NCBI RefSeq assembly: GCF_000349325.1
Contig: NC_020504.1
Span: 8,164,326 to 8,228,325, forward strand
DNA from: Streptomyces davaonensis JCM 4913
GTDB lineage: Bacteria; Actinomycetota; Actinomycetes; Streptomycetales; Streptomycetaceae
Length of the DNA: 64,000 bases
Reading direction: 5' to 3'
Numbering within the stretch: the stretch's first letter is position 1; every line of letters starts with the position of its first letter. The notes under the pieces are model-generated. The model made no database searches, was not told where the DNA came from, and worked only from the letters and a program-made list of their open reading frames with translations. Made by a program: the position numbers and the translations under genes. Shown here one piece after another: positions 1 through 64,000 of this stretch.

Positions 1-2
1 CC

Positions 3-419
3 ATCGGCAGCGACTGCTACTTCGGCCCGTACGTCTACATCACGTCCACGAACCACTCCTACGACGATCCGCACGAGCCCATCGGCAAGCAGTGGCCGCG
101 GATGGAGCCGGTGTCGATCGGCCCGGGGTGCTGGATCGGCACCGGCGCGGTGATCCTGCCGGGCGCGCGGATCGGCCGGAACGTGGTCGTCGCGGCCGGT
201 GCGGTGGTCCGGGGCGTGGTGCCGGACCACGCCGTCGTGGCGGGCGCGCCCGCCCGGGTCGTACGGCGCTGGACGCCGGCCGAGGGCTGGCAGCCGCCGC
301 TCAGGACGCCGGCGCCGGTGCCGATACCGGACGGGGTGACGCCGGAGCAGCTCGCGGCACTGGCGGAACTGGACGAGGAGTCGGCGGCGCGGCTGGCGCA
401 ACTGGATGCCGAGGCCTGA
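3..419 (+). CDS. Acyltransferase, left-handed beta-helix (hexapeptide) family, 5' truncated by window edge
   Basis: Reading frame 3 is open from the first base and gives about 138 C-terminal residues. The segment around residues 1-30 contains the catalytic-type NHSYDDP stretch of maltose/galactoside O-acetyltransferase-like enzymes. It is followed by imperfect hexapeptide repeats (IGPGCWIGTGAVILPGARIG, then VVVAAGAVVRG) and the typical ending VVAGAPARVVRRW, so the left-handed beta-helix is complete at its C-terminal end. A polar, Ala/Glu-rich tail of about 45 residues follows. Members transfer an acetyl or other acyl group from CoA to a sugar or small-molecule hydroxyl in the cytoplasm; the substrate cannot be read here. 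The stop lies 12 bases from the convergent permease stop. The internal ATG at 102 is not the real start. Confidence 0.85.
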   Translation: MGSDCYFGPYVYITSTNHSYDDPHEPIGKQWPRMEPVSIGPGCWIGTGAVILPGARIGRNVVVAAGAVVRGVVPDHAVVAGAPARVVRRWTPAEGWQPPLRTPAPVPIPDGVTPEQLAALAELDEESAARLAQLDAEA

Positions 420-431
420 GCCGGGGCCCGG

Positions 432-1289
432 TCAGCCGGTGGCCAGCAGCAAGGTCCCGGCCAGGGCCAGGCTCGCGCCCGCCGCCTGGACTCCGCGCAG
501 GCGTTCGTTCAGGACGAGGCGTGCGGCGAGGGCCGTCACCACCGGGTAGAGCGAGGCCAGTACGGCGGCCACGGTCACCGGGCCGTGCTGGGCGGCGACG
601 GAGTAGGTGCCGTTCGCTGCGACGTCGGCGAGGCCGACGAAGGCCAGGGCGAGCAGCGCGCCCCAGGGGAAACCGCCCTCCGGCAGGGCGACGGAACCGC
701 GCCGCACCGAGACGAACAGGGCGGTGCCGCCCACGACGACATTGGTCAGGCGCTGCACGAAAAGGGCGAGGAAGAGGCCGGTCACCGTGGTGGACGCCTC
801 GCTGATCAGCGCGACACACGTGCCGAACCCGAAGGCGCCGCCCAGCGTCAGCACGATGGTCCGCCGCTCCACCGAGCCGCCCCCGCGCTGCGGCCCGCCC
901 GCGAGGACCACGCCCGTCACGGCTACCGCGATGCCCGCGACCTGGACGAGACCGGGGCGCTCACCGAGCAGCAGCCCCACGGAGACGGGGACGGCCACGC
1001 TGAGCGCGGTGAGCGGGGAGACGACGCCCATGGGTCCCCGGGCGAGCGCCTCGTAGAAGCAGAGGATCGCCATCGGGCCGATCAGACCCGCGGCCACCGC
1101 GAACCACAGCCGGGGTCCGGCCTCGCTCCAGCCGCCGGTGGCCAGGACGACGGCACCGAGGACGACGACCGCGATCGACTGTGAGGCGACCACCACGGTG
1201 AGCGCGGGGGTGCGCCGTGTCAGCAGCCCGCCGCCGAAGTCCGCCAGACCCCAGAGCACGCTGGTGGCCAGGGCGAAGAGTGCTGTCAC
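432..1289 (-). CDS. DMT-superfamily (EamA) permease
   Basis: A 285-residue, strongly hydrophobic protein with about ten predicted membrane segments and the duplicated EamA layout. It opens with TALFALATSVLWGLADFGGG and ends at the tenth helix (AAGASLALAGTLLLATG). I chose the GTG at 1289 because the frame upstream of it is polar, lacks membrane segments and would overlap the divergent regulator. Such permeases export or import metabolites such as amino acids or purines; the substrate is not visible. It is divergent from a cupin-containing XRE regulator 106 bp away, which is a likely local controller. No unusual residues were seen. Confidence 0.85.
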   Translation of the reverse strand: MTALFALATSVLWGLADFGGGLLTRRTPALTVVVASQSIAVVVLGAVVLATGGWSEAGPRLWFAVAAGLIGPMAILCFYEALARGPMGVVSPLTALSVAVPVSVGLLLGERPGLVQVAGIAVAVTGVVLAGGPQRGGGSVERRTIVLTLGGAFGFGTCVALISEASTTVTGLFLALFVQRLTNVVVGGTALFVSVRRGSVALPEGGFPWGALLALAFVGLADVAANGTYSVAAQHGPVTVAAVLASLYPVVTALAARLVLNERLRGVQAAGASLALAGTLLLATG

Positions 1290-1395
1290 GGACGTCCTCG
1301 CAGTACAGTTCGGTGCACGATCATGTGCATCACACCGTAGTGCAGATTGTTGAACCCTTGCATCCAGAATATTGGACTCCGGAATGGGATGAATC
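1290..1395. promoter_or_regulatory. Divergent control region between permease and XRE-cupin regulator
   Basis: This 106-bp gap separates two divergent genes and is AT-richer than its surroundings. It holds three direct GTGCA copies (1313-1317, 1325-1329, 1340-1344) and, next to the regulator gene, an AATATT-centred dyad (TCCAGAATATTGGA, 1363-1376). These are the only repeated or symmetric words I see and are the best candidates for the regulator's binding sites. No confident -35/-10 pair was assigned. Confidence 0.4.
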
Positions 1396-1968
1396 GTGTC
1401 GGATCTTGACCTGCTGACCCAGTCCCTGGCCCGCAACGTCAAGCGCTGGCGCACCGAGCGCGGCTTCACGCTGGACACGCTCGCCGCCCGCGCCGGGGTC
1501 AGCCGCGGCATGCTCATCCAGATCGAACAGGCCCGCACCAACCCCAGCCTCGGCACGGTCGTGAAGATCGGGGACGCCCTCGGCGTCAGCATCCCGACCC
1601 TCCTCGACTACGAGCAGGGGCCGAAGGTGCGCGTGGTCCCCGCCGATCAGGTCGTGCGGATGTGGCACACCGACTCCGGCAGCTACAGCCGGCTCCTCGT
1701 CGGCACCGAGGCCCCGGGCCCGCTGGAGATGTGGAACTGGCGGCTGATGCCGGGCGAGGGCAGCGCCTCCGACCCGCACCCTGTCGGCACCGTCGAGCTG
1801 ATCCATGTCACGGCCGGTGAACTGCTGCTGACCGTCGACGGCGTGGAACACCGCGTCCCGGCGGGCGCGAGCGCCTACTTCGAGGCGAGTGCGGCGCACC
1901 GGTACGGCAACGACGGTGATGTGCCTGCCGAGTTGGTGCTGGTCGTCTCCGTGCCGCCCGTGCGCTGA
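1396..1968 (+). CDS. XRE-family regulator with C-terminal cupin sensor domain
   Basis: A 190-residue protein. Residues about 12-65 form a Cro/CI-type helix-turn-helix (FTLDTLAARAGVSRGMLIQI, then EQARTNPSLGTVVKIGDALG). Residues about 105-185 form a cupin_2 beta-barrel containing DPHPVGTVELIHVTAGELLL and a late AHRYGND histidine. Proteins of this design sense small metabolites through the cupin and often control a neighbouring transporter or catabolic gene. The start is a GTG giving MSDLDLLTQS. It is divergent from the EamA permease, which is the obvious first candidate target. The ligand is unknown. Confidence 0.88.
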   Translation: MSDLDLLTQSLARNVKRWRTERGFTLDTLAARAGVSRGMLIQIEQARTNPSLGTVVKIGDALGVSIPTLLDYEQGPKVRVVPADQVVRMWHTDSGSYSRLLVGTEAPGPLEMWNWRLMPGEGSASDPHPVGTVELIHVTAGELLLTVDGVEHRVPAGASAYFEASAAHRYGNDGDVPAELVLVVSVPPVR

Positions 1969-1998
1969 GCGCCGGTACGCGGTTGCTACCGTGCGGCC

Positions 1999-2556
1999 AT
2001 GCGCGCACCCATCGGACACTTCGACCAGGCCACTCCCGCCCCCGACTGCCTCGACGAGCTGACCGCCCCGGTCGCCGACGCGGTACGCCGCTGGAGCGCC
2101 AGCGTTCCCGCCGACCAGATCATCTACGTCGAGACCGACCCGCAGTGGGCCGACACCGCCGTCTTCGTCGAGCACTACGGCCAGGAGCTGCTCGAACAGT
2201 CCGCGAACTGCGTGGTGGTGGCGGGCAAGCGCGGGGGTGAGACCACCCTCGCCGCGTGCGTCGCGCTCTCTACAACCCGCGTCGACGTCAATGGCGCGGT
2301 CCGCCGCCAACTCGGCTCCCGCAAGGCGTCGTTCGCCGCCATGGACATCGCGACGGGCGAGACCGGCATGGAGTACGGCGGCATCACGCCGATCGGACTG
2401 CCCGACCACTGGCCGATCCTGGTGGACTCCGCGGTCGTCGACCTGCCGTACGTCCTCGTCGGCAGCGGCCGCCGCCGCGGCAAGCTGCTGGTACCGGGGA
2501 AGGCGTTCGCGGAGCTGCCGGGCGCCGTGGTTCTGGAGGGGCTCGGGGTCGCCTAG
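1999..2556 (+). CDS. YbaK/EbsC-family aminoacyl-tRNA deacylase-like protein
   Basis: A 185-residue protein with the YbaK/ProX fold. The conserved core runs from ANCVVVAGKRGGETTLAACV through RQLGSRKASFA to EYGGITPIGLP, the last being the glycine-rich loop that shapes the editing pocket. Family members hydrolyse mischarged tRNA, for example Cys- or Ala-tRNAPro, in trans. Specificity is not predictable here. The last codons are GTC GCC TAG, and the TAG is part of a CTAG into which a MITE has inserted, so the element begins exactly at the gene's end without changing the protein. The native downstream neighbour, before insertion, was the convergent CDF gene. Confidence 0.85.
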   Translation: MRAPIGHFDQATPAPDCLDELTAPVADAVRRWSASVPADQIIYVETDPQWADTAVFVEHYGQELLEQSANCVVVAGKRGGETTLAACVALSTTRVDVNGAVRRQLGSRKASFAAMDIATGETGMEYGGITPIGLPDHWPILVDSAVVDLPYVLVGSGRRRGKLLVPGKAFAELPGAVVLEGLGVA

Positions 2557-2756
2557 GGCCTGTTGTTCGGATCAGGCCGGCTGCAAGAAGCGGTGCAGGT
2601 CGGCCGGCCCGAGCGGGGTCTGGTGCGTGCAGCTGCAAGGCGGAGGAGGGCGGCGACGCGGAGCGTCGGCGACCGACGACAACGCGGCTGGGGGTACCCC
2701 CTCTGGGGGAGTGCGTGCCAGGGCCCGCGACGCCGGACTGATCCAAACGACAGGCC
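2557..2756. mobile_element. 200-bp MITE with ~27-bp terminal inverted repeats, flanked by CTAG duplications
   Basis: The left end begins GGCCTGTTGTTCGGATCAG and the complement of the right end begins GGCCTGTCGTTTGGATCAG; similarity continues to about 27 bp with a few mismatches. CTAG flanks both sides (2553-2556 and 2757-2760), as expected for a target duplication. The interior contains no credible coding sequence. Ends and CTAG/TA targeting fit a non-autonomous derivative of an IS5-family (IS427-like) element; the family assignment is inference. From memory, closely similar short elements are widespread in Streptomyces. Confidence 0.8.
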
Positions 2757-3164
2757 CTAGGTGTATTGACCCGCAGCGTTGTTTACGCGGCTGATCGGTG
2801 GGTGGCCGCCGAGTGCGGTGTGGCAGCGGTGGTGGTTGTAGGTGTGCAGGAAGTCTGTCAGGGCTGCGGTGCGTTCGGTGTTGCTGGTGTAGGGCCGTAG
2901 GTAGGCCCATTCGTCGAGCAGGGTGCGGTTGAAGCGTTCGACCTTGCCGTTGGTCTGCGGCCGGTAGGCGCGGGTCAGCTTGCCGATCGCGCTGAGGTCG
3001 GCCAGGGCCTGGCGCCAGGCGAAGCTCTTGCGGTAGGGCCAGGCGTTGTCGGTCAGGACCCGCTCGATGTGGTGGACACCGTGAGCGGTGAAGAAGGCTG
3101 CGGCACGGCGCAGGAAAGCGGCGCAGGTGGCGGCCTTCTCGTCGGAGTGGATCTCGCCGGGCAT
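2757..3164 (-). pseudogene. IS481-family transposase remnant (C-terminal half of DDE integrase core)
   Basis: The 135-residue frame carries the C-terminal part of an rve/DDE integrase domain: the second Asp region (ERVLTDNAWPYR), the block RAYRPQTNGKVERFNRTLLD with the last catalytic Glu, and the ending YNHHRCHTALGGHPPISRVNN. A full IS481 transposase is about 300-330 residues and starts with a helix-turn-helix; that half and the first catalytic Asp are absent, so it cannot be active. Its TAG stop is not inside the element: the frame runs out through the inverted repeat and stops in the duplicated CCTAGG, so the insertion site supplied the stop codon. Confidence 0.85.
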
Positions 3165-3278
3165 TACGGTGAGACACGAAGACCTCCGTGCGGTGCAGTC
3201 CTAGACAGCTCCACCACACCGGAGGTCTTCGCCATGATCAAGCACCGGCGAGCGTCAACAACGCTCGTGATCAATACA
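2762..3278 (-). mobile_element. IS481-family insertion sequence, internally deleted, with 6-bp CCTAGG target duplication
   Basis: The element starts TGTATTGACC (2762) and ends TGATCAATACA (3278), so its ends are 5'-TGT...ACA-3' inverted repeats. A second matched block, GCGTTGTT, follows a few bases inside each end. CCTAGG flanks both sides (2756-2761 and 3279-3284), the NCTAGN duplication known for IS481. At 517 bp it is about half a normal IS481-family element. An internal inverted repeat pairs GAAGACCTCCG near 3178 with CGGAGGTCTTC near 3223-3233 and marks the side where the transposase N-terminus is missing. Confidence 0.85.
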
Positions 3279-3279
3279 C

Positions 3280-4299
3280 CTAGGCCCCGGTGTGGTGGGC
3301 CAGTGCCTGGTGCGGGTCCGCCTCGCCCGGCAGCGGTGCCGGGTCCGCGTGGACCAGGGCCGCGGTGAGCCGGGGGACGGCGTGCAGGAGGGCGTGTTCG
3401 GCGTCCACGGCTATGGCGTGGGCCTGTCGTACCGTCGCCTCGCCGTCCACCACCACCGCGACCTCGGCCCGCAGCCGGTGCCCGATCCAGCGCAGCCGCA
3501 GCTCACCCACCCCGCGCACCCCTGGCACGTCCCGCAGCGCCTGCTCGGCACGGTCCACCAGGGCCGGGTCCACGGCGTCCAGCACCCGCCGGAACACCTC
3601 CCGCGCCGCGTCCCGCAGCACCAGCAGGATCGCCGCGGTGATCGCCAACCCCACGATCGGGTCCGCCAGTTGCCAGCCGACCGCCGCCCCGCCCGCGCCC
3701 AGCAGCACCGCAAGTGAGGTGAATCCGTCGGTGCGGGCATGCAGTCCGTCGGCGACCAGCGCGGCCGAACCGATCGACCGGCCGACGCGGATCCGGTACC
3801 GCGCCACCCACTCATTGCCCGCGAAGCCCACCAGCGCGGCGGCCGCGACGGCGGGCAGATGTGTCACCGGGCGGGGGTCGAGCAGTCGGTCGACGGCCGT
3901 CCATCCGGCGAACGCCGCCGAGGCCGCGATGGTCAGCACGATCACCAGACCCGCCAGATCCTCGGCGCGGCCGTAGCCGTAGGTGAAGCGCCGGGTCGCC
4001 GCGCGACGGCCGAGGACGAAGGCGATGCCGAGGGGTACGGCGGTCAGCGCGTCGGCGGTGTTGTGCGCGGTGTCGCCGAGCAGCGCGACCGACCCGGACA
4101 GGGCCACGACGACCGCCTGCACGAGCGCGGTCGCGCCGAGCACCGCCAGCGACACCCACAGCGCGCGCATCCCGCGGGCCGAGGACTCCAGGGCGGAGTC
4201 GAGCTTGTCGGCGGTGTCGTGGGAGTGCGGTTTGAGGAAGTGGGCGATGCGGTGACGACGAGGGTGCGGGTGCTTGTGGTGGTGGTGCGGGTGGCTCAC
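3280..4299 (-). CDS. Cation diffusion facilitator (CDF) metal exporter
   Basis: A 339-residue membrane protein. It has a His-rich N-terminus (HPHHHHKHPHPRRH), six membrane segments, the metal-site pairs HNTAD in helix 2 and HARTD in helix 5, and a cytoplasmic C-terminal ferredoxin-like domain. This is the standard CDF design, exporting Zn(II), Co(II) or similar ions in exchange for protons. The GTG at 4299 is preceded by GGAAGGGGGA and gives a start just before the His-rich segment; an upstream ATG at 4383 would overlap the divergent regulator. The TAG stop lies in the CCTAGG duplicated by the IS481 remnant and remains intact. The divergent ArsR gene probably controls it. Confidence 0.9.
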   Translation of the reverse strand: MSHPHHHHKHPHPRRHRIAHFLKPHSHDTADKLDSALESSARGMRALWVSLAVLGATALVQAVVVALSGSVALLGDTAHNTADALTAVPLGIAFVLGRRAATRRFTYGYGRAEDLAGLVIVLTIAASAAFAGWTAVDRLLDPRPVTHLPAVAAAALVGFAGNEWVARYRIRVGRSIGSAALVADGLHARTDGFTSLAVLLGAGGAAVGWQLADPIVGLAITAAILLVLRDAAREVFRRVLDAVDPALVDRAEQALRDVPGVRGVGELRLRWIGHRLRAEVAVVVDGEATVRQAHAIAVDAEHALLHAVPRLTAALVHADPAPLPGEADPHQALAHHTGA

Positions 4300-4372
4300 G
4301 GGTCCCCCTTCCGGTGGCGGAGGTGGACTTACCCCGTCCACAACGCCATTATGTGCGTATGAGCGCACGCAT
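4300..4372. promoter_or_regulatory. CDF/ArsR divergent promoter with candidate ArsR operator
   Basis: Only 59 bp separate the two starts. An interrupted dyad, TGTGCG-6-CGCACG (4352-4369), covers the ATG of the arsR-type gene; together with the TATGAGCGCA segment it resembles operators bound by metal-sensing ArsR/SmtB proteins. Binding there would block both genes. The dyad is imperfect by one base, so this is a candidate only. Confidence 0.4.
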
Positions 4373-4718
4373 GCACCTGTCACCTGCGCACGATGCGCAC
4401 CCGCGCACCCCCGGCGAGGAACAGTTCGCCCTCGCCGCCGAGCTTCTCGCCCTCCTCGGCGACCGCACCCGGCTCACCCTGCTGCACGCACTGGCCGGGG
4501 GAGAGGCCGATGTCAGCACGCTCACCGAGGCGTGCGGAGCGGCCCGGCCCGCCGTCAGCCAGCATCTGGCGCGGCTGCGTCTCGCCGGTCTGGTGAACAC
4601 CCGCAAGCAGGGCCGCCGGGTGATCTACTCCCTCGGCGACGGCCATCTGCGGCGACTGGTCGACGAGGCGCTGAGCGTGGCGGACCACCGGCTCAGCGAC
4701 CGGCCCGTGCATGAATGA
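4359..4718 (+). CDS. ArsR/SmtB-family metal-responsive repressor
   Basis: A 119-residue winged-helix protein. The DNA-binding segment is VSTLTEACGAARPAVSQHLA followed by RLRLAGLVNTRKQGRRVIYS, a classic ArsR signature. The N-terminus (MSARMHLSPAHDAHPRTPGE) and C-terminus (LSVADHRLSDRPVHE) are rich in His and Asp, as in Zn/Ni/Co sensors with alpha5-type sites, and there is one Cys in the recognition region. It probably represses the divergent CDF exporter and itself until metal binds. The ATG at 4359 fits domain length; an upstream in-frame start at 4314 would run across the divergent promoter. Confidence 0.88.
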   Translation: MSARMHLSPAHDAHPRTPGEEQFALAAELLALLGDRTRLTLLHALAGGEADVSTLTEACGAARPAVSQHLARLRLAGLVNTRKQGRRVIYSLGDGHLRRLVDEALSVADHRLSDRPVHE

Positions 4719-4730
4719 CGTCGGTACGGC

Positions 4731-5954
4731 TCAGTAGTCGGCGCTCTTGCCGAGGTACTGCTCCGCGAAGGCCAGCGCCGCCGAGGGGGAGCCGAACAGG
4801 CGGCGCAGCCGGGCCAGGGTGGTCCCCGCGCGATGCGGATCACCCGAGGAGGTGCCGTGGTACACCTCCGACAGCCACTGCGAGAACTCCTGGTAGTCCC
4901 AGACCCGGCCGAGGCACGCCCGCGAATAGCCGTCCAGTCCGGCCGAGTCGCCCTCGGTGAGGAACGCGACCAGCGCGTCGCCCAGCAGGAAGGCGTCGTG
5001 CAGGGCGAGGTTCATGCCCTTGGCCGCGATCGGCGCGGTGAGATGGGCGGCGTCCCCGGCCAGGAAGAGCCGCCCGAACACCATGGGCTCCACCACGTAA
5101 CTGTGCATGTCCAGCACGCGCTTCTCGATCAGCCGCCCCTCGGTCAGCCGGGGCGCCCCGGCGGCGCCGAGCCGTTCCTGGAGCTCCGTCCAGACTCTGT
5201 CGTGGGACCAGTTCTCCGGGTCGTCGCCCGGCGGGCATTCCAGGTAGTACCGGGTCACCTCGGGGCTGCGCGCCATGTGCCCGGCGAATCCGCGCGGGTG
5301 CATGCCGAACACCACGCAGTCGTTGGACGGCGGCGCCTCGGCGAGCAACGCCAGCCAGCCGATGCCGTAGTCGTACCGCGAGACATGGGCACGCCCCGGT
5401 GCCACCGCGCCCCGGGACACCCCGCGCGCCCCGTCACAGCCCGCCACGAAGTCGCAGTACACGACGTGCCGTTGACCCGACTCGGGGTCGGTGTACGACA
5501 CCGAGGGCCGGTCGGAGTCCAGGTCGTGCAGTTCGACGTCCCGCACCCCGAACCGGATCGCGCCGCCCCGGACGTCCGCGTACTCCCGCACCAGGTCCGT
5601 CACCAGCAACGGCTGCGGATAGACGAAGTGGTGATGCCCCGTCAGCTCGGCGTACTCGAACCGGTAGCGCTCCCCGGCGAAGCGGAACTCGCACTCGTTG
5701 TGCACCTGGCCGCGCGCCAGCAGATTCCCCGCGAGGCCCCGCCGTTCGAGCCCGCGTACGGCCCACTCCTCCAGGACTCCGGCGCGGGGCCGGCGCTCGA
5801 TGAACTCACGGCTCTCGATCTCCAGGACCAGACAGTCCACGGACGCGGCCCGCAGGATGTTGCCGAGAGTGAGCCCGGCCGGTCCGGCGCCGACGACGAC
5901 CACCGGAAACCGTTGTGCGGCACCGGAGTTGAGGTGGGGGGAGGTGGAAGTCAC
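4731..5954 (-). CDS. pobA: 4-hydroxybenzoate 3-monooxygenase (FAD, NADPH-dependent)
   Basis: A 407-residue class A flavoprotein hydroxylase, close to the usual 390-400 for PobA. The FAD-binding GxGxxG motif is at the N-terminus (VVVGAGPAGLTLGNILR). A GD motif (CDGARGVSRGAV) lies mid-protein and the second FAD motif is GDAAHLTAPIAAKGMNLALH. Segments such as YYLECPPGDDPENW are PobA-like. It would convert 4-hydroxybenzoate to protocatechuate in the cytoplasm, feeding the beta-ketoadipate route, but no pca genes are in the window. The start is GTG, 7 bp downstream of the formylglycine-generating enzyme gene, so the two may be cotranscribed although no functional link is evident. Confidence 0.88.
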   Translation of the reverse strand: MTSTSPHLNSGAAQRFPVVVVGAGPAGLTLGNILRAASVDCLVLEIESREFIERRPRAGVLEEWAVRGLERRGLAGNLLARGQVHNECEFRFAGERYRFEYAELTGHHHFVYPQPLLVTDLVREYADVRGGAIRFGVRDVELHDLDSDRPSVSYTDPESGQRHVVYCDFVAGCDGARGVSRGAVAPGRAHVSRYDYGIGWLALLAEAPPSNDCVVFGMHPRGFAGHMARSPEVTRYYLECPPGDDPENWSHDRVWTELQERLGAAGAPRLTEGRLIEKRVLDMHSYVVEPMVFGRLFLAGDAAHLTAPIAAKGMNLALHDAFLLGDALVAFLTEGDSAGLDGYSRACLGRVWDYQEFSQWLSEVYHGTSSGDPHRAGTTLARLRRLFGSPSAALAFAEQYLGKSADY

Positions 5955-5961
5955 CCGAGCA

Positions 5962-6906
5962 TTATGAGACGTTCAGCGCACACCGGAACCCGGTGTGACC
6001 GCTGGAGCTGTCCGGGGTGTTGGTGCTGCGGGCCGCCACGCGGTAGCGGTTGCAGTAGGACGCGTGGCACATGTGGGAACCGCCGCGGATCACCTTCGCG
6101 GTGCCCTCGGCCGGGCCGGTCGGGTCGACGGACCCGCGATGCTCCGTGGTCCACCAGTCCCCGCACCACTCCCACACATTGCCCGAAGTGTTGTACAGGC
6201 CGAAGCCGTTGGGCTCGAAGGCGTCCACGGGCGCGGTGCCGCGATAGCCGTCTGCGGCGGTGTTCTTGGTGGGGAAGGTGCCCCGCCAGATGTTGCACCG
6301 GTGCTCGCCGTCGGGATCCAGTTCATCACCCCAGGGGTAGCGCCGCTGCTCCAGGCCGCCACGGGCCGCGTACTCCCACTCGGCCTCGGTGGGCAGCCGC
6401 TTGCCGGCCCAGGCCGCGTAGGCGGCCGCGTCGTACCAGGACACATGGACCACGGGATGGTCCCCGCGCCCCGCGAGATCGCTGCCCGGCCCCTCCGGCC
6501 GGTCCCAGGCGGCTCCCGTGACCGCGCACCACCAGGGCGTCCGCTCGGGCCGCGGGGCGCCGCGGCGCAGCGCGGCGGGCAGGAACCCGGCGAAGACGTA
6601 CGACCAGTCCAGGCGCTCGGCGTCGGTGACATGGCCCGTGTCGGCGACGAAGGCGGCGAACTCGTCGTTGCGCACCGCGCAGGCGTCGATCCGGAAGGGG
6701 GCCAGCCGCACCGCCCGCACCGGGCCCTCGCCGTCGTCGGGGAAGCCCTCGCTGTCCTCGGCGCCCATGAGGAACTCGCCGCCGGGGAGCAGGACCATGC
6801 CGTCGGTGGCAGCGGTGGGCGCCGTGTCGATCGGCTCGGGCCTGACCCGGCCACCCGTCTCTGACGCGGGCATGCAGCACGGGGCGGGGGACAGAGGCTC
6901 GGGCAT
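5962..6906 (-). CDS. Formylglycine-generating enzyme (aerobic sulfatase-maturing oxidase)
   Basis: A 314-residue FGE-sulfatase domain protein. The active-site segment is GGSHMCHASYCNRYRVAARS, with C280 and C285 in the Cx4C spacing that binds copper in true FGEs. NTPDSSSGHTGFRCALNV follows, closely matching human and mycobacterial FGE. The domain opens at about residue 36 with MVLLPGGEFLMG. FGE oxidises the Cys of a CxPxR motif in sulfatases to formylglycine. The ATG at 6906 has GAGGAAG upstream; the longer frame upstream is nonsense. No sulfatase gene lies in this window, so its client is elsewhere. Upstream on the same strand is a CoA-binding protein, downstream pobA. Confidence 0.9.
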   Translation of the reverse strand: MPEPLSPAPCCMPASETGGRVRPEPIDTAPTAATDGMVLLPGGEFLMGAEDSEGFPDDGEGPVRAVRLAPFRIDACAVRNDEFAAFVADTGHVTDAERLDWSYVFAGFLPAALRRGAPRPERTPWWCAVTGAAWDRPEGPGSDLAGRGDHPVVHVSWYDAAAYAAWAGKRLPTEAEWEYAARGGLEQRRYPWGDELDPDGEHRCNIWRGTFPTKNTAADGYRGTAPVDAFEPNGFGLYNTSGNVWEWCGDWWTTEHRGSVDPTGPAEGTAKVIRGGSHMCHASYCNRYRVAARSTNTPDSSSGHTGFRCALNVS

Positions 6907-6980
6907 CGGTTCTTCCTCGTGGACACGCGACGGATGCGAACCCCTGTCTACGGCATCGACCTGTGCGCCCCGCGTGAGGG

Positions 6981-7388
6981 TCACCGCAGCAGCGGTATCT
7001 CGATGGCCGGGCAGCGGTCCATGACCATCTCCAGGCCCGCCGCGCGGGTCCGGTCGTAGGCGGCCTCGTCGATCACGCCGAGCTGGAACCACACCGCCTT
7101 GGCGCCCTTGGCCACCGCCTCGTCGGCCAAGGCACCCGCCAGCTCGCTGTTGACGAAGACATCGACGACGTCCACCTCGAAGGGGATGTCCGCGAGAGAG
7201 GCGTAACCCTGCTCGCCGTGCACCGTCTCCGCCTTGGGGTGGACAGGCACCACGCGCTTGCCGTAGCGCTGGAGCACCGCGGCGACGCCGTACGCCGCAC
7301 GCCGCTGGTTCGACGACAGCCCGACCACCGCCCACGTGTCGCCGGACTCGGTGAGGATCTTGCGGATCGTCGCTTCGTCGCCGTACAC
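6981..7388 (-). CDS. CoA-binding (YccU-like) Rossmann protein
   Basis: A 135-residue single-domain CoA_binding protein, similar to the N-terminal nucleotide-binding module of succinyl-CoA synthetase. Visible blocks are DTWAVVGLSSNQRRAAYGVA, KRVVPVHPKAE and DVVDVFVNSE, with AVWFQLGV near the end. The biological role of stand-alone members is unknown. I chose the GTG at 7388 (VYGDEATIRKIL), which has GAGGAGG 8-9 bases upstream and matches the normal N-terminus; an ATG at 7409 would add seven residues. It is followed at 74 bp by the formylglycine-generating enzyme gene. Confidence 0.82.
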   Translation of the reverse strand: MYGDEATIRKILTESGDTWAVVGLSSNQRRAAYGVAAVLQRYGKRVVPVHPKAETVHGEQGYASLADIPFEVDVVDVFVNSELAGALADEAVAKGAKAVWFQLGVIDEAAYDRTRAAGLEMVMDRCPAIEIPLLR

Positions 7389-7579
7389 CGATGGCCTCCT
7401 CGACCTCATGACATCCCTGGTCTGGGGACAACGGCCAAGGGTGCGTGGAGATTCCCGCGAGGGCGCGTGCTGGTCGGCGGAGTTGACGGTCCGGATTCCC
7501 GGCACGCTCGGCGGCGCCCCGCTGTCCGGAAACCGTGCCGTGTGCTGCGCCCGGGCGCGCGCCCGCCTAGGCTCGGGGA

Positions 7580-8305
7580 GTGCTGCGCATCATCGACGCC
7601 CGAACGGGCGTGCCCGTCGACGCCGCCCCCGCTCGGCGCGGTCTCACCCGGGTCGAGGCCCACGCTCCCGGCTTCGACACCGGCGCCCTGCGCGTGCTCC
7701 TCGTCACCGACCTCCTCGTCCGCGCCCTGGAACTCGGCGGCACCCCGGTCTGGGCCGTCCTGCACGGCCACCGGGACCAGCCCGAGCTGCGGGCCGGCGC
7801 CGCCGCACTCGGCATCCGGCCCCTGGAGGACAGCCGGGAGGTCGGCCATGGGCTCGGTGAGAAACAGGTCATCCATGTCGTGGCCGAGGACGGCGTCAGC
7901 CCGGACGGCGTCCGCGTCGCCGTCGCCCCCGTGCACGCCGAGTCCCCGGCACCGCTCACCGGCGCCGACCCCGTCGCCCTGCGCCTGGCCCTCCTCACCC
8001 CGCCCCGCAGCCGGCCGGTACGGCTCGACACGGTCGCCCTGACCGAGGCCCACGACACCCTCGTCCGCTGGCGGCGCGCGGTCGCCGACTGGGCGCGGCA
8101 CCCCTCCCGGCCCATCCCCGACGGCGTGCGCACCGAACTGCGCGGCGCCTGGGAGGACGACCTCGACGTGCCCCGCGTCCTGCGCCTGCTCACCCGGGTC
8201 GAGACCGAACCGGACATCCCGGACGGCGCCCGCTTCGAGACCTACGCCTACGCCGACCGGCTGCTCGGCCTCGACCTCACCCGCGACCTGGGATCCCTGG
8301 CATGA
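7580..8305 (+). CDS. Cysteinyl-tRNA synthetase-like protein lacking catalytic motifs
   Basis: A 241-residue protein with no exact functional match that I recognise. The N-terminal half resembles part of the CysRS/MshC nucleotide-binding fold (RVLLVTDLLVRALELGGTPV), and the C-terminus resembles the CysRS helical domain: HDTLVRWRRAVADWARHPS, then AWEDDLDVPRVLRLLTRVE and the typical ending DRLLGLDLTRDLG. The HIGH and KMSKS-type motifs and the zinc cysteines of a real synthetase are missing, and the length is about half. It is probably a degenerate paralogue with a new role. The GTG start follows a purine-rich GCTCGGGGA. Its last four bases overlap the SixA-like phosphatase gene (ATGA). Confidence 0.6.
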   Translation: MLRIIDARTGVPVDAAPARRGLTRVEAHAPGFDTGALRVLLVTDLLVRALELGGTPVWAVLHGHRDQPELRAGAAALGIRPLEDSREVGHGLGEKQVIHVVAEDGVSPDGVRVAVAPVHAESPAPLTGADPVALRLALLTPPRSRPVRLDTVALTEAHDTLVRWRRAVADWARHPSRPIPDGVRTELRGAWEDDLDVPRVLRLLTRVETEPDIPDGARFETYAYADRLLGLDLTRDLGSLA

Positions 8306-8844
8306 TCGCCCGCGCGGGGACCGGCCCGCTGCGCCGCCTGATCGTCCTCAGGCACGCCAAGTCCGCCTGGCCCGAAGGCATCGCCGACCACCGCCGCCCG
8401 CTCGCCCCGCGCGGGCGACGCGACGCGCCCGCCGCCGGCCGCGCGCTGGCCGAGTCCGATCTGCTGCCCGACCTCGCCCTGTGCTCCACCGCCGTCCGTG
8501 CCCGCCAGACCTGGGAGCTGGCCTCCGCCGAGTGGGGCACCCCACCGCCCGTGCGCTACCTCCCGCGGCTCTACGCGGCCGAGGCCACCGAGTTGCTCGC
8601 CGCCGTGCATGAGGCGCCCGCCGAGGTGGAGACCCTGCTCCTGATCGGGCACAACCCCGGCCTGGAGGACCTGGTGACCGCGCTGGCCGGGGACAGCCTG
8701 GACGACGCCCTGGACCGGGTGCGGGAGAAGTTCCCCACCTCCGCCGTCGCCGTGCTCGCCTGGCGCGGCACGGCCTGGAGCGCGCTCGCCCCCGGCACCG
8801 CGCTGCTGACCTGGTTCACCGTGCCCCGCGGAAAGAAGCCCTGA
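8302..8844 (+). CDS. SixA-like histidine phosphatase
   Basis: A 180-residue branch-1 histidine phosphatase. The catalytic RHG-type motif is present as LIVLRHAKSAWP, the second arginine block is LCSTAVRARQTWE and the second catalytic His is in LLIGHNPGLEDLV. SixA proteins dephosphorylate phosphohistidine, for example on phosphotransferase or phosphorelay proteins. Overlap by four bases with the upstream CysRS-like gene indicates translational coupling, and the YigZ gene follows at 24 bp, so the three form one probable operon. Confidence 0.85.
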   Translation: MIARAGTGPLRRLIVLRHAKSAWPEGIADHRRPLAPRGRRDAPAAGRALAESDLLPDLALCSTAVRARQTWELASAEWGTPPPVRYLPRLYAAEATELLAAVHEAPAEVETLLLIGHNPGLEDLVTALAGDSLDDALDRVREKFPTSAVAVLAWRGTAWSALAPGTALLTWFTVPRGKKP

Positions 8845-8868
8845 CCGACCCTGGCATAGGCTGACCGG

Positions 8869-9495
8869 ATGCAGGACGAGTACCGCACAGTGGCCCGCGC
8901 GGGCGTGCACGAGACCGAGGTCAACCGCTCCCGCTTCCTGTGCGCGCTCGCCCCGGCGGCCACCGAGCAGGAGGCCCAGGACTTCATCGCCGGCATCCGC
9001 AAGGAGCACGCGGACGCCACCCACAACTGCTTCGCCTACGTCATCGGCGCCGACGCCGCGATCCAGAAGGCGAGCGACGACGGCGAACCCGGCGGCACCG
9101 CCGGCGTCCCCATGCTCCAGATGCTCCTGCGCCGTGACATGCGCTACGTCGTCGCCGTCGTCACCCGCTACTTCGGCGGCGTCAAACTCGGCGCGGGCGG
9201 CCTCATCCGGGCGTACGGCGGCTCCGTCGGCGAGGCCATCGACAACCTCGGCACGATTACCCGCCGTCGCTTCCGCCTGGCCACGGTCACCGTCGACCAC
9301 CAGCGCGCCGGCAAGATCCAGAACGACCTGCGCGCCACCGGCCGCGAGGTCCGCGACGTCCACTACGCCGAGGCCGTCACCATCGAGATCGGCCTGCCGG
9401 ACGCCGACGTGGACACCTTCCGCGCCTGGCTGGCCGACGCCACGGCCGGCACCGCCGGGTTCGCGCTGGGCGGGGAGGCGTACGGCGACGCCTGA
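8869..9495 (+). CDS. YigZ/IMPACT-family protein
   Basis: A 208-residue protein with the UPF0029/IMPACT domain in the first about 120 residues (EVNRSRFLCALAPAATEQEA, then ASDDGEPGGTAGVPMLQMLL and RYFGGVKLGAGGLIRAYGG) and a DUF1949 ferredoxin-like domain after it. The eukaryotic relative IMPACT modulates Gcn2; the bacterial role is not established, though YigZ has been linked to nucleic acid or translation-related functions. It is the last gene of the CysRS-like/SixA/YigZ group and converges on the radical SAM-peptide operon, with only 20 bp between stops. Confidence 0.85.
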   Translation: MQDEYRTVARAGVHETEVNRSRFLCALAPAATEQEAQDFIAGIRKEHADATHNCFAYVIGADAAIQKASDDGEPGGTAGVPMLQMLLRRDMRYVVAVVTRYFGGVKLGAGGLIRAYGGSVGEAIDNLGTITRRRFRLATVTVDHQRAGKIQNDLRATGREVRDVHYAEAVTIEIGLPDADVDTFRAWLADATAGTAGFALGGEAYGDA

Positions 9496-9515
9496 CGCGT
9501 GGGTTCGAGGGCGGA

Positions 9516-9698
9516 CTACCGCGCGGGCTCGTGCAGCGGGATGGGGTCGGAGCCGCCCGAATACAGGGTCACGGCGTGCGAGCAGGGCGCGTCGCCGCAG
9601 GGCTCGCAGGCATGGGCGTCCGGCAGGGGGAACAACTCCGCGCCCAGGGACCGCATGCGGGTCTCAACCGTGGGCTCTTCCGGCGACTCGTTCCGCAT
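9516..9698 (-). CDS. Candidate RiPP precursor peptide (60 residues) next to radical SAM/SPASM enzyme
   Basis: A short ORF directly downstream of, and overlapping by 35 bases, the radical SAM gene. The first about 20 residues (MRNESPEEPTVETRMRSLGA) are charged and leader-like. The rest (from ELFPLPDAHA, with CEPCGDAPC at 31-39) is rich in Pro, Gly, Ala, His and Cys, with C31, C34, C39, H29, H41, Y46 and H56 available for crosslinking. GGAAGGA lies about 10 bases upstream of this ATG; an alternative ATG at residue 15 starts just after the upstream stop. I do not recognise the family. Size, position and composition are those of a ribosomally made, modified peptide substrate; alternatively it is a chance ORF. 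Confidence 0.55.
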   Translation of the reverse strand: MRNESPEEPTVETRMRSLGAELFPLPDAHACEPCGDAPCSHAVTLYSGGSDPIPLHEPAR

Positions 9699-10833
9699 CG
9701 CGCATCAGTCCTTCCATCAGAAGTTTTCTGCCGTTGCGGCAGAACTGCGTCTCGGTTGCGTCCAGCCGACCTGTCTCGAAGTACTTGTTGGCGGCCTGCC
9801 CGCCACGGCAGTAGGCGAACAACTCGCACGCGGCGCGACAGGCGTCGACCCCGGCGAGGGCTTCGGCGACCCAAGGGGTCTGCTCAGCGCGGGCCAGGCA
9901 GCCGGCCAGCCCCAGCTCCCGTACGTCGCCGACGCTGAACCGGCCGTGGCGCGGGGAGGAGAACCCGGCGAGGTCCGGGCTGAGCGGCACCACCTGTCCG
10001 TCCCAGGTGACCATGGGCAGCGGATCGACCGGCAGACCGGCCCACCGCCCTGCCGCACCGGCCAGCTCCGCCCTGACGTACCGCCAGGCGTGCTCCAGAT
10101 CCCGCAGAGTCATGTCCCGGTCGGCGCGCCCTCGGGCGGCCAGCGCGGCCCAGAACTCCGCTATGTTCTCGGCGTCGTGCTCGTCGTGCGCGTCGTCGTG
10201 GAGGGTCTTGGCGTGCACGCCCTTGCGTTCCACCAGGTTCACGCCCAGAACGCGGCAGCCGAGCGCGGCGAACCACTCGTGCAGTTCGGCCGCCTTGCGC
10301 GCGGACGGGTCGGACACGACGGCGATGGCCCCGAACGCGATGCCGTGCCTCTTGAGCAACTCGACACCGCGCAGCACGCGTTCCGTTGCCTCTCGGCCCG
10401 AACGGTCCACACGGTCTCCGCCGGGGCCGGGACCGTCGACACTGACCGAGACCTCGATCCGCCGCTCCTCGAACAGCCGGCACCACACCTCGTCGATGAG
10501 TGAGGCATTGGTCTGCACGGCGTGCCGCACCGGGTGTTCACGACCCGGAGGGAACCGGTCGAGCAGCCCCCGTAAGCGGGACACCCCCGTGGTGAGCGGC
10601 TCCCCGCCGTGCCACAGCACGGTGACCGGGTGGTGTTCCGACCAGGAGGCAACCGTCGCCGCGACGGCATCCGCGACGTCGTCGGACATGAAGCGGGCGA
10701 GCCCTCGGGAAGGCAGATAGCAGTAGCGGCAGTCGAGGTTGCACAGTGGGGTCGGCTGGAGCAGAACGCGGGTACTGGTCCTCGCCAGTCGTGCCGCCGG
10801 GGTGGCGCGGGCCGGTGCCGACGGCCGTGTCAT
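9664..10833 (-). CDS. Radical SAM/SPASM peptide maturase
   Basis: A 389-residue protein. The radical SAM [4Fe-4S] motif CxxxCxxC is at C31, C35, C38 (CNLDCRYCYLPSRG), followed by VTVLWHGGEPL, typical of PqqE/anSME/FxsB-type peptide-modifying enzymes. A SPASM-like auxiliary cluster region at C332, C336, C342 and C365 is followed by only 24 residues. It resembles cyclophane-forming actinobacterial maturases (AmcB/FxsB type), though I cannot assign the exact family. Codon 87 is TTA, so translation should depend on the bldA tRNA. The start overlaps the NB-ARC gene stop (ATGA) and the small peptide gene overlaps its end, giving a three-gene operon. Confidence 0.85.
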   Translation of the reverse strand: MTRPSAPARATPAARLARTSTRVLLQPTPLCNLDCRYCYLPSRGLARFMSDDVADAVAATVASWSEHHPVTVLWHGGEPLTTGVSRLRGLLDRFPPGREHPVRHAVQTNASLIDEVWCRLFEERRIEVSVSVDGPGPGGDRVDRSGREATERVLRGVELLKRHGIAFGAIAVVSDPSARKAAELHEWFAALGCRVLGVNLVERKGVHAKTLHDDAHDEHDAENIAEFWAALAARGRADRDMTLRDLEHAWRYVRAELAGAAGRWAGLPVDPLPMVTWDGQVVPLSPDLAGFSSPRHGRFSVGDVRELGLAGCLARAEQTPWVAEALAGVDACRAACELFAYCRGGQAANKYFETGRLDATETQFCRNGRKLLMEGLMRDAERVAGRAHG

Positions 10834-13160
10834 CGGTCCCCCGCTTCCCCGGGCGGCCCTGCTTCCCTGGGTGGTTCTGCATTCCGGTGCCCGGCGACGG
10901 TGAGGAGCCTCATCGTCTCGTCCTCGCCGTAGCGGTCGGCGACGTCCCGGTAGAGGGACAGCGCCTGGAGATGCGCCGCGACGGCCTCGTCACGGCGGCC
11001 CGCGCGCCGCAGGGCGACTCCGAGGTCGTTGGCGGCGATCGCCTGGCCGTGCCGATGACCGACCTCGTGTTGTTCTCGTACGGCGATCCGGTGGGCCTCG
11101 ACGGCCTCGTCGAGGCGGCCCAGTGCGGACAGGGCGACACCGAAGTCGTTCCATGCCGTGGCGATACGCTCCCGGGCGCCCAGCTCCTCGAAGACCGCGC
11201 GGGCGGTGATGTGCGCGGACAGGGCTTCCTCGAGGCGCCCGGTCTCCCGGAAGGAGCGCCCCAGGTTGTTGGTCGCGGTGGCCTCGTGGAATCGATCGCC
11301 GACCGAGCGGAACATCTCGCGGGCCCGGGTGAGCGCGACGACCGACTCCTCGCAGCGGCCCATCTTGAACAGGGTGCGGCCGGCGTTGTTCCAGGTCGAC
11401 GCCTCGAGTCGGCGGTCGCCTGCCGCGTGCACCAGTTCGCGGGCGCGTTCGTGGGCCTCGAGCGACTCGTCGAATCTGCGCGCTTCGGTCAAGGAGACGC
11501 CCAGCATGTCCCAGGACTTTCCTTCTTGGAGGCCGTCCCCGCGCGACGCGTGGATCTCGCGGGCCCGCGTGTGCACCGCGACGGCCTCCTCGATTCTGCG
11601 GCTGTAGCGCAGGGCCAGTCCGAGGGCGTTCCATGCCCGGCCCGCTCCTAGGTCGTCCCCCAACGCGCGGGCCGCCTGGGTCGCGCAGCGATAGACGGAC
11701 ACGGCGTCGTCGAAGTAGCGCCGCCAGCTGAGATAGCCGTAGAGGCTCAGCGCCAGTCCCAGTCCGGCCTGCGCGTGAACGGGGTCGGCCGCCCACAGCG
11801 CGGCGGAGATGAGGCCGGTGCGCTCGTGGTCGAACCATCGCAGCGCGTCCGCGCGGTCGCTGAACCCGGGGGACGGGGCAGGATCGGGGCTGGACTGCAC
11901 GTGCCAGACCGCCGCCTCGACACGCTGCCGGTAGTGGTCCAGGAGCCGGGCCCGCGCTCGGGTGCCCTCGGCCCGCAGTGGCTCCTCGCGGGCCACCCGG
12001 TCCAGCGCGTAGGCGCGTACGAGGTCATGCATGGTCCAGTAGCCGCGCACGCTTCCGGGCGAAACCAGATGAGCGCGGACCAGCGCGTTCAGCTCCGGGC
12101 GCGGCAGCGCGTCGGCCCCGTGGAGCACGGTGATCGCCTCGTCGCTGGTCTCCGATCCCGGGGCGAGCGCCAGGAGCCGGAACAGGCGGGAGGGGCCCGG
12201 ACCGAGGCGGCGGTAGGACAGGTCGAAGGCGGCCCGCACTCCGCGTTCGCCGTCGTCGAGGTGGTCGATGAGCGTGGCGGAGTCGGCCAGCTCCGCGACC
12301 AGTTCCGTCACCGGCTTGCCCGGATCGGCGATGAGCAGGGCGGCGGCGATCTGCAGCGCCAGGGGCAGGTACCCGCACAGCGCGCACAGGTTCCCGGTCG
12401 CCTCGGGGTCATCCATGACGCGCGGGTCGGCGGGGGCGGCCGTGCGCAGAGCGGCGCTCAGCACCTCGCGGGCCACCTCGGGCCGGAGGATGTCGAGATG
12501 GAGCAGGTGGGCGCCGAGCTGGGGCATGGTGTCGCGGGAGGTGACGAGGACGCGGTGCGCGCCGTGGCCGGGCAGCAGCGGTCTGACCTGCCCGGGGTGC
12601 GAGGCGTTGTCCACCACGATCAGCACCGCGCCGCTCGTGCGGGCCCGTTCGGCCAGGACCGAGCGGTAGAGTCCGGCTCGTTCGTCCAGCGTCGTCGGCA
12701 CATGGGCGGCTGCCACGCCCAGGGCGCGCAGCAGGGCCTCCACCAGCTGTTCGGCTCCGGCGGGCGTCTCGTCGTAGCCGTGGCAGTCGACGAACAGCGC
12801 GCCCCCGGGGAACCAGCCGTGTTCCCGTGCCGTGTGAGCGGCTCGCACGGTCAGCGCGGTCTTGCCCACGCCGCCCATCCCCGCCACCGCGGTCACCGGG
12901 ACCGGGGCGTGGCCGCCGGGGTGGGGGGCCAGCGCCGCCAGCAGGGTGTCGAGTTCCTCCACGCGTCCGGTGAACTCGGCGGCGGTCGGCGGAAGCGCGT
13001 CCTCTACGTGTGGCATGGGGCCGTAGTGGTGATGATGTTCCACCTTCTTCCCGATGGCCTCGCCCCGGAACGTCCCGTTCCTGAAGTCGATCCGGTCCCC
13101 GGTGTGTGTGACCGCGGTGTGTGCGTCCCCCGCGTGTGTGTCCCCGCTCACACGGCCCAT
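10830..13160 (-). CDS. STAND NTPase: NB-ARC domain plus C-terminal TPR array (FxsT-like)
   Basis: A 776-residue protein. Residues 20-50 hold a motif (DRIDFRNGTFRGEAIG) and a HHHH stretch often seen ahead of STAND domains. Walker A is AGMGGVGKT at 93-101, Walker B is LIVVDNAS, and the RNBS/winged-helix region contains GYLPLALQIAAALL. At least seven 40-residue TPR-type repeats with WNxxG or TNNLG cores fill residues about 460-760 (for example AWNALGLALRYSRRIEEAVA). There is no helix-turn-helix at either end, unlike SARP regulators. The same architecture is known as FxsT in FxSxx-COOH radical SAM systems. ATGA overlap with the radical SAM gene couples them. The role may be sensing or signalling. 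Confidence 0.85.
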   Translation of the reverse strand: MGRVSGDTHAGDAHTAVTHTGDRIDFRNGTFRGEAIGKKVEHHHHYGPMPHVEDALPPTAAEFTGRVEELDTLLAALAPHPGGHAPVPVTAVAGMGGVGKTALTVRAAHTAREHGWFPGGALFVDCHGYDETPAGAEQLVEALLRALGVAAAHVPTTLDERAGLYRSVLAERARTSGAVLIVVDNASHPGQVRPLLPGHGAHRVLVTSRDTMPQLGAHLLHLDILRPEVAREVLSAALRTAAPADPRVMDDPEATGNLCALCGYLPLALQIAAALLIADPGKPVTELVAELADSATLIDHLDDGERGVRAAFDLSYRRLGPGPSRLFRLLALAPGSETSDEAITVLHGADALPRPELNALVRAHLVSPGSVRGYWTMHDLVRAYALDRVAREEPLRAEGTRARARLLDHYRQRVEAAVWHVQSSPDPAPSPGFSDRADALRWFDHERTGLISAALWAADPVHAQAGLGLALSLYGYLSWRRYFDDAVSVYRCATQAARALGDDLGAGRAWNALGLALRYSRRIEEAVAVHTRAREIHASRGDGLQEGKSWDMLGVSLTEARRFDESLEAHERARELVHAAGDRRLEASTWNNAGRTLFKMGRCEESVVALTRAREMFRSVGDRFHEATATNNLGRSFRETGRLEEALSAHITARAVFEELGARERIATAWNDFGVALSALGRLDEAVEAHRIAVREQHEVGHRHGQAIAANDLGVALRRAGRRDEAVAAHLQALSLYRDVADRYGEDETMRLLTVAGHRNAEPPREAGPPGEAGDR

Positions 13161-13301
13161 CTTGCCCTGAAAGCAAGGCTTCCGGCAGAGAGGCAATCGA
13201 CAATGAATCCGGCAAAACTGGCGTTCGTAAGGCCTGTCATCGCGGGCGATACGGGAGTAACCGCCCGTGATGTCAGACCCGGCCGTTAGTCTTCGGGGAT
13301 C
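13161..13301. promoter_or_regulatory. Divergent promoter region of the STAND/radical SAM operon and sbcDC, with PafBC-like promoter for sbcD
   Basis: On the plus strand, ATGTCAGAC (13270-13278), eight bases, then TAGTCT (13287-13292) lies nine bases from the sbcD ATG. The spacing and -10 agree with the DNA-damage promoter motif TTGTCRGTG-N8-TANNNT, but the upstream element has three mismatches. With a normal initiation distance the mRNA would be leaderless or nearly so. For the minus-strand operon I see AGGG near the ATG but no confident promoter. Confidence 0.45.
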
Positions 13302-14465
13302 ATGAGGCTCCTGCACACTTCCGACTGGCACCTGGGCCGGGCGTTCCACCGCGTGAACATGCTCGCCGCCCAGGCCGAGTTCATCCGTCACCTCGTCGGC
13401 ATCGTGCGCGAGCGCGACGTGGACGCGGTGGTGGTGTCGGGAGACGTGTACGACCGCGCGGTGCCGCCGCTCGCCGCCGTCGAGCTGTTCGACGACGCCC
13501 TGCACAGCCTCGCCGGGCTGGGCGTGCCCACCGTGATGATCTCCGGGAACCACGACTCCGCCCGGCGGCTCGGCGTCGGCGCCGGGCTCATCGACCGCGC
13601 GGGCATCCATCTGCGGACCGAGCCGTCGGCGTGCGGGACCCCGGTGATCCTGTCCGACGCCCATGGCGAGGTGGCCTTCTACGGTCTGCCGTATCTCGAA
13701 CCGGCCCTGGTGAAGGACGAGTTCGGGGTGGAGAAGGCCGGGCACGAGGCGGTGCTCGCCGCCGCCATGGACCGAGTACGCGCCGACCTCGCCGCACGCG
13801 CGCGGGGGACGCGTTCCGTCGTCCTCGCCCATGCCTTCGTCACCGGCGGCGAGGCCAGCGACAGCGAGCGGGACATCACCGTCGGCGGCGTCGCCGCGGT
13901 CCCGGCCGGGGTCTTCGACGGCGTCGACTACACGGCCCTCGGGCATCTGCACGGCAGCCAGACCATCACCGAGCGCGTGCGCTACTCCGGCTCCCCGCTG
14001 GCGTACTCCTTCTCGGAGGCCGACCACCGCAAGAGCATGTGGCTGGTCGATCTGGACGCCGACGGTGCCGTGACCGCCGAGCGGATCGACTGCCCCGCCC
14101 CGCGCGCGCTCGCCCGGATCCGCGGGCCGCTGGAGGAACTCCTCGCCGACCCCGCCCTCGCCCGGCACGAGGACGCCTGGGTCGAGGCCACCCTCACCGA
14201 CACGGTCCGCCCCGCCGAACCCATGGCCCGGATCGGCGAGCGCTTCCCGCACACCCTGAGCCTCGTCTTCGACCCGGACCGGGCCCCCGACGACCCGGAC
14301 GTGTCCTACGCGCGGCGCCTGGCCGGGCGCGGCGACCAGCAGATCGCCGAGGACTTCGTCGCCCATGTCCGGGGCGCCGGGCCGGACGAGGACGAGCAGA
14401 CCGTGCTCCGGGACGCCTTCGACGCGGTCCGCGCGGACGCGGTGGTGCGGGAGGTGGCGCGGTGA
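13302..14465 (+). CDS. sbcD: Exonuclease SbcCD, nuclease subunit SbcD
   Basis: A 387-residue calcineurin-like metallophosphoesterase. All five phosphoesterase blocks are visible: HTSDWHLG at residues 5-12, SGDVYDRAVPP, SGNHDSARRL, a LAHAFVTGG block and GHLHGSQ. The C-terminal capping domain interacts with SbcC. The complex cleaves hairpins and protein-blocked DNA ends and processes double-strand breaks. The stop overlaps the sbcC GTG by four bases, so the subunits are translationally coupled. See the upstream region for a possible DNA damage-type promoter. Confidence 0.95.
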   Translation: MRLLHTSDWHLGRAFHRVNMLAAQAEFIRHLVGIVRERDVDAVVVSGDVYDRAVPPLAAVELFDDALHSLAGLGVPTVMISGNHDSARRLGVGAGLIDRAGIHLRTEPSACGTPVILSDAHGEVAFYGLPYLEPALVKDEFGVEKAGHEAVLAAAMDRVRADLAARARGTRSVVLAHAFVTGGEASDSERDITVGGVAAVPAGVFDGVDYTALGHLHGSQTITERVRYSGSPLAYSFSEADHRKSMWLVDLDADGAVTAERIDCPAPRALARIRGPLEELLADPALARHEDAWVEATLTDTVRPAEPMARIGERFPHTLSLVFDPDRAPDDPDVSYARRLAGRGDQQIAEDFVAHVRGAGPDEDEQTVLRDAFDAVRADAVVREVAR

Positions 14466-17455
14466 GGCTGCACCGACTCGACATCACGGCCTTCGGGCCC
14501 TTCGGGGGCTCCCAGAGCGTCGACTTCGACGAGCTGTCGGCAGCGGGACTGTTCCTGCTGCACGGCCCCACCGGCGCCGGGAAGACCTCCGTCCTCGACG
14601 CCGTCTGCTACGCGCTGTACGGCGCCGTGCCCGGCGCCCGGCAGTCCGGCCAGGGTCTCGCGCTGCGCAGTGACCACGCGGCACTCGGCACGCGCACCGA
14701 GATCCGCCTGGAACTGACCGTCGCCGGACGCCGGTTGGAGGTCACCCGGCAGCCGCCCTGGGAGCGCCCGAAGAAGCGGGGTTCCGGCACGACCCTGGAC
14801 AAGGCGCAGAGCTGGCTGCGCGAGTACGACGCCGCGACCGGCACCTGGAAGGACCTCAGCCGTTCCCACCAGGAGATCGGCGAGGAGATCACCCAGCTGC
14901 TCGGGATGAGCCGCGAACAGTTCTGCCAGGTAGTCCTGTTGCCCCAGGGCGACTTCGCGCGCTTCCTGCGCGCCGACGCCGAGGCGCGCGGCCGGCTGCT
15001 GGGGCGGCTCTTCGACACCCACCGCTTCGCCGAGGTGGAGAAGCGGCTCGCCGAGCGCCGCCGCGCGGCCGAGGCCGAGGTGCGCGAGGGCGACGCCGCG
15101 CTGCTGGCCGACGCGCACCGCATGCAGCAGGCGGCTGACGGCGCCATGGAGCTGCCCGAGCTGACACCGGGCGAACCGGGGCTCGCTGACGCCGTGTTGA
15201 CCGCCGCAGCCGTGGCCCGCAGCTCCGCGCGCGAGGAACTCACTGTCGCCCACTGCCGCCTCGCCACGGCCGAGTCCGCTCAGGCCGCCGCCGAGCGCGC
15301 CCTGGGCGACGTACGCGAACTCGCCCGGCTGCAACGAAGGTTCGCCGAGGCGCGGGAGCGGGCCGGGGTGCTTCAGGAGCGGGCGGGCGGTCACCGGGAG
15401 GCGCAGGCGCGCATGGAGCGGGCCCGCAAGGCCGAGGCGGTGGCCCCCGCGCTGGAGCTGCGGGACGCCGCCGACGCCGAGCACCGGCGGGCCGCGATCG
15501 CCCGAGACCGCGCGGGCGCGTTGTTGCCGGACACCTTCGCCGACGCGGGTGCCGCAGGGCTCGCGGCCGCCGCGCGCCGGGCCGCCGAGGAGCTGGGTGG
15601 CCTGGAGTCGGCCCGCCGCGCGGAGCAGCGGCTGGCCGAACTCGTCGAGGAGCGTGCCGGTCTCGACCGCCAGGAGCGCGCCGACGAGGACGTCCTTGAG
15701 GAGGCCGGGGCATGGCTCGCCGGCTGGGAGGCCACGCGCGCGGGGCTCCAGTCCCGGATCGACACCGCCCAGGAGGCCGCCACCCGCGCCGAACAGCTCT
15801 CCGTGCAGCGGGAGCCCGCCGCCAAGCGGCTCAAGGCGGCCAGATTGCGGGACCAGTTGGCCGGCGACACCGACACGGCGGCGGACCGGGCCCGGCGTGC
15901 CCAGGAGGAGGCGCTGACGGCCAAGGCGCACTGGCTGGAGGTCAAGGAACGCCGCCTGAACGGCATCGCGGCCGAACTCGCGGCCCAGCTGACCGCCGGT
16001 GAACCCTGCGCCGTCTGTGGTGCCACCGAGCACCCGGCGCCCGCGCGCAAGGACGCCGGGCACGTCGACCGCGAAGTCGAGGAGCAGGCCCTCGCCGCCT
16101 ACCAGACGGCGGAGGAGCGCCAGGCCGAGCAGGAGCGGCGCCTGGGCGTCGTACGCGAGGCGCTGGCCGCCGCCACCGCCGAGGCCGGGGACACCCCGAC
16201 CGGACAACTCGCCGACGATGTCACTGAGTTGGAGCGGGAGTTCGCGCAGGCCCGCCGGGAGGCTTCCGCGCTGCACCCCGCGCACGAGGAACTGCGCCGC
16301 GCCGAGCAGGAGCAGGAGCGGCGCGCCATGGCCCGTAGGCAGGCGGAGGTCAGAAGCGCCGCCCGGGTCGGCCACCGCGACCAGCTGGACCGCGAACGGG
16401 CCGCACTGGAAGGGGAGTTGGCCGAGGCGCGCGGCGTCCTGGACAGTGTGGCCGCCCGCTCCGCCCAACTGGAACGCCAGGTCGCGCTGCTCACCGACGC
16501 CGCCGACAGCGCCCGCGCCGCGGAGGACAGCGCCCAGCGGCTCAAGGACGCCGACGCGCGCCTCGCCGACGCCGCGTTCCGCGCCGGGTTCGACACTCCG
16601 CAGGCCGCCGCCGAGGCCCTGCTCGACGACACCGCCCACCGCGAACTCCAACGGCGCCTGGACGCCTGGCAGTCCGAGGAAGCCGCCGTACGCGCCGTCC
16701 TCGTCGAGGCCGACACCGCGGCCGCCGCCCAGCGCCCGTCCGCCGACCTCGCGGCGGCGGAACAGGCCGCCGCCGAGGCGGGCCGACGCCTGCGCGACAC
16801 CGCCTCCGCGCGGGACGCCGCCGCCCGGCGCTGCACCGAACTCGACCGCCTCTCCGCCCGCGCGACACAAGGCGTACGACGGCTCGCGCCGCTGCGCACC
16901 CACTACGACCGGGTGGCCCGGCTCGCCGCGCTCACGGCGGGCACCTCCGCGGACAACGAGCGCAAGATGCGCCTGGAGTCCTACGTCCTGGCCGCCCGCC
17001 TGGAACAGGTCGCCGCCGCCGCGACCGTGCGGCTGCGCCGGATGTCGTCCGGCCGCTACACCCTCGTCCACTCCGACGACCGCGCCGGACGCGGCCGCAG
17101 CGGCCTCGGACTGCATGTCGTGGACGCCTGGACCGGACGGGAGCGGGACACGGCGACGCTGTCCGGCGGCGAGACCTTCTTCGCCTCCCTCGCCCTGGCC
17201 CTCGGGCTCGCGGATGTCGTCACCGACGAGGCGGGCGGGGTGCGTCTCGACACCCTCTTCATCGACGAGGGCTTCGGCAGCCTCGACGACCAGACCCTCG
17301 ACGAGGTCCTCGACGTCCTCGACTCCCTGCGCGAGCGGGACCGCAGCGTGGGCATCGTGAGCCATGTCGCCGATCTGCGGCGCCGGATCCACGCCCAGCT
17401 GGAGGTCGTGAAGGGGCGCTCGGGGTCGACGCTGCGGCAGCGGGGCGGCGGCTGA
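14462..17455 (+). CDS. sbcC: Exonuclease SbcCD, ATPase subunit SbcC
   Basis: A 997-residue SMC-like ATPase. It starts MRLHRLDITAFGPFGG with Walker A GPTGAGKTS at about residue 38, the Q-loop region QVVLLPQGDFARFL, two long Ala/Glu/Arg-rich coiled-coil arms, and the zinc-hook CAVC at about residues 516-519, followed by ATEHP. The ABC signature TLSGGETFFASLALAL and Walker B LDTLFIDEGFGSLD are near the end. The GTG start lies inside the GTGA that also stops sbcD. Zinc-hook dimerisation bridges DNA ends while ATP controls the SbcD nuclease. Confidence 0.95.
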   Translation: MRLHRLDITAFGPFGGSQSVDFDELSAAGLFLLHGPTGAGKTSVLDAVCYALYGAVPGARQSGQGLALRSDHAALGTRTEIRLELTVAGRRLEVTRQPPWERPKKRGSGTTLDKAQSWLREYDAATGTWKDLSRSHQEIGEEITQLLGMSREQFCQVVLLPQGDFARFLRADAEARGRLLGRLFDTHRFAEVEKRLAERRRAAEAEVREGDAALLADAHRMQQAADGAMELPELTPGEPGLADAVLTAAAVARSSAREELTVAHCRLATAESAQAAAERALGDVRELARLQRRFAEARERAGVLQERAGGHREAQARMERARKAEAVAPALELRDAADAEHRRAAIARDRAGALLPDTFADAGAAGLAAAARRAAEELGGLESARRAEQRLAELVEERAGLDRQERADEDVLEEAGAWLAGWEATRAGLQSRIDTAQEAATRAEQLSVQREPAAKRLKAARLRDQLAGDTDTAADRARRAQEEALTAKAHWLEVKERRLNGIAAELAAQLTAGEPCAVCGATEHPAPARKDAGHVDREVEEQALAAYQTAEERQAEQERRLGVVREALAAATAEAGDTPTGQLADDVTELEREFAQARREASALHPAHEELRRAEQEQERRAMARRQAEVRSAARVGHRDQLDRERAALEGELAEARGVLDSVAARSAQLERQVALLTDAADSARAAEDSAQRLKDADARLADAAFRAGFDTPQAAAEALLDDTAHRELQRRLDAWQSEEAAVRAVLVEADTAAAAQRPSADLAAAEQAAAEAGRRLRDTASARDAAARRCTELDRLSARATQGVRRLAPLRTHYDRVARLAALTAGTSADNERKMRLESYVLAARLEQVAAAATVRLRRMSSGRYTLVHSDDRAGRGRSGLGLHVVDAWTGRERDTATLSGGETFFASLALALGLADVVTDEAGGVRLDTLFIDEGFGSLDDQTLDEVLDVLDSLRERDRSVGIVSHVADLRRRIHAQLEVVKGRSGSTLRQRGGG

Positions 17456-17458
17456 GGG

Positions 17459-17905
17459 CTACCGGCCCAGGGGGCGGCGGGGGAGCGGCGAGGAGTAGAC
17501 GACGGACGTCGTGACCGAGCCGAGGGCGCCGATCTTGCCCGAGACCTCTTCCAGATGGCGCATCGAACGGGCGGCGACCTTGATCACGAAACAGTCGTCG
17601 CCCGTGACATGGTGCGCCTCCAGGATCTCCGGCGTCACGGCCACCAGATCGTGGAACGGTTTGTAGTTGCCGTTCGGGTAACGCAGCCGGACGAACGCCA
17701 GGATCGGCATCCCGAGCCGCTCCGGTGCCACCACGGCGGAGTACCCCTGGATCACCCCCGCCTCCTCCAGCCTGCGCACCCGCTCGGTGACCGCGCTCGG
17801 GGACATCGACACGGCCCGCGCCAGCTCGGCGAAGCTGGCCCGGCCCTCGCGCTGGAGGACATCGAGGATGCGCCAGTCGGTGGCGTCCGGTGAAAACGTG
17901 GTCAT
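17459..17905 (-). CDS. Lrp/AsnC-family regulator
   Basis: A 148-residue protein. The N-terminal helix-turn-helix spans about residues 8-55 (ILDVLQREGRASFAELARAV, then SMSPSAVTERVRRLEEAGVI). A RAM/AsnC ligand-binding domain follows, with HHVTGDDCFVIKVAARSMRH being the typical GxxDxxl-type segment. Members bind amino acids and act as octamers on spaced sites. It is divergent from a rhodanese gene, and the 124-bp gap contains paired symmetric words, so it probably controls that gene and itself. Its stop is three bases beyond that of sbcC. Confidence 0.9.
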   Translation of the reverse strand: MTTFSPDATDWRILDVLQREGRASFAELARAVSMSPSAVTERVRRLEEAGVIQGYSAVVAPERLGMPILAFVRLRYPNGNYKPFHDLVAVTPEILEAHHVTGDDCFVIKVAARSMRHLEEVSGKIGALGSVTTSVVYSSPLPRRPLGR

Positions 17906-18029
17906 GCCCCCGAGCTAACAGGGGATTCCCCGGCCGATCAAGAGGTGTACCGGGGATCGTCCCTTCAGGGAGTTGATCTTCCCGCCGTACATTTCTGGTC
18001 AGAAGGAGCCACTACGGAAAGGCCAGACC
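17906..18029. promoter_or_regulatory. Lrp/rhodanese divergent control region with two spaced dyads
   Basis: GGGGATTCCCC (17921-17931) and GGGGATCGTCCC (17952-17963) are two similar G/C-arm dyads whose starts are 31 bp apart, about three helical turns. This is the geometry expected for Lrp-type octamers contacting one DNA face. They lie between the divergent genes. GGAAAGG (18017-18023) is the ribosome-binding site of the rhodanese gene. Confidence 0.5.
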
Positions 18030-18509
18030 ATGACCACCATCACCGCCGTCAACCCCGTCCTGCGCGTGGCCCCCGCCGCCCCGGCCGCGGCCGCCGCCTA
18101 CTTCCGGGCAAGCCTCGCCTTCCACGCCGATGTGTCCGACGTCGCCGCCGCGCTCGCCGGCGAGGGCGACCCCGGGTTCGTCGTCGTGGACTCCCGGTCC
18201 ACCGCCTCCTGGGACCAGGGCCACCTCCCCGGCGCGATCCACCTGCCGACCGCGCTCATCCCCGAGCAGGCCGAGCAGCTCCTCGACAGGAACGTGCCCG
18301 TCGTCACCTACTGCTGGGGCCCCGGCTGCAACGGAGCGACCCGGGCCGCCCTCGCCCTCGCCGAACTCGGCTACCAGGTCAAGGAGATGCTCGGCGGCTT
18401 CGAGTACTGGGCCCGCGAGGGCTTCGCGTACGAGACCTGGGAGGGTGCCTCCCGCCGTGCCGCCGACCCGCTGACCGCGCCGGTGGACAGCGAGGACTGC
18501 GGCTGCTGA
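18030..18509 (+). CDS. Rhodanese-like sulfurtransferase
   Basis: A 159-residue single rhodanese domain. GFVVVDSRSTASWDQGHLPG is the CH2A-type start, GAIHLPTALI follows, and the active-site loop is VVTYCWGPGCNGATRAA, with the catalytic Cys at the first position of CWGPGC. A Cys-rich C-terminus (SEDCGC) is unusual and could handle sulfane sulfur or metal. Rhodaneses move sulfur between thiosulfate or persulfides and acceptors. The ATG at 18030 has GGAAAGG at a good distance. The divergent Lrp-type gene is the likely regulator, possibly responding to a sulfur amino acid; that is inference. Confidence 0.85.
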   Translation: MTTITAVNPVLRVAPAAPAAAAAYFRASLAFHADVSDVAAALAGEGDPGFVVVDSRSTASWDQGHLPGAIHLPTALIPEQAEQLLDRNVPVVTYCWGPGCNGATRAALALAELGYQVKEMLGGFEYWAREGFAYETWEGASRRAADPLTAPVDSEDCGC

Positions 18510-18549
18510 GAACGGCCCTCGGAAACGGCCCGCGGACGCCTTACGGATA

Positions 18550-18602
18550 GGTGTCCGGGACACCGAACGTGTGCGGGCGTTGTGCGTGTAGGTTTCTGCG
18601 CC
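18550..18602 (+). promoter_or_regulatory. Perfect dyad and -10-like element ahead of the Imm21 gene
   Basis: GGTGTCCGGGACACC (18550-18564) is a perfect 7+1+7 palindrome. TAGGTT (18589-18594) ends eight bases before the ATG, so a start of transcription at the normal distance would leave little or no leader, and no good ribosome-binding site is present. The dyad is a plausible operator. Confidence 0.4.
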
Positions 18603-19106
18603 ATGGTGCGACACAGGGTGCGGTGGGTGGAGTCGGGCGGCGGGCCCCTCATAGCGGTGCCGGAGACGGTGCTGCCGTTCTGGGCGGGCGCCGACGGCGA
18701 CGAGACCGCCTCCGACTACGACCGGGCCTGCGAGATCGACGGACCCGTCGGACTGCTCCCTGTCGGGGACAGTGCGGCTCTGGTGCTGGGCGACGAGCCC
18801 GCCGCCACCGCCTATCTGCCCGATCACGGCACCTTCGTCCGCTGGTGCGCGGCCGACTCCGAGGCCGAGCTGCTCTCCGGCGTCCCCTCGGCGCTCGCCA
18901 CCGCGGAGTGGGGCGAGGAGGTGCGCTGGAAGGTGCCGGGACCGGTGTTCCTCTTCGACTCCGCCTGGCCCGGCACCGAGACCGAACGCGCCGCCCCGCT
19001 CTGCGTCACCCTGACCCCCGGGGCGTACGGCGTGCGCGCGGCCTGGGTCAGTCCCGGCCCGGAGACCTGGCTCGGACTGGTTCAACTCCGGCTGCTGGCA
19101 GGGTAG
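18603..19106 (+). CDS. Imm21-family immunity protein (orphan)
   Basis: A 168-residue acidic protein beginning MVRHRVRWVESGGGPLIAVP. Segments DGDETASDYDRACEIDG and LVLGDEPAATAYLPDHGTFV resemble the Imm21 family of predicted polymorphic-toxin immunity proteins, and the Trp/Asp-rich C-terminal half fits too. Such proteins neutralise a toxin domain delivered by contact or secretion systems. No toxin gene lies beside it: the neighbours are a rhodanese and, convergently, a DUF885 peptidase behind a strong terminator. It may be an orphan protecting against others' toxins, or the family may have a housekeeping role. The ATG at 18603 fits family length. Confidence 0.65.
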   Translation: MVRHRVRWVESGGGPLIAVPETVLPFWAGADGDETASDYDRACEIDGPVGLLPVGDSAALVLGDEPAATAYLPDHGTFVRWCAADSEAELLSGVPSALATAEWGEEVRWKVPGPVFLFDSAWPGTETERAAPLCVTLTPGAYGVRAAWVSPGPETWLGLVQLRLLAG

Positions 19107-19108
19107 TT

Positions 19109-19154
19109 CCGACTGCTGACCGGTGATGCTGCTCGGTCACCGGTCAGCAGTCGG
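19109..19154. terminator. Bidirectional terminator, perfect 18-bp stem
   Basis: Bases 19109-19126 pair perfectly with 19137-19154 around the 10-base loop TGCTGCTCGG. It sits between two convergent genes (stops at 19106 and 19181) and would terminate both. There is no U-tract, as is usual in Streptomyces. Confidence 0.85.
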
Positions 19155-19180
19155 CTCGAAGGGGCGAATTGCGGCCCTGG

Positions 19181-20869
19181 CTACAGCTGGGACAGCTCGT
19201 CGACGAGGTCGTCCAGGCCCAGGGAGCCCTGGGACAGGGCCGCCATGTGCCAGGACTTGAGGTCGAAGGCGTCGCCGTGCCGCTCGCGCGCCCGGTCCCG
19301 GCCCAGCAGCCAGGCCCGCTCGCCCAGCTTGTAGCCGATCGCCTGGCCCGGGATCGTCAGATAGCGGGTCAGCTCGCTCTCGACGAAGTCCCGCGGACGG
19401 CTGCTGTGCGCCCCGAAGAACTCCTCGGCCAGCTCCGGCGTCCACCGCTCGCCCGGGTGGAAGGGCGAGTCCGCCGGGATCTCCAGCTCCAGATGCATGC
19501 CGATGTCGACGATGACCCGGGCCGCGCGCATCATCTGCGCATCCAGATAGCCGAGCCGCTCCTGCGCGTCCGTGAGGAAGCCCAGCTCGTCCATCAGCCG
19601 CTCCGCGTACAGCGCCCAGCCCTCGCAGTTGGCGCTGACATGGCCGACCGTCGCCTGGTAGCGGGAGAGGTCGTTCTTGACGTACACCCACTGCGCCAGC
19701 TGGAGGTGATGGCCCGGAACACCCTCGTGGTACCAGGTGGAGACCAGGTCGTAGACCGGGAAACGGGTCTGCCCCATCGTCGGCAGCCAGGTGCGGCCCG
19801 GACGGGAGAAGTCCTCGCTGGGGCTGGTGTAGTACGGGGCCGCGGCGCCGCCGGGCGGAGCGATCCGCGACTCCACCTTCCGTACCTGCTCGGCGAGTTC
19901 GAAATGGGTGCCGTCGAGCGTCTCGATCGCCTGGTCCATCAGGCCCTGGAGCCAGGCTTGTACCTCGTCGACGCCCTCGATCGTCCGGCCGTTCTCGTCG
20001 AGGTGCGCGAGTGCCACCCAGGGCGTCTCGGCGCCGGGGAGGACCTTCTCCGCCTCCTGCTTCATCTCGCCGAGCAGCCGGTGGAACTCGGACCAGCCGT
20101 ACGCGTAGGCCTCGTCCAGGTCGAGGTCGGCGCCGTTGAAGTAGCGCGCCAGCCGGGCGTAGCGCTCCCGGCCCACGGTGTTCGGGGCGCCCTCGACAGC
20201 TGGGGCGTACACATCCCGCATCCAGTCCCGCAGCTCCACCACGGCCGCGGTCGCCACCCGGGCCGCCTTGTCCAGCTCGGCGCGCAGCGCGTCGGGTCCG
20301 GCCGCGGCGAAGTCCTCGAACCAGCCCTTGCCCTCGCCGGTGTCCGCCCACTCGGTGAGCTGGTCCACGAAGGTGGCGGTCGGACGCGGTGCCGCGTACA
20401 GCTTGCGCTCCAGGCCGAGCGTCAGGGACTCGCGGTAGCCGGCCAGCGCGCCCGGGACCGCGCGCAGCCGCTCGGCGATGGCCGCCCAGTCCTCCTCGGT
20501 CTCGGCCGGGGTGATGGCGAAGACCTCGCGCACACTGTGGGCGGGCGTGCCCAGGTTGCCGACCGCGCGCAGGCCCTCCTCGGCCTCGTGCACGGCGAGT
20601 TCGGCGGTCAGCCGCTCGCGCAGCAACCTGGCGCACCGGCGCTCGATCGCGCTGTCCCCGCCGGGCCGCCGCTCGGCCTCGTCGAGCCGCGCCAGCGTGG
20701 CCCGCGCCAGCTCCGCGAGTGCCTCCTGGCCCGCGGGTGAGAGGTCGGGCATCTTGCTCGAACTGTCCTTGATGCCGAGATACGTACCGGTGACGGGATC
20801 GAGGGCGATGAGCTCGTCGACATAGGCGTCGGCGACCTCACGGGGCAGCGGGCTCTTCGTCTCTGACAT
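19181..20869 (-). CDS. DUF885 family metallopeptidase-like protein
   Basis: A 562-residue helical protein of the DUF885 family. The metal-binding signature is STWYHEGVPGHHLQLAQWV (HExxxGHH) in the second half, with a downstream glutamate region (CEGWALYAERLMDELGF), as in gluzincin-type carboxypeptidases. No signal peptide is visible (MSETKSPLPREVADAYVDEL), so it is probably cytoplasmic. The substrate is unknown; relatives degrade peptides or dipeptides. The ATG at 20869 has GAGG at a proper distance; the ATG nine bases upstream directly abuts GAGG. It is transcribed toward the 19.1 kb terminator. Confidence 0.85.
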   Translation of the reverse strand: MSETKSPLPREVADAYVDELIALDPVTGTYLGIKDSSSKMPDLSPAGQEALAELARATLARLDEAERRPGGDSAIERRCARLLRERLTAELAVHEAEEGLRAVGNLGTPAHSVREVFAITPAETEEDWAAIAERLRAVPGALAGYRESLTLGLERKLYAAPRPTATFVDQLTEWADTGEGKGWFEDFAAAGPDALRAELDKAARVATAAVVELRDWMRDVYAPAVEGAPNTVGRERYARLARYFNGADLDLDEAYAYGWSEFHRLLGEMKQEAEKVLPGAETPWVALAHLDENGRTIEGVDEVQAWLQGLMDQAIETLDGTHFELAEQVRKVESRIAPPGGAAAPYYTSPSEDFSRPGRTWLPTMGQTRFPVYDLVSTWYHEGVPGHHLQLAQWVYVKNDLSRYQATVGHVSANCEGWALYAERLMDELGFLTDAQERLGYLDAQMMRAARVIVDIGMHLELEIPADSPFHPGERWTPELAEEFFGAHSSRPRDFVESELTRYLTIPGQAIGYKLGERAWLLGRDRARERHGDAFDLKSWHMAALSQGSLGLDDLVDELSQL

Positions 20870-20902
20870 GCGGACCATCCTCGTACGACGGCCTGCCGTG
20901 CG

Positions 20903-21394
20903 TCACCCCGATTGAGCCGAGGGCGAAGGCGGGAGCAGGGGGCCGCAGTCCCACTGCTGAAAGATCAGCCTGGTCTCCACGCGCGCGACTTCCCGATGCG
21001 CCGTGAACTCGTCCAGAACCAGACGCTGGAGATCGGCCATGTCCGCGACCGCGACATGGACCAGATAGTCGTCGGGACCGGTGAGATGGAAGACGGTCAG
21101 CGACTCCGGCAACGCCCGGATCCGCTCCACGAACGGCCCCACCAACTCCCGCCGGTGCGGCCTGACCTGCACGGACAGCAGCGCCTGGAGCCCGCGCCCG
21201 AGCTTCGCCGGATCCAGCCGCAGCTGATGGCCGAGAATCACCCCGGCCCGCCGCAGCCGGGTCACCCGGTCAAGGCAGGTCGACGGTGCGACCCCGACCT
21301 GCGCGGCGAGATCCCGGTACGTCGTCCGGGCGTCGTTCTGAAGCAGCCGCAGCAGATGAAGGTCCACCGGATCCAGTACGACAGATTCGGCCAC
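20903..21394 (-). CDS. Lrp/AsnC-family regulator of the adjacent PLP lyase
   Basis: A 163-residue protein with an N-terminal helix-turn-helix (LLRLLQNDARTTYRDLAAQV, then GVAPSTCLDRVTRLRRAGVI) and a RAM domain containing HLTGPDDYLVHVAVADMADL. The long open frame upstream is antisense to the lyase and not part of it. I chose the GTG at 21394 (VAESVVLDPVDL), which leaves a 60-bp divergent gap containing a clean dyad. By family analogy it activates or represses the methionine/cystathionine lyase in response to an amino acid. Confidence 0.88.
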   Translation of the reverse strand: MAESVVLDPVDLHLLRLLQNDARTTYRDLAAQVGVAPSTCLDRVTRLRRAGVILGHQLRLDPAKLGRGLQALLSVQVRPHRRELVGPFVERIRALPESLTVFHLTGPDDYLVHVAVADMADLQRLVLDEFTAHREVARVETRLIFQQWDCGPLLPPSPSAQSG

Positions 21395-21454
21395 TGGCCG
21401 AACGTAGCACGGCGTTCGATTCCTGTGACCCGGTCGACGTTCACTCTTCCGCCC
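21395..21454. promoter_or_regulatory. Divergent Lrp/PLP-lyase operator region
   Basis: CGAACG (21399-21404) and CGTTCG (21413-21418) form a perfect interrupted dyad with an 8-base spacer, directly beside the regulator start. This is the best candidate operator in the 60-bp gap. No strong Shine-Dalgarno precedes the lyase ATG (TTCCGCCC). Confidence 0.45.
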
Positions 21455-22660
21455 ATGGAGACCCCTGTGCGATCGAGAGCCCTGGCCACCGAAGCCGTGC
21501 ACGCCGGCCGCGACGACCTCGCGGCGCTTGGCCTGCATGCCCCGCCGATCGACCTGTCCACGACCTACCCCTCGTACGACAGCCGCGCCGAGGCCGCCCG
21601 GATCGACGCGTTCGCCGAGACCGGCGCCGAGCCGTCTCTGGACGGGCCGCCCATCTACGGACGGCTCGGCAATCCGACCGTCGCCCGCTTCGAGACCGCC
21701 CTGGCGCGTCTCGAGGGCACGGAGTCGGCGGTGGCGTTCGCCAGCGGCATGGCCGCGCTCAGCGCGGTGCTGCTGGCCAGGGCCTCGATCGGTCTGCGCC
21801 ATGTGGTCGCCGTCCGCCCCCTGTACGGGTGCAGCGACCATCTCCTCACCGCCGGGCTGCTCGGCTCGGAGGTCACCTGGACCGACCCGGCCGGAATCGC
21901 GGACGCCCTGCGCCCCGACACCGGCCTGGTGATGGTCGAGTCCCCGGCCAACCCGACCCTCGCCGAGGTCGACCTGCGCGCCGTCGCCCACGCCTGCGGC
22001 TCGGTCCCCCTCCTCGCGGACAACACCTTCGCCACCCCCGTCCTCCAGCGCCCCGTCGAGCACGGGGCGCGCCTGGTGCTCCACAGCGCGACCAAGTACC
22101 TCGGCGGACACGGCGACGTGATGGCCGGCGTGGTGGCCTGCGACGAGGAACTGGCGGGAGTCCTGCGCCGGATCCGCTTCGCCACGGGCGGCGTCCTGCA
22201 CCCGCTGGCCGGATACCTCCTGCTGCGCGGCCTGTCCACCCTGCCGGTCCGCGTCCGCGCGGCATCGGCGACCGCGGCCGACCTGGCCGCCCGCCTGGCC
22301 GCCGACCCGCGAGTGACCCGGGTCCACTACCCGAGCATCGGCGGCGCAATGGTCGCCTTCGAGGTGGCCGGCGACCCCCACGAGGTCATCGCCGCGGTCC
22401 GCCTGATCACCCCGGCGGTCAGCCTGGGCAGCGTGGACACCCTCATCCAGCACCCGGCGTCGATCAGCCACCGCATAGTGGAGGAGGGGGACCGGAAGAA
22501 CGCCGGGGTGAGCGACAAGCTGCTGCGCATGTCGGTGGGCCTGGAGGATGCAGAGGACCTCTGGGCGGATCTGGACAACGCGTTGGGCGGGAATGCCGCT
22601 AGGGGCGCGGGGAACTGCGCGACCAGCCACAGCGCCCCCGCACCCGCCATGACCCACTAG
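21455..22660 (+). CDS. Cys/Met metabolism PLP-dependent enzyme (cystathionine/methionine gamma-lyase type)
   Basis: A 401-residue fold-type I enzyme. TEAVHAGRDD, IYGRLGNPTVARFETALARLE and the SGMAALSAVL phosphate-binding loop lead to VMVESPANPTL and the Schiff-base lysine in LHSATKYLGGHGD. Members cleave or form C-S bonds in methionine, homocysteine or cystathionine; which reaction applies is not resolved. The divergent Lrp-type regulator fits amino acid control. The last about 20 residues (AARGAGNCATSHSAPA...) derive from an intergenic-type repeat that has been read into the frame, and the TAG stop shares CTAG with the convergent gene's stop. The start ATG at 21455 fits the family N-terminus. 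Confidence 0.85.
   Translation: METPVRSRALATEAVHAGRDDLAALGLHAPPIDLSTTYPSYDSRAEAARIDAFAETGAEPSLDGPPIYGRLGNPTVARFETALARLEGTESAVAFASGMAALSAVLLARASIGLRHVVAVRPLYGCSDHLLTAGLLGSEVTWTDPAGIADALRPDTGLVMVESPANPTLAEVDLRAVAHACGSVPLLADNTFATPVLQRPVEHGARLVLHSATKYLGGHGDVMAGVVACDEELAGVLRRIRFATGGVLHPLAGYLLLRGLSTLPVRVRAASATAADLAARLAADPRVTRVHYPSIGGAMVAFEVAGDPHEVIAAVRLITPAVSLGSVDTLIQHPASISHRIVEEGDRKNAGVSDKLLRMSVGLEDAEDLWADLDNALGGNAARGAGNCATSHSAPAPAMTH
22599..22642. repeat. Dispersed Streptomyces-type repeat/hairpin captured in the 3' end of a gene
   Basis: The segment starting CTAGGGGCGCGGGGAACTGC is a word I recall as very common between Streptomyces genes. Its ends pair (GGGGCGC at 22602-22608 with GCGCCCC at 22632-22638). 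Here it lies inside the open frame of the PLP enzyme because CTAGG is read as GCT AGG. It may act as a terminator for the convergent pair. The copy number claim is from memory. Confidence 0.55.
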
Positions 22661-24078
22661 CCCAGACGGCGAGAAGGCTCCCCCACACCCAACTGCACCT
22701 GAACCTCCGAGGCGAGCCGGGCCGTGATGACGAGAGTCCCTTCCTCAATCTGGTAATCGAGAGGAAGCCCCAACCCCCGCATCGCGGCCACCATCCCCGT
22801 GTTGGAAGCCTGAGTCACCGCATACACACTCTCGCACCCGGCAGCAACAGCCATCCCCACCAACCTGCGGAGCAACTCCGCGCCGATCCCGCGCCGCTGC
22901 CACGCATCCTCGACGACCAGCGCCACCTCGGTCTCGTCACCGTCCCACAGCAGATGACCGAGCCCGACGATCCGCCCCGACGCCGTCTGCACGGCGAGCG
23001 TCCGCCCGAACCGCGGACTGAGGAGGTGGTTGAGATAGCGGTCGGCGTCCCCGACCGGCCCGTGGTACCGCATGCTCAACGTCCGTGCCGAGCACCGCTC
23101 GTGCATGGCCTTCGCGGCCTCGACATCACCCGGGTCGGCCCGGCGCACCGTGATGTCGTTGCCCTCCGGAAGCGTCAGCACGTCCTCGCCGGCCGGAACC
23201 CGCGGACCGAGCCGCGCGTCCAGCTCCACCAGGGCACGCGCACGGGCGAACTCGGTCGGGGTGAACGGCAGATACGGCCGCTCCACGGTGATCACTCCGC
23301 CTTCCGGCGCCCGCAGTCGCATCACGGTGTCCTCCAGTACCCCCTCCACCGGCACGCCTTCCGGTGCCCGTCCGGCGACCGGGGCGCCGGGCAGCTGACG
23401 GATCGTGCAGCGGCCCAGCAACTGCCGCAGCGCGAGCGGCAGTTCCGCCGCGTCCAGGGCGGTGCGGGTGGCCAGGCCCAGTACCCGGGTCGGCGCGTCC
23501 ACCAGGTCGTGGGCGTCGGCGCGCTCGATCCAGGTGCTCGTGCCGCCCGCCTGGGAAACGGCGCGGCTGATTTCCGCGGCGGCTAGTTCACCGGGGGCGC
23601 GGAGCAGGAACTCGTCGACGGTGCCGTCACCCAGCGGATGCGTCTGGAGGCTCAGGATGTCGACCCGGCGCTCCGCGAGGGCCGTGCACAGCGCGGCCAG
23701 CGATCCCGGTTCGTCCTTCACGGTCGTCCGCATCCGCCACAGCGTGCTCTCGCCGGAGGTGGCCTCCGACGGCGCCGCCGACTGCTCCGCGAGCCCGGCC
23801 TGCCGCTCAGCGGCGGACCGGGCGCCGGTATCGTCCGCCGGCGGCGCATGGCCGTGGCTCCGTGCCCACCACGTGTGGAACGCGGCCGTGGCGATCAGTA
23901 CGACCGCCGACACCAGCAGCAGCTCCGGCCCGTCCGGGCCGTGCCCGACCAGGTTGGCCACGGCATCCGCCACCGCCACCGCCGTGAACAGCGCGGCGAG
24001 CTCGATGACGTCCCGCCGCCAGTGGTGGACGGGACGGCCGTGCTTCGCACGCGTCACATCAGACATGTCTCGACTCAT
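22657..24078 (-). CDS. Membrane-anchored ACT domain-GNAT acetyltransferase fusion
   Basis: A 473-residue protein. Residues about 20-75 hold two membrane segments (LAALFTAVAVADAVANLVG; LLLVSAVVLIATAAFHTWW). An ACT domain follows (STLWRMRTTVKDEPGSLAAL, then CTALAERRVDILSLQTHP). The C-terminal GNAT domain (ITVRRADPGDVEAAKAMHER ... VEDAWQRRGIGAELLRRLVG) has the acetyl-CoA motif QRRGIG. The order suggests amino acid sensing controlling acetylation at the membrane; the substrate is unknown. The ATG at 24078 is used; 24066 (MSDVTRAK) is an alternative. Its TAG stop shares CTAG (22657-22660) with the convergent PLP gene. Confidence 0.8.
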   Translation of the reverse strand: MSRDMSDVTRAKHGRPVHHWRRDVIELAALFTAVAVADAVANLVGHGPDGPELLLVSAVVLIATAAFHTWWARSHGHAPPADDTGARSAAERQAGLAEQSAAPSEATSGESTLWRMRTTVKDEPGSLAALCTALAERRVDILSLQTHPLGDGTVDEFLLRAPGELAAAEISRAVSQAGGTSTWIERADAHDLVDAPTRVLGLATRTALDAAELPLALRQLLGRCTIRQLPGAPVAGRAPEGVPVEGVLEDTVMRLRAPEGGVITVERPYLPFTPTEFARARALVELDARLGPRVPAGEDVLTLPEGNDITVRRADPGDVEAAKAMHERCSARTLSMRYHGPVGDADRYLNHLLSPRFGRTLAVQTASGRIVGLGHLLWDGDETEVALVVEDAWQRRGIGAELLRRLVGMAVAAGCESVYAVTQASNTGMVAAMRGLGLPLDYQIEEGTLVITARLASEVQVQLGVGEPSRRLG

Positions 24079-24267
24079 GCAACTACTGTGAAGGAACGGT
24101 GTTGCGTGATCACGAACGCTTTGTGACCGGGCGGTAAAGATCGCTTCTGTACCTTTTGTCGTTTCTTTTACGGTCGTGTTGCCGGCGCCGTACGACCAGG
24201 TTTCCCGCCTGGTTCCGCCCGTCAGCGTCCACGCCATGGCGTAGGACCAATGGCCCACGGGACTACG
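24079..24267. promoter_or_regulatory. Intergenic region with two palindromes
   Basis: A 189-bp, relatively AT-rich gap between two minus-strand genes. ACCAGG-7-CCTGGT (24195-24213) could end transcription of the DUF6493 operon. CGTGATCACG (24105-24114) is a perfect 10-bp palindrome close to the ACT-GNAT start and could be an operator. No clear ribosome-binding site precedes the ACT-GNAT ATG. Confidence 0.4.
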
Positions 24268-26889
24268 TCAGGCGGCCACTTCCGCGACCAGCGTGCTGCG
24301 CAGCCGACGGGCCTGGGTGAGCAGTCTGGAGGAGCCACGCCGCTCCGCCGTCCGTGCCAGATGCGGCACGTCGCCCCGCGCGCCGGACCGCTCGGCGCAG
24401 TCCGCGGCCACGGCGAGCAGATCGGGGAGCCCGCGCGGCGGTGCGGCCGGTCGTTCGCCGGACTGGTCGTCGAGCAGCGCGGGCAGAGCGTGCCGGAGTA
24501 TCCCCCAGACCGTGGCGCTCGCCCCGGTGGCTGCCGCCGTCCGCACCGAGTCCACGAGTCGCGACGGCTTGACCGCCCCGCTCCCCACCAGTTCCCCGAG
24601 GTCCGTGCCGAGCCGCTCCGCGTCGAGCTGCCCACGCGCCGCCAGTACGAGCAGGGCGTCCACGGCGGCGAGCCGGTCCTCCGCGTGCCGCGCGCCGAGC
24701 CCGTACGCCACGCCCAGATGAAGGGCGGGGCCCGCCTCGCCGCCGGACTCGGCGAGCCGGGGGAGGATCTCGGCGGCGCCCCGGTCGTCGTCGACCGCGG
24801 CGTCCGAAAGGTCCCGCAGCAGCCGCACCGCGATCAGCTCGCGTCGCTCGGGCAGCAGGGCCGACCAGTGCGGACGCAGGTCGCCGTCCCAGTGGTAGCA
24901 GTGCCAGCGGTCACCGTAGACGGTCACCGGACTGCCGAGCGGGCGGAAGTCCGGCGGGAAGTCCCGCTGCAACTCGTTGAGTTCGCCGAACTCCAGCAGG
25001 ACGCGGGGGCCTGCGACGCGCCGTCGTGCCGTCGGCAGGGCCGGGCCGTCCGCGGTGAGCCACTCGGCGAGCCGCGTCCCCTCGGGCGTGCCCAGCGCCG
25101 CCGCACGCTCGGCGGCCGCCCGAGCCGACGCTCGGTCCTCGCGCCGGACCCGGAGCAGCGCCTGCGCGAAGTCGGTGGCGATGACCCGGACATCCGCCGC
25201 CCGGTAGGCGTCGAGCCGGTCGACCAGTTCGTCCGGTTCGATCAGTCCGGTGTGCCAGGTGGGTGTGGAGAGGAGGAAGGGCGGCGGGTCGGTGTGGATG
25301 CGGTGGGCGATCTCCCAGATCCGGGTGTTGCAGGCCCGGCTGAGCGGAGTGTGCACACAGCCCGCCCTCGACGATGTGTTCAGGTGCGCCGGGTGGAAGC
25401 CCTGGGGTGGTGTCTTCCTCAGCACGGCGGCGAGGATCAGTTCGAGGTTGCGGTGACCGATGAAGTCGCTCGGCAGGATCGTGTCGAAGGTGGTCCACGG
25501 CAGGTGGCTCGCCACGGGCTCCAGTGCCTGCCGCAGCGCGGCCGGGTCGCTGTGGGCCTGGCGGACGAGTCCGTCCAGGGTGCGCTCGAAGGCGCTCACG
25601 TCATCGCCGGACGCCAGCAACGCGCCCACCTCTTCGGCGAGTTCGACACCCGAGCGCGGGGCGGGCGCCAGCCGCACGGGCACCGGGACCGGCGGCAGGT
25701 TCTCCTCGTACTCCTCGACCGTCACCTCGACCACACCCAGGGCCTCGGCCACCCGGGATCGGAGCACCGGCGACAACTGTTCAGCGGCGGCGGAGAGTTC
25801 GTCCCGGACTCCCTGCTCGCCGATCCTCGACGCGTGCCGCTCCACCAGCTTGACCCCGCGCTCCTGCATCTCGGAGTCCGGGTGCCCGAACGCCTGGGCC
25901 AGAGTGGGCAGCAGGGTGTCGGCGCCGGACGCGTCCTGGGCAAGGACCTTGCCCAGCAGCACGAGCTGGGCTCGCACCAGTGTCTTCTCGGGGCGGAACA
26001 GCACCGCCTCCGACATCTCGGCCAGTCGGCGGTGCGGGAGTTCACCGGTCAGCGCGAGTGCGGCGAGCAGGGTCTGGGCGTACGCGGCGACCGTCGAGGC
26101 GGCGTCAGCGGCCAGCGCCGTCCAGTCGGCGACCCGCTCCCGCTGCTCCTCGGACGTCGGAGCCACCGCCTGCAACACCCGCAGGAACACCCGGAGATCG
26201 GCTGGCCGGCCGCCCCGCAGCAGGCGGGCCACGCATCCGTCCAGCAGCGACTTGCGCTCCAGGGCGCCTTCTTCGGCGAGCCGGGCGAGGGAGGACGGCC
26301 AGCTGTTGCGACCGTCGCCGGCCACCCAGCCCAACGTCTGACCGACGTCGTCGATCTCGAACAGCGCCGCCACCAGCTCCGCCAGCTGCGGCTCCTGACG
26401 CAGCCGGTCCGCGAGCGAGCCCACACGCGCCCAGTCGCCGCTGACGTGCATCAGCCAGCCCTGCACATAGGCGTCCGTCGTCGGCACCCGACAGGCGGAG
26501 AGCTGCACCAGGCCGGTCATCAGCTGGAAGGGCACGCGCGCGCTCGTCGGACGCTGCGCGAGCCTGTGCGTGACGTCGGCGATCCAGTCGAGGTCCCGGT
26601 CGGCGAGGATGTCGATCAGCCGCTTCGGGGACGCGGGCGCCCACATGAAGTCGGTGGCCCCCATCCAGCTCGCGACGGCCGCCGCACCGGTCTGGCAGGC
26701 CGAGCCGGCCAGATGCAGGGAGGGCAGGACCCGGCGCCCCCGCTCGCTCCAGCGGTCCGCGCGCAGCTCCTTGCGCAGGGCCTTCAACTCGGGCACGACA
26801 AGCCGCCGTTCGCTGTCGGTCATCCCGTCGAGCAGGCTCACCACCTGGGCGATCCGCCCCGCCCGCACCGCGTCCATCAGTGAACTCAT
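24268..26889 (-). CDS. DUF6493-type large helical protein, partner of SWIM protein
   Basis: An 873-residue, Leu/Ala/Arg-rich protein with no enzyme signature that I can find. The sequence is alpha-helical throughout and looks like HEAT/armadillo-type solenoid repeats (e.g. LRVFLRVLQAVAPTSEEQRE; LLPTLAQAFGHPDSEMQERG). A more polar insert with conserved-looking CVHTPLSRACNTRIWEIAHR lies at about residues 560-600. I assign it to the DUF6493 family by pattern and by its position after a SWIM zinc-finger gene. Its ATG overlaps that gene's stop (ATGA), so the two are translationally coupled. Function is unknown; a scaffold or nucleic acid-related role is a guess. Confidence 0.7.
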   Translation of the reverse strand: MSSLMDAVRAGRIAQVVSLLDGMTDSERRLVVPELKALRKELRADRWSERGRRVLPSLHLAGSACQTGAAAVASWMGATDFMWAPASPKRLIDILADRDLDWIADVTHRLAQRPTSARVPFQLMTGLVQLSACRVPTTDAYVQGWLMHVSGDWARVGSLADRLRQEPQLAELVAALFEIDDVGQTLGWVAGDGRNSWPSSLARLAEEGALERKSLLDGCVARLLRGGRPADLRVFLRVLQAVAPTSEEQRERVADWTALAADAASTVAAYAQTLLAALALTGELPHRRLAEMSEAVLFRPEKTLVRAQLVLLGKVLAQDASGADTLLPTLAQAFGHPDSEMQERGVKLVERHASRIGEQGVRDELSAAAEQLSPVLRSRVAEALGVVEVTVEEYEENLPPVPVPVRLAPAPRSGVELAEEVGALLASGDDVSAFERTLDGLVRQAHSDPAALRQALEPVASHLPWTTFDTILPSDFIGHRNLELILAAVLRKTPPQGFHPAHLNTSSRAGCVHTPLSRACNTRIWEIAHRIHTDPPPFLLSTPTWHTGLIEPDELVDRLDAYRAADVRVIATDFAQALLRVRREDRASARAAAERAAALGTPEGTRLAEWLTADGPALPTARRRVAGPRVLLEFGELNELQRDFPPDFRPLGSPVTVYGDRWHCYHWDGDLRPHWSALLPERRELIAVRLLRDLSDAAVDDDRGAAEILPRLAESGGEAGPALHLGVAYGLGARHAEDRLAAVDALLVLAARGQLDAERLGTDLGELVGSGAVKPSRLVDSVRTAAATGASATVWGILRHALPALLDDQSGERPAAPPRGLPDLLAVAADCAERSGARGDVPHLARTAERRGSSRLLTQARRLRSTLVAEVAA

Positions 26890-28310
26890 CGCGCACCCCG
26901 GTCGACTCGCGCCGTTGCCATTCCCGTCCCCGCGCCCCGCTCGGCCGCGGCTCCCCGCCGCACCATCCGCACCGCCAGCGCGTGCTTGCAGGGGCCGCGC
27001 CCGCCCCGGTACTTCGCCCACCACAGGCAGGTGCAGCTGAGCACCCCCGCCTCGTCCCGCACCCGGTGCACATGGCCGTCCTCGGCGGTCACCGTGCCGA
27101 CCGTGCCGTCCAGGGCGACCGCGCCCGCCGCCACCAGCTCCCGCGCGGAGCGCAGTCTGGGGTTGTGCCGCTCCACGCGCGCGGAGTCGTACGGCAGCTC
27201 CCGGTGGAAGTAGGCCGCCTCCGCGGTGTCGTAGCCGACCCGCCCCGAGGTGCCGAGGCGGACCAGGGCCGCCCGGACACGTTCAGCTGTCAGGCCCGAG
27301 GCGGCGGCCAGGTCGGTGATGTCGATCCGCGGCTCCCAGGCGAGGAGCACCGAGACCAGTTCCGCGTCCTCGGCGGCCTCGTCGGTGGCGAGCGCGTCGA
27401 GGACACCGCCCTCGCCGGAGAAGCCCCGCGAGGTGTCGGGGGACAGGGTGAGGGTGAGCCGCATACCTGGCAGCACCAGCTCCCAGGCGCTCGCGGTCGC
27501 CGCCGAGCCCGCGCCGACCGTGGGTCCGTACACCCGCAGGGCCGTCGCGTGCCGCAGTGCCCGCTGGAGCGCCACCAGCCGCTCCGGGCCCGGCAGACAG
27601 ACCGCGCCGGGCACCGCCCGACTGGTCGGCCGCAGTCCGCGCCCGGACGGGACCAGCCATCGCGGACCTCCCGAGGCGCCGCGCGCCCCGGCTTTCGGCA
27701 GTGCCCGCAGGAACCGCACCGCCTCCGCGGCGGGCAGTTCGGCGCGCAGGTCGAAGCCCGCCGCAATCACCTGGGACTCCGCGAAGCCGCGCAGCCACCG
27801 GTCGGGCAGCGGCACCTTCTTCTCCACCACCGGGCCGTCGAGCGTGGTCACCGCCAGCTCGTCGGGGCCTACGCGCAGGTGCAGCGGATCGTCCGTGCCG
27901 ATCCTCGACAGCGCTTCCCGCAGTGGGTTGTTGACGTCCACGTTCGTCGTGCCGTGGCCCACCTCGTCGCCGTCGAGGCCCGCCGTCAGCACGTCCAGGC
28001 GCGCGTACACCCCGCCGCAGCCGGAGAACGACTCCAGGCGCAGCCGGTCGCCGTTGCCGGTGACCACCGGGTCCAGGGAGGCGCGCAGCTGCCGCTGGTA
28101 GTAGCGGGCAGCCGCGACGTCGGCCACCGCGAGCAGCCCGGCGGAGGCCGCCTGAGGGCTCGTCAGGAACCCGGCGAAGAAGCGGGGATGGTCGGCGGTG
28201 CCGGTCGGCGTCGCACCCCGTGAAGTCTCCAGGCCCAGGCGTCGGCCGTCCGCTGCGGACTCCAGCACGGAGGGTCGGCGATAGGCCACTGCCAGCAGTG
28301 ATCGCGTCAT
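26886..28310 (-). CDS. SWIM zinc-finger protein
   Basis: A 474-residue protein. A SWIM motif CxCx(n)CxH lies near the C-terminus (LSCTCLWWAKYRGGRGPCKH). The N-terminal 400 residues have no recognisable catalytic site but contain a winged-helix-like stretch (DITDLAAASGLTAERVRAAL). SWIM domains bind DNA or protein and occur in recombination and MoxR/vWA-associated systems. The only partner here is the downstream DUF6493 gene, overlapped by four bases. The promoter matches the PafBC DNA damage motif and starts transcription at or near the ATG, so the mRNA is predicted to be leaderless. Confidence 0.82.
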   Translation of the reverse strand: MTRSLLAVAYRRPSVLESAADGRRLGLETSRGATPTGTADHPRFFAGFLTSPQAASAGLLAVADVAAARYYQRQLRASLDPVVTGNGDRLRLESFSGCGGVYARLDVLTAGLDGDEVGHGTTNVDVNNPLREALSRIGTDDPLHLRVGPDELAVTTLDGPVVEKKVPLPDRWLRGFAESQVIAAGFDLRAELPAAEAVRFLRALPKAGARGASGGPRWLVPSGRGLRPTSRAVPGAVCLPGPERLVALQRALRHATALRVYGPTVGAGSAATASAWELVLPGMRLTLTLSPDTSRGFSGEGGVLDALATDEAAEDAELVSVLLAWEPRIDITDLAAASGLTAERVRAALVRLGTSGRVGYDTAEAAYFHRELPYDSARVERHNPRLRSARELVAAGAVALDGTVGTVTAEDGHVHRVRDEAGVLSCTCLWWAKYRGGRGPCKHALAVRMVRRGAAAERGAGTGMATARVDRGAR

Positions 28311-28339
28311 GTGAAAACCGTAGACGCGACCACTGACAA
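28311..28339 (-). promoter_or_regulatory. PafBC-type (RecA-independent DNA damage) leaderless promoter of SWIM-DUF6493
   Basis: On the minus strand, TTGTCAGTG (28339-28331), eight bases, then TACGGT (28322-28317) match the full consensus TTGTCRGTG-N8-TANNNT. Only six bases (TTTCAC) separate the -10 from the ATG at 28310, so initiation at the usual distance would fall on the start codon. There is no Shine-Dalgarno. Confidence 0.8.
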
Positions 28340-28386
28340 TCGCCCCTGACCTGCGAAGACGCCGTCGGTGGGACCGAGTTGGCTGC

Positions 28387-29958
28387 CTACTGGCCGACCC
28401 GCCCCGGCTGGAGCACCTGCGTGAACAGCACGGTGCCGTCCTGCTCGCGCAGCCGTACCGTCAGCTCCCCGCTCTCCCCGTCGATGTCGACCTCGCCGAA
28501 GAACTGGTAGCCCTCGGCGGGGGAGACGTTGGCGACGGTCGGGGCTTTCAGGAACACCCGCTCCGGGCCGAAGGTGTTGTCGAGGGCGTTGGCCGGGAAG
28601 CCGCCGGCGTTCAGCGGGCCCGAGACGAACTCCCAGAACGGCTCGAAGTCGGTGAACGCGGCCCTTGAGGGCTGGTAGTGCTGGGCCGAGGTGTAGTGGA
28701 CATCGGCGGTCAGCCACACCGTGCCGGTGATCCTGCGGTGCTTGATGTACCGCAGCAGCTCGGCGATCTGGAGCTCCCGGCCGAGCGGTGCGCCCGGGTC
28801 GCCCTGCGCGACCGCCTCGATGTGCGGCTTGCCGTCGCCGCCGTCCGGTACGACCAGGCCGATCGGCATGTCGGCGGCGATCACCTTCCACACCGCCCGC
28901 GAGCGGGACAGCTCACGCTTGAGCCACTCCAACTGCGCACGGCCGAGGATGCCGACCGGGTCGGTGGTCTGGTTGTCCGGCGAGTTGGCGTTGCGGTACG
29001 TGCGCATGTCGAGGACGAACACGTCCAGCAGCGGGCCGTAGTGCTGGACCCGGTGGACGCGGCCGTCGGGGCGGCGCAGCGTGGAGATCGGGTAGTACTC
29101 CGAGAACGCCTGCCGGGCGCGGGCGGCGAGCACGTCGACGTTCTTCTCGGTGTAGCGGGCATCGGCGAAGATCTCGCCCGGGTACCAGTTGTTGGTGACC
29201 TCGTGGTCGTCCCACTGGATGATCGAGGGGACCTGGGCGTTGAAGGCGCGGAGGTTCTCGTCGAGCAGGTTGTAGCGGAAGTTGCCGCGGAACTCCGCGA
29301 GCGTCTCGGCGACCTTCGACTTCTCCTCGGTGGTGACGTTGCGCCAGGTCCGGCCGTCGGGCAGGGTGACGGTCCCGGTGATCGGGCCGTCGGCGTAGAT
29401 GTTGTCACCGCTGCACAGGAAGAAGTCCGGGTCGAGGCCGGCCATCGTGTCGTAGATGCGGAAGCCGCCGAGGTCGGGGTTGATGCCCCAGCCCTGCCCG
29501 GCGAGGTCGCCGGACCACAGGAAGCGGACGCCGTTGCGGCCCTTGGCGGACGCGGTGCGGAAGGTGCCGGTCACCGGCTCGCCGGTGCGGCGCGGGTCGT
29601 CGGGGTCGGCGAGCAGCACGCGGTAGTGGATCTGCTCGCCCGACGGCAGTCCGCGCAGCCGGGTCGTACCGGTGAAGTCGGTGTCCGCGCCGAGCAGCGG
29701 GCCGTGCCATCTGTGGGGGTTGCGGAAGGACTCGGTGGCCGACGTCTCGACGATCATCCGGGCGGGCCGGTCGGAGCGGACCCACACCAGGCCGGAGTCG
29801 GTCGTCACATCGCCGGTCTGCACGCCCCAGCCCGCCTCGGGCCGCCCGGACAGGGCGAACGCGGGCGCGGAGCCGAGCGCGGTGGGCAGGGTCAGGGCCG
29901 CGGAGGCGGCGAGCGAGCCGCGCAGAACACTGCGGCGGCCGAAGGGACGGTGTGACAT
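28387..29958 (-). CDS. phoD: Secreted alkaline phosphatase D / phosphodiesterase, Tat substrate
   Basis: A 523-residue PhoD-family enzyme. The N-terminus has a twin-arginine signal (FGRRSVLRGSLAASAALTLP) ending near ALGSAPAFA. A fibronectin-like PhoD_N domain follows, then the metallophosphatase core: FLWSGDLAGQGW, FFLCSGDNIYADGP, SIIQWDDHEVTNNW and WLTADVHYTSAQHY supply the Fe/Ca ligands. These enzymes release phosphate from mono- and diesters outside the cell under phosphate limitation. The ATG at 29958 has GGAGG upstream; an earlier ATG would put extra residues before the Tat signal. I did not find a convincing PHO box in the gap to 30080. Confidence 0.9.
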   Translation of the reverse strand: MSHRPFGRRSVLRGSLAASAALTLPTALGSAPAFALSGRPEAGWGVQTGDVTTDSGLVWVRSDRPARMIVETSATESFRNPHRWHGPLLGADTDFTGTTRLRGLPSGEQIHYRVLLADPDDPRRTGEPVTGTFRTASAKGRNGVRFLWSGDLAGQGWGINPDLGGFRIYDTMAGLDPDFFLCSGDNIYADGPITGTVTLPDGRTWRNVTTEEKSKVAETLAEFRGNFRYNLLDENLRAFNAQVPSIIQWDDHEVTNNWYPGEIFADARYTEKNVDVLAARARQAFSEYYPISTLRRPDGRVHRVQHYGPLLDVFVLDMRTYRNANSPDNQTTDPVGILGRAQLEWLKRELSRSRAVWKVIAADMPIGLVVPDGGDGKPHIEAVAQGDPGAPLGRELQIAELLRYIKHRRITGTVWLTADVHYTSAQHYQPSRAAFTDFEPFWEFVSGPLNAGGFPANALDNTFGPERVFLKAPTVANVSPAEGYQFFGEVDIDGESGELTVRLREQDGTVLFTQVLQPGRVGQ

Positions 29959-30079
29959 GGGTGCGCCTCCAGGACGGGATCCGGCCAGTGTGCAGTGCCA
30001 CAACTACTGGTGCGCCGCAGCGCACACGCAAACCACAAGTGAACAACTGACCGACGAGGCAGGGGAACCGGCGCCCCCG

Positions 30080-31516
30080 TCACACCGCCCCGGCCATGAG
30101 CCGGACGCCCTCCCGGATCCGCGCCGGTGACAAATGCGCGTACCCCAGCACCAGCCGCACGTCCTCGTGCTCCCCGCGCGCGTGCCCGCACTCCGACAGC
30201 AGACGCACCGCGACCCCGGCTTCGGCCATGCGGGCGCGGAAGTCCTCCTCGGGCCCGAACCGTTTCGGCAGTACGGCGATGACATGCAGCCCGGCCGCGA
30301 TGCCCGACACCCGCGAGCCCGGGAAGTGCTCGTCCAGCGCGGCGACGAGCGCGTCGCGCCGCTCCCGGTACGCGCGTTGGCAGCGGCGCAGCTGCCGGTC
30401 GTAGTCCCCGCGCTCCACGAACCGGGCGAACAGCGCCTGGTCCAGGGTGGGATGGCCGAGATCCATCGTCCGCTTGCGCTCGACGACCTCGTCGGCCAGT
30501 GCCTCCGGGACGAGCAGCCAGCCGAGCCGCAGCCCCGGCGCGAGCGACTTGCTGACCGAGCCCGCGTAGGCCACCCGCTCCGGGTCCAGGCCCTGGAGGG
30601 CGCCCACCGGAGCGCGGTCGTAGCGGAAGTCCCCGTCGTAGTCGTCCTCCAGGACGAAGCCGTCCACCGAGCGCGCCCAGTCGAGGAGTTCGGCGCGGCG
30701 CCGCGCGGAGTAGGCGAGGCCGGTCGGGTACTGGTGGGCCGGGGTCGTGACGACGGACCGTACGCCCGAGGCCCGCAGCGGGTCGACCGCGAGCCCCTCG
30801 TCGTCCAACGGCAGCGCCACGGTGGTGACGCCCGCGGCCGCGTAGAGCGCGTTGTGCTGCGGGCTGCCGGGGTCCTCCACGCCGACCGTGCGCATCCCGC
30901 GCGCGTGGAGCGCGAATCCGAGCAGCGTCGTCGCCTGCGCCACGCCGGAGACCACCACGAGCCGCTCCGGGTCAGCGACCACGCCACGGCGACGGGCCAG
31001 CAGTTCGGCCAGTGCCGTGCGCAGCCGGGGCAGCCCGCGCGGATCGGGGTAGCCGAGGTCCTGGTGCGGCAGTTCGGCCAGCACCCCGCGCTGCGCCGTG
31101 GCCCAGGCGGCGCGCGGGAACAGCGACAGGTCCGGCGTCCCGGGCACGAAGTCGGCCCGCTCGCCCGGGGAGCGCGGCGCCAGATCACGCGCGCGTGGCC
31201 GCGCCGACCGCACGGCACCGCCCACCCAGGTCCCGGCGCCCCGGCCGCTGCGCAGGTAGCCCTCCGCCGTGAGCTGCTCGTACGCCTCCGTGATCAGGCC
31301 CCGCGACACGCCGAGGTCGGCGGCGAGGTCCCGGCTCGACGGCAGCCGGGTCCCCGGGACGAGTTGTCCCGACCGCACCGCCTCGCGCAGCGCCGCCTGC
31401 AAAGCCCGCCCACGCGCGCGTGCTGGCGCGGAGGCCGCGGGCAGCAGCACCTCCCACGCGGCGGAGCCGCCGCCGGTGTCCTCGGTCCCGTCCGGATTGG
31501 TCTGTGACGCCGTCAT
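30080..31516 (-). CDS. MocR/PdxR-family regulator (GntR HTH fused to aminotransferase fold)
   Basis: A 478-residue protein. The N-terminal winged helix (about residues 35-100) contains LPSSRDLAADLGVSRGLITE. The remaining about 370 residues are a fold-type I aminotransferase domain with the PLP lysine in AYAGSVSKSLAPGLRLGWLL and the FVLEDDYDGDFRY block. PdxR members use PLP as a signal and control vitamin B6 or amine genes; others control nearby transporters. It is divergent from an EamA permease only 47 bp away, so that is the likely target. Confidence 0.9.
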   Translation of the reverse strand: MTASQTNPDGTEDTGGGSAAWEVLLPAASAPARARGRALQAALREAVRSGQLVPGTRLPSSRDLAADLGVSRGLITEAYEQLTAEGYLRSGRGAGTWVGGAVRSARPRARDLAPRSPGERADFVPGTPDLSLFPRAAWATAQRGVLAELPHQDLGYPDPRGLPRLRTALAELLARRRGVVADPERLVVVSGVAQATTLLGFALHARGMRTVGVEDPGSPQHNALYAAAGVTTVALPLDDEGLAVDPLRASGVRSVVTTPAHQYPTGLAYSARRRAELLDWARSVDGFVLEDDYDGDFRYDRAPVGALQGLDPERVAYAGSVSKSLAPGLRLGWLLVPEALADEVVERKRTMDLGHPTLDQALFARFVERGDYDRQLRRCQRAYRERRDALVAALDEHFPGSRVSGIAAGLHVIAVLPKRFGPEEDFRARMAEAGVAVRLLSECGHARGEHEDVRLVLGYAHLSPARIREGVRLMAGAV

Positions 31517-31563
31517 GAAAGTGGACCTTAATCCGGACCGCGTCGCTTCCTAGCGTCGGTCCC

Positions 31564-32754
31564 ATGAACGCCACCACCACGCGCGGGGCCCTGCTCGCCG
31601 CGCTCGCCTGTGTCCTCGTCGGAGGCTCCTTCACCGCCAACAGCGTCCTCGGTGACTACCCGTACGCGGGCGGCCAGTTCCTGCGCTACGCCCTGGCCTG
31701 TCTGCTGCTCGTCCCGCTCGCGGGGCGGGGCTCCACTGCCCGCCTGCGGGCGCTCAACGCCGGCCAGTGGCTGCGCCTGGCGTTGCTTTCGGCAGTCGGG
31801 ATGGTGGGGTTCAACCTGGCCGTGATCGCCGCGGAACGCACCGCGGAACCGGCCGTACCGGGCGTCCTCGTGGGCTGTGCGCCCGTGGTCGTGGCCGTCC
31901 TCGTCCCGCTCCTGGACGGCCGCCGACCGCAGCGTGTCGTGCTCTACGGGGCCTCGCTCGTCGCCCTCGGCGCGCTCACCGTGCAGGGGTGGGGCCGTAC
32001 GGACGGGGCGGGCATCGCCTTCTCGGTGTGCGCGCTGGCGGGCGAGGTCGGATTCGCCGTCCTCGCCGTGCCCGTACTGCGGCCCCTGGGCCCGCGGCTG
32101 CTGTCCGCCACGGTGTGCGGGGTCGCCGCCGTCGAGTCCGCGGCCGTCGCGCTGCTCGCCGACGGCACCGGGGCGCTGCGGCGTCCGGACGCCACCGAGA
32201 CCGCCGCACTGCTGTGGCAGGCCGTGATTGTCACCGTGATCGGCTTCGTCTGCTGGTACATGGGCATGCAGCGGATCGGTGCCGAGCGCGCCACGCTGTT
32301 CTCCGGCCTCATCCCGGTCGCCGCGGCCTGCACGGCACCGCTGGTCGGAACAGGCTCCTACGGAGCCGCACAGGCCGCGGGCAGCGCCCTGGTGGGCGCC
32401 GGAGTCGCCCTGGGCTCCGGCGCGTTGTCCCGGCGACGGTCAGCGCCCGCTGTCGCGGAAGGGGCCGCCTCAGCGGCTGCCGTCAAGGATGACCCGCGCC
32501 ACCAGCGCGGGGTCGTCGTTCATCGGGACGTGTCCGCAGCCGGGCAGCCGGATCAACCGGGCCCGGGGGATGATCCGCTTGGCACGCACTCCTTGGCGGC
32601 GGATCAGCACGCGGTCCTTGGTGCCCCAGGCCACCGTGACCGGGAGACCGGGGATGTCGTCGGTGAACTGGACCGTGTTCCCGGCCCGGAGGGTCTCGGC
32701 GAAGCCCGTCGCGTTCGCCAGGGCCAGCGTCTCGGCGACCACGGCCTCGGGTGA
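31564..32754 (+). CDS. EamA-family permease with abnormal antisense-encoded C-terminal extension
   Basis: The first about 300 residues are a normal ten-segment EamA permease (starting MNATTTRGALLAALACVLVG and ending in SALVGAGVALGSGALS). The frame then runs on for about 95 polar residues (Asp, Gly, Gln and Pro rich) to 32754, lying entirely antisense to the convergent alpha/beta hydrolase gene. No membrane or domain signal is visible in that tail. A frameshift or stop loss is likely, since a neighbouring frame stops at 32492, but a genuine overlap cannot be excluded. It is divergent from the MocR gene and probably regulated by it. Confidence 0.75.
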   Translation: MNATTTRGALLAALACVLVGGSFTANSVLGDYPYAGGQFLRYALACLLLVPLAGRGSTARLRALNAGQWLRLALLSAVGMVGFNLAVIAAERTAEPAVPGVLVGCAPVVVAVLVPLLDGRRPQRVVLYGASLVALGALTVQGWGRTDGAGIAFSVCALAGEVGFAVLAVPVLRPLGPRLLSATVCGVAAVESAAVALLADGTGALRRPDATETAALLWQAVIVTVIGFVCWYMGMQRIGAERATLFSGLIPVAAACTAPLVGTGSYGAAQAAGSALVGAGVALGSGALSRRRSAPAVAEGAASAAAVKDDPRHQRGVVVHRDVSAAGQPDQPGPGDDPLGTHSLAADQHAVLGAPGHRDRETGDVVGELDRVPGPEGLGEARRVRQGQRLGDHGLG

Positions 32755-33300
32755 ACGGCGGCCGGGGCGGGCGTAGATGGTGCTCGTCAGGGCGGTACGG
32801 CCGGCCGCGCTGCGGGACAGCTGCCGCACCAGCGGCTCGGGCATGCTGCCGGCGATCCGGCGCATGGTCAGCAGCAGGGTGAAGGCGTAACGACGCTCGT
32901 TCTGCGACCAGAACCCGGCCGGGGACAGAGCGGTGACGGACCGTACGAGCTTCTCCCGGCCCAGCTCCAGGGCCAGCAGTCCGCCCAGCGAGTTGCCCGC
33001 CACATGCGGCCGGTCCAGCTCCAGTGCCTCGCACAGCTCGCTGAGCGCGGCCGTCATCGAGGGCAGGTTGTGCGGCAGCCCGTCGGGCAGCGCCGGGGAC
33101 GCGCCGAACCCGGGCAGGTCGACGGCGATCACGTCGCGCTCGGTGGCGAGGATGTCCAGTACCGGGTCCCAGGCCTGCCGGTGGTGACCGATGCCGTGCA
33201 GCAGGAGCAGCGGCTCACCGCGGCCCACCCGCGCGTAGGAGAGGGTCACGGACCGCGGGCCCTGGGGGGTGGGGACCTCGAAGGAGACGGTGGCGGACAT
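32470..33300 (-). CDS. Alpha/beta hydrolase
   Basis: A 276-residue hydrolase. The oxyanion block is EPLLLLHGIGHHRQAW, the nucleophile Ser lies in HVAGNSLGGLLAL, the Asp in VAWGTKDRVL and the His in LPGCGHVPMNDDP. The overall layout resembles esterase/haloperoxidase-type enzymes. The substrate is unknown. No signal peptide is present. The ATG at 33300 has CGAGGAG at the right spacing. The last 285 bp overlap the tail of the convergent permease ORF. SigJ is divergent on the other side of a 219-bp gap. Confidence 0.88.
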   Translation of the reverse strand: MSATVSFEVPTPQGPRSVTLSYARVGRGEPLLLLHGIGHHRQAWDPVLDILATERDVIAVDLPGFGASPALPDGLPHNLPSMTAALSELCEALELDRPHVAGNSLGGLLALELGREKLVRSVTALSPAGFWSQNERRYAFTLLLTMRRIAGSMPEPLVRQLSRSAAGRTALTSTIYARPGRRSPEAVVAETLALANATGFAETLRAGNTVQFTDDIPGLPVTVAWGTKDRVLIRRQGVRAKRIIPRARLIRLPGCGHVPMNDDPALVARVILDGSR

Positions 33301-33519
33301 GAGTGCTCCTCGGCTGGTGCGGATCGACTCGGGCGGCTGGACGGATGCCGTAGACAGCTTGTCAGCAATTGCTACCGACGGGTAGTCCCGAAGGGGGCCG
33401 GGGGCACCCCCCGGACGGGCGCACCGGAATGACGCCGACTCGGCGCGATCCATGCGCTGTTCTTTGCGTCTGCGACGGCTCGCCTGGACATGATCGGGCA
33501 GGTCGGCTGGGATGGAGGC

Positions 33520-34404
33520 GTGAGCACCGACACCGTGACCGACGTCTTCGAGGAGCACCGCCCCGTCCTCCTGGAAGTCGCCTACCGCATGCTCGGGCGC
33601 GTCGCCGACGCAGAGGACGTCGTCCAGGAGGCCTGGCTGCGCTGGACGAGCGCGGACCGCGCGGAGGTCCGCGACCCGCGCGGTTTCCTGGTGCGCGTCA
33701 CGACCCGCCTCGCCATCGACCGGCTGCGCCAGGTCAAGGCCCGCAACGAGGAGTACATCGGCCCATGGCTGCCGGAGCCCTATGTCACCGATTTCGGCGA
33801 GACCGCTCCGGACACCGCGGAACGGGCCGTGCTCGCCGACACCGTCTCCCTCGCCGTCCTCGTCGTCCTGGAGTCGCTGTCACCGCTGGAACGGGCGGTG
33901 TTCGTGCTCAGGGAGGCCTTCGGGTATCCCTTCGCCGACATCGCCGCGATGCTCGACAGGGGCGAGCCGGCGGTCCGCCAGCTGGCCGGACGCGCCCGCC
34001 GGCACGTCGACGACCGGCGGCCCCGCTACGACGTCGACCCCCTCGAGCGCCGTGACCTGACCGAGCGGTTCCTCGCCGCCGCCACCGACGGTGACCTGGC
34101 CGGACTGATGTCACTGCTCGCCCCGGACGCGCGACTGGTCGGCGACAGCGGCGGCAAGTCCCGGGCGCCGCTGCGGATCGTGGAGAGCGCCGAGAAGGTG
34201 GGCCGCTTCCTGGTGGGCGCGGCCGAGAGGAGCGGACCGGGCGAGTCGTTCCGCTTCCTGGAGGTCAACGGCGGCCCCGCCCTGCTCGCCCTGGACGACG
34301 GCAAGCCCGACGCCGTATTCCAGTTGGAGATCCTGGACGGCCGGATCCAGTCGATCTACGTCATCCGCAACCCCGACAAGCTGCGGTCCCTGAATCCGGA
34401 CTAG
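33520..34404 (+). CDS. ECF sigma factor, SigJ type (ECF41-like with C-terminal SnoaL-like domain)
   Basis: A 294-residue ECF sigma factor. Region 2 (VFEEHRPVLLEVAYRMLGRV, ADAEDVVQEAWLRW) and region 4 (LSPLERAVFVLREAFGYPFA, DIAAMLDRGEPAVRQLAGRA) are followed by a SnoaL-like C-terminal domain with the ECF41-type DGGG-like segment VGDSGGKSRAP. In this group the fused domain, not an anti-sigma factor, tunes activity. I prefer the GTG at 33520 (VSTDTVTDVFEEH), which has GGAGG just upstream, over the ATG at 33490. ECF41 factors often control adjacent oxidoreductase or decarboxylase genes; here the divergent alpha/beta hydrolase is the nearest candidate. Confidence 0.88.
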   Translation: MSTDTVTDVFEEHRPVLLEVAYRMLGRVADAEDVVQEAWLRWTSADRAEVRDPRGFLVRVTTRLAIDRLRQVKARNEEYIGPWLPEPYVTDFGETAPDTAERAVLADTVSLAVLVVLESLSPLERAVFVLREAFGYPFADIAAMLDRGEPAVRQLAGRARRHVDDRRPRYDVDPLERRDLTERFLAAATDGDLAGLMSLLAPDARLVGDSGGKSRAPLRIVESAEKVGRFLVGAAERSGPGESFRFLEVNGGPALLALDDGKPDAVFQLEILDGRIQSIYVIRNPDKLRSLNPD

Positions 34405-34417
34405 GCGCCGCACTCCG

Positions 34418-34441
34418 AGCCCCCGTTTCGCGACGGGGGCT
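34418..34441 (+). terminator. Rho-independent terminator after SigJ
   Basis: AGCCCCCGT (34418-34426) pairs perfectly with ACGGGGGCT (34433-34441) over the loop TTCGCG, followed by TTGCC. It lies 14 bases after the SigJ stop. Confidence 0.85.
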
Positions 34442-34530
34442 TTGCCGTCGCGTCACGAAAACGGCCCTGTGCGAACGCCCTGTGAACGCTCCACGGCACC
34501 TCCGGTACAGGCCGGGCAAGGGATCGAGGA

Positions 34531-34565
34531 TTGGTATTGACCAAGGGTGGGGGCCGTCCTATGGT
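34531..34565 (+). promoter_or_regulatory. Promoter of GntR gene with DasR/HutC-like operator over the -35
   Basis: TTGACC (34537-34542), a 17-base spacer and TATGGT (34560-34565) form a good housekeeping promoter. The dyad TTGGT-ATTG-ACCAA (34531-34544) covers the -35 and resembles the GntR/HutC (DasR) core with GGT and ACC arms. A repressor bound there would exclude RNA polymerase, so autoregulation by the downstream GntR gene is likely. The 76-base leader to the GTG start contains a small GGCG/CGCC hairpin. Confidence 0.65.
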
Positions 34566-34641
34566 CGCAGAGAAGTTCAACAACCTTTAATAAACAAGGG
34601 CGCTAAAACGCCGCCGGAACACGGCGATTGCGGAGGACAGG

Positions 34642-35409
34642 GTGGGGACCCAGCAATTGGAAACGGTGCCGGAACCGAAGTACTGGCATCTCAGGACCGT
34701 GCTCAGCGAGGCGCTGGATTCGGAGTTCTCCGTGGGGGAGATCCTGCCCAACGAGCGTGATCTGGCAGCCCGCTTCGGCGTGGCCCGGGCGACGCTCCGG
34801 CAGGCTCTGGAACAGCTCGAACTGGAGGGCAGGCTTCAGCGTCGCCGCGGTGTCGGTACGACGGTGGCACCGCCGCGCGTGGGGGTCGCGGTCGGCACCA
34901 CCGAGCAGCATGTGTGGCCGGGGGCGGCGGGGGACGACTGGCAGCCCGTCGACAGCACGTTGGAGGCTCCGCCCGCGGCTGTGGCCGGGGTCCTGGAGAC
35001 CGGCGCCGAGGAGCTGGTGCACCTGGTGCGTCGCTCCCGCGTGACGCACGGTCAGCCCGTCGCCGCCGAGCTGCTCTACGTCCCCGCGTCCTCGGTGCCG
35101 GACCTCTCCGCCATCGACGCGCCCGCCGGGGCGGCACGCGCGCGTGCGGTGCTGCGCGAGCTTCAGCGGCTGGCGCTGGAGGGCCAGGAGCGCGCCGTCG
35201 AGCTGGGCTCGGCCCGCGCGGACGACGCCAAGCAACTGGACCGGCTCCCCGGGGCACCCGTCCTCGTCGTCACGACCCGCTACTTCGCCGAAGGCGGTCG
35301 GACCGCCGCGGTCTCCGTCGCCACCTACCGCGCGGACACCTGCCGGCTGACCTTCGGGGACTCCGGCGGTGTGGAGATCCACGAGGGACCGGAACGCCAG
35401 GCGTCCTGA
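34642..35409 (+). CDS. GntR/HutC-family regulator with UTRA effector domain
   Basis: A 255-residue regulator. The winged helix is at residues about 12-75 (SVGEILPNERDLAARFGVAR, then ATLRQALEQLELEGRLQRRR and GVGTTVA). The UTRA domain follows from about residue 90 (VAGVLETGAEELVHLVRRSR; VLVVTTRYFAEGGRTAAVSV). UTRA domains bind small organic effectors such as amino sugars. The GTG start follows GGAGGACAGG. It sits alone between two terminators with an operator-like dyad over its own promoter. The divergent-strand ROK gene downstream is also a sugar-type regulator. The effector is unknown. Confidence 0.88.
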   Translation: MGTQQLETVPEPKYWHLRTVLSEALDSEFSVGEILPNERDLAARFGVARATLRQALEQLELEGRLQRRRGVGTTVAPPRVGVAVGTTEQHVWPGAAGDDWQPVDSTLEAPPAAVAGVLETGAEELVHLVRRSRVTHGQPVAAELLYVPASSVPDLSAIDAPAGAARARAVLRELQRLALEGQERAVELGSARADDAKQLDRLPGAPVLVVTTRYFAEGGRTAAVSVATYRADTCRLTFGDSGGVEIHEGPERQAS

Positions 35410-35430
35410 GCCGTAGCCACTCTCGACCGC

Positions 35431-35457
35431 CGCGCCCCGGAACTCCGCCGGGGCGCG
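35431..35457. terminator. Bidirectional terminator between GntR and ROK genes
   Basis: CGCGCCCCGG (35431-35440) pairs perfectly with CCGGGGCGCG (35448-35457) over a 7-base loop, between convergent stops at 35409 and 35500. Confidence 0.8.
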
Positions 35458-35499
35458 AGTCGTTGGAGCGGGCAGCGGGCGGCCCCCTGCGCGAGCCCG

Positions 35500-36657
35500 T
35501 CAGCGCCGTGCCGTGACCGTCTGCTCCACCGCGAACAACTGCTCCTCCACATGGTCCAGCGCCAGCCGCAGCGCCCCCGTCGCGACGGCCGCCTCGCCGA
35601 GGAGGGACAGGGTGACCTTCGGCGGCCGCAGGCAGTAGCGGGCCAACTCGCGGTGCAGCGGCTCCAGTACGCCGTCCAGGCCCGCCGCCCAGCCGCCCAC
35701 GACGACCAGCTCCGGGTCGAGGGCCAGCACCAGGGCCGCCGTGTCGTGGACGAGCCGCTGGATGAACCGGTCCACGGCCGCACGGGCCCGCAGGTCGCCC
35801 TCGCGCGCCTCGGCGAACACCTCGGCCACCGCCTGCTCGTCGAGCGGGTGCAGCGGCTCGTCCGTGGTGGAGAGCAGGGTCTCCGGCGTGGCCTCACGGC
35901 CCAGCAGATGCAACGCGCCGATCTCACCGGCAGCGCCGCCGAATCCCCGGTGCAGCCGCCCGCCGATCAGCGAACCGGCCCCCGGGCTCAGCCCGGCCAG
36001 CACGAACACGATGTCGTCGGACTCGGTCGCCGCGCCCTTCCAATGCTCGGCGACCGCCGCCGCGTTGGCGTCGTTCTCGACCAGCACCGGGCACTTGAAG
36101 GACCGGCTCAGCCGCTCGCCGAGCGGCAGCCCCGACCACTGCGGCAGGGCCGTGCTCAGCCGCACCGTGCCGTCCGCCTCCACGATCCCCGGCGTCGCGG
36201 CGCCCACGGCCCGCAGCGAACCGCGCGGCACACCGGCCCGGCGCAGCAGCTCGGCGACGGCCGTGCGCAGCCGCTCCAGACGCTCGTCGGCGGTGGCCGT
36301 CTCCTCCACGTCCTTGGCGATGGAGCCGAGCACCCGCCCGTCCAGGTCGGACAGCAGTGCGGCGACCCGGTGCGGCCCGATGTCCAGGCCCAGCAGATGA
36401 CCGGCCTCGGCCCGGAACCGGAACCGGCGCGCCGGACGTCCCTGGCGCCGCGTCGCGCCCTCGTCGGCGGCCTTCTCGACGACGTACCCCGCCTCGATGA
36501 GGTCCTCGACGACCCCCTCGACGGTCGGCCGGGACAGTCCGGTGACCCGGGTGATCTCGGTCAGCGTCGCGCTGTCGGTGGCACGCAGCGCGTGCAGCAC
36601 CACAGCGGAATTGATCCTTCGCAGCAGCGAGGGATCCCCGCCGGTCAGCCGCCCCAC
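35500..36657 (-). CDS. ROK-family transcriptional regulator (NagC/XylR type)
   Basis: A 385-residue protein. The N-terminal winged helix (about residues 12-65) contains SATLTEITRVTGLSRPTVEG. The ROK domain follows: LLGLDIGPHRVAALLSDLDG (phosphate 1), CPVLVENDANAAAVAEHWKG and GLSPGAGSLIGGRLHRGFGG. The usual ROK zinc motif CxCGxxGC is absent; the matching stretch (AAGEIGALHLLGREATPETL) has no cysteine, so sugar-kinase activity is unlikely. The GTG at 36657 has GGAGGACG upstream. The target genes are not obvious; the gene ends at the 35.4 kb terminator. Confidence 0.88.
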   Translation of the reverse strand: MGRLTGGDPSLLRRINSAVVLHALRATDSATLTEITRVTGLSRPTVEGVVEDLIEAGYVVEKAADEGATRRQGRPARRFRFRAEAGHLLGLDIGPHRVAALLSDLDGRVLGSIAKDVEETATADERLERLRTAVAELLRRAGVPRGSLRAVGAATPGIVEADGTVRLSTALPQWSGLPLGERLSRSFKCPVLVENDANAAAVAEHWKGAATESDDIVFVLAGLSPGAGSLIGGRLHRGFGGAAGEIGALHLLGREATPETLLSTTDEPLHPLDEQAVAEVFAEAREGDLRARAAVDRFIQRLVHDTAALVLALDPELVVVGGWAAGLDGVLEPLHRELARYCLRPPKVTLSLLGEAAVATGALRLALDHVEEQLFAVEQTVTARR

Positions 36658-36799
36658 CGTCCGTCCTCCCAGCTCGTGCGCGTGTTGGCCGGATCGTACT
36701 CGGCCCGGCGGACCCCGGCGAGTGCCGGGCGACCGGCGGCCTACCGGCCGGTCCGTACAGGCTGTGCCGGGGCGCCTCGGCCGGCCCGGAGCCATGTGG
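36658..36799. other. 142-bp gap between ROK and response-regulator genes
   Basis: A very GC-rich gap. An imperfect hairpin (GACCGGC near 36731 with GCCGGTC near 36747) could terminate the two-component operon. I see no promoter that I can defend for the ROK gene. Confidence 0.3.
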
Positions 36800-37462
36800 T
36801 CACCCGGGTGCCACGAACCCCGACTCGTACGCAGCGATCACGGCCTGCGTGCGGTCCCGGGCCCCCAGCTTCGCCAGTACGGCACTCACATGCGACTTCA
36901 CCGTCTCCGTGCCGACGACCATCCGGGCGGCGATCTCGGCGTTGGACAGCCCGCGCGTCATCAGCCGCAGCACCTCCGCCTCCCGCTCGGTGAGCTGCGC
37001 CCGCTCCATGGCGGCGCGGGCCGCAGGGTTGGCGCCGCTTTCCCCGTGCTCGGCGGCGAGCTGCCGTACCGACGCCGGGAACAGCAGCGACTCGCCCTCG
37101 GCGACCAGCCGGACCGCGTTCACGATCTCGGCGGGCCGGGCCCGCTTCAGCAGAAACCCGTCGGCTCCCGCGCGCAGTGCCTCGTAGACGTACTCGTCGT
37201 TCTCGAAGGTCGTCACCACGAGGATCTTCGGCGGGTCGTCGACCGTCCGCAGTACCGCGCGGGTGGCCTCGATCCCGTCCAGCAGCGGCATCCGTACGTC
37301 CATCGCGACCACGTCCGGACGCAGGCTCCGCACCAGCGGGATGACCGCGGCCCCGTCGGCCGCCTCCCCGACGACCTCGATGTCCGGCTGCGCGTCCAAC
37401 ACGGCCCGCAGGCCCGCGCGTACGAGGGGTTCGTCGTCGACGAGGAGAACGGTGACCGGCAT
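36800..37462 (-). CDS. NarL/FixJ-family response regulator
   Basis: A 220-residue protein. The receiver domain (VLLVDDEPLVRAGLRAVLDA, phospho-acceptor in DVVAMDVRMPLLDGIEA, and Lys in GADGFLLKRA) is followed by a LuxR-type helix-turn-helix (LTEREAEVLRLMTRGLSNAE, then IAARMVVGTETVKSHVSAVL). The adjacent upstream histidine kinase, 14 bp away, is its partner. The divergent ABC exporter is the probable target, as in DesK/DesR-like and bacitracin-resistance-type modules. The ATG at 37462 fits the receiver start. Confidence 0.92.
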   Translation of the reverse strand: MPVTVLLVDDEPLVRAGLRAVLDAQPDIEVVGEAADGAAVIPLVRSLRPDVVAMDVRMPLLDGIEATRAVLRTVDDPPKILVVTTFENDEYVYEALRAGADGFLLKRARPAEIVNAVRLVAEGESLLFPASVRQLAAEHGESGANPAARAAMERAQLTEREAEVLRLMTRGLSNAEIAARMVVGTETVKSHVSAVLAKLGARDRTQAVIAAYESGFVAPG

Positions 37463-37476
37463 CCGGCCAGCGTAGA

Positions 37477-38631
37477 TCAACGCAACGGCAGCTCTACATG
37501 CACCTGCCAGTCGCCTTCGGTGGGACCGGTGCACGCCCGCCCGCCGAGCAGCGCCGCGCGCTCGCGAATGCCGCGCAGTCCGCTGCCCCGGCCGGGACCG
37601 GGTATCTCGGCCGTCAGCGGATTGCGCACCTCCAGGACGAGGGCGCGGCCGGTGACGTCGACGCGTACCCCGGCCGGTACGGCGCCCGCGTGCCGCAGCA
37701 CATTGGTCAGTGATTCCTGGAGGATGCGGTACCCCTCGCGGGAGACCGGTCCGGGCACGGTGTCCAGCGGTCCGGAGAACTCGACGTCGAGCTTCGCCCC
37801 GGCGGCCCGCGCGGAGTCCAGCAGCCGGTCGGCGTCCACCAGTGTGGGCCTGCTGCTCACGGGCCGGTCCGACTCACGGAGGATGCCGAGCACCCGCTCC
37901 AGATCCTCCAGCGCGGCCCGCCCGGTCTCCTCGATGGCCTCCAACGCGCGGTCGGTGAAGGCCGGATCGCCCGCCGCTCGCGCGGCACCGGCCTGGACGA
38001 CGGCGACGGTCAGGGCGTGGCCGATCGAGTCGTGCAGTTCGCGGGCGATGCGATTGCGCTCCAGGAGCTGCTCGGTGCGCTCCTCCAGGGCGGCCAGGCG
38101 CTCGGCGGCGGAGGGGCCGAGCAGCCGCCGGGCGACGGCGGTGACCAGCTCGCCGAGACCGAGCACGGCGCCGTACAGCACGACGAGCGGAATCGGCGCC
38201 AGGAGGGCGTAGGCCCAGTGCGGCGCCAGGTCCCGCAGCACCGGGGTGTCGCCGGGGTTCTGGCCGGCCGCGAGCTGCACCAGCTCGACCGTGAGGACGG
38301 GCAGCCACACGGTGGCGAACATCGTCACCGCGCCGAGCGCCATCCGCGCCTGAAGCCACAGCACGGTGCGCAGCCGGTCCCGCCAGGTCGCCGACGGCTC
38401 GACCGAGATGACCGACTCCTCGTCGGCCCGCATCAGCAACAGCCGCGCCTGCACGCCCTCGCCCGTCCGCACGGCCGGGATCAGACCGACCGGGAGCAGC
38501 ACGAGCGCGGGCACCCAGGGCGTCGACGGGTCGATGAACATCCACACGCTGACGATCAGCATCGGCACCCACAGGTGCACCACGCGGGTGTACGTCGTCC
38601 CGCGCAGCAGCGGGCGGAGAAGGCGGACCAT
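37477..38631 (-). CDS. DesK/NarX-like sensor histidine kinase
   Basis: A 384-residue membrane kinase. About four membrane segments (HLWVPMLIVSVWMFI; WVPALVLLPVGLIPAV; VTMFATVWLPVLTVELVQL; WAYALLAPIPLVVLYGAVL) precede the HisKA_3 dimerisation helix with the phospho-acceptor in RIARELHDSIGHALTVAVVQ. The HATPase_c domain has ESLTNVLRHAG and GSGLRGIRERAALLGG. There is no large extracellular sensor, which is typical of kinases that sense membrane or transporter state. The ATG at 38631 is preceded by TTGTCAGTG-N8-CACGAT ending six bases from the ATG, so a leaderless mRNA is possible. Confidence 0.9.
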   Translation of the reverse strand: MVRLLRPLLRGTTYTRVVHLWVPMLIVSVWMFIDPSTPWVPALVLLPVGLIPAVRTGEGVQARLLLMRADEESVISVEPSATWRDRLRTVLWLQARMALGAVTMFATVWLPVLTVELVQLAAGQNPGDTPVLRDLAPHWAYALLAPIPLVVLYGAVLGLGELVTAVARRLLGPSAAERLAALEERTEQLLERNRIARELHDSIGHALTVAVVQAGAARAAGDPAFTDRALEAIEETGRAALEDLERVLGILRESDRPVSSRPTLVDADRLLDSARAAGAKLDVEFSGPLDTVPGPVSREGYRILQESLTNVLRHAGAVPAGVRVDVTGRALVLEVRNPLTAEIPGPGRGSGLRGIRERAALLGGRACTGPTEGDWQVHVELPLR

Positions 38632-38739
38632 GCCGTCATCGTGCCAGCCGCCACTGACAACGAGCCTCCCCCGCACGGGGGAGACGATCTCCACGCGCGG
38701 GGGAGGTGACGGCACCCCGCGCCCGGCCAGGCTGGTGCC
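38632..38739. promoter_or_regulatory. Divergent HK-RR / ABC exporter control region
   Basis: CTCCCCCG-CA-CGGGGGAG (38666-38683) is a perfect 8+2+8 dyad, and a third CGGGGGAG half-site follows at 38698-38705. They lie between the kinase and ABC genes and are good candidates for response-regulator binding. On the minus strand TTGTCAGTG (38660-38652), eight bases, then CACGAT (38643-38638) resembles a PafBC-type promoter with one mismatch in the -10. Confidence 0.5.
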
Positions 38740-39675
38740 ATGACCAGCATCGAAGTCCAAGCACTCACCAAGGAGTACGGCGGCCGGCGAGCCGTGGACC
38801 GGCTCACCTTCAGCGTGCTGCCCGGCCGTGTCACCGGCTTCCTCGGCCCCAACGGCGCCGGGAAGTCCACCACCATGCGGCTCGTCCTGGGCCTCGACCG
38901 GCCGACCTCCGGCACCGCCACCGTCGGCGGCCGCCCCTACGCCACGCTTCAGGAACCCTTGCGCCGGGTGGGCGCGCTGCTCGACGCGCAGGCCGCGCAC
39001 GGCTCCCGCACCGGCCGCGACCACCTGCGCATCCTCGCCGCCGCCAACCGGATCGCCGCCCGCCGGGTCGAGGAGGTGCTGGCGGAGACGGGGCTCACCT
39101 CGGTCGCGCGGCACCGGGTGAAGACGTACTCCCTGGGCATGCGGCAGCGGCTCGGCATCGCCGCCGCCCTGCTCGGCGACCCCGAGGTGATCATGCTCGA
39201 CGAGCCGTCCAACGGTCTGGACCCCGAAGGCATCATCTGGATCCGCCAGTTGCTGCGCAGGCTCGCCGAGGAAGGCCGAACGGTCCTGGTCTCCAGCCAT
39301 CTCATGAACGAGACCGCCTCCTTCGCCGACCACCTCGTGGTCCTCGGCAGAGGGCGGCTGCTGGCCGACACTCCGATGCGGGAGTTCATCCACGCGCGCG
39401 TTCAACCACGCGTCCGCATCCGCACCACGGACCCGCAGGCCCTCGCAAGCCTGCTCACCGAGCACGGCCACACCGCCGTGGAGGAGACCGAAGGGCACTG
39501 GACCGTGCACCACGCGCGGGTGGACGACATCGGGCGGCTCCTGTCCGCCGCGGGCGTGCCCATCCTCGAACTGGCCGCGGAGGAGGCCACCTTGGAACAG
39601 GCCTACCTCGATCTGACCGCCGAGGAGACCGAGTTCACCGCCCACCCGTCCGCGCCGCAGCCGCAGGAGGCCTGA
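38740..39675 (+). CDS. ABC transporter ATP-binding protein (drug/peptide export type)
   Basis: A 311-residue ATPase. Walker A is GPNGAGKSTTMR, the signature is YSLGMRQRLGIAAALLG, Walker B is EVIMLDEPSNGLDPEG and the H-loop is VLVSSHLMNE. The C-terminal about 90 residues are a regulatory extension. The pattern is that of the BcrA/CcmA export group (bacitracin- or lantibiotic-type exporters). The permease gene follows with a one-base gap. The divergent two-component system is the likely controller. Confidence 0.92.
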   Translation: MTSIEVQALTKEYGGRRAVDRLTFSVLPGRVTGFLGPNGAGKSTTMRLVLGLDRPTSGTATVGGRPYATLQEPLRRVGALLDAQAAHGSRTGRDHLRILAAANRIAARRVEEVLAETGLTSVARHRVKTYSLGMRQRLGIAAALLGDPEVIMLDEPSNGLDPEGIIWIRQLLRRLAEEGRTVLVSSHLMNETASFADHLVVLGRGRLLADTPMREFIHARVQPRVRIRTTDPQALASLLTEHGHTAVEETEGHWTVHHARVDDIGRLLSAAGVPILELAAEEATLEQAYLDLTAEETEFTAHPSAPQPQEA

Positions 39676-39676
39676 C

Positions 39677-40399
39677 ATGGCGTTCGCCCCCGCCCTCCAC
39701 GCCGAGTGGCTGAAGATCCGCACCCTGCGCTCCTTGTACGGGACGCTGCTGGCCCTGCTCACCGCCACCACCGCCTTCTCCGCCATCGCCGGCGCCGAGA
39801 CCGTGGAACCGGACACGGACCCGCTGTTCACGGCCCTGTCCGGCGTCCTGCCCGGCCAGATCGCGGCGATCACCTTCGGCGCCCTGGCGGTGTCCGCCGA
39901 GTACCACGCGGGCGCGCTCCGGCTGTCGCTCTGCGCGGTCCCGCGGCGCGGCCACTGGTTCGCGGCCAAGGTGACGGCCATCGCCGTGCCGGCCCTGCTC
40001 ATGGCCCTGGCCACCACGACCGCCGCCTTCGCCGTGGCACGCGCCGGGCTCGGCGACGCGGCGAGCGGGCTGAGCACGGGCGAACAGGTCCGAGGCGTCC
40101 TGGGCTCCGCGCTCTACCTCACACTGATGACCCTGCTCGCTGCCGGACTCACGGCCGTGCTGCGCAGCGGCGTGGCCACACTCTCCCTGCTGATCCCCTT
40201 CGTGCTCGTCGTCTCCTTCGTCGTCGGCGACACCGCCGGGGGCGTCACCGACTTCCTGCCCGACAAGGCGGGTCAGGTGATCCTGTACGAGACGTACGAC
40301 GGGACCCTCGGCCCCTGGTCGGGGTTGGCCGTGACCGCGCTGTGGACGGCCGCGGCCCTGGTGGCGGGCGCGTGGAGCGTGCGCCGGCGGGATGCCTGA
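39677..40399 (+). CDS. ABC-2-type permease subunit
   Basis: A 240-residue membrane protein with about six segments (LYGTLLALLTATTAFSAIAG; ALLMALATTTAAFAVARAGL; LTLMTLLAAGLTAVLRSG; LLIPFVLVVSFVVGDTAGG; ALWTAAALVAGAWSVRR). The ABC-2 hallmark EYHAGALRLSLCAVPRRGHW is in the first cytoplasmic loop region. With the ATPase it forms an exporter; the substrate is unknown. The ATG lies one base after the ATPase stop, so they are coupled. Confidence 0.88.
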   Translation: MAFAPALHAEWLKIRTLRSLYGTLLALLTATTAFSAIAGAETVEPDTDPLFTALSGVLPGQIAAITFGALAVSAEYHAGALRLSLCAVPRRGHWFAAKVTAIAVPALLMALATTTAAFAVARAGLGDAASGLSTGEQVRGVLGSALYLTLMTLLAAGLTAVLRSGVATLSLLIPFVLVVSFVVGDTAGGVTDFLPDKAGQVILYETYDGTLGPWSGLAVTALWTAAALVAGAWSVRRRDA

Positions 40400-40455
40400 C
40401 CGGACGTCGGCTGACGCCCCGCCAAATGTCAGTGGTGGCCGCTTTACTGGATCAC

Positions 40456-40833
40456 ATGGACATCGCGAAGGATCTCGCCCGGATCGACGGGCTCCGCGCA
40501 CGGGAGATTCCCGCGGAGCCCGGTTATCACCAGGCCGTCTTAGGGCCGCGCGACTGGCCGAGCGAGGAGGACTGCTACGCCTACGAGGCGGCCCTGGCCG
40601 AGCTGCTGACCGCGCGTTGGGGAGAGCCGGCCCGGTGGGGCACCACCACGCTCGTCGAGCACGGAGCCCGCGGTGGGCGAATAGCCGAGGCCTGGGCCCT
40701 GCTCACCGTCTTCGCGACGGAACTGCGCACCTGGGAGGTGGAGGGCACCTGGGTGGTCCTGACGGTCCTCGACCGTGAAAAGGAGGAGATGCCCAAGGTG
40801 TTCGTCCTGATCACGCGGGAGGATCCGCCGTGA
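40456..40833 (+). CDS. Conserved hypothetical protein, contains a TTA codon
   Basis: A 125-residue acidic protein (MDIAKDLARIDGLRAREIPA ...) with no domain that I recognise. It is Trp- and Glu-rich (WPSEEDCYAYEAALAELLTA; RTWEVEGTWVVLTVLDREKE). Codon 29 (40540-40542) is TTA, so expression should need the bldA tRNA. The chosen ATG lacks a strong ribosome-binding site; an in-frame ATG lies 31 bases upstream. Its last 23 bases overlap the 3' end of the convergent mug gene. Confidence 0.65.
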   Translation: MDIAKDLARIDGLRAREIPAEPGYHQAVLGPRDWPSEEDCYAYEAALAELLTARWGEPARWGTTTLVEHGARGGRIAEAWALLTVFATELRTWEVEGTWVVLTVLDREKEEMPKVFVLITREDPP

Positions 40834-41338
40834 CCCGCAGCCGCGCGAACTCCTCCGCCATCGTCTGCGCCGTCCAATGAGCGTTCAGGCCGCTGGGATT
40901 CGGCAGCACCCACACGCGCGTGTCCCCGATCGTCCGCTCCTGCGGCCCCACCTGCGCCTTCCGGTCGTCGAAAGCCGCCCGGTACGCCGTCACCCCCACC
41001 ACCGCCAGCCAACTCGGCCGCAGCCTGCCGACCTTCTCCGCCAGCAGCCGTCCGCCCTCGCGATACTCCTCGGCGCTCAGCTCATCGGCCCGCGCCGTCG
41101 CCCGCGCCACCACATTGGTGATCCCGAGCCCGTACGACAGCAACTCCGACTGCTCCGTCGGCTTCAGCAGCCTCGGCGTGAACCCGGACAGATGCAGCAC
41201 CGGCCAGAAGCGGTTGCCGGGACGGGCGAAGTGGTGGCCCGTCGCCGCCGTCATCAGGCCGGGGTTGATGCCGCAGAACAACACGCGGAGGCCGCTCGCT
41301 GCCACGTCCGGTACCAGACGCTCGCGGGCGGCCTCCAA
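40811..41338 (-). CDS. mug: G/U mismatch-specific DNA glycosylase
   Basis: A 175-residue UDG-superfamily enzyme of the Mug/TDG group. The catalytic motif 1 is VLFCGINPGLMTAATGHHFA, with the Asn of GINPG, then RPGNRFWPVLHLSGF. The late loop VLPNPSGLNAHWT is motif 2. It removes uracil or thymine opposite G in base excision repair. The start is uncertain: TTG at 41338 is taken, but similarity appears to continue upstream (TRFTAEELEAARERL) to a CTG next to the purB stop. It lies 20 bp downstream of purB on the same strand. Confidence 0.9.
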   Translation of the reverse strand: MEAARERLVPDVAASGLRVLFCGINPGLMTAATGHHFARPGNRFWPVLHLSGFTPRLLKPTEQSELLSYGLGITNVVARATARADELSAEEYREGGRLLAEKVGRLRPSWLAVVGVTAYRAAFDDRKAQVGPQERTIGDTRVWVLPNPSGLNAHWTAQTMAEEFARLRVTADPPA

Positions 41339-41358
41339 CTCCTCGGCGGTGAAGCGCG

Positions 41359-42801
41359 TCAGAGGATCGCTCCCGGGGTGTAGCCCGCGGCCTCCGGACG
41401 CTGCTTCACGATCTCCTCGATCCGGGCCACGACGACGGCCACCTGGTCGGCGGCGGCGCCCGTGAAGGAGAGCTTGTCGGCCATCAGCGCGTCGAGCTGC
41501 GCCCGGTCCAGCGGGATCCGGTCGTCCGCCGCCAGCTTGTCCAGCAGCTCGTTGCGCTCGGCACCCTGCTCGCGCATGGCGAGCGCGGAGGCGACCGCGT
41601 TCTCCTTGATCGCCTCGTGCGCGACCTCGCGGCCGACGCCCGCCCGCACCGCGCCCATCAGCACCTTGGTGGTGGCCAGGAAGGGGAGGTAGCGGTCCAG
41701 CTCACGGGCCACGACCGCCGGGAACGCGCCGAACTCGTCCAGCACGGTCAGGAACGTCTCCAGCAGGCCGTCCAGGGCGAAGAAGGCGTCCGGCAGGGCG
41801 ACCCGGCGGACCACCGAGCAGGACACGTCGCCCTCGTTCCACTGGTCGCCCGCCAGCTCGCCGGTCATCGAGGCGTAGCCGCGCAGGATGACCATGAGGC
41901 CGTTGACGCGCTCGCAGGAGCGGGTGTTCATCTTGTGCGGCATCGCGGACGAGCCGACCTGGCCGGGCTTGAAGCCCTCGGTGACCAGCTCGTGCCCGGC
42001 CATCAGCCGGATCGTCTTGGCCAGCGAGGACGGCGCCGCCGCCAGCTGCACCAGCGCCGTGACGACCTCGTAGTCGAGGGAGCGCGGGTACACCTGGCCG
42101 ACCGAGGTGAAGGCCTGCGAGAAGCCGAGGTGCCCGGCGATCCGGTCCTCCAGCTCGGCGAGCTTCGCCGCGTCGCCGCCGAGCAGGTCCAGCATGTCCT
42201 GCGCGGTGCCGACCGGGCCCTTGATGCCGCGCAGCGGGTAGCGGCCGAGCAGCTCCTCGACCCGCGCGTAGGCGACGAGCAGCTCGTCGGCGGCGGTCGC
42301 GAAGCGCTTGCCGAGCGTGGTGGCCTGCGCGGCCACGTTGTGCGAGCGGCCGGCCATGACCAGCTCGCCGTACTCCCCGGCGAGCTTGCCGAGACGCGCC
42401 AGGACCGCCACCGTACGGTCGCGCACCAGCTCCAGGGAGAGCCGGATCTGGAGCTGCTCGACGTTCTCCGTGAGGTCGCGGGAGGTCATGCCCTTGTGCA
42501 CGTGCTCGTGCCCGGCGAGGTCGTTGAACTCCTCGATCCGCGCCTTCACGTCGTGCCGGGTGACCTTCTCGCGCTCGGCGATGGAGGCCAGGTCGACCTG
42601 GTCCAGGACGCGCTCGTAGTCGGCGAGTGCCTGGTCCGGCACCTCGATCCCGAGGTCCTTCTGGGCCCGCAGCACGGCGAGCCAGAGCTGACGCTCCAGC
42701 TTCACCTTCTGCTCGGGGGACCAGAGCGTGGCGAGCTCGGTGGAGGCGTAGCGTCCGGCGAGGACGTTCGGGATGCGGGGCTTGGCGGGCGCTGAAGTCA
42801 C
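41359..42801 (-). CDS. purB: Adenylosuccinate lyase
   Basis: A 480-residue fumarase/aspartase-superfamily enzyme. The signature loop is GSSAMPHKMNTRSCERVNGL, the substrate-binding block is GMTSRDLTENVEQLQIRLSL, and the catalytic His region is AGRSHNVAAQATTLGKRFA. It catalyses two steps of purine synthesis, on SAICAR and adenylosuccinate. The length matches the long form of PurB. The ATG gives MTSAPAKPRIPNVLAGRYAS. mug follows 20 bp downstream and may be cotranscribed. Confidence 0.95.
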   Translation of the reverse strand: MTSAPAKPRIPNVLAGRYASTELATLWSPEQKVKLERQLWLAVLRAQKDLGIEVPDQALADYERVLDQVDLASIAEREKVTRHDVKARIEEFNDLAGHEHVHKGMTSRDLTENVEQLQIRLSLELVRDRTVAVLARLGKLAGEYGELVMAGRSHNVAAQATTLGKRFATAADELLVAYARVEELLGRYPLRGIKGPVGTAQDMLDLLGGDAAKLAELEDRIAGHLGFSQAFTSVGQVYPRSLDYEVVTALVQLAAAPSSLAKTIRLMAGHELVTEGFKPGQVGSSAMPHKMNTRSCERVNGLMVILRGYASMTGELAGDQWNEGDVSCSVVRRVALPDAFFALDGLLETFLTVLDEFGAFPAVVARELDRYLPFLATTKVLMGAVRAGVGREVAHEAIKENAVASALAMREQGAERNELLDKLAADDRIPLDRAQLDALMADKLSFTGAAADQVAVVVARIEEIVKQRPEAAGYTPGAIL

Positions 42802-42889
42802 GTGTACGGAGTCTACTGGCGATTCGTGCAGGCCAGCGCCACCGGGTGCTTTGGCGGAACGTACAAGCCGGGTAGCCGGGCAGGCCGGG

Positions 42890-43672
42890 CTAGGCCGCCG
42901 GGCCCTCGTACGGCAGCAGCTCGGGCCGCTTGGCCGGCAGGCCGTCGCCGGAGGAGCGGCCGGTGAGGCGGCGGCCGATCCACGGCAGCAGGTGCTGCCG
43001 GGCGAACCGCGCGTCCGTGACCCGGCGGCTGACCCAGCCGGGCGGCGGCGTGGCCGGGATCGGAGTGCGCCACTCCGGGTCCTCGGGCTCGTATCCGAGT
43101 GTCTGCCACACCGCCTCCGCCACCCGGCGGTGGCCCTCGGGGGTCAGGTGCAGCCGGTCCACGTCCCACAGCCGGGGATCGGAGAGCGAGGGGGCGCCGT
43201 AGAGGTCGACAACCAGCGCGCCGTGTCGATCGGCCAGCTCGTCGACGTAGCCGAACAGCTCCTCCATGCGCGGCCGGAACCGCTCCAGGACCGGGCCCTG
43301 GCGACCCGGGCTGCGCATCAGCACGAGCTGCTTGCAGGACGGCGTGAGGCGTTCCACGGCCTCCTCCAGCAGCCCGCGCACCCGGCCCATGTCGCACTTG
43401 GGTCGCAGCGTGTCGTTCAGGCCGCCGACCAGCGTCACCACGTCGGCCCGCATGGCCGCCGCGACCTCGATCTGCTCCTCGACGATCTGGCCGATCAGCT
43501 TTCCCCGCACCGCGAGGTTGGCGTACCGGAAACCGGGGGTCCGGGCGGCCATCCGCGCGGCGAGGAGATCGGCCCAGCCCCGGTAGGAACCGTCCGGGAG
43601 CAGGTCCGACATGCCTTCGGTGAAGGAGTCGCCGACGGCGACCAGGCTGGTGTGTGCGGGGTTCGTCTGCAT
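42890..43672 (-). CDS. SGNH/GDSL hydrolase
   Basis: A 260-residue SGNH-fold esterase. Block I is VAVGDSFTEG with the nucleophile Ser, block II contains ANLAVRGK, block III is VTLVGGLNDTLRP, and block V is WDVDRLHLTPEGH, supplying Asp and His. There is no signal peptide, so it acts inside the cell; the substrate is unknown. A basic C-terminal tail of about 60 residues follows the domain. It stands alone between purB and the CNNM genes. Confidence 0.88.
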   Translation of the reverse strand: MQTNPAHTSLVAVGDSFTEGMSDLLPDGSYRGWADLLAARMAARTPGFRYANLAVRGKLIGQIVEEQIEVAAAMRADVVTLVGGLNDTLRPKCDMGRVRGLLEEAVERLTPSCKQLVLMRSPGRQGPVLERFRPRMEELFGYVDELADRHGALVVDLYGAPSLSDPRLWDVDRLHLTPEGHRRVAEAVWQTLGYEPEDPEWRTPIPATPPPGWVSRRVTDARFARQHLLPWIGRRLTGRSSGDGLPAKRPELLPYEGPAA

Positions 43673-43740
43673 AGCGAGGCACAGGGTATCCCGAGGCGCA
43701 TACCCATCGGTCGGTCGCCCCGGGGACCCCTGGCGAAGCC

Positions 43741-44754
43741 CTACGTCCGCTGCCCGAACAGCTCCCGCAGCACGTCCTCCATCGTCACCAGACCCGAGAG
43801 CCGCCCGTCGTCGCCGAGCACCGCGGCGACGTGCGTACGGCCGCCGCGCATCGCGGTGAGCACGTCGTCCAGCGGTGTGCTCTCCCGTACGCGCGCGATG
43901 GGCCGCATGTCCGGTACCCGGAACGGCAGGTCCCGCGGTGAGGCGTCCAGCGCGTCCTTCACATGGAGGTAGCCGACGATCCGGCGCCCCTCGTCGACCA
44001 CCGGGAAGCGGGAGAACCCGGACTGCGCGGACAGCCCCTCCAACTCCTCCGGGGTGACGCCCACGCGCGCGTAGACGACGCGTTCCAGCGGGAGCACGAC
44101 GTCACGCACGGGCCGGCGGCCCAGTTCCAGGGCGTCGTGCAGGCGTTCCCGGGCGCGCTCGTCGATCAGGCCCGCCTCACCGGAGTCCCGCACCAGCCGC
44201 GCCAGTTCCGCGTCCGAGAAGGTCGCGGTGACCTCGTTCTTGGTCTCCACGCGCAGCAGCCGCAGCAGGGCGTTGGCGAAGGCGTTGATCGTGAAGATCA
44301 CCGGGCGCAGTCCCCGCGACAGCGTCACCAGGGGCGGCCCCAGCACCAGCGCGCTGCGCACCGGCTCCGCCAGCGCGATGTTCTTCGGCACCATCTCGCC
44401 GAGCAGCATGTGCAGATACGTCGCCAGGGTCAGCGCGATCACGAACGACACCGCGTGCCCCGCACCCTCCGGCACGCCCAGCGCGTGGAACACCGGCTCC
44501 AGCAGATGCTCGATGGCCGGCTCGGCGACCACACCGAGGATCAGGGTGCACAGGGTGATGCCGAGCTGGGCCGCGGCCATCAGCGCGGACACGTGCTCCA
44601 GTCCCCACAGCACGCTCTTGGCGCGCCGGTCGCCCTGCTCGGCGTACGGCTCGATCTGGCTGCGGCGCACCGAGATCAGCGCGAACTCGGCGCCCACGAA
44701 GAAGGCGTTGACGACGAGGGTCGCAAAACCGATCAGCAACTGGATCGCGGTCAC
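43741..44754 (-). CDS. CNNM/CorC (HlyC-CorC) family transporter, short paralogue
   Basis: A 337-residue protein with an N-terminal DUF21/CNNM membrane domain (four segments; VGAEFALISVRRSQIEPYAE, GEMVPKNIALAEP) and a cytoplasmic CBS pair (LERVVYARVGVTPEEL ... GFSRFPVV; DDVLTAMRGGRTHVAAVLGD). The CorC-HlyC C-terminal domain is missing. The family exports Mg2+ or Co2+ ions, probably in exchange for sodium. The GTG start lies in the GTGA that also ends the longer paralogue, so the two are coupled and may form a heterodimer. Confidence 0.88.
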   Translation of the reverse strand: MTAIQLLIGFATLVVNAFFVGAEFALISVRRSQIEPYAEQGDRRAKSVLWGLEHVSALMAAAQLGITLCTLILGVVAEPAIEHLLEPVFHALGVPEGAGHAVSFVIALTLATYLHMLLGEMVPKNIALAEPVRSALVLGPPLVTLSRGLRPVIFTINAFANALLRLLRVETKNEVTATFSDAELARLVRDSGEAGLIDERARERLHDALELGRRPVRDVVLPLERVVYARVGVTPEELEGLSAQSGFSRFPVVDEGRRIVGYLHVKDALDASPRDLPFRVPDMRPIARVRESTPLDDVLTAMRGGRTHVAAVLGDDGRLSGLVTMEDVLRELFGQRT

Positions 44755-46112
44755 AGCGTCCCCTCCTTGTCGTCAGAACCGTCCCCACGACCGTCGTCGA
44801 GCTCATCGTCGAGCGGCGCGTGCAGCAGCACCCGCGCCGCGCGGTGCCCCGAGGCGTCCGTGACGTCCAGCCGCCAGCCGACGACCCGCACCGAGTCCCC
44901 GGCCTCGGGGATCCGGCCCAGCTCGTGGGCCACCAGACCGGCCAGCGTCTCGTAGGGCCCCTCGGGCGCCCGCAGGCCCACGCGCGCGAGCCGGTCGACG
45001 CGGGCCGAACCGTCGGCCGAGAACAGGGCCCGGCCGGAGTCGTCGCTGCCCGCGGGGGCGATGTCGGGCGTCTCGTGCGGATCGTGCTCGTCGCGCACCT
45101 CGCCGACGACCTCCTCGACGATGTCCTCCAGCGTGGCCACGCCGGCCGTGCCGCCGTACTCGTCGATCACGACGGCCATGGTGCGCTTGCCGGAGAGCCG
45201 GTAGAGGAGCCGGTCGACGGTGAGCGACTCGGGGACCAGCAGCGGCTCGCGCATCAGGTCCGCGACCGGGACCCGGGCCCGCCGCTCGGCGGGGACGGCG
45301 AGGATGTCCTTGATGTGCGCGGTGCCCACGACCGTGTCGAGGTTGCCGCGGTAGACCGGGAACCGGGACAGTCCGGTCGCGCGCGTGGCGTTGGCCACGT
45401 CCTCGCAGGTCGCCGACGCCTCCAGGGCGATGACCTGCACGCGCGGGGTCATCACGTTCTCCGCGGTCAGGTCCGCGAGGTTCAGCGTCCGCACGAACAG
45501 CTCGGCGGTGTCCGCCTCCAGGGCGCCCTCCTTGGCGGAGTGCCGGGCCAGCGCCGCCAGTTCCTGCGGTCCGCGCGCGGCGGCCAGTTCCTCGGTGGGC
45601 TCCACGCCGAAGCGGCGGACGATCCGGTTGGCGGTGTTGTTCAGATGCGTGATGAACGGGCGGAACGCGGCACTGAACCAGCGCTGCCCGTTGCCCACGC
45701 GCTTGGCCACGGCCAGCGGCGAGGAGATCGCCCAGTTCTTCGGCACCAGTTCGCCGACGACCATCAGGACCACCGTGGACAGCCCGGTACCGATCACCAG
45801 GGCGATCGAACTCGCCGTGGACGACGAGACTCCGAGCGACTCCAGCGGCCCCGCGAGCAGCCGCGCGATGGACGGCTCGGCAAGCATGCCGACGACCAGA
45901 TTGGTGACCGTGATGCCGAGCTGCGCGCCGGAGAGCTGGAAGGTGAGATTCCGTACGGCCTTCAAGGCCCCGGCCGCACCCCGCTCGCCGCGCTCCACGG
46001 CCTGTTCGAGCTGGCCGCGCTCGACCGTGGTGAGCGAGAACTCGGCGGCGACGAAGGCACCGCACGCCACCGAGAGGAGGATCGCCACCAGCAGCAGGAG
46101 CACTTCGGTCAT
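44751..46112 (-). CDS. CNNM/CorC family transporter, full-length paralogue
   Basis: A 453-residue protein with the DUF21 membrane domain (VAAEFSLTTVERGQLEQAVE; GELVPKNWAISSPLAV), two CBS motifs (GLSRFPVYRGNLDTVVGTAH; LLYRLSGKRTMAVVIDEYGG) and the CorC-HlyC domain at the end (ALFSADGSARVDRLARVGLR ... LGRIPEAGDSVRV). It is the first gene of the pair. Mg2+ or Co2+ efflux is the family role. No M-box or other metal leader is apparent upstream. Confidence 0.88.
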   Translation of the reverse strand: MTEVLLLLVAILLSVACGAFVAAEFSLTTVERGQLEQAVERGERGAAGALKAVRNLTFQLSGAQLGITVTNLVVGMLAEPSIARLLAGPLESLGVSSSTASSIALVIGTGLSTVVLMVVGELVPKNWAISSPLAVAKRVGNGQRWFSAAFRPFITHLNNTANRIVRRFGVEPTEELAAARGPQELAALARHSAKEGALEADTAELFVRTLNLADLTAENVMTPRVQVIALEASATCEDVANATRATGLSRFPVYRGNLDTVVGTAHIKDILAVPAERRARVPVADLMREPLLVPESLTVDRLLYRLSGKRTMAVVIDEYGGTAGVATLEDIVEEVVGEVRDEHDPHETPDIAPAGSDDSGRALFSADGSARVDRLARVGLRAPEGPYETLAGLVAHELGRIPEAGDSVRVVGWRLDVTDASGHRAARVLLHAPLDDELDDGRGDGSDDKEGTL

Positions 46113-46209
46113 CGGGTCACCTCCGTCCCATGATCGGACAGGGTGGGAAGGAGCGCGCGATGTCGCGTACTGGGAGGCTCGCCCATGGGCGGACGCTCAC
46201 ACACCTTTC

Positions 46210-46237
46210 ATTGGAGGACCGAGAGTGGTCCTCCAAT
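46210..46237. terminator. Hairpin terminator in the 46.1-46.3 kb gap
   Basis: ATTGGAGGACC (46210-46220) pairs perfectly with GGTCCTCCAAT (46227-46237) over GAGAGT. CCTTT/AAAGG words further out extend the symmetry. It probably ends the GNAT transcript. The rest of the 162-bp gap must contain the promoter of the CNNM pair, which I cannot place. Confidence 0.75.
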
Positions 46238-46274
46238 GTTAAAGGATGAGCAAAGAGGGTCAGTCGGTAAGGGG

Positions 46275-46700
46275 TCAGTCGGTGAGGGGCTTGACCCAGC
46301 GCAGCCACTGCTCCTGCGGTGTGTAGCCCGCCGCGCGCCACGCGTGATGGGCCCGCTCGTTGCGCTGGAGCACCATCGCGTCCCCGCGTCGCCCCCCGAG
46401 CCGTACGAAGCGCTCCTCGGCGGCGGCGACCAGGGCGCCGCCGATGCCCTGGCGGCGATGGTCCGGGTGGACCGCGAGCCGGTACAGATGACAGCGCCAG
46501 CCGTCGAAGCCCGCGATCACCGTGCCGACCAGCGCGCCGGCCCGCTCGGCGAGGATCAGCGCCTCGGGGTCGCGCGCGACCAGCCGCTCCACGCCGTCCC
46601 GGTCGTCGCTGATGCTGGTGCCCTCGGCGGCGTCCTTCCAGAAGGCCAGCACGGCGTCGAGGTCGTCGGGCCCAGCGGTCCGTATCCGTAGCTCAGTCAT
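46275..46700 (-). CDS. GNAT-family N-acetyltransferase
   Basis: A 141-residue single GNAT domain. The acetyl-CoA-binding motif A is LYRLAVHPDHRRQGIGGALV, with the RxxGIG loop, and the first strand is MTELRIRTAGPDDLDAVLAF. The ending NERAHHAWRAAGYTPQEQWL is typical of RimI-like or small-molecule acetyltransferases. The substrate is unknown. It lies downstream of the FtsX/MacB-type genes on the same strand but is separated by a hairpin and a palindrome. Confidence 0.88.
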   Translation of the reverse strand: MTELRIRTAGPDDLDAVLAFWKDAAEGTSISDDRDGVERLVARDPEALILAERAGALVGTVIAGFDGWRCHLYRLAVHPDHRRQGIGGALVAAAEERFVRLGGRRGDAMVLQRNERAHHAWRAAGYTPQEQWLRWVKPLTD

Positions 46701-46712
46701 GCTTTGAGCACA

Positions 46713-46747
46713 CCACGACGGTCAGGTCGTGGGCCCGGAATTCCGGG
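46713..46747. terminator. Hairpin plus 14-bp perfect palindrome between FtsX-type and GNAT genes
   Basis: CCACGAC (46713-46719) pairs with GTCGTGG (46726-46732) over six bases. CCCGGAATTCCGGG (46734-46747) directly adjoins it and is fully palindromic. Together they probably terminate the ABC operon; the palindrome could also be an operator of the GNAT gene. Confidence 0.55.
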
Positions 46748-46757
46748 ATGCGGACGC

Positions 46758-49325
46758 TCACTCGTGCGCGATGGCCGCCAGCACGTTCATCCGGGAGGCG
46801 CGCAGCGCGGGCAGCAGGGCGGCCACGATGCCCACCACCGCCGAGCCGATCACCACCGCGACGATCGTGCCCCACGGGATCGCCAGCGCCGTCATGCCCT
46901 GCAAGGCCAGCACCTGCTGGGTGCACACGCCCCACACCAGGCCGAGCCCGAGCCCGAGCACCGCCCCGAACACGGCGATCACCACCGACTCCAGGCGGAT
47001 CATCCGGCGCAACTGGACCCGGGACAGACCGATCGCCCGCAGCAGCCCGATCTCGCGCGTCCGCTCCACGACCGACAGGGCGAGGGTGTTCACCACCCCG
47101 AGCACCGCGATGACGATGGCGAGCCCGAGCAGCGCGTACACCAGGTACAGCAGCACGGCGATCTGGTCGCGCACGAGCTCCTTGTAGTCCGCGAGGTCCC
47201 GGACCTGCACCTGGGGATACGGGTCGAGCGTCTTCTCCAGGTTCGCGCGCAGCGCGTCGTCGCTCGTGCCGGAGGCCGCGTTGACGTAGACCGCCGACTC
47301 CTGGGCGCCCGGCGCGTACCGCTCCAGCGTGGCCAGGCCGAAGTACATGCCGCCCTGGGTGCCGAATCCGTCGGCGGACTCCATGTCGGTCAGTGCCCCG
47401 ACCGTCAGTTCGGCGGTGCGCCCGCCCTGGAACTCGACGGGGATCGTGCTGCCGACGCGTACCCCGTGGTCGCGGGCGAAGTCCCGGTCCATGGCCATGG
47501 CGCCGTCGGCCAGTGCGGCGGCCGTGTCGCCTTGCGCGTACGTGATGTTGGCGACGTCGTCGAAGCGCGGACCATAGCCCGCGGCGGTCGTCTCGACGCG
47601 GTCGCCGTCCGGGAGCCGCGCCGCGATCGTGGTGAGCTGGGAGCGGACCACCAGGCCGACGCCCTCGGTGTCCTGGATCTTCTCGGTGATCTCCCGTGGG
47701 AACGGCACGAAGTTGGTGTTCTGGACGACGAAGTCGGCGCCCAGTGTCTTGTCGATCTGCTCGTCGAACGACTTGGTCATCGACGCGCTCGCCACCGACA
47801 TCCCGCCGACCAGCGCGAGCCCGACCATCAGGGCCGCCGCGGTGGCCCCCGTGCGCCGCGGGTTGCGCAGGGCGTTGCGCTGGCTCATCCGGCCGACCGA
47901 ACCGAACAGCGCGGGGAAGGCCCCGCCCAGGACCCGGATCACCGGCCGGACCAGGAGGGGCCCGGCGATGACGGTCGCGATGAGCGTCAGCAGCACACCG
48001 AGGCCCAGCAGGGACGCGGACGACGACGTCTTGGAGGCGGTGGCGCAGCCCACGAGCGCCGCCGCGCCGAGCGCCCCGACCACGAGGCCCACGATCGCGC
48101 GCACCCTGAGCGGCTTGCCGACCCCGGCGATCTCGGCGTCCGCGAGCGCCGCCATGGGGGAGACGGTGGCCGCGCGCCGGGCCGGGAGGTAGGCCGCGAC
48201 GAAGGTGACGCCGAGGCCGACGGCGTACGCCGACACGGGCGTCGCCCAGCCGATCACCATGTCCGCGGAACGGATGTTCATGCCGAGCAGGCCCATCAGC
48301 TCTATCAGCCCGATGGCAAGGCCGATCCCGGTGGCAAGGCCCAGCGAGGCACCGACCAGGCCCAGCAGCAGCGCCTCCAGGAGCACCGAGCGCCGCACCT
48401 GGCGCCGGTCGGCGCCGAGCGCCCGCAGCAGGCCCAGCTCGCGGGTGCGCTGGGCGATCAGCATCGAGAAGGTGTTGACGATCAGGAACACCCCGACCAG
48501 CACGGCGACCCCGGCGAAGCCGAGCATCACGTACTTGATGACGTCGAGGAATCCGCCCAGCTGGTCCAGGTCGGACTCGGCCTGCTCGTCGGCCGTGCGG
48601 AAGTCGTAGGTGCCCGCGCCGAGCGCCGCGACCACCCGCTGCTTCAGCTGCGGATCGCTGACGCCCTCCGCGGCGTCCAACGAGATGCTGGTCCCGGCGT
48701 CCGCGTCGCCCAGCAGCCGGGTCTGCGCGGTCGGGGTGTCGAAGAAGAACAGTCCGGCGCCGGGGTTGGTCGTGGTGAACGTGGCGATGCCGACGACCTC
48801 GGCCTTGAACGAGCCGGGCGCGGCGATCACGGTGAGCGTGTCACCGATGGCCACGTCCTTGCTGTCGGCGGTGTCGGCGTCGATCAGCACCTGCTCCGGG
48901 CCCTTTGGGGCGTGACCGGAGGTCAGCTCGACCGGGCTGCGGTCGGTGGGGTTCCAGTTGGTGCCGATGGTGGGGGCGCCGGTGGTCGGGCCGACGGACT
49001 CGTTGTCCTCGTCGGCGACCGTGATGCCCTCCACGTCCACGTCCAGACGCGCCGTCTCGACGCCCTCGACCCGGGCCGCCCGGTTCACCAGCGAGGCCGG
49101 CAGCGTGGGGGTGAAGCCGGACGGCAACGACTCGTCGAGGTTCTCCTTCGGGCTGACCGTGACATCGGCAGCGGTCGAGGCGAAGAGCCGGTCGAAGGTA
49201 CGGCTGACGGTGTCCGAGAAGATCAGGCTGCCCGCGACGAACGCGACCGACAGGAGCACCGCGAGGGCGGAGAGCAGCAGCCGCCCCTTGTGGGCGAGGA
49301 AACTGCGCAGGGTCGCCTTGAGCAC
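46758..49325 (-). CDS. MacB/FtsX-type ABC permease, large two-module form
   Basis: An 855-residue protein with two FtsX modules. An N-terminal membrane helix (LSALAVLLSVAFVAGSLIFS) precedes a long extracellular MacB-type domain. Three helices follow (VMLGFAGVAVLVGVFLIVNT ... LLLGLVGASLGLATGIGLAI), then a second helix/domain set ending LLGLAIVIAVLGVVNTLALS and IGSAVVGIVAALLPALRASR. Such permeases act as mechanotransmission or lipoprotein/peptide export devices rather than classic channels. The ATPase gene lies 4 bp upstream. Confidence 0.9.
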   Translation of the reverse strand: MLKATLRSFLAHKGRLLLSALAVLLSVAFVAGSLIFSDTVSRTFDRLFASTAADVTVSPKENLDESLPSGFTPTLPASLVNRAARVEGVETARLDVDVEGITVADEDNESVGPTTGAPTIGTNWNPTDRSPVELTSGHAPKGPEQVLIDADTADSKDVAIGDTLTVIAAPGSFKAEVVGIATFTTTNPGAGLFFFDTPTAQTRLLGDADAGTSISLDAAEGVSDPQLKQRVVAALGAGTYDFRTADEQAESDLDQLGGFLDVIKYVMLGFAGVAVLVGVFLIVNTFSMLIAQRTRELGLLRALGADRRQVRRSVLLEALLLGLVGASLGLATGIGLAIGLIELMGLLGMNIRSADMVIGWATPVSAYAVGLGVTFVAAYLPARRAATVSPMAALADAEIAGVGKPLRVRAIVGLVVGALGAAALVGCATASKTSSSASLLGLGVLLTLIATVIAGPLLVRPVIRVLGGAFPALFGSVGRMSQRNALRNPRRTGATAAALMVGLALVGGMSVASASMTKSFDEQIDKTLGADFVVQNTNFVPFPREITEKIQDTEGVGLVVRSQLTTIAARLPDGDRVETTAAGYGPRFDDVANITYAQGDTAAALADGAMAMDRDFARDHGVRVGSTIPVEFQGGRTAELTVGALTDMESADGFGTQGGMYFGLATLERYAPGAQESAVYVNAASGTSDDALRANLEKTLDPYPQVQVRDLADYKELVRDQIAVLLYLVYALLGLAIVIAVLGVVNTLALSVVERTREIGLLRAIGLSRVQLRRMIRLESVVIAVFGAVLGLGLGLVWGVCTQQVLALQGMTALAIPWGTIVAVVIGSAVVGIVAALLPALRASRMNVLAAIAHE

Positions 49326-49329
49326 CGGG

Positions 49330-50145
49330 TCAGTCCTCCTCGGGGGCGTCGGCGGCGCCCCGGATCACATCGAAACGCTTCATCCGCTCCAGCACCGCCT
49401 CCGCGGTGGGCCGCGCCATCTCGTCCACGATCCGCCCGTCCCCGAGGAAGATCACCAGGTCGGAGTGGGCGGCGGCGCCCGGGTCGTGGGTGACCATGAC
49501 GACGGTCTGCCCGAGCTGGTCGACGGCGTCCCGGAGAAAGCCGAGCACCTCGAGACCGGCGCGCGAGTCGAGGTTGCCGGTCGGCTCGTCGGCGAAGATC
49601 AGCTCGGGGCGGGAGACGAGGGCGCGGGCGCAGGCCACGCGCTGTTGCTGGCCGCCGGAGAGCTGCGCGGGCCGGTGCCGCAGCCGGTCCCGCAGACCGA
49701 GCGTGTCGATGACCTGGTCCAGCCACTTCTCGTCGGGCTTCTTGCCCGCGATGTCCATGGGCAGGGTGATGTTCTCGGCGGCGTTCAGGGTCGGGATCAG
49801 GTTGAACGACTGGAACATGAACCCGATCCGGTCCCGCCGCAGCCGGGTCAGCTCACGCTCCTTGAGCCCCGTGATCTCGGTGGCGCCGAGCCACACCTGA
49901 CCGGCCGAGACGTTGTCGAGCCCGGCGAGGCAGTGCATCAGCGTGGACTTCCCGGACCCCGAGGGGCCCATGACCGCGGTGAAACGGCCCCGCGCGATGT
50001 CGACGTCCACCGAGTCCAGCGCCAGCACCGCCGTCTCGCCCGAGCCGTACGCCTTGGTCAGACCGCGGGCCCGGGCCGCGATCGCGTCGGCCGGGTCGTG
50101 CACCGGAGCAGGAGTGGACAAGGCGGCCTCCTCGGTCCTGGACAT
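49330..50145 (-). CDS. LolD/MacB-type ABC ATPase
   Basis: A 271-residue ATPase. Walker A is VMGPSGSGKSTLMHCLAGLD, the Q-loop region is GFMFQSFNLIPTLNAAEN, the signature is LSGGQQQRVACARALVS, Walker B is LIFADEPTGNLDS and the H-loop is VVMVTHDP. It pairs with the downstream large FtsX-like permease, four bases away. The partner or substrate is unknown. Confidence 0.92.
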   Translation of the reverse strand: MSRTEEAALSTPAPVHDPADAIAARARGLTKAYGSGETAVLALDSVDVDIARGRFTAVMGPSGSGKSTLMHCLAGLDNVSAGQVWLGATEITGLKERELTRLRRDRIGFMFQSFNLIPTLNAAENITLPMDIAGKKPDEKWLDQVIDTLGLRDRLRHRPAQLSGGQQQRVACARALVSRPELIFADEPTGNLDSRAGLEVLGFLRDAVDQLGQTVVMVTHDPGAAAHSDLVIFLGDGRIVDEMARPTAEAVLERMKRFDVIRGAADAPEED

Positions 50146-50241
50146 CGCGACGTCCTTGCCAGGGCCGAGCGTAATGTGACCCGGCGCACACCGGACATCC
50201 TTCTGCGGTCCGAGTCGGTCTCCACCCCAGGAATGACTCCC

Positions 50242-50277
50242 TTGCCTCTGCTAGCACCTCGGCGCTAGCTTCGTGGT
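50242..50277 (+). promoter_or_regulatory. Leaderless promoter with GCTAGC operator repeats for the RHH/Doc module
   Basis: TTGCCT (50242-50247), an 18-base spacer and TAGCTT (50266-50271) end six bases before the antitoxin ATG, and no Shine-Dalgarno is present. TGCTAGCA (50249-50256) and GCTAGC (50264-50269) are palindromic repeats inside the promoter, as expected for an autorepressing RHH antitoxin. Confidence 0.6.
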
Positions 50278-50505
50278 ATGGCGAAAACCCAGCTGAACGT
50301 CCGCGTCGACGAGGACACCGCCCGCGCGGCCCGCGAACGCGCGATGGCGCGCGGCATGAGCGTCAACCGCTACATCGAGGAACTGGTCCGGCAGGACGCC
50401 GGCGAGGTCGGCCACACCTTCGTGGAGGCCGCCGCCGACTTCATGAAGCAGTACGAGTCCGTCTTCGCCGAGGAGTTCGGCACGGAGCGCGAAGGTCGTC
50501 GCTGA
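50278..50505 (+). CDS. Ribbon-helix-helix antitoxin
   Basis: A 75-residue RHH protein. The N-terminal strand and helices (MAKTQLNVRVDEDTARAARE, then RAMARGMSVNRYIEELVRQD) are the DNA-binding RHH unit. The acidic C-terminus (FMKQYESVFAEEFGTEREGR) is suited to wrap a toxin. It stops three bases before the next gene. The promoter contains paired GCTAGC words over which it could bind. Confidence 0.82.
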   Translation: MAKTQLNVRVDEDTARAARERAMARGMSVNRYIEELVRQDAGEVGHTFVEAAADFMKQYESVFAEEFGTEREGRR

Positions 50506-50508
50506 GCC

Positions 50509-50883
50509 TTGAGCGAAGTGAGAGTCGACCTCGCCTGGCTGCTGATGCTCGCCGAACGGATGACCCCGGGCGACCCCCAGGTCACCGACTGGGGCGCCCT
50601 GGTCGCGGCGGTCGCCCGCCACGACGCCGTGATATTCGACGTGCCCGTCTACGACACCCCGCACGCCCGAGCCGCGGCCCTGCTCCAACTCCTCATCCAT
50701 GTCCCGGCACTGGAGCGCTCCAACGCCCTGTTCGCCTCCGCCGTGGCCTACGCCTACCTGGTCGCCAGCGGCCTGAAGGTCGTCACCTCGCCGGTACAGG
50801 TCCGCGAACTGGCCCGGCTGGTCAAGAGTGGTGAGGCGACCGTGCAGGACATCGCGGGGCGGCTGCGGGAGTGGTGCGAGTGA
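50509..50883 (+). CDS. Doc/Fic-like toxin component with degenerate Fic motif
   Basis: A 124-residue helical protein starting at TTG, three bases after the antitoxin stop. The pattern RVDLAWLLMLAERMTPGDPQ, then HVPALERSNALFASAVAYAY and LVASGLKV, aligns with Doc-type Fic proteins. The catalytic motif HxFx[DE][AG]N[KG]R is not intact: only the Asn aligns, and the His, the acidic residue, the Lys/Gly and the Arg are not in place. Doc phosphorylates EF-Tu, but this protein may act differently or be inactive. Gene order antitoxin-toxin and tight spacing support a toxin-antitoxin pair. Its TGA directly abuts the convergent stop (TGATCA). Confidence 0.65.
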   Translation: MSEVRVDLAWLLMLAERMTPGDPQVTDWGALVAAVARHDAVIFDVPVYDTPHARAAALLQLLIHVPALERSNALFASAVAYAYLVASGLKVVTSPVQVRELARLVKSGEATVQDIAGRLREWCE

Positions 50884-51570
50884 TCAGTCCTCGTCCCTGG
50901 GCCGCCACGCCGTACCCAGCACGCAGTACGAGGTGGGCATCCTCGGCCCCTTCTCCGGCACCAGGATCCGCCGGTAGGGGCCGAGTTCGAAGCCCGCTTC
51001 GCGCAGGGACGCCACCGGCTCCCGGCCGACATGGCAGCCGCCGCAGAGCAGCGGCCACACCGTACGGTCCAGAGCCTGCTGGGTGAGGTGCATCGCGGTC
51101 CCGCCGCCCCGGCCGTGCTCCAGGAACCGCACGACCCCGCCGGGCCGCAGCACCCGCCGGATCTCCGACAGCGCCCGCGGCACGTCCCGGACGCTGCACA
51201 GCACCAGCGAGACCACCACCGCGTCGAACGCCTCGCTCTTGACCGGCAGCGCCTCCGCCGCCCCCGGCACCACATCCACCGGGACCTCGGAGCGCAGGGC
51301 CGCCTCCACGGCCAGTTGCCGCAGCACACGCTCCGGCTCGATCGCGACGACCTCCGAGACAGTGGGCGGATAGTGGGCGAAGTTCAGGCCGTTGCCCGCC
51401 CCGATCTCGATCACGCGGCCGGACAGTCCGGCGAGCATCCGGTCGCGCAGGCCGGCCATGCCCAGATCGGTCTCGGCCTTCACACTGAAGCGGGCGTAGA
51501 AACGGGCGAACAGCGGATGGTGCACGGCATCCCGCGACACCTTGCCGGTGCCGGCGGACCGAAGCGGCAT
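50884..51570 (-). CDS. Class I SAM-dependent methyltransferase
   Basis: A 228-residue enzyme. Motif I is VIEIGAGNGLNF, followed by acidic EVVAIEPE, motif II FDAVVVSLVLCSV and motif III LRPGGVVRFLEHG. The pattern resembles the UbiE/METTL7-type Methyltransf_11 group. The substrate is unknown. The ATG at 51570 has GGGAGG at the proper distance; upstream in-frame starts would add a Pro/Arg-rich stretch without support. It converges directly on the toxin gene. Confidence 0.86.
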   Translation of the reverse strand: MPLRSAGTGKVSRDAVHHPLFARFYARFSVKAETDLGMAGLRDRMLAGLSGRVIEIGAGNGLNFAHYPPTVSEVVAIEPERVLRQLAVEAALRSEVPVDVVPGAAEALPVKSEAFDAVVVSLVLCSVRDVPRALSEIRRVLRPGGVVRFLEHGRGGGTAMHLTQQALDRTVWPLLCGGCHVGREPVASLREAGFELGPYRRILVPEKGPRMPTSYCVLGTAWRPRDED

Positions 51571-51657
51571 GGGAACCTCCCGGGACGGACGGGCCATATC
51601 CCGATTGTCCCCCGGACGCCCGCCGCACACCCCCGCTGTGCGCCCTCGGTGCGCGGC

Positions 51658-52344
51658 TCAGGCGATGAAGTCGCGCACCTGTTCGTAGACGCCGTAGTCG
51701 TTGTTCATGTCGGTGTGCGAGATGCAGCCGACCTCGACGTTGGTCGCCCCGCTGAGGATCGCGGTGGTGTCCGGGGTGAGCGCGTCGTCGCAGTTGGACC
51801 AGTAGCTGGCGTACGAGACGCTGCCGGGGGTCTCGTCACCGGAGTTCAACGAGGTGAGGAAGGAGCTGCCGGTGTACATCTCGGCGCACGAGGTGTACAG
51901 CCAGGAGCACCATCCGGCGGTGGTCGTACCGTGGTTGGTGCCCGCGGTCGAGACGAAGTCGTCGACGTACGTCGTCCCGCTCAGGTTCTTCAGGTAGTAG
52001 CGGGAGCCGAGGGCGCCCATGGAGTGCACGACCAGGTCCACCTTCGCGGCGCCCGTCTGGGTGCGCACGGTGTTGATGTAGGTGGCGAGCTGACGGGCCG
52101 TGGTCGCGTTCGACTGGGACCAGTCGTAGGAGAAGGCGTACAGCTCGGAGGAGGTGTAGCCGTCCGCCTTGAAGTCGGCGATCCAGTCGTCCCAGCTGCT
52201 CGACGAGCTGCTCAGACCGTGTACGAAGACGACCGGGTTGTGGGTCGCGGCCTGGGCGGGTGTGGGGGAAACGGCGAGGGTCAGAAGGAGCGAAGCGGCC
52301 GCGGTCGCGACGGCCGTGGCGATGCGACGCATGGGGCGCTGCAT
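51658..52344 (-). CDS. Secreted lipase (alpha/beta, class 2 / LipA-like)
   Basis: A 228-residue secreted hydrolase. The signal peptide ([20 protein letters not shown], ending near AQAA) is followed by [20 protein letters not shown] (oxyanion), the nucleophile Ser in [15 protein letters not shown], the Asp region in the [10 protein letters not shown] stretch and the His in [14 protein letters not shown]. Cysteines in [10 protein letters not shown] and SNCDD could form disulfides. Its small size matches Bacillus LipA-type enzymes. The first ATG at 52344 is used, with MRRIATAV as an alternative. It is divergent from the LuxR gene. Confidence 0.88.
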
Positions 52345-52461
52345 GGGGGCCTCCTGAGGCGTGTGGGGTTCGCCAGGAGTGTCGGGCCGGGTCTACGCGC
52401 GCCGCATCGGTGAAATCGCCGGTCTTTACTCGTCAATTAACTCGCCAGTAACGTCTTTTGT

Positions 52462-54639
52462 GTGGTGACCCCGGTGAACCCCCAGCCCCTCGACCGCACT
52501 TCGACACCGCAGTTCACAGGCCCCGCACAGCATCCGGCGCGGACCCTGTCCGAGCCGGTGCGGGTGCGCGTGCTGCGTGCCGTATACGGCGATCCGCGCG
52601 CCGCCGCCGAAGCTGCGGGCAGGCTGACGGCGCGGCAGGCGGCGGGGATCGACCCGCTCCCCACGGAACCGGCCGAGCTGGCGCCCGAGTTCCTCCACGC
52701 GCATCGAGCCGAGATCCGCGCCCTGCCCGACGACACCCGGCTGCTGTTGCTGCTGGCCGCGGCCGACCAGTACCCGGTCGCCACCCACGCCTTCCTGCGC
52801 GCCGTCACCGCCGCCCGCCTCGACACCCGCCCGCTGGAGGCGGCGGAGGCGGCCGGAGTGGCGCATGCCGGGGCGCGCGGGGTCGTGTTCCGCGACGCGT
52901 GGACGCGGATCGCCGCCTACGAGACGGGGAGTCCGGCGGACCGGCGGGACGTGCACCGGCTGCTGGCCCGAGTCCTGCACGGCGCCGGGGAGACACCCCG
53001 GCGTTCCTGGCACCGGGGCGCCGGCGCGCTCGGCCCGAGCGGGCGGCTCGCGGCGGAACTCGGGGACGCGGCGCGGACGGCGGAGCAGAGCGGACGCCTC
53101 ACCCTGGCCCGCGCCCTCGCCGAACGCGCCGCCCAACTCTGCCCCGACCCGCCCGAGCAGACCCTGCTGCTCGCCCGCGCCGCCGACCACGCCTGGCAGT
53201 CCGGCGACAGCGACCGCGCCCGGCACCTCACCACCGCCGACCCGGCGCTGACCGGCGTCCTGGCCCTCAGAGCGGGCAACGCGACCGACGCCTTCGATGC
53301 CCTGCTCGGGGAGGCGGGCCGGGAACAGGGCGGCCGCGCGACCCACCTGCTCGCCCGGGCCACCGAAGCCGCCATCTACACCGGCGACCTACGGCGGCTG
53401 AAGGAGGCGGCCCGGGTCGCCGGACGGCTCGGCGTCGAGGTGCCCGGCACCCTGGGCGGCCTGGTCGCGGCCTTCGAAGGGCGGTACGTCGACGCGCGGA
53501 CGCTGCTGGAGGCGGCGGCCGGGAGGTGCGGCCCCGGCGGCGACCCCACGCTCCTGATCCACGCCGGCATCGCCGCCCTGCTCCTCGGCGACCACACCCG
53601 CGCCGCCGGAGCCACCCTGCGCGCCGCCGACTCCGCCCGCGCCCGGGGCACGACCGTCGCCGTGGCACAGGCCATGGAGTTCCGGGCGTACGCCGATTTC
53701 TGGACCGGCCGCCCCCGCGCCGGAGAGGCCGCCGCCACCGACGCCCTGTGGCAGGCCCACACCACCGGCCAGGACAACGGCGCCTGCCATCTCCAGGCCG
53801 CCCTCGCCATGTTCGCGGCGCTCACCGGCGACGCCGAGGTCTGCCGGGAACGCGCCGCCACGGCACGGTCGTACGCCCTCGCCCACGGTCTGGGACTGCC
53901 CGCGGCGCTCGCGCAGTGGGCGCTCGCCTGTCTGGACCTGGGCACCGGGCGGTTCGCCGCGGCGGCGGCCCGGTTGCGCGCGCTCGCCGGGTTCGGCCCG
54001 GGGCACGGTCATCGCGCGGTCCGCCATCTGGCCACCCCGCACTACGTCGAGGCCGCCGCCCGCACCGGGGACACCCGCGTCGCCCGGGTCGCCCACGCCG
54101 ACTACCACCACTGGGCGAGCACCGTGGGCAGCGCCGACGATCTGGCCCTGAGCGCCCGCTGCCGCGCACTGCTCGCGCCCGGCGCCGAGGCCGTGGAGCA
54201 CTACCGCAGCGCGCTGGTCCTGCACGGGCGCGGCACCCGCGACTTCGAACGCGCCCGCACGGAGCTGCTGTTCGGTGGCGCGCTGCGCCGACTGCGCCGC
54301 CGTACGGAGGCCCGCGACCGGCTGCACAGCGCCCTGGAGGCGTTCGAGTCCTTCGGCGCGCCGCACTGCGCGGCCCAGGCCCGAGCCGAACTCCGCGCCC
54401 TCGGCGCCCCCGCCGACCCCGCACCCTCCGACCCCGACGATCCGACCGCCCGGCTCACCGCGCAACAACTCCTGGTCGCCAGAATGGCGGCCGAGGGCGC
54501 CACCAACCGCGAGATCGCCGCCCGCCTGGCCCTGAGCCCCCGCACCATCGACCACCACTTGCGGGGCGTGTTCACCCGGCTCGGCATCCGGTCGCGCATC
54601 GAACTCGTCCGACTGCTGGCCGAGAAGGACCCGGTGTGA
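52462..54639 (+). CDS. Large LuxR-family regulator without N-terminal ATPase
   Basis: A 725-residue protein. The C-terminal LuxR helix-turn-helix is at about residues 663-718 (LTAQQLLVARMAAEGATNRE, then IAARLALSPRTIDHHLRGVF). The middle is an Ala-rich helical TPR-like array. The N-terminus has no Walker A, so this is a truncated relative of the LAL family (MalT-like), lacking the NTPase switch. Target genes are not evident; the divergent secreted lipase across a 117-bp gap is the nearest candidate. The GTG start gives MVTPVNPQPLDR. Downstream, bioD converges on it with a 12-bp gap. Confidence 0.85.
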   Translation: MVTPVNPQPLDRTSTPQFTGPAQHPARTLSEPVRVRVLRAVYGDPRAAAEAAGRLTARQAAGIDPLPTEPAELAPEFLHAHRAEIRALPDDTRLLLLLAAADQYPVATHAFLRAVTAARLDTRPLEAAEAAGVAHAGARGVVFRDAWTRIAAYETGSPADRRDVHRLLARVLHGAGETPRRSWHRGAGALGPSGRLAAELGDAARTAEQSGRLTLARALAERAAQLCPDPPEQTLLLARAADHAWQSGDSDRARHLTTADPALTGVLALRAGNATDAFDALLGEAGREQGGRATHLLARATEAAIYTGDLRRLKEAARVAGRLGVEVPGTLGGLVAAFEGRYVDARTLLEAAAGRCGPGGDPTLLIHAGIAALLLGDHTRAAGATLRAADSARARGTTVAVAQAMEFRAYADFWTGRPRAGEAAATDALWQAHTTGQDNGACHLQAALAMFAALTGDAEVCRERAATARSYALAHGLGLPAALAQWALACLDLGTGRFAAAAARLRALAGFGPGHGHRAVRHLATPHYVEAAARTGDTRVARVAHADYHHWASTVGSADDLALSARCRALLAPGAEAVEHYRSALVLHGRGTRDFERARTELLFGGALRRLRRRTEARDRLHSALEAFESFGAPHCAAQARAELRALGAPADPAPSDPDDPTARLTAQQLLVARMAAEGATNREIAARLALSPRTIDHHLRGVFTRLGIRSRIELVRLLAEKDPV

Positions 54640-54651
54640 GCCCCCCAGAGC

Positions 54652-55368
54652 TCAGAGGGCCACGCGCTCCCGGAACGCCGCAGCGTCCCATGTGCCGCCG
54701 AGCTCCGCGGCCAGCCAACCACCCGCCGCCGTACGGAAGTCAGTCGGTGCCAGCGCCCCCGCACCGGCGGGCAGCGCCCCCAGCAGCGGCGCACCGGACA
54801 CCTTCGGCAGGTCGGCCACATTGCAACGGGACGCCAGATCCGGCGCGTCGGGCCAACTGCCGATCACGACGCCGAGGAAGTCCAGGCGCCGAGCACGCAG
54901 TTCATGGGCCGTCAACTCCGTGGAGTTCAGCGTGCCCAGACCGGCCGGTGCCACCACCACGACCGGTGCCCCCAGCAACTCGGCCGCGTCCGCCAGGGTG
55001 CCGCCCATGTCGTCGAAGCGGACCAGCAGCCCGCCCGCCCCTTCCACCAGTACCAGGTCGTGCTCGGTGGCCAGCTTCGCGGCGGCCTCGGCGATCTCGT
55101 GCGGGCGCACCGGTGGCAGCCCCGCCCGGCGTGCGGCCGTGCCCGGTGCCAACGGCTCGGGGAAGCGGGCGAGTTCGGCCGTCGTCACCGCACCGGCGAG
55201 CCGCGCGCACTCGTCGGCGTCCCCGCGCTCGTCCGGCCGTACGCCGGTCTGCGCGGCCTTGAGCACGGCCACCGTGCGGCCCGCGGCGAGTGCCGTGGCG
55301 GCGACGGCGGCGGTGGTGATCGTCTTGCCGATCTCCGTGCCGGTGCCCGTGATCACCAGAACCGACAT
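54652..55368 (-). CDS. bioD: Dethiobiotin synthetase
   Basis: A 238-residue enzyme. The P-loop is ITGTGTEIGKTITTAAVAAT at the N-terminus, with KAAQTGV (substrate Lys), VLVEGAGGLLVRF and VVVVAPAGLGTLNSTELTAH following. It closes the ureido ring of DAPA with CO2 and ATP to make dethiobiotin. It is the last gene of bioBAD, with a one-base gap after bioA. Confidence 0.94.
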   Translation of the reverse strand: MSVLVITGTGTEIGKTITTAAVAATALAAGRTVAVLKAAQTGVRPDERGDADECARLAGAVTTAELARFPEPLAPGTAARRAGLPPVRPHEIAEAAAKLATEHDLVLVEGAGGLLVRFDDMGGTLADAAELLGAPVVVVAPAGLGTLNSTELTAHELRARRLDFLGVVIGSWPDAPDLASRCNVADLPKVSGAPLLGALPAGAGALAPTDFRTAAGGWLAAELGGTWDAAAFRERVAL

Positions 55369-55369
55369 C

Positions 55370-56650
55370 TCAGCCCTCCCGCGCCGCCGCGCACACCGCG
55401 TGCGCGATCCGTGCCAGGTCCGCGTCGCCCGTGACGTACGGCGGCATCGTGTAGATCAGATCGCGGAACGGCCGCAGCCACACACCCTCGCGTACGGCCG
55501 CCTCCGTGGCCGCCTTCATGTCCACCGGGTGGTCGAGCTGAACGACGCCGATGGCGCCGAGAACCCGCACGTCCCGCACGCCCGGCAGGTCCGCGGCCGG
55601 AGCCAGCCCCTCGCGCAGGCCCGCCTCGATCCGCTTGACCTCCGCGAGCCAGTCCTGGCTCAGCAGCAGTTCGAGCGAGGCACAGGCGACGGCCGCCGCC
55701 AGCGGATTGCCCATGAACGTCGGCCCGTGCGCCAGCACCGGCACCTCGCCCCGGGAGATCCCGTCGGCCACGCGCGTGGTGCACAAGGTGGCGGCCAGCG
55801 TCATGTAGCCGCCGGTCAGCGCCTTGCCGACACACATCACGTCCGGCGTCACGGCCGCGTGGTCCGCCGCGAACAGTGCGCCGGTACGCCCGAAGGCGGT
55901 CGCGATCTCGTCGAAGATCAGCAGCACCCCGTACGCGTCGCACGCCTCCCGCAGCACCCGCAGATACGCGGGGGAGTGGAACCGCATCCCGCCCGCGCCC
56001 TGCACCACCGGCTCGACGATCACCGCGGCCAGTTCGTCGGCGTGCCGCTCGATGAGCGACCGCAGATGGTCGGCGTAGGACTCCTCGTACTCCGCCGGCG
56101 GCGGGTCCGCGAAGACCTGGCGCTGGAGCACTCCGGTCCACAGCTCGTGCATCCCGCCCTCGGGGTCGCACACCGACATCGGCTGCCAGGTGTCACCGTG
56201 ATAGCCGCCCCGCCAGGTCATCAGCCGCTGCTTGCCGGGACGCCCCAGCGAGCGCCAGTACTGGAGGCACATCTTCACCGCGACCTCGACCGACACCGAC
56301 CCCGAGTCGGCGAGGAAGACATGCTCGAGACCCTCGGGCGACATGTCGACAAGGCGCTTCGCCAGGCGTACGGCGGGCTCGTGCGTGAGCCCGCCGAACA
56401 TCACATGGCTCATCCGGCCGAGCTGCTCGACGGCCGCCTCGTTGAGCACCGGGTGGTTGTAGCCGTGGATGGCCGACCACCAGGACGACATCCCGTCGAC
56501 CAGCTCGCCCGAGCCGTCCGCAAGACGCAGCCGTACCCCGCTCGCCGACTCCACGACCAGCGGCTCCTGGCGGCCCGGCATCGGACCGTACGGATGCCAC
56601 ACATGCTTCCGGTCGAGGTCCAGCAGCTCGGGCACGCTCAGGTCAGGCAT
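55370..56650 (-). CDS. bioA: Adenosylmethionine-8-amino-7-oxononanoate aminotransferase
   Basis: A 426-residue class III aminotransferase. HVWHPYGPM at the N-terminus and the [20 protein letters not shown] block are BioA-specific. [35 protein letters not shown] and the PLP lysine in [13 protein letters not shown] complete the site. It makes DAPA from KAPA using S-adenosylmethionine as amino donor. Its ATG at 56650 overlaps the bioB stop by eight bases, so it is translationally coupled; another in-frame ATG lies 12 bases upstream. Confidence 0.94.
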
Positions 56651-57833
56651 TGGGCGCGACATCCGTCCCGGCGCCGCGGCGGCGCACGGCGACGAGATCG
56701 CTGCGGACCTCACCGGGCTCGGCCTGCTCGGCCGGCGCCGGAACGGAACCGCAGACCCCGCCGCCCTCGTGAGAACCGCAGCCGCCACAGTCATGGCCGC
56801 CCGCATGGGACCCGCAGCCACCCCCGGCCGCCCGGTGCTCCGGCAGCGTCACCTCGCCCGCGCCCTCCACCTCGAACCCGGCGTCGGCGATCATCTCCAG
56901 GTCGGCCTTGCCCGCCTGGCCCTCGGTCGTGAGGTAGTCGCCGAGGAAGATCGAGTTGGCCAGGTTCAGGGCGAGCGGCTGCATGGTCCGCAGATGGACC
57001 TCGCGGCCACCGGCGATCCGTACCTCCACGTCGGGACAGACGAACCGCACCATCGCCAGAATGCGCAGGCACCGCTGCGGAGTGAGGTTCCACTCCTTGG
57101 CCAGCGGGGTGCCCTCGACCGGGATCAGGAAGTTGACCGGCACCGAGTCCGGGTCGAGCTCGCGCAGCGAGTACACGACATCGACCAGGTCCTCGTCGCT
57201 CTCACCCATGCCGGCGATCAGGCCGGAGCACGCGGAGAGACCGGCCCCGTGCGCCTTCTGCACGGTGTCGACGCGGTCGGCGTAGGTGTGGGTGGTCGTG
57301 ATGTCCCCGTACGTCCCCTCGGACGTGTTGAGGTTGTGGTTGTACGCGTCGGCGCCCGCCTCGCGCAGCCGCTCGGCCTGGCCGTCGGAGAGCAGACCGA
57401 GACAGGCGCACACCTCGACGCCCTCGTTCTGGTCCTTGATCGCCTTGATGGTGTCCGAGACACGGTCCACGTCGCGGTCGGTCGGGCCGCGTCCGCTGGC
57501 CACCAGGCAGACGCGCTTGGCGCCGCCGGCGAGCCCCGCGGCCGCCGCCTTGGAGGCCTCGTCGGGCTTGAGCCAGGTGTACTTGAGGATCCCGGCGGTC
57601 GAGCCGAGCCGCTGCGAGCAGTAGGAGCAGTCCTCGGGGCACAAGCCGGACTTGAGGTTGACGAGGTAGTTCAGTTTCACCCGACGGCCGAACCAGTGCC
57701 GGCGCACCTTGCCGGCCGCGGCCACCACATCGAGCAGGTCGTCATCGGACGTCGCGAGGACGGCCAGGGCTTCCTCACGGGTCGGCAGCTCGCGCCGCAG
57801 CCCCTTGTCCACCAGCGTGTTCAGCAGGTCCAT
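56643..57833 (-). CDS. bioB: Biotin synthase with Cys/His-rich C-terminal extension
   Basis: A 396-residue radical SAM enzyme. The SAM cluster is C65, C69, C72 ([17 protein letters not shown]); Cys and Arg residues for the [2Fe-2S] sulfur donor are in [20 protein letters not shown] and [10 protein letters not shown]. It inserts sulfur into dethiobiotin. After the normal end (about residue 340) comes an extension with [20 protein letters not shown] and VCGS, rich in Cys, His and Gly, then a basic tail. The extension could hold metal or Fe-S precursors; that is speculation. First gene of bioBAD, divergent from bioF. The ATG at 57833 has AGGA upstream. Confidence 0.94.
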
Positions 57834-57980
57834 GAGAGCTGATCCTGTCTTACGGAGGGGTTCCTGGCCAAGGAGAGTTCGTACAACTCGGGCGCTTCGA
57901 GGTGTGGGTATTGCCACACCCTGGGTGCCGGGTCGTCCCGCTAGTGTCTGTGCGCTGCCTACAAAATCCCCGGAGGACCC
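57834..57980. promoter_or_regulatory. bioB/bioF divergent region with perfect interrupted dyad
   Basis: GGTGTGG-GTATTG-CCACACC (57901-57920) is a perfect 7+6+7 dyad in the middle of the 147-bp gap, in a position to control both arms. It differs from the BioQ (TGAAC/GTTCA-type) and BirA operators that I know, so the regulator is unidentified. GGAGGACCC immediately precedes the bioF ATG. Confidence 0.6.
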
Positions 57981-59108
57981 ATGGCGTTCGGCTGGATCGA
58001 CGACCAGGCGGAGCTGCGCCGCCGCGCCGGACTCGTCCGGACCCTGCGCCCCCGCCCCGCCGACTCGCCGCTGCTGGACCTCGCGAGCAATGACTACCTG
58101 GGCCTGGCCCACCATCCGGAGGTCACCGAGGGCGCGGCCGAGGCGGCGCGGACCTGGGGCGGCGGCGCCACCGGCTCCCGGCTCGTCACCGGTACGACGG
58201 AGCTGCACGGCGAGCTGGAGCGCGAGCTGGCGGACTTCTGCGGTTTCGAGGCGGCGCTGGTCTTCTCCTCCGGCTACGCGGCCAACCTCGCCGCGGTCAC
58301 CGCGCTCGGGCCGCACGGCTCGCTGATCGTGTCGGACGCGGGCAATCACGCCTCGCTCATCGACGGCTGCCGGCTGGCCCGCGGTACGACCCAGGTGGTC
58401 GCGCACGCCGAGCCGGACGCCGTGCGCAAGGCACTGCACACCCATGACGGACCGGCGGTGGCGGTCTCCGACACCGTCTTCTCGGTCGATGGCGACGCGG
58501 CCCCGCTGGCCGGGCTCGCCGAGGCGTGCCGGGAGTACGGCGCGGGACTCGTGGTCGACGACGCGCACGGGCTCGGGGTGCTCGGCGACGGCGGCCGGGG
58601 TGCCCCCTACGCGGCGGGGCTTGCGGGCGCCGACGACGTCGTCGTCACGGTGACGCTGTCCAAGTCGCTGGGCAGCCAGGGCGGTGCCGTCCTGGGCCCG
58701 GCCCGGGTGATCGACCATCTGGTCAACGCGGCCCGGACGTTCATCTTCGACACCGGTCTGGCGCCCGCCGCGACCGGTGCCGCCCTGGCGGCTCTGCGGC
58801 TGCTGCGCCGGGAGCCGGAGCGGGCGGCACGGGCGCGTGCGGTGGCCGGTGAACTGCACGCCCGCCTGACGGCCGAGGGCCATCAGGCGGTGCGTCCGGA
58901 CGCCGCGGTCGTCTCGGTGCGCGCGCCGTCCCCGGAGGAGGCCGTGCGCTGGGCGGCGGACTGCCGGGGGGCGGGCCTCGCCGTGGGCTGTTTCCGTCCT
59001 CCTTCCGTGCCCGACGGCATCTCACGGCTGCGGCTGACCGCCCGCGCGGATCTCACGGACGGGCAGATCGAACGCGCTGTACGGGTCATCGGCGAGACAC
59101 GACCATGA
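57981..59108 (+). CDS. bioF: 8-Amino-7-oxononanoate synthase
   Basis: A 375-residue alpha-oxoamine synthase. [55 protein letters not shown] and the PLP lysine in [16 protein letters not shown] are all typical. It condenses alanine with pimeloyl-ACP/CoA, the first committed ring-precursor step of biotin synthesis. It is transcribed away from bioBAD, separated by a shared regulatory gap. bioC/bioH-type genes are not in the window. Confidence 0.94.
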
Positions 59109-59170
59109 GTCGGCGTGACACGGCCCTGCCGCCGCGGCGAGGGAATTGATCGAAACGGAACTGATCGAGA

Positions 59171-59188
59171 CCGATCCGAACGGATCGG
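59171..59188. terminator. Palindromic hairpin between bioF and DUF397 genes
   Basis: CCGATCCG-AA-CGGATCGG is a perfect 8+2+8 dyad between convergent stops (59108 and 59195). Just upstream TGATCGA occurs twice, 17 bases apart (59149, 59163-range), giving a short GATCGA-rich tract. It probably acts as a bidirectional terminator. Confidence 0.55.
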
Positions 59189-59194
59189 GAACTG

Positions 59195-59422
59195 TCAGGA
59201 CTGGAACGCGGCCGTGAAGTCCGCCCAGCTCTCGGGGGAGAAGAGCAGCGCGGGTCCGGCCGGGCTCTTGGAGTCGCGCACGGCGAGCAGTCCGGCCCCT
59301 GGACCGGTCAGCGGCCGAGCCGTCTCCACGCAGTTGTTCGCACCCGTGCTGTAGCTGCTGCGCACCCAGTGCGCCGCAGGCAGATCGGTACTGGAAGGTA
59401 CGTGCCGAGGCATTGCAGACAT
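59195..59422 (-). CDS. DUF397 protein
   Basis: A 75-residue DUF397 protein. Typical segments are HWVRSSYSTGANNCVETA, LAVRDSKSPAGPALLFSPES and the ending WADFTAAFQS. In Streptomyces, DUF397 proteins are encoded next to a WhiJ-like XRE regulator and an AbaA-type ATPase, and influence development. It lies nine bases downstream of the XRE gene and is likely cotranscribed. The partner interaction is inferred from family context. Confidence 0.9.
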   Translation of the reverse strand: MSAMPRHVPSSTDLPAAHWVRSSYSTGANNCVETARPLTGPGAGLLAVRDSKSPAGPALLFSPESWADFTAAFQS

Positions 59423-59431
59423 GGTGCCTCC

Positions 59432-60298
59432 TTACGCGCCGTCAGCTATCGCGGCGATGTAATCCAACGTTTCCTCGGGCGAAAGGGCGTGGATCTGAAG
59501 GGTGGTGAAGGCCTCCGTGTACGCCTGGAGGTCTTCTTTCCGTTCGAGGTAGAGGCTACTCGTAAGGTGGTCGAGAACAACCACATCCAGATCAGAAGTG
59601 CGCGAAAATGAGAAGATAACGAAAGGCCCCGTGATACCGATGTGCGCTCCCGCGGTGAACGGCAGTACCTGAAGGCACACTTGAGGCAGCCGCCCCGCCT
59701 CCACCAGCCGCCACAGCTGTCGGGACATCACCCCGGGACCGCCGATGTTCCGGCGCAGCACCGCCTCGTCGAGCACCGCGCTCAACTCCAGCGGCGGCAG
59801 CCCGCGCAGCACGTCCTGCCGGGCCAGCCGCACCTCGACCAGCGCGTCCAGCCGTTCGTCCGTCTCATCGAGACCGCCCACCGCGGCCCGGGTCACCGCC
59901 CGCGCGTACTCCGGCGTCTGCAACAGCCCCGGCACCACGGAGGTCTCCAGCGTGCGCATCGCGCTCGCCTGGGACTCCAGGCTGATGAAGTCCCGGTAGG
60001 TCGGCGGCAGTACCCCGCGATACGCGTGCCACCAGTGATGCCGTCCGGCCCCGCCGTCGGACCCCGCCAACACCAGCAGCAAGTCCCGTAGTTGGGAGTC
60101 GCCGACCGCGTAGGCATCCAGGAGTAACCGCACATCGGCCGGTTTCACCCCGCTGGCACCGGTCTCGATCCGGCTCACCTTCGACTGGTGCCAGCCCACC
60201 AGGCGCGCCGCCTCACCGCTCGTCAGGCCCGCACCGGTGCGCAACGCACGCAGTTCGGCGCCCAGCTTTCGGCGGCGTACCGCCGGCCCGTGCTGCAT
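59432..60298 (-). CDS. WhiJ-like XRE regulator with DUF5753 domain; contains TTA codon
   Basis: A 288-residue protein. The helix-turn-helix at residues about 10-65 includes LGAELRALRTGAGLTSGEAA, then RLVGWHQSKVSRIETGASG. The DUF5753 domain follows (YRDFISLESQASAMRTLETS ... VVPGLLQTPEYARAV; AHIGITGPFVIFSFS). These regulators control aerial development together with a DUF397 partner. Codon 58 (plus-strand 60125-60127) is TTA, predicting bldA dependence. It is divergent from the RsbW-like ATPase gene, completing a whiJ-type cassette. Confidence 0.9.
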   Translation of the reverse strand: MQHGPAVRRRKLGAELRALRTGAGLTSGEAARLVGWHQSKVSRIETGASGVKPADVRLLLDAYAVGDSQLRDLLLVLAGSDGGAGRHHWWHAYRGVLPPTYRDFISLESQASAMRTLETSVVPGLLQTPEYARAVTRAAVGGLDETDERLDALVEVRLARQDVLRGLPPLELSAVLDEAVLRRNIGGPGVMSRQLWRLVEAGRLPQVCLQVLPFTAGAHIGITGPFVIFSFSRTSDLDVVVLDHLTSSLYLERKEDLQAYTEAFTTLQIHALSPEETLDYIAAIADGA

Positions 60299-60510
60299 GC
60301 GCTACTCCTTACTCCAACCGGGCCGCCCAAATACGGTCTCGCGTAGCAGAGTTCACCGCTTTGAGCGACAGATATATGCATATCTTGGTGGATCGCCACC
60401 GTGACCGGCGAGGTAATGGCAGTCTGGCGATGAAGCACCAGTCCGGGACCGTACTCGAACCATCCGCTCCGTGTCGGACTGCGGTCCCGTGGGAAAGGGA
60501 CGACGTCGCC
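60299..60510. promoter_or_regulatory. AT-rich divergent region of the whiJ-like cassette
   Basis: An unusually AT-rich patch for this genome holds the perfect palindrome ATATGCATAT (60374-60383) within GATATATGCATATC. It lies between the XRE and ATPase genes and is the best candidate binding site for the XRE protein. In-frame starts at 60361 and 60430 exist for the ATPase gene, so part of this stretch could be coding; the codon pattern there is weaker. Confidence 0.45.
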
Positions 60511-60969
60511 ATGGCAGACCATCTGGAAGCATCCGTCACTCTGCCGAGCGATCCCGCCTCGGTCTCCGCGGCGCGTGGCTATGTGGTCAGCACCCTCGCG
60601 GAATGGGGGTTGCCGGTCGAGACGGAAGTGGCCGACACCATCAGGCTCATCGTCTCCGAACTCGCCACCAACGCCGTACAGCACACGCTCGGTCAGTCAC
60701 CCACCTTCACGGTGGACATCGAGCTGCACCATGACGAGCAACTGCGCATCGGGGTGACCGACAGTCACCCGCGTTTTCCCAAGCGGCTGCCCGCCGCCGT
60801 CCAGCAGGACAACGGGCGCGGACTGGTGATCATCCGCTGGCTGACCGCGGAGTGCGGCGGCCGCCTCAGAGTCCGGCCGACCCGTGAGGGCGGCAAGACG
60901 GTCTCCATCGAACTGCCCTGGACGGCCCCGGCCCGCCCGGTGACGATCGTGGGGCAGCAGGAGCCATAG
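60511..60969 (+). CDS. RsbW-like ATP-binding protein (HATPase, AbaA/whiJ-cassette type)
   Basis: A 152-residue GHKL ATPase domain. The N-box is LIVSELATNAVQHT and the G boxes are IGVTDSHPRFPKRL and NGRGLVIIRWLTAECGGRLR. It resembles anti-sigma/serine kinases of the RsbW type. I chose the ATG at 60511 (MADHLEASVTLP), which has AAAGGGA 10 bases upstream and where the codon bias becomes strong; 60430 or 60361 would lengthen the N-terminus. Divergent from the WhiJ-like regulator; these three-gene sets occur many times in Streptomyces genomes. Confidence 0.82.
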   Translation: MADHLEASVTLPSDPASVSAARGYVVSTLAEWGLPVETEVADTIRLIVSELATNAVQHTLGQSPTFTVDIELHHDEQLRIGVTDSHPRFPKRLPAAVQQDNGRGLVIIRWLTAECGGRLRVRPTREGGKTVSIELPWTAPARPVTIVGQQEP

Positions 60970-61045
60970 GTTCGTGGGCGCGCCCTCATGACGCCCGTCA
61001 GGGCGGCGGCGGGTCAGATGCGCCGCCGCCCCTGAGGGTCGCCGG

Positions 61046-61519
61046 TCAGCTCACCCGGCCGTACCAGACGCTCTTGGTCCAGATCTTCTGCAGCCTCACC
61101 ACGTCCCCGGTCTTCGGGGCGTGCCAGATCTTCCCCTTCCCGGCGTAGATGCCGACGTGGTACACGTTCGACCCCGAGTGGAAGAACACGAGGTCGCCGG
61201 ACTTGCGGCTCTTGGCGGAGATGTGGCGCGTCTTGTTGTACTGCTGGGCCGCCGTACGGGGCAGCGTCTTGCCCGCCTTCTTGTACGAGTACAGCGTGAG
61301 CCCGGAGCAGTCGAAGCGGTGCGGTCCGATGGCGCCCCACTTGTACGGGGAGCCCTTCTTGGAGGCCGCGACCTGGAGTGCCTTCGTCGCCGGTGTGGCC
61401 GCCTCCGCCTCGGAGGAGAGGCCGGGGGCCACGATCGAACCGCCCACGGCGGCGATGGTGAGAGCCGAAGCCGTGCCGGCCCGGGCCATCAGCGACGGGA
61501 CACGATTGAGCGCAGTCAT
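61046..61519 (-). CDS. Secreted NlpC/P60 cell-wall peptidase
   Basis: A 157-residue protein. A signal peptide (MTALNRVPSLMARAGTASAL ... SSEAEAA) is followed by one NlpC/P60 domain: catalytic Cys in HRFDCSGLTLYSYKKAGKTL, first His in VYHVGIYAGKGKIWHAP, with the third polar residue near KTGD. It should cleave D-Glu-mDAP or similar peptidoglycan stem bonds outside the cell. The ATG at 61519 has GAAGGG upstream. The upstream leader carries a c-di-AMP riboswitch, common ahead of such wall hydrolases in actinobacteria. Confidence 0.92.
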   Translation of the reverse strand: MTALNRVPSLMARAGTASALTIAAVGGSIVAPGLSSEAEAATPATKALQVAASKKGSPYKWGAIGPHRFDCSGLTLYSYKKAGKTLPRTAAQQYNKTRHISAKSRKSGDLVFFHSGSNVYHVGIYAGKGKIWHAPKTGDVVRLQKIWTKSVWYGRVS

Positions 61520-61525
61520 GCGCAA

Positions 61526-61665
61526 CCCTTCGTCAGCCGCCTGTGAAGGATGACCTGTCGGATTCGGGCTGGCGAAGTAGCCCGGCCGCGTAAGCGGCTT
61601 CACCCCAAGGGCTGCTCGGCGCGAACTTCCGTGCCGGCGACCCGTCGTGCTTGGGTCCTCCACTC
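61526..61665 (-). ncRNA. ydaO/yuaA-type cyclic di-AMP riboswitch in the NlpC/P60 leader
   Basis: Read on the minus strand, the leader contains the hallmark words of this class in order: CTTGGGGTGAAGCCG (near 61610-61596), a GCGG/CCGC hairpin, then AGCCCGAATCCGACAGG (61570-61554) and an AGGCGGCTGACGAAGGG closing segment (61542-61526) that runs into the ribosome-binding site. c-di-AMP binding normally turns such genes off. The 5' boundary is approximate, since I could not fold the RNA. Confidence 0.8.
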
Positions 61666-62208
61666 CTGCCGATCCACTCCTGTCGACCGGTCATCCGGGC
61701 GGCGGCAGGACTCGGCGTCCGCCCGGACCGCCCCGCCGCTGTGGCGGGGGCTTGTCGTCAGACAGGGATCTTGACTCACCGATGTCCGAAAATCCCAATG
61801 GAACCGGGGATTTGTGGCGTTACTCACCACTCACCCGTTCGGGTGGACACTGGTCCATTCGAACGATCGTCGAGTGCCCGGGGGATGCCCGGACCAGGCA
61901 CGGAACGTCCATTTCGGTCCCCGAGCCACGCGCGTTGCGCAACCCTGACGGGTCGCCAAAAGGAGAGGTGACTACGCCAAAAGGGGGTACGTCGTTTGGT
62001 CCGTTTCAACTCAGAGCCGGACGACTCGAGATCGCGGCGGGACGCCCGCACCGCGCTCACGTGCGTCAACTGTCCGAGCGCGACGCCACCGTGACGAGAG
62101 TCGCGCGGCGCTGTCCGTCCAGCACACGCGGCGCATGTACCGGCGCATGGGCGGGATCGGGCGGACCGACGACGCCGAGGTGACGGTCGATCAACTCGCC
62201 CTTGGCCC
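61666..62208. other. 543-bp gene-free stretch upstream of the NlpC/P60 leader
   Basis: It must contain the NlpC/P60 promoter (minus strand). A strong hairpin, CCCCGCC (61731-61737) with GGCGGGG (61743-61749), lies near the riboswitch. The remainder has lower coding bias and no convincing start or ribosome-binding site. Around 62040-62200 a plus-strand stretch (HVRQLSERDATVTRVARR, then in another frame QHTRRMYRRMGGIGRT) looks like a decayed helix-turn-helix coding remnant, but this is weak. Confidence 0.35.
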
Positions 62209-63180
62209 CTATGACACCGAGGCGAGTTCCCGCTCCGCCGCCGGCTCGCTCTCCGTCCGGGACTTCAGCAGGGCGCCGAGCACCACCGCGCCGAGGCCGA
62301 GCGCCGCCCACCAGGTCAGCGTCAGGACGGGACCGGTCGCCGCGGCGCCGTCGAAGAACGCCGTGGAGCGCAGCGCGCTCGCGCCCGCGCCCGGCGGCAG
62401 CCACTGCCCGATCGCGCCGACCGGCTGGGGTAGCATCTCCGGCGCCGAGGCCGCCCCCGAGAAGGGGTTGCCGAGCAGCATCATGACGCCTGCGGTGATC
62501 CCGATCCCGGGGGTCCCGATCAGGGCCGCAAGACCGGCGACGGCGGCGCCCACCGCCAGAGTCGCCAGGCTGAACACCCCTGCCTCCGCCCACCAGTTGC
62601 CGTCGACGACCCCCAGCCAGCTGTGCGCCACGGCCGCCGCGGCGAGGCCCACCAGCGCGGCGGACGCGACCAGGGCGGCCACCGCCCGAGTGCCGCGCAG
62701 ACCGAGCAGCGTCACCACCGCGCCCCCGGCGATACCGGCCAAGGCGAGCGGCAGCACGCTCGAGGTGAGGGCCGCGCCCCGGGGATCGTCTGCGGGCGCG
62801 GGCACCACATCGACGGTCCGGACCTCGGTGCCCATGGCGGCGGCCTGCTGCTGGAGCAACTGGGCCACGACCGGACTTCCCGCAGAGGCCGTGAGCAGCT
62901 CGGTGCCGCCCGGGGTCACGACGATCGCGCCGTATACGGACCGGTCCTCGACGGCGTCCCGGGCAGCGGCCTCGTCGGCGTAGCGGTGGATCTCGAACGC
63001 CCCCTCGTGTCGGGCCAGTTGGCGTTCCACCTGGGCGGTGGCGGCGGCCGGACCGGCCACGCCGAGCGGCAGGTCGCGGGGTGCGGTGCGGGCGGCGGGC
63101 CAGGCGAAGGCCCACAGAGCGAGGGCGGCGAGGACCGGGACTAGGACGACGACCGCGATCAGTCGGCGGCGGGTGGACAT
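62209..63180 (-). CDS. ABC-2/YhgE-like membrane protein
   Basis: A 323-residue protein. One N-terminal helix (LIAVVVLVPVLAALALWAFA) is followed by an extracellular domain of about 110 residues (residues 35-140) and about five further helices (VLPLALAGIAGGAVVTLLGL; AVAALVASAALVGLAAAAVA; ATLAVGAAVAGLAALIGTPG; ITAGVMMLLGNPFSG; LTWWAALGLGAVVLGALL). This is the layout of ABC-2 permease/YhgE-Pip-like proteins, often controlled by TetR and involved in export or phage reception. No ATPase is adjacent. It is divergent from the TetR gene, with operator-like repeats between. Confidence 0.8.
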   Translation of the reverse strand: MSTRRRLIAVVVLVPVLAALALWAFAWPAARTAPRDLPLGVAGPAAATAQVERQLARHEGAFEIHRYADEAAARDAVEDRSVYGAIVVTPGGTELLTASAGSPVVAQLLQQQAAAMGTEVRTVDVVPAPADDPRGAALTSSVLPLALAGIAGGAVVTLLGLRGTRAVAALVASAALVGLAAAAVAHSWLGVVDGNWWAEAGVFSLATLAVGAAVAGLAALIGTPGIGITAGVMMLLGNPFSGAASAPEMLPQPVGAIGQWLPPGAGASALRSTAFFDGAAATGPVLTLTWWAALGLGAVVLGALLKSRTESEPAAERELASVS

Positions 63181-63318
63181 GGTTTCCCCTTGCGTACGCG
63201 GTGGTGCTCACAGAGATCGACTCTTAAAGAGAACGATCATTCGTTTTAGTGGAGGCATCAGCGTCGCGCCGCCCGGCCCACTTGTCAAGAAGGAACGTTC
63301 GTTTTAAATTGAGGGACC
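63181..63318. promoter_or_regulatory. TetR/permease divergent promoter with paired AACG...CGTT operators
   Basis: AACGATCATTCGTT (63232-63245) and AACGTTCGTT (63294-63303) are two AACG/CGTT sites, both followed by TTTA. The second lies inside a promoter TTGTCA (63282-63287), 17-base spacer, TAAATT (63305-63310), whose -10 is eight bases from the TetR ATG (near-leaderless, though GAGGGA overlaps). Each gene thus has one site, fitting repression by the TetR protein. Confidence 0.65.
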
Positions 63319-63948
63319 ATGGCCCGCGTATCCCAGGAACATCTCGACGCCCGCCGCCGCCAGATCCTGGAAGGCGCCGCCCGCTGCTTCGCCCGCAACG
63401 GCTTCCACGCCACCTCCATGCAGGACGTACTGAAGGAGGTCGACCTCTCGGCCGGAGCGGTGTACCGCTACTTCAGCGGGAAGGACGAGCTGATCTCCGC
63501 GATCGTCAAGGGCGTCCTCGCCGAGCTGGTCACCGTGTTCGAGGAGGTCACCCGGCAGAGCCCGCCCCCGCCGCTGGACGAGCTGGTCGGCGAGGTGCTC
63601 GGCCGCGCGATGCGCATCTGGGGCTCCCTCACCATCGACGACGCACCGGCCTTCCCGAGGCTGATGATGCAGGTCTGGGCGGAGACGGCGCGCGACCCGG
63701 ACCTCTCGGGCGTGATGGACGAGGTGTACGGCGTGGTGAGCGTGGCCTGGACCCGGGTGTTCGAGGGCTACCAGGACGCCGGCATGATGCGGGCGGACAT
63801 CCCAGCCGAACACGTCGCCCGGACCATGGTCGCCGCCGTGCAGGGCTTCATCGCCCAGCAGTCCCTGTTCGGGCCGGTTCCGGTCGAGGTCCTCCAGGAC
63901 GGACTGCGCGCCCTGATGAGCATGGCCGCGCCGCGATCGGACGCCTGA
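63319..63948 (+). CDS. TetR-family repressor
   Basis: A 209-residue regulator. The helix-turn-helix is at residues about 15-60 (QILEGAARCFARNGFHATSM, then QDVLKEVDLSAGAVYRYFSG and KDELI). The C-terminal helical domain (from residue 70) has a DAPAFPRLMMQVWAETARDP block typical of the TetR_C_6-like group. It probably represses the divergent membrane protein and itself through paired AACG/CGTT sites. The inducer is unknown. Confidence 0.92.
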   Translation: MARVSQEHLDARRRQILEGAARCFARNGFHATSMQDVLKEVDLSAGAVYRYFSGKDELISAIVKGVLAELVTVFEEVTRQSPPPPLDELVGEVLGRAMRIWGSLTIDDAPAFPRLMMQVWAETARDPDLSGVMDEVYGVVSVAWTRVFEGYQDAGMMRADIPAEHVARTMVAAVQGFIAQQSLFGPVPVEVLQDGLRALMSMAAPRSDA

Positions 63949-63964
63949 CCGGATCACAGCTCGG

Positions 63965-63980
63965 TTAACGTTCCCGAAAC
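63965..63980 (+). promoter_or_regulatory. GlnR-like half-site upstream of the next, unseen gene
   Basis: TTAAC-GTTCCC-GAAAC matches the a/b-site core gTnAc-N6-GaAAc of GlnR with one mismatch. The second pair of sites is not clear before the window ends. If real, the next gene to the right would belong to nitrogen control. Confidence 0.3.
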
Positions 63981-64000
63981 TCGGTCCAACTAGCCTCCCT

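Follow-up and report, generated by a model that had tools for sequence, protein, structure and literature searches.

Among the described systems that resemble the locus studied here, OscB links Trp or Phe to the Asn or Asp at position +2, and HaaB joins the C2 of His to the beta-carbon of the Ala at +2, as given in PMC11002830. For actinobacterial conflict systems, PMC7159879 describes FxSxx peptides that occur with radical SAM/SPASM enzymes. The AmcA/AmcB pair (NF041721/NF041718) stands for multiple-cyclophane RiPPs, whose AmcA-type precursors carry aromatic-Asp-Asn cores. In the window, a stretch of 64,000 nucleotides from Streptomyces davaonensis JCM 4913, a cassette was analysed that shares features with the Amc, Haa and FxSxx systems. 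A literature search yielded no paper recognised as describing it; subscription journals were thinly covered by this search, so absence from print is not implied.

The cassette consists of three minus-strand genes, each overlapping the next (Table 1), and is well supported as a RiPP-like unit of a STAND protein, a radical SAM enzyme and a small peptide. The STAND and enzyme genes share the four bases ATGA (10830-10833), and both overlaps agree with an earlier reading made from the sequence alone (hereafter the sequence-only reading). The start of the peptide lies inside the enzyme gene in all eight loci compared. Translation of the STAND gene probably begins at the GTG at 13151-13149 rather than at the upstream ATG, because, in the comparison with relatives, VSGD/VSRD is kept in 8/8 and the upstream ATG is not conserved. 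Transcription would run in the order STAND, maturase, precursor. An Rfam scan of 8000-14500 gave nothing at the gathering threshold, and no promoter or terminator was found in a scan of 9400-13400, a result of little weight for Streptomyces.

Table 1. Positions of the cassette features in the window.
Feature	Position	Strand	Length	Remarks
STAND-type NB-ARC/AAA-TPR protein	10830..13151	-		Likely GTG start; longest reading from ATG 13160
Radical SAM/SPASM peptide maturase, AmcB family	9664..10833	-	389 aa	
Enzyme 3'/peptide 5' overlap	9664..9698	-	35 bases	
Candidate precursor peptide	9516..9698	-	60 aa	N-terminal helix-forming stretch, then core CxxCGxxxCxHxxxLYxGx[ST][DE]
Peptide core, residues 31-51	9546..9608	-		Based on invariant residues and pN/pS

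The enzyme is a member of the catalogued AmcB family, a cyclophane-maturase family by NCBIfam naming, scoring 516.4 bits on model NF041718 (cut-off 425). The runner-up NCBIfam model, GrrM/OscB (TIGR04261), reached 209 bits, under its cut-off of 310. The radical SAM motif CX3CX2C corresponds to C31/C35/C38, and the SPASM-type C-terminal cysteines (C332-x3-C336-x5-C342-x22-C365) were found just as the sequence-only reading had described them. The structure model of the enzyme (pLDDT 83.5) matches anSME and ChlB structures. A plasmid collection searched with the enzyme gave only matches below 60% identity.

The peptide gene is real and under purifying selection in its own frame only. A homologous ORF occurs at the same position and with the same overlap in 8/8 known members of the close clade of the enzyme, the GC3 of the gene is 0.96 (48 codons outside the overlap), and the pN/pS of the core is 0.45 in the peptide frame, whereas shifting the frame gives 1.15 and 1.76; over the whole peptide, pN/pS is only moderate, at 0.33 to 0.99 depending on the pair. 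Clade conservation, in-frame constraint and GC3 together rule out a chance ORF. Relatives lacking the ORF or carrying a broken frame, which the sequence-only reading regarded as evidence against the system, were absent among the eight closest loci checked. Alignment of the eight clade peptides revealed C31, C34, G35, C39, L45, Y46 and G48 as invariant, with H41 kept in seven. The seven core residues highlighted in the sequence-only reading (C31, C34, C39, H29, H41, Y46 and H56) are all present, but only the three cysteines and Y46 are conserved throughout, while H29 and H56 show no conservation. Because M1, R2, E4 and P6 are encoded where the peptide and enzyme genes overlap, they do not count as independently conserved. 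The window peptide has no match among the families of NCBIfam or Pfam. Its predicted structure (pLDDT 63.5) has a helix at residues 11-22 and an unstructured remainder. A peptide profile search of 248 genomes gave strong matches in two only, the enzyme adjoining in both; the six weak matches elsewhere (E 0.004 to 0.0073) were regarded as chance. The peptide of locus L023 carries a repeated, second core.

The eight loci represent five genomic contexts, and the called genes common to them are those of the STAND protein, the enzyme and the peptide only. No peptidase, exporter or metal-related gene is shared among their called genes, in agreement with the remark in the sequence-only reading that the cassette has neither a protease nor an exporter next to it. 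The window class forms a single enzyme clade (support 100/100), and the precursor type follows the enzyme clade: the distribution of precursor types on the enzyme tree needs seven changes, the minimum possible, versus 17.6 in shuffles. A sister class keeps the same arrangement, with the STAND gene followed by the enzyme gene and a small ORF.

In the Amc system, as here, a small precursor lies directly 3' of an enzyme above the AmcB cut-off. The AmcA model NF041721, however, matches the FDN/WDN peptide of loci L014 and L020 and not the window peptide, whose clade is characterized by CxxCGxxxCx(H)...LYxGx[ST][DE]. The family search returned nothing for the peptide of the window or for those of three relatives, while a control peptide scored 67 bits (cut-off 40); lacking both the match and FDN/WDN repeats, the window peptide is ruled out as an AmcA precursor. 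The FDN/WDN loci also have a pentapeptide-repeat protein downstream, which is missing from the window cassette, and their enzymes share only 39-46% identity with the window enzyme. Aromatic-x-Asn/Asp is absent from the window peptide, and because the core lacks this AmcA feature the activity of AmcB is not simply transferable to the window enzyme; its absence also separates the cassette from the OscB-type triceptide systems. The window cassette is best read as an AmcB-type RiPP whose precursor represents a new class. The suggestion of an undescribed RiPP system holds for the RiPP-like unit with its family-less peptide but not for the enzyme, which was already catalogued, and the cassette is accordingly a new branch within a known type.

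The layout also recalls the FxSxx-COOH systems (FxsA/FxsB/FxsT), in which a STAND/TPR protein, a SPASM radical SAM enzyme and a small peptide occur together, and the actinobacterial conflict-system precedent cited above would make membership conceivable. The likeness noted in the sequence-only reading does not extend to membership, which is highly improbable: the FxsB model gives 83.5 bits on the enzyme (cut-off 370) and the FxSxx TPR model 110 bits on the STAND protein (cut-off 300), none of the eight clade peptides ends in FxSxx, as had been observed for the window peptide, and the loci have no shared peptidase among their called genes. A known anti-phage system was likewise rejected, since PADLOC 2.0.0 returned only a generic TPR match (32.6 bits) and a weak viperin match (24.8 bits).

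The Haa systems combine an HaaT-like TPR protein, a radical SAM enzyme and a small peptide with a His-containing core, as does the window cassette. In the two Haa loci with a called HaaA (L045 and L046), the order differs (HaaT, HaaA, enzyme, acetyltransferase), and the Haa enzyme is about 36% identical to the window enzyme over part of its length. Membership is ruled out, as the STAND protein reaches 312 bits on the HaaT model, far under the cut-off of 1125, and the His-Ala-Ala core occurs in one of eight peptides only (L025). An ordinary triceptide could still be formed by the window enzyme, with a three-residue cyclophane from H41 (His-Ala-Val in the window) or F23, and with Tyr and Cys as bystanders. 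Under the triceptide rule, defined as a conserved aromatic at i and a residue with a beta-carbon at i+2, the partly conserved H41 position has such a residue at +2 in 6/8 peptides and the likewise partly conserved F23 or its counterpart complies in 6/8, and the HaaB reaction on His-Ala-Ala, a motif that L025 itself carries, provides a precedent. Against this, locus L024 has His-Pro-Gly, L026 has Arg for His, the Phe is missing from L025 and L026, invariance falls on Cys and Tyr rather than on His and Phe, and the enzyme is of AmcB type and not of FxsB/HaaB type, which makes this explanation unlikely. Y46, the only invariant aromatic, is followed by Gly at +2 in 8/8 peptides, and the three-residue rule fails there.

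Our preferred explanation, which we consider probable, is a three-gene RiPP cassette in which the AmcB-family maturase modifies the core of the small peptide and the STAND protein acts as a sensor or gate. The enzyme would recognise the N-terminal helix of its putative substrate and modify the core by radical chemistry. By eye, L[AST][DEQ]R[IV] or VADRV was seen in other AmcB-linked precursors; the strict leader pattern occurs in 4/8 peptides of the window class and is absent from the window peptide, and a leader profile of the other AmcB-linked precursors was not significant for five of the eight class peptides (p=0.19; single peptides 0.04 to 0.62). The favoured site of modification would be the invariant tyrosine of LYxGx[ST][DE]. 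Aromatic-x-G-x-[ST]-[DE] is found in 8/8 peptides of the window class, 2/3 of the sister class and 0/7 other precursors, a distribution that serves as a lead only, as the motif was chosen after viewing the sequences and the two sister-class carriers are near copies.

The three cysteines, all invariant, and the histidine, nearly so, may take part in the modification, or bind metal. A mainly metal-binding or redox peptide, with C-x2-C-x4-C-x-H as the metal site and enzymatic change secondary, is suggested by the presence within eleven residues of three Cys in 8/8 peptides and His in 7/8. This alternative appears improbable, slightly more so than the triceptide: no metal-related gene is common to the loci, L026 lacks the His, and the peptide model has no ordered knuckle, although at its pLDDT such a model is weak evidence.

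In Pfam, the STAND protein has TPR and AAA_16 above the cut-offs and NB-ARC at 18.5 bits, under the cut-off of 23.5. It is 49% identical over 673 residues to the STAND protein of the sister class, and would have passed down together with the enzyme from a time before the two classes diverged. By analogy, the most likely role of the STAND protein is to sense the mature peptide or to control the deployment of this peptide as an intracellular effector, a role proposed because the cassette is accompanied by neither an exporter nor a peptidase. More tentatively, it is possible that the aromatic-x-Gly-x-[ST]-[DE] core receives a bond new to the relatives of the enzyme, both clades having moved off three-residue cyclophanes, and that the modified peptide stays intracellular and serves the STAND protein as ligand or effector; examples of such a bond would be one between the aryl group and Gly C-alpha, one that closes a larger ring at Ser/Thr or Asp/Glu, or one that involves Cys.

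Enzymes above the AmcB cut-off adjoin very different precursor cores, and because of this diversity, and because Y46 cannot carry a three-residue bond, the AmcB family name probably over-predicts chemistry. The eight natural peptides, which include H41 variants and, in L023, a repeated core, offer a ready-made set of substrates, and two genes suffice to test the chemistry. The co-inheritance of a STAND switch with a peptide maturase makes a bacterial STAND response to modified peptides testable. The cassette is carried by some Streptomyces, and its product may be a modified peptide of a new kind, made beside a sensor-like protein.

The three minus-strand genes that the sequence-only reading had grouped as a candidate RiPP operon were confirmed in their positions, as were the ATGA overlap of the STAND (NB-ARC/TPR) stop with the radical SAM enzyme start, the 35-base overlap of the enzyme 3' end with the 5' start of the 60-residue peptide ORF, and the enzyme's cysteine spacing. 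The host genome is 9.56 Mb in size, and the nearest named relatives for the cassette locus belong to Streptomyces. A contig scan of genomes for enzyme relatives yielded eight loci. In six of these the enzymes were 73-89% identical to that of the window and this peptide was found in the same position each time; the enzymes of the two more distant loci (Nannocystis, Nonomuraea) have other partners. One additional locus came from a Streptomyces-genus genome (G459), giving eight distinct peptides from a single genus (window, six scan loci and G459), with L029 and L004 excluded since their peptides are identical to those of L021 and L024. As only 4 of 392 searched genomes in the genus, the window's genome counted, contained an enzyme of more than 80% identity, the class is uncommon. 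The window peptide matched no NCBIfam or Pfam family and three of its relatives matched no NCBIfam family; as a control, the AmcA precursor model did recognise the L014/L020 peptide, which is of the FDN/WDN type, at 67 bits (cut-off 40).

NCBIfam analysis assigned the enzyme, with 516.4 bits against a cut-off of 425, to AmcB, a family of cyclophane-forming radical SAM peptide maturases, and placed it under the cut-offs for GrrM/OscB (208.8/310 bits) and FxsB (83.5/370 bits). Nine further enzymes also passed the AmcB cut-off (446-520 bits), eight of them adjoining other precursor types. For the AlphaFold2 model (20-row alignment, pLDDT 83.5), anSME and ChlB, the latter solved with its precursor leader, were the top matches among solved structures, and they also ranked first and second in a sequence profile search.

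Thirteen peptide residues are invariant in 8/8 (M1, R2, E4, P6, R14, R16, C31, C34, G35, C39, L45, Y46 and G48), L021 and L022 being near copies and the first four residues not independently conserved because they lie inside the overlap with the enzyme gene; H41 is kept in 7/8. Over the 21-codon core, pooled pairs of seven peptides (L022 omitted) gave a pN/pS of 0.45 in frame, the two shifted frames giving 1.15 and 1.76, and variable columns in all eight numbered 11, 9 and 18 by codon position. Across the entire non-overlapping part, pN/pS per pair ranged from 0.33 to 0.99. The peptide model contains a single helix (11-22) and is otherwise without structure (pLDDT 63.5, pTM 0.23). When leaders of the class were compared with those of other AmcB-linked precursors, the similarity fell short of significance (p=0.19, five of the eight peptides).

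The putative maturase probably modifies the peptide core. In the known three-residue cyclophanes, according to PMC11002830, an aromatic residue i is bonded to the beta-carbon of i+2, OscB joining Trp or Phe to Asn/Asp and HaaB joining His to Ala. Y46 is the sole invariant aromatic and is followed by Gly at i+2 in all eight peptides. An ordinary cyclophane of this kind could be made at the less conserved H41 or F23, each of which fits the i/i+2 rule in 6/8 peptides. The motif aromatic-x-Gly-x-[ST]-[DE], picked after the sequences had been inspected, occurs in every class peptide and in two of three peptides of a sister class; the third (L006) keeps Trp-Glu-Gly and has Trp-Glu-Pro and Trp-Glu-Glu as well. 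In the L023 peptide part of the core is duplicated, with His replacing Tyr (TLYPGGTE, TLHSGDTT).

Genes were called with a custom codon-usage script (at least 50 aa, 9-14 kb per locus), which very small genes may escape. Among called genes only the STAND protein and the enzyme were common to all eight loci, the peptide ORF coming from the separate comparison. The yigZ-side flank is common to the window, L021, L022 and L023, while the flanking genes of L024, L025, L026 and L051 had no match at any other of the eight; three shared genes are thus found in five contexts. No peptidase or exporter among the called genes was common to the eight loci, in agreement with the earlier remark that neither is adjacent. 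In 9 of 19 yigZ loci of relatives, sbcD starts about 0.1-0.9 kb downstream of yigZ, a gap too small for the 3.6 kb cassette; the other ten (the window's own locus included, and one truncated by its contig) are uninformative, the stretch examined having no sbcD start. One short-gap locus is that of G016, a genome that carries its cassette on a different contig. In the window, the FGE-sulfatase gene has no counterpart among the called genes of the other seven loci, and the rve_3 ORF is probably part of an insertion sequence.

Coordinates of the cassette genes and of features at related loci
Feature	Locus	Position	Strand	Remark
Radical SAM/SPASM enzyme	window	9664-10833	-	
Peptide ORF, 60 aa	window	9516-9698	-	
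FGE-sulfatase (formylglycine-generating) domain protein	window	5962-6873	-	279 bits
135-aa ORF	window	2757-3164	-	integrase-core (rve_3) match
Pentapeptide-repeat protein, ~222-226 aa (Pfam)	L009	2937-3611		after FDN/WDN precursor
Pentapeptide-repeat protein (as above)	L012	2866-3534		after FDN/WDN precursor
Pentapeptide-repeat protein (as above)	L014	2863-3543		after FDN/WDN precursor
703-aa protein	L027 (Nannocystis poenicansa)	7064-9175		overlaps AmcB-family enzyme
ERI-type peptide	L056	4727-4876		
ERI-type peptide	L057	5116-5271		

Seven radical SAM enzymes adjoining FDN/WDN peptides (L009, L010, L011 and L014, L015, L017, L020) have non-standard N-terminal cluster spacing: three show C-x4-C-x2-C (CLPMDCTYC), and the other four C-x3-C-x3-C, as in CNMDCAAYC; those of L012, L013, L016 and L019 retain C-x3-C-x2-C. 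Pentapeptide-repeat proteins can protect gyrase, and the one beside the FDN/WDN precursor may confer self-immunity; similar ORFs occur at L010, L011, L015, L016, L017 and L020. The 703-aa protein has a leader-like LSERV stretch at its start and aromatic-rich sequence shortly after, so that the entire protein may be the enzyme's substrate. Peptides of 49-54 aa with an ERI-type N-terminus and an IFGWAY, IFGWEY or IFGWAS core at four AmcB-family loci (L056, L057, L028, L033) form another precursor class; the three examined had no NCBIfam match. At L058 and L059 the enzymes, also of the AmcB family, adjoin 70-77-aa peptides with several aromatic-x-Asn triplets and the C-terminal end FENIPTFYNWNNRPR; the L059 enzyme match has one internal TGA.

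The eight class enzymes grouped as a single clade (100/100) in a 30-enzyme tree. Taken as a whole, the precursor types required 7 changes, the minimum possible (shuffles, 17.6), and the FDN/WDN type by itself 2, the row of L013 having been confirmed separately as FDN/WDN, on a tree whose deep joins are unsure because of long branches. The sister, at a support of 85/89 (under the star threshold), is a class of three members whose cores are PWEG or DWEG. There, too, a STAND protein lies directly upstream of the enzyme; in the one pair compared it was 49% identical to that of the window over 673 residues, and its longer N-terminal part fell outside the alignment. Given the shared upstream STAND gene, the triad of STAND protein, enzyme and peptide is probably older than the divergence of the two classes, while the peptide core and the N-terminal end of the STAND protein changed.

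The STAND protein itself scored over the Pfam cut-offs for TPR and AAA_16, under that for NB-ARC, and under the NCBIfam cut-offs for AfsR (315/1430), HaaT (312/1125) and FxSxx TPR (110/300). Actinobacterial conflict systems include FxSxx peptides with radical SAM/SPASM enzymes, as reported in PMC7159879. By analogy, we infer that the STAND protein could act as a sensor or effector gate in the cassette.
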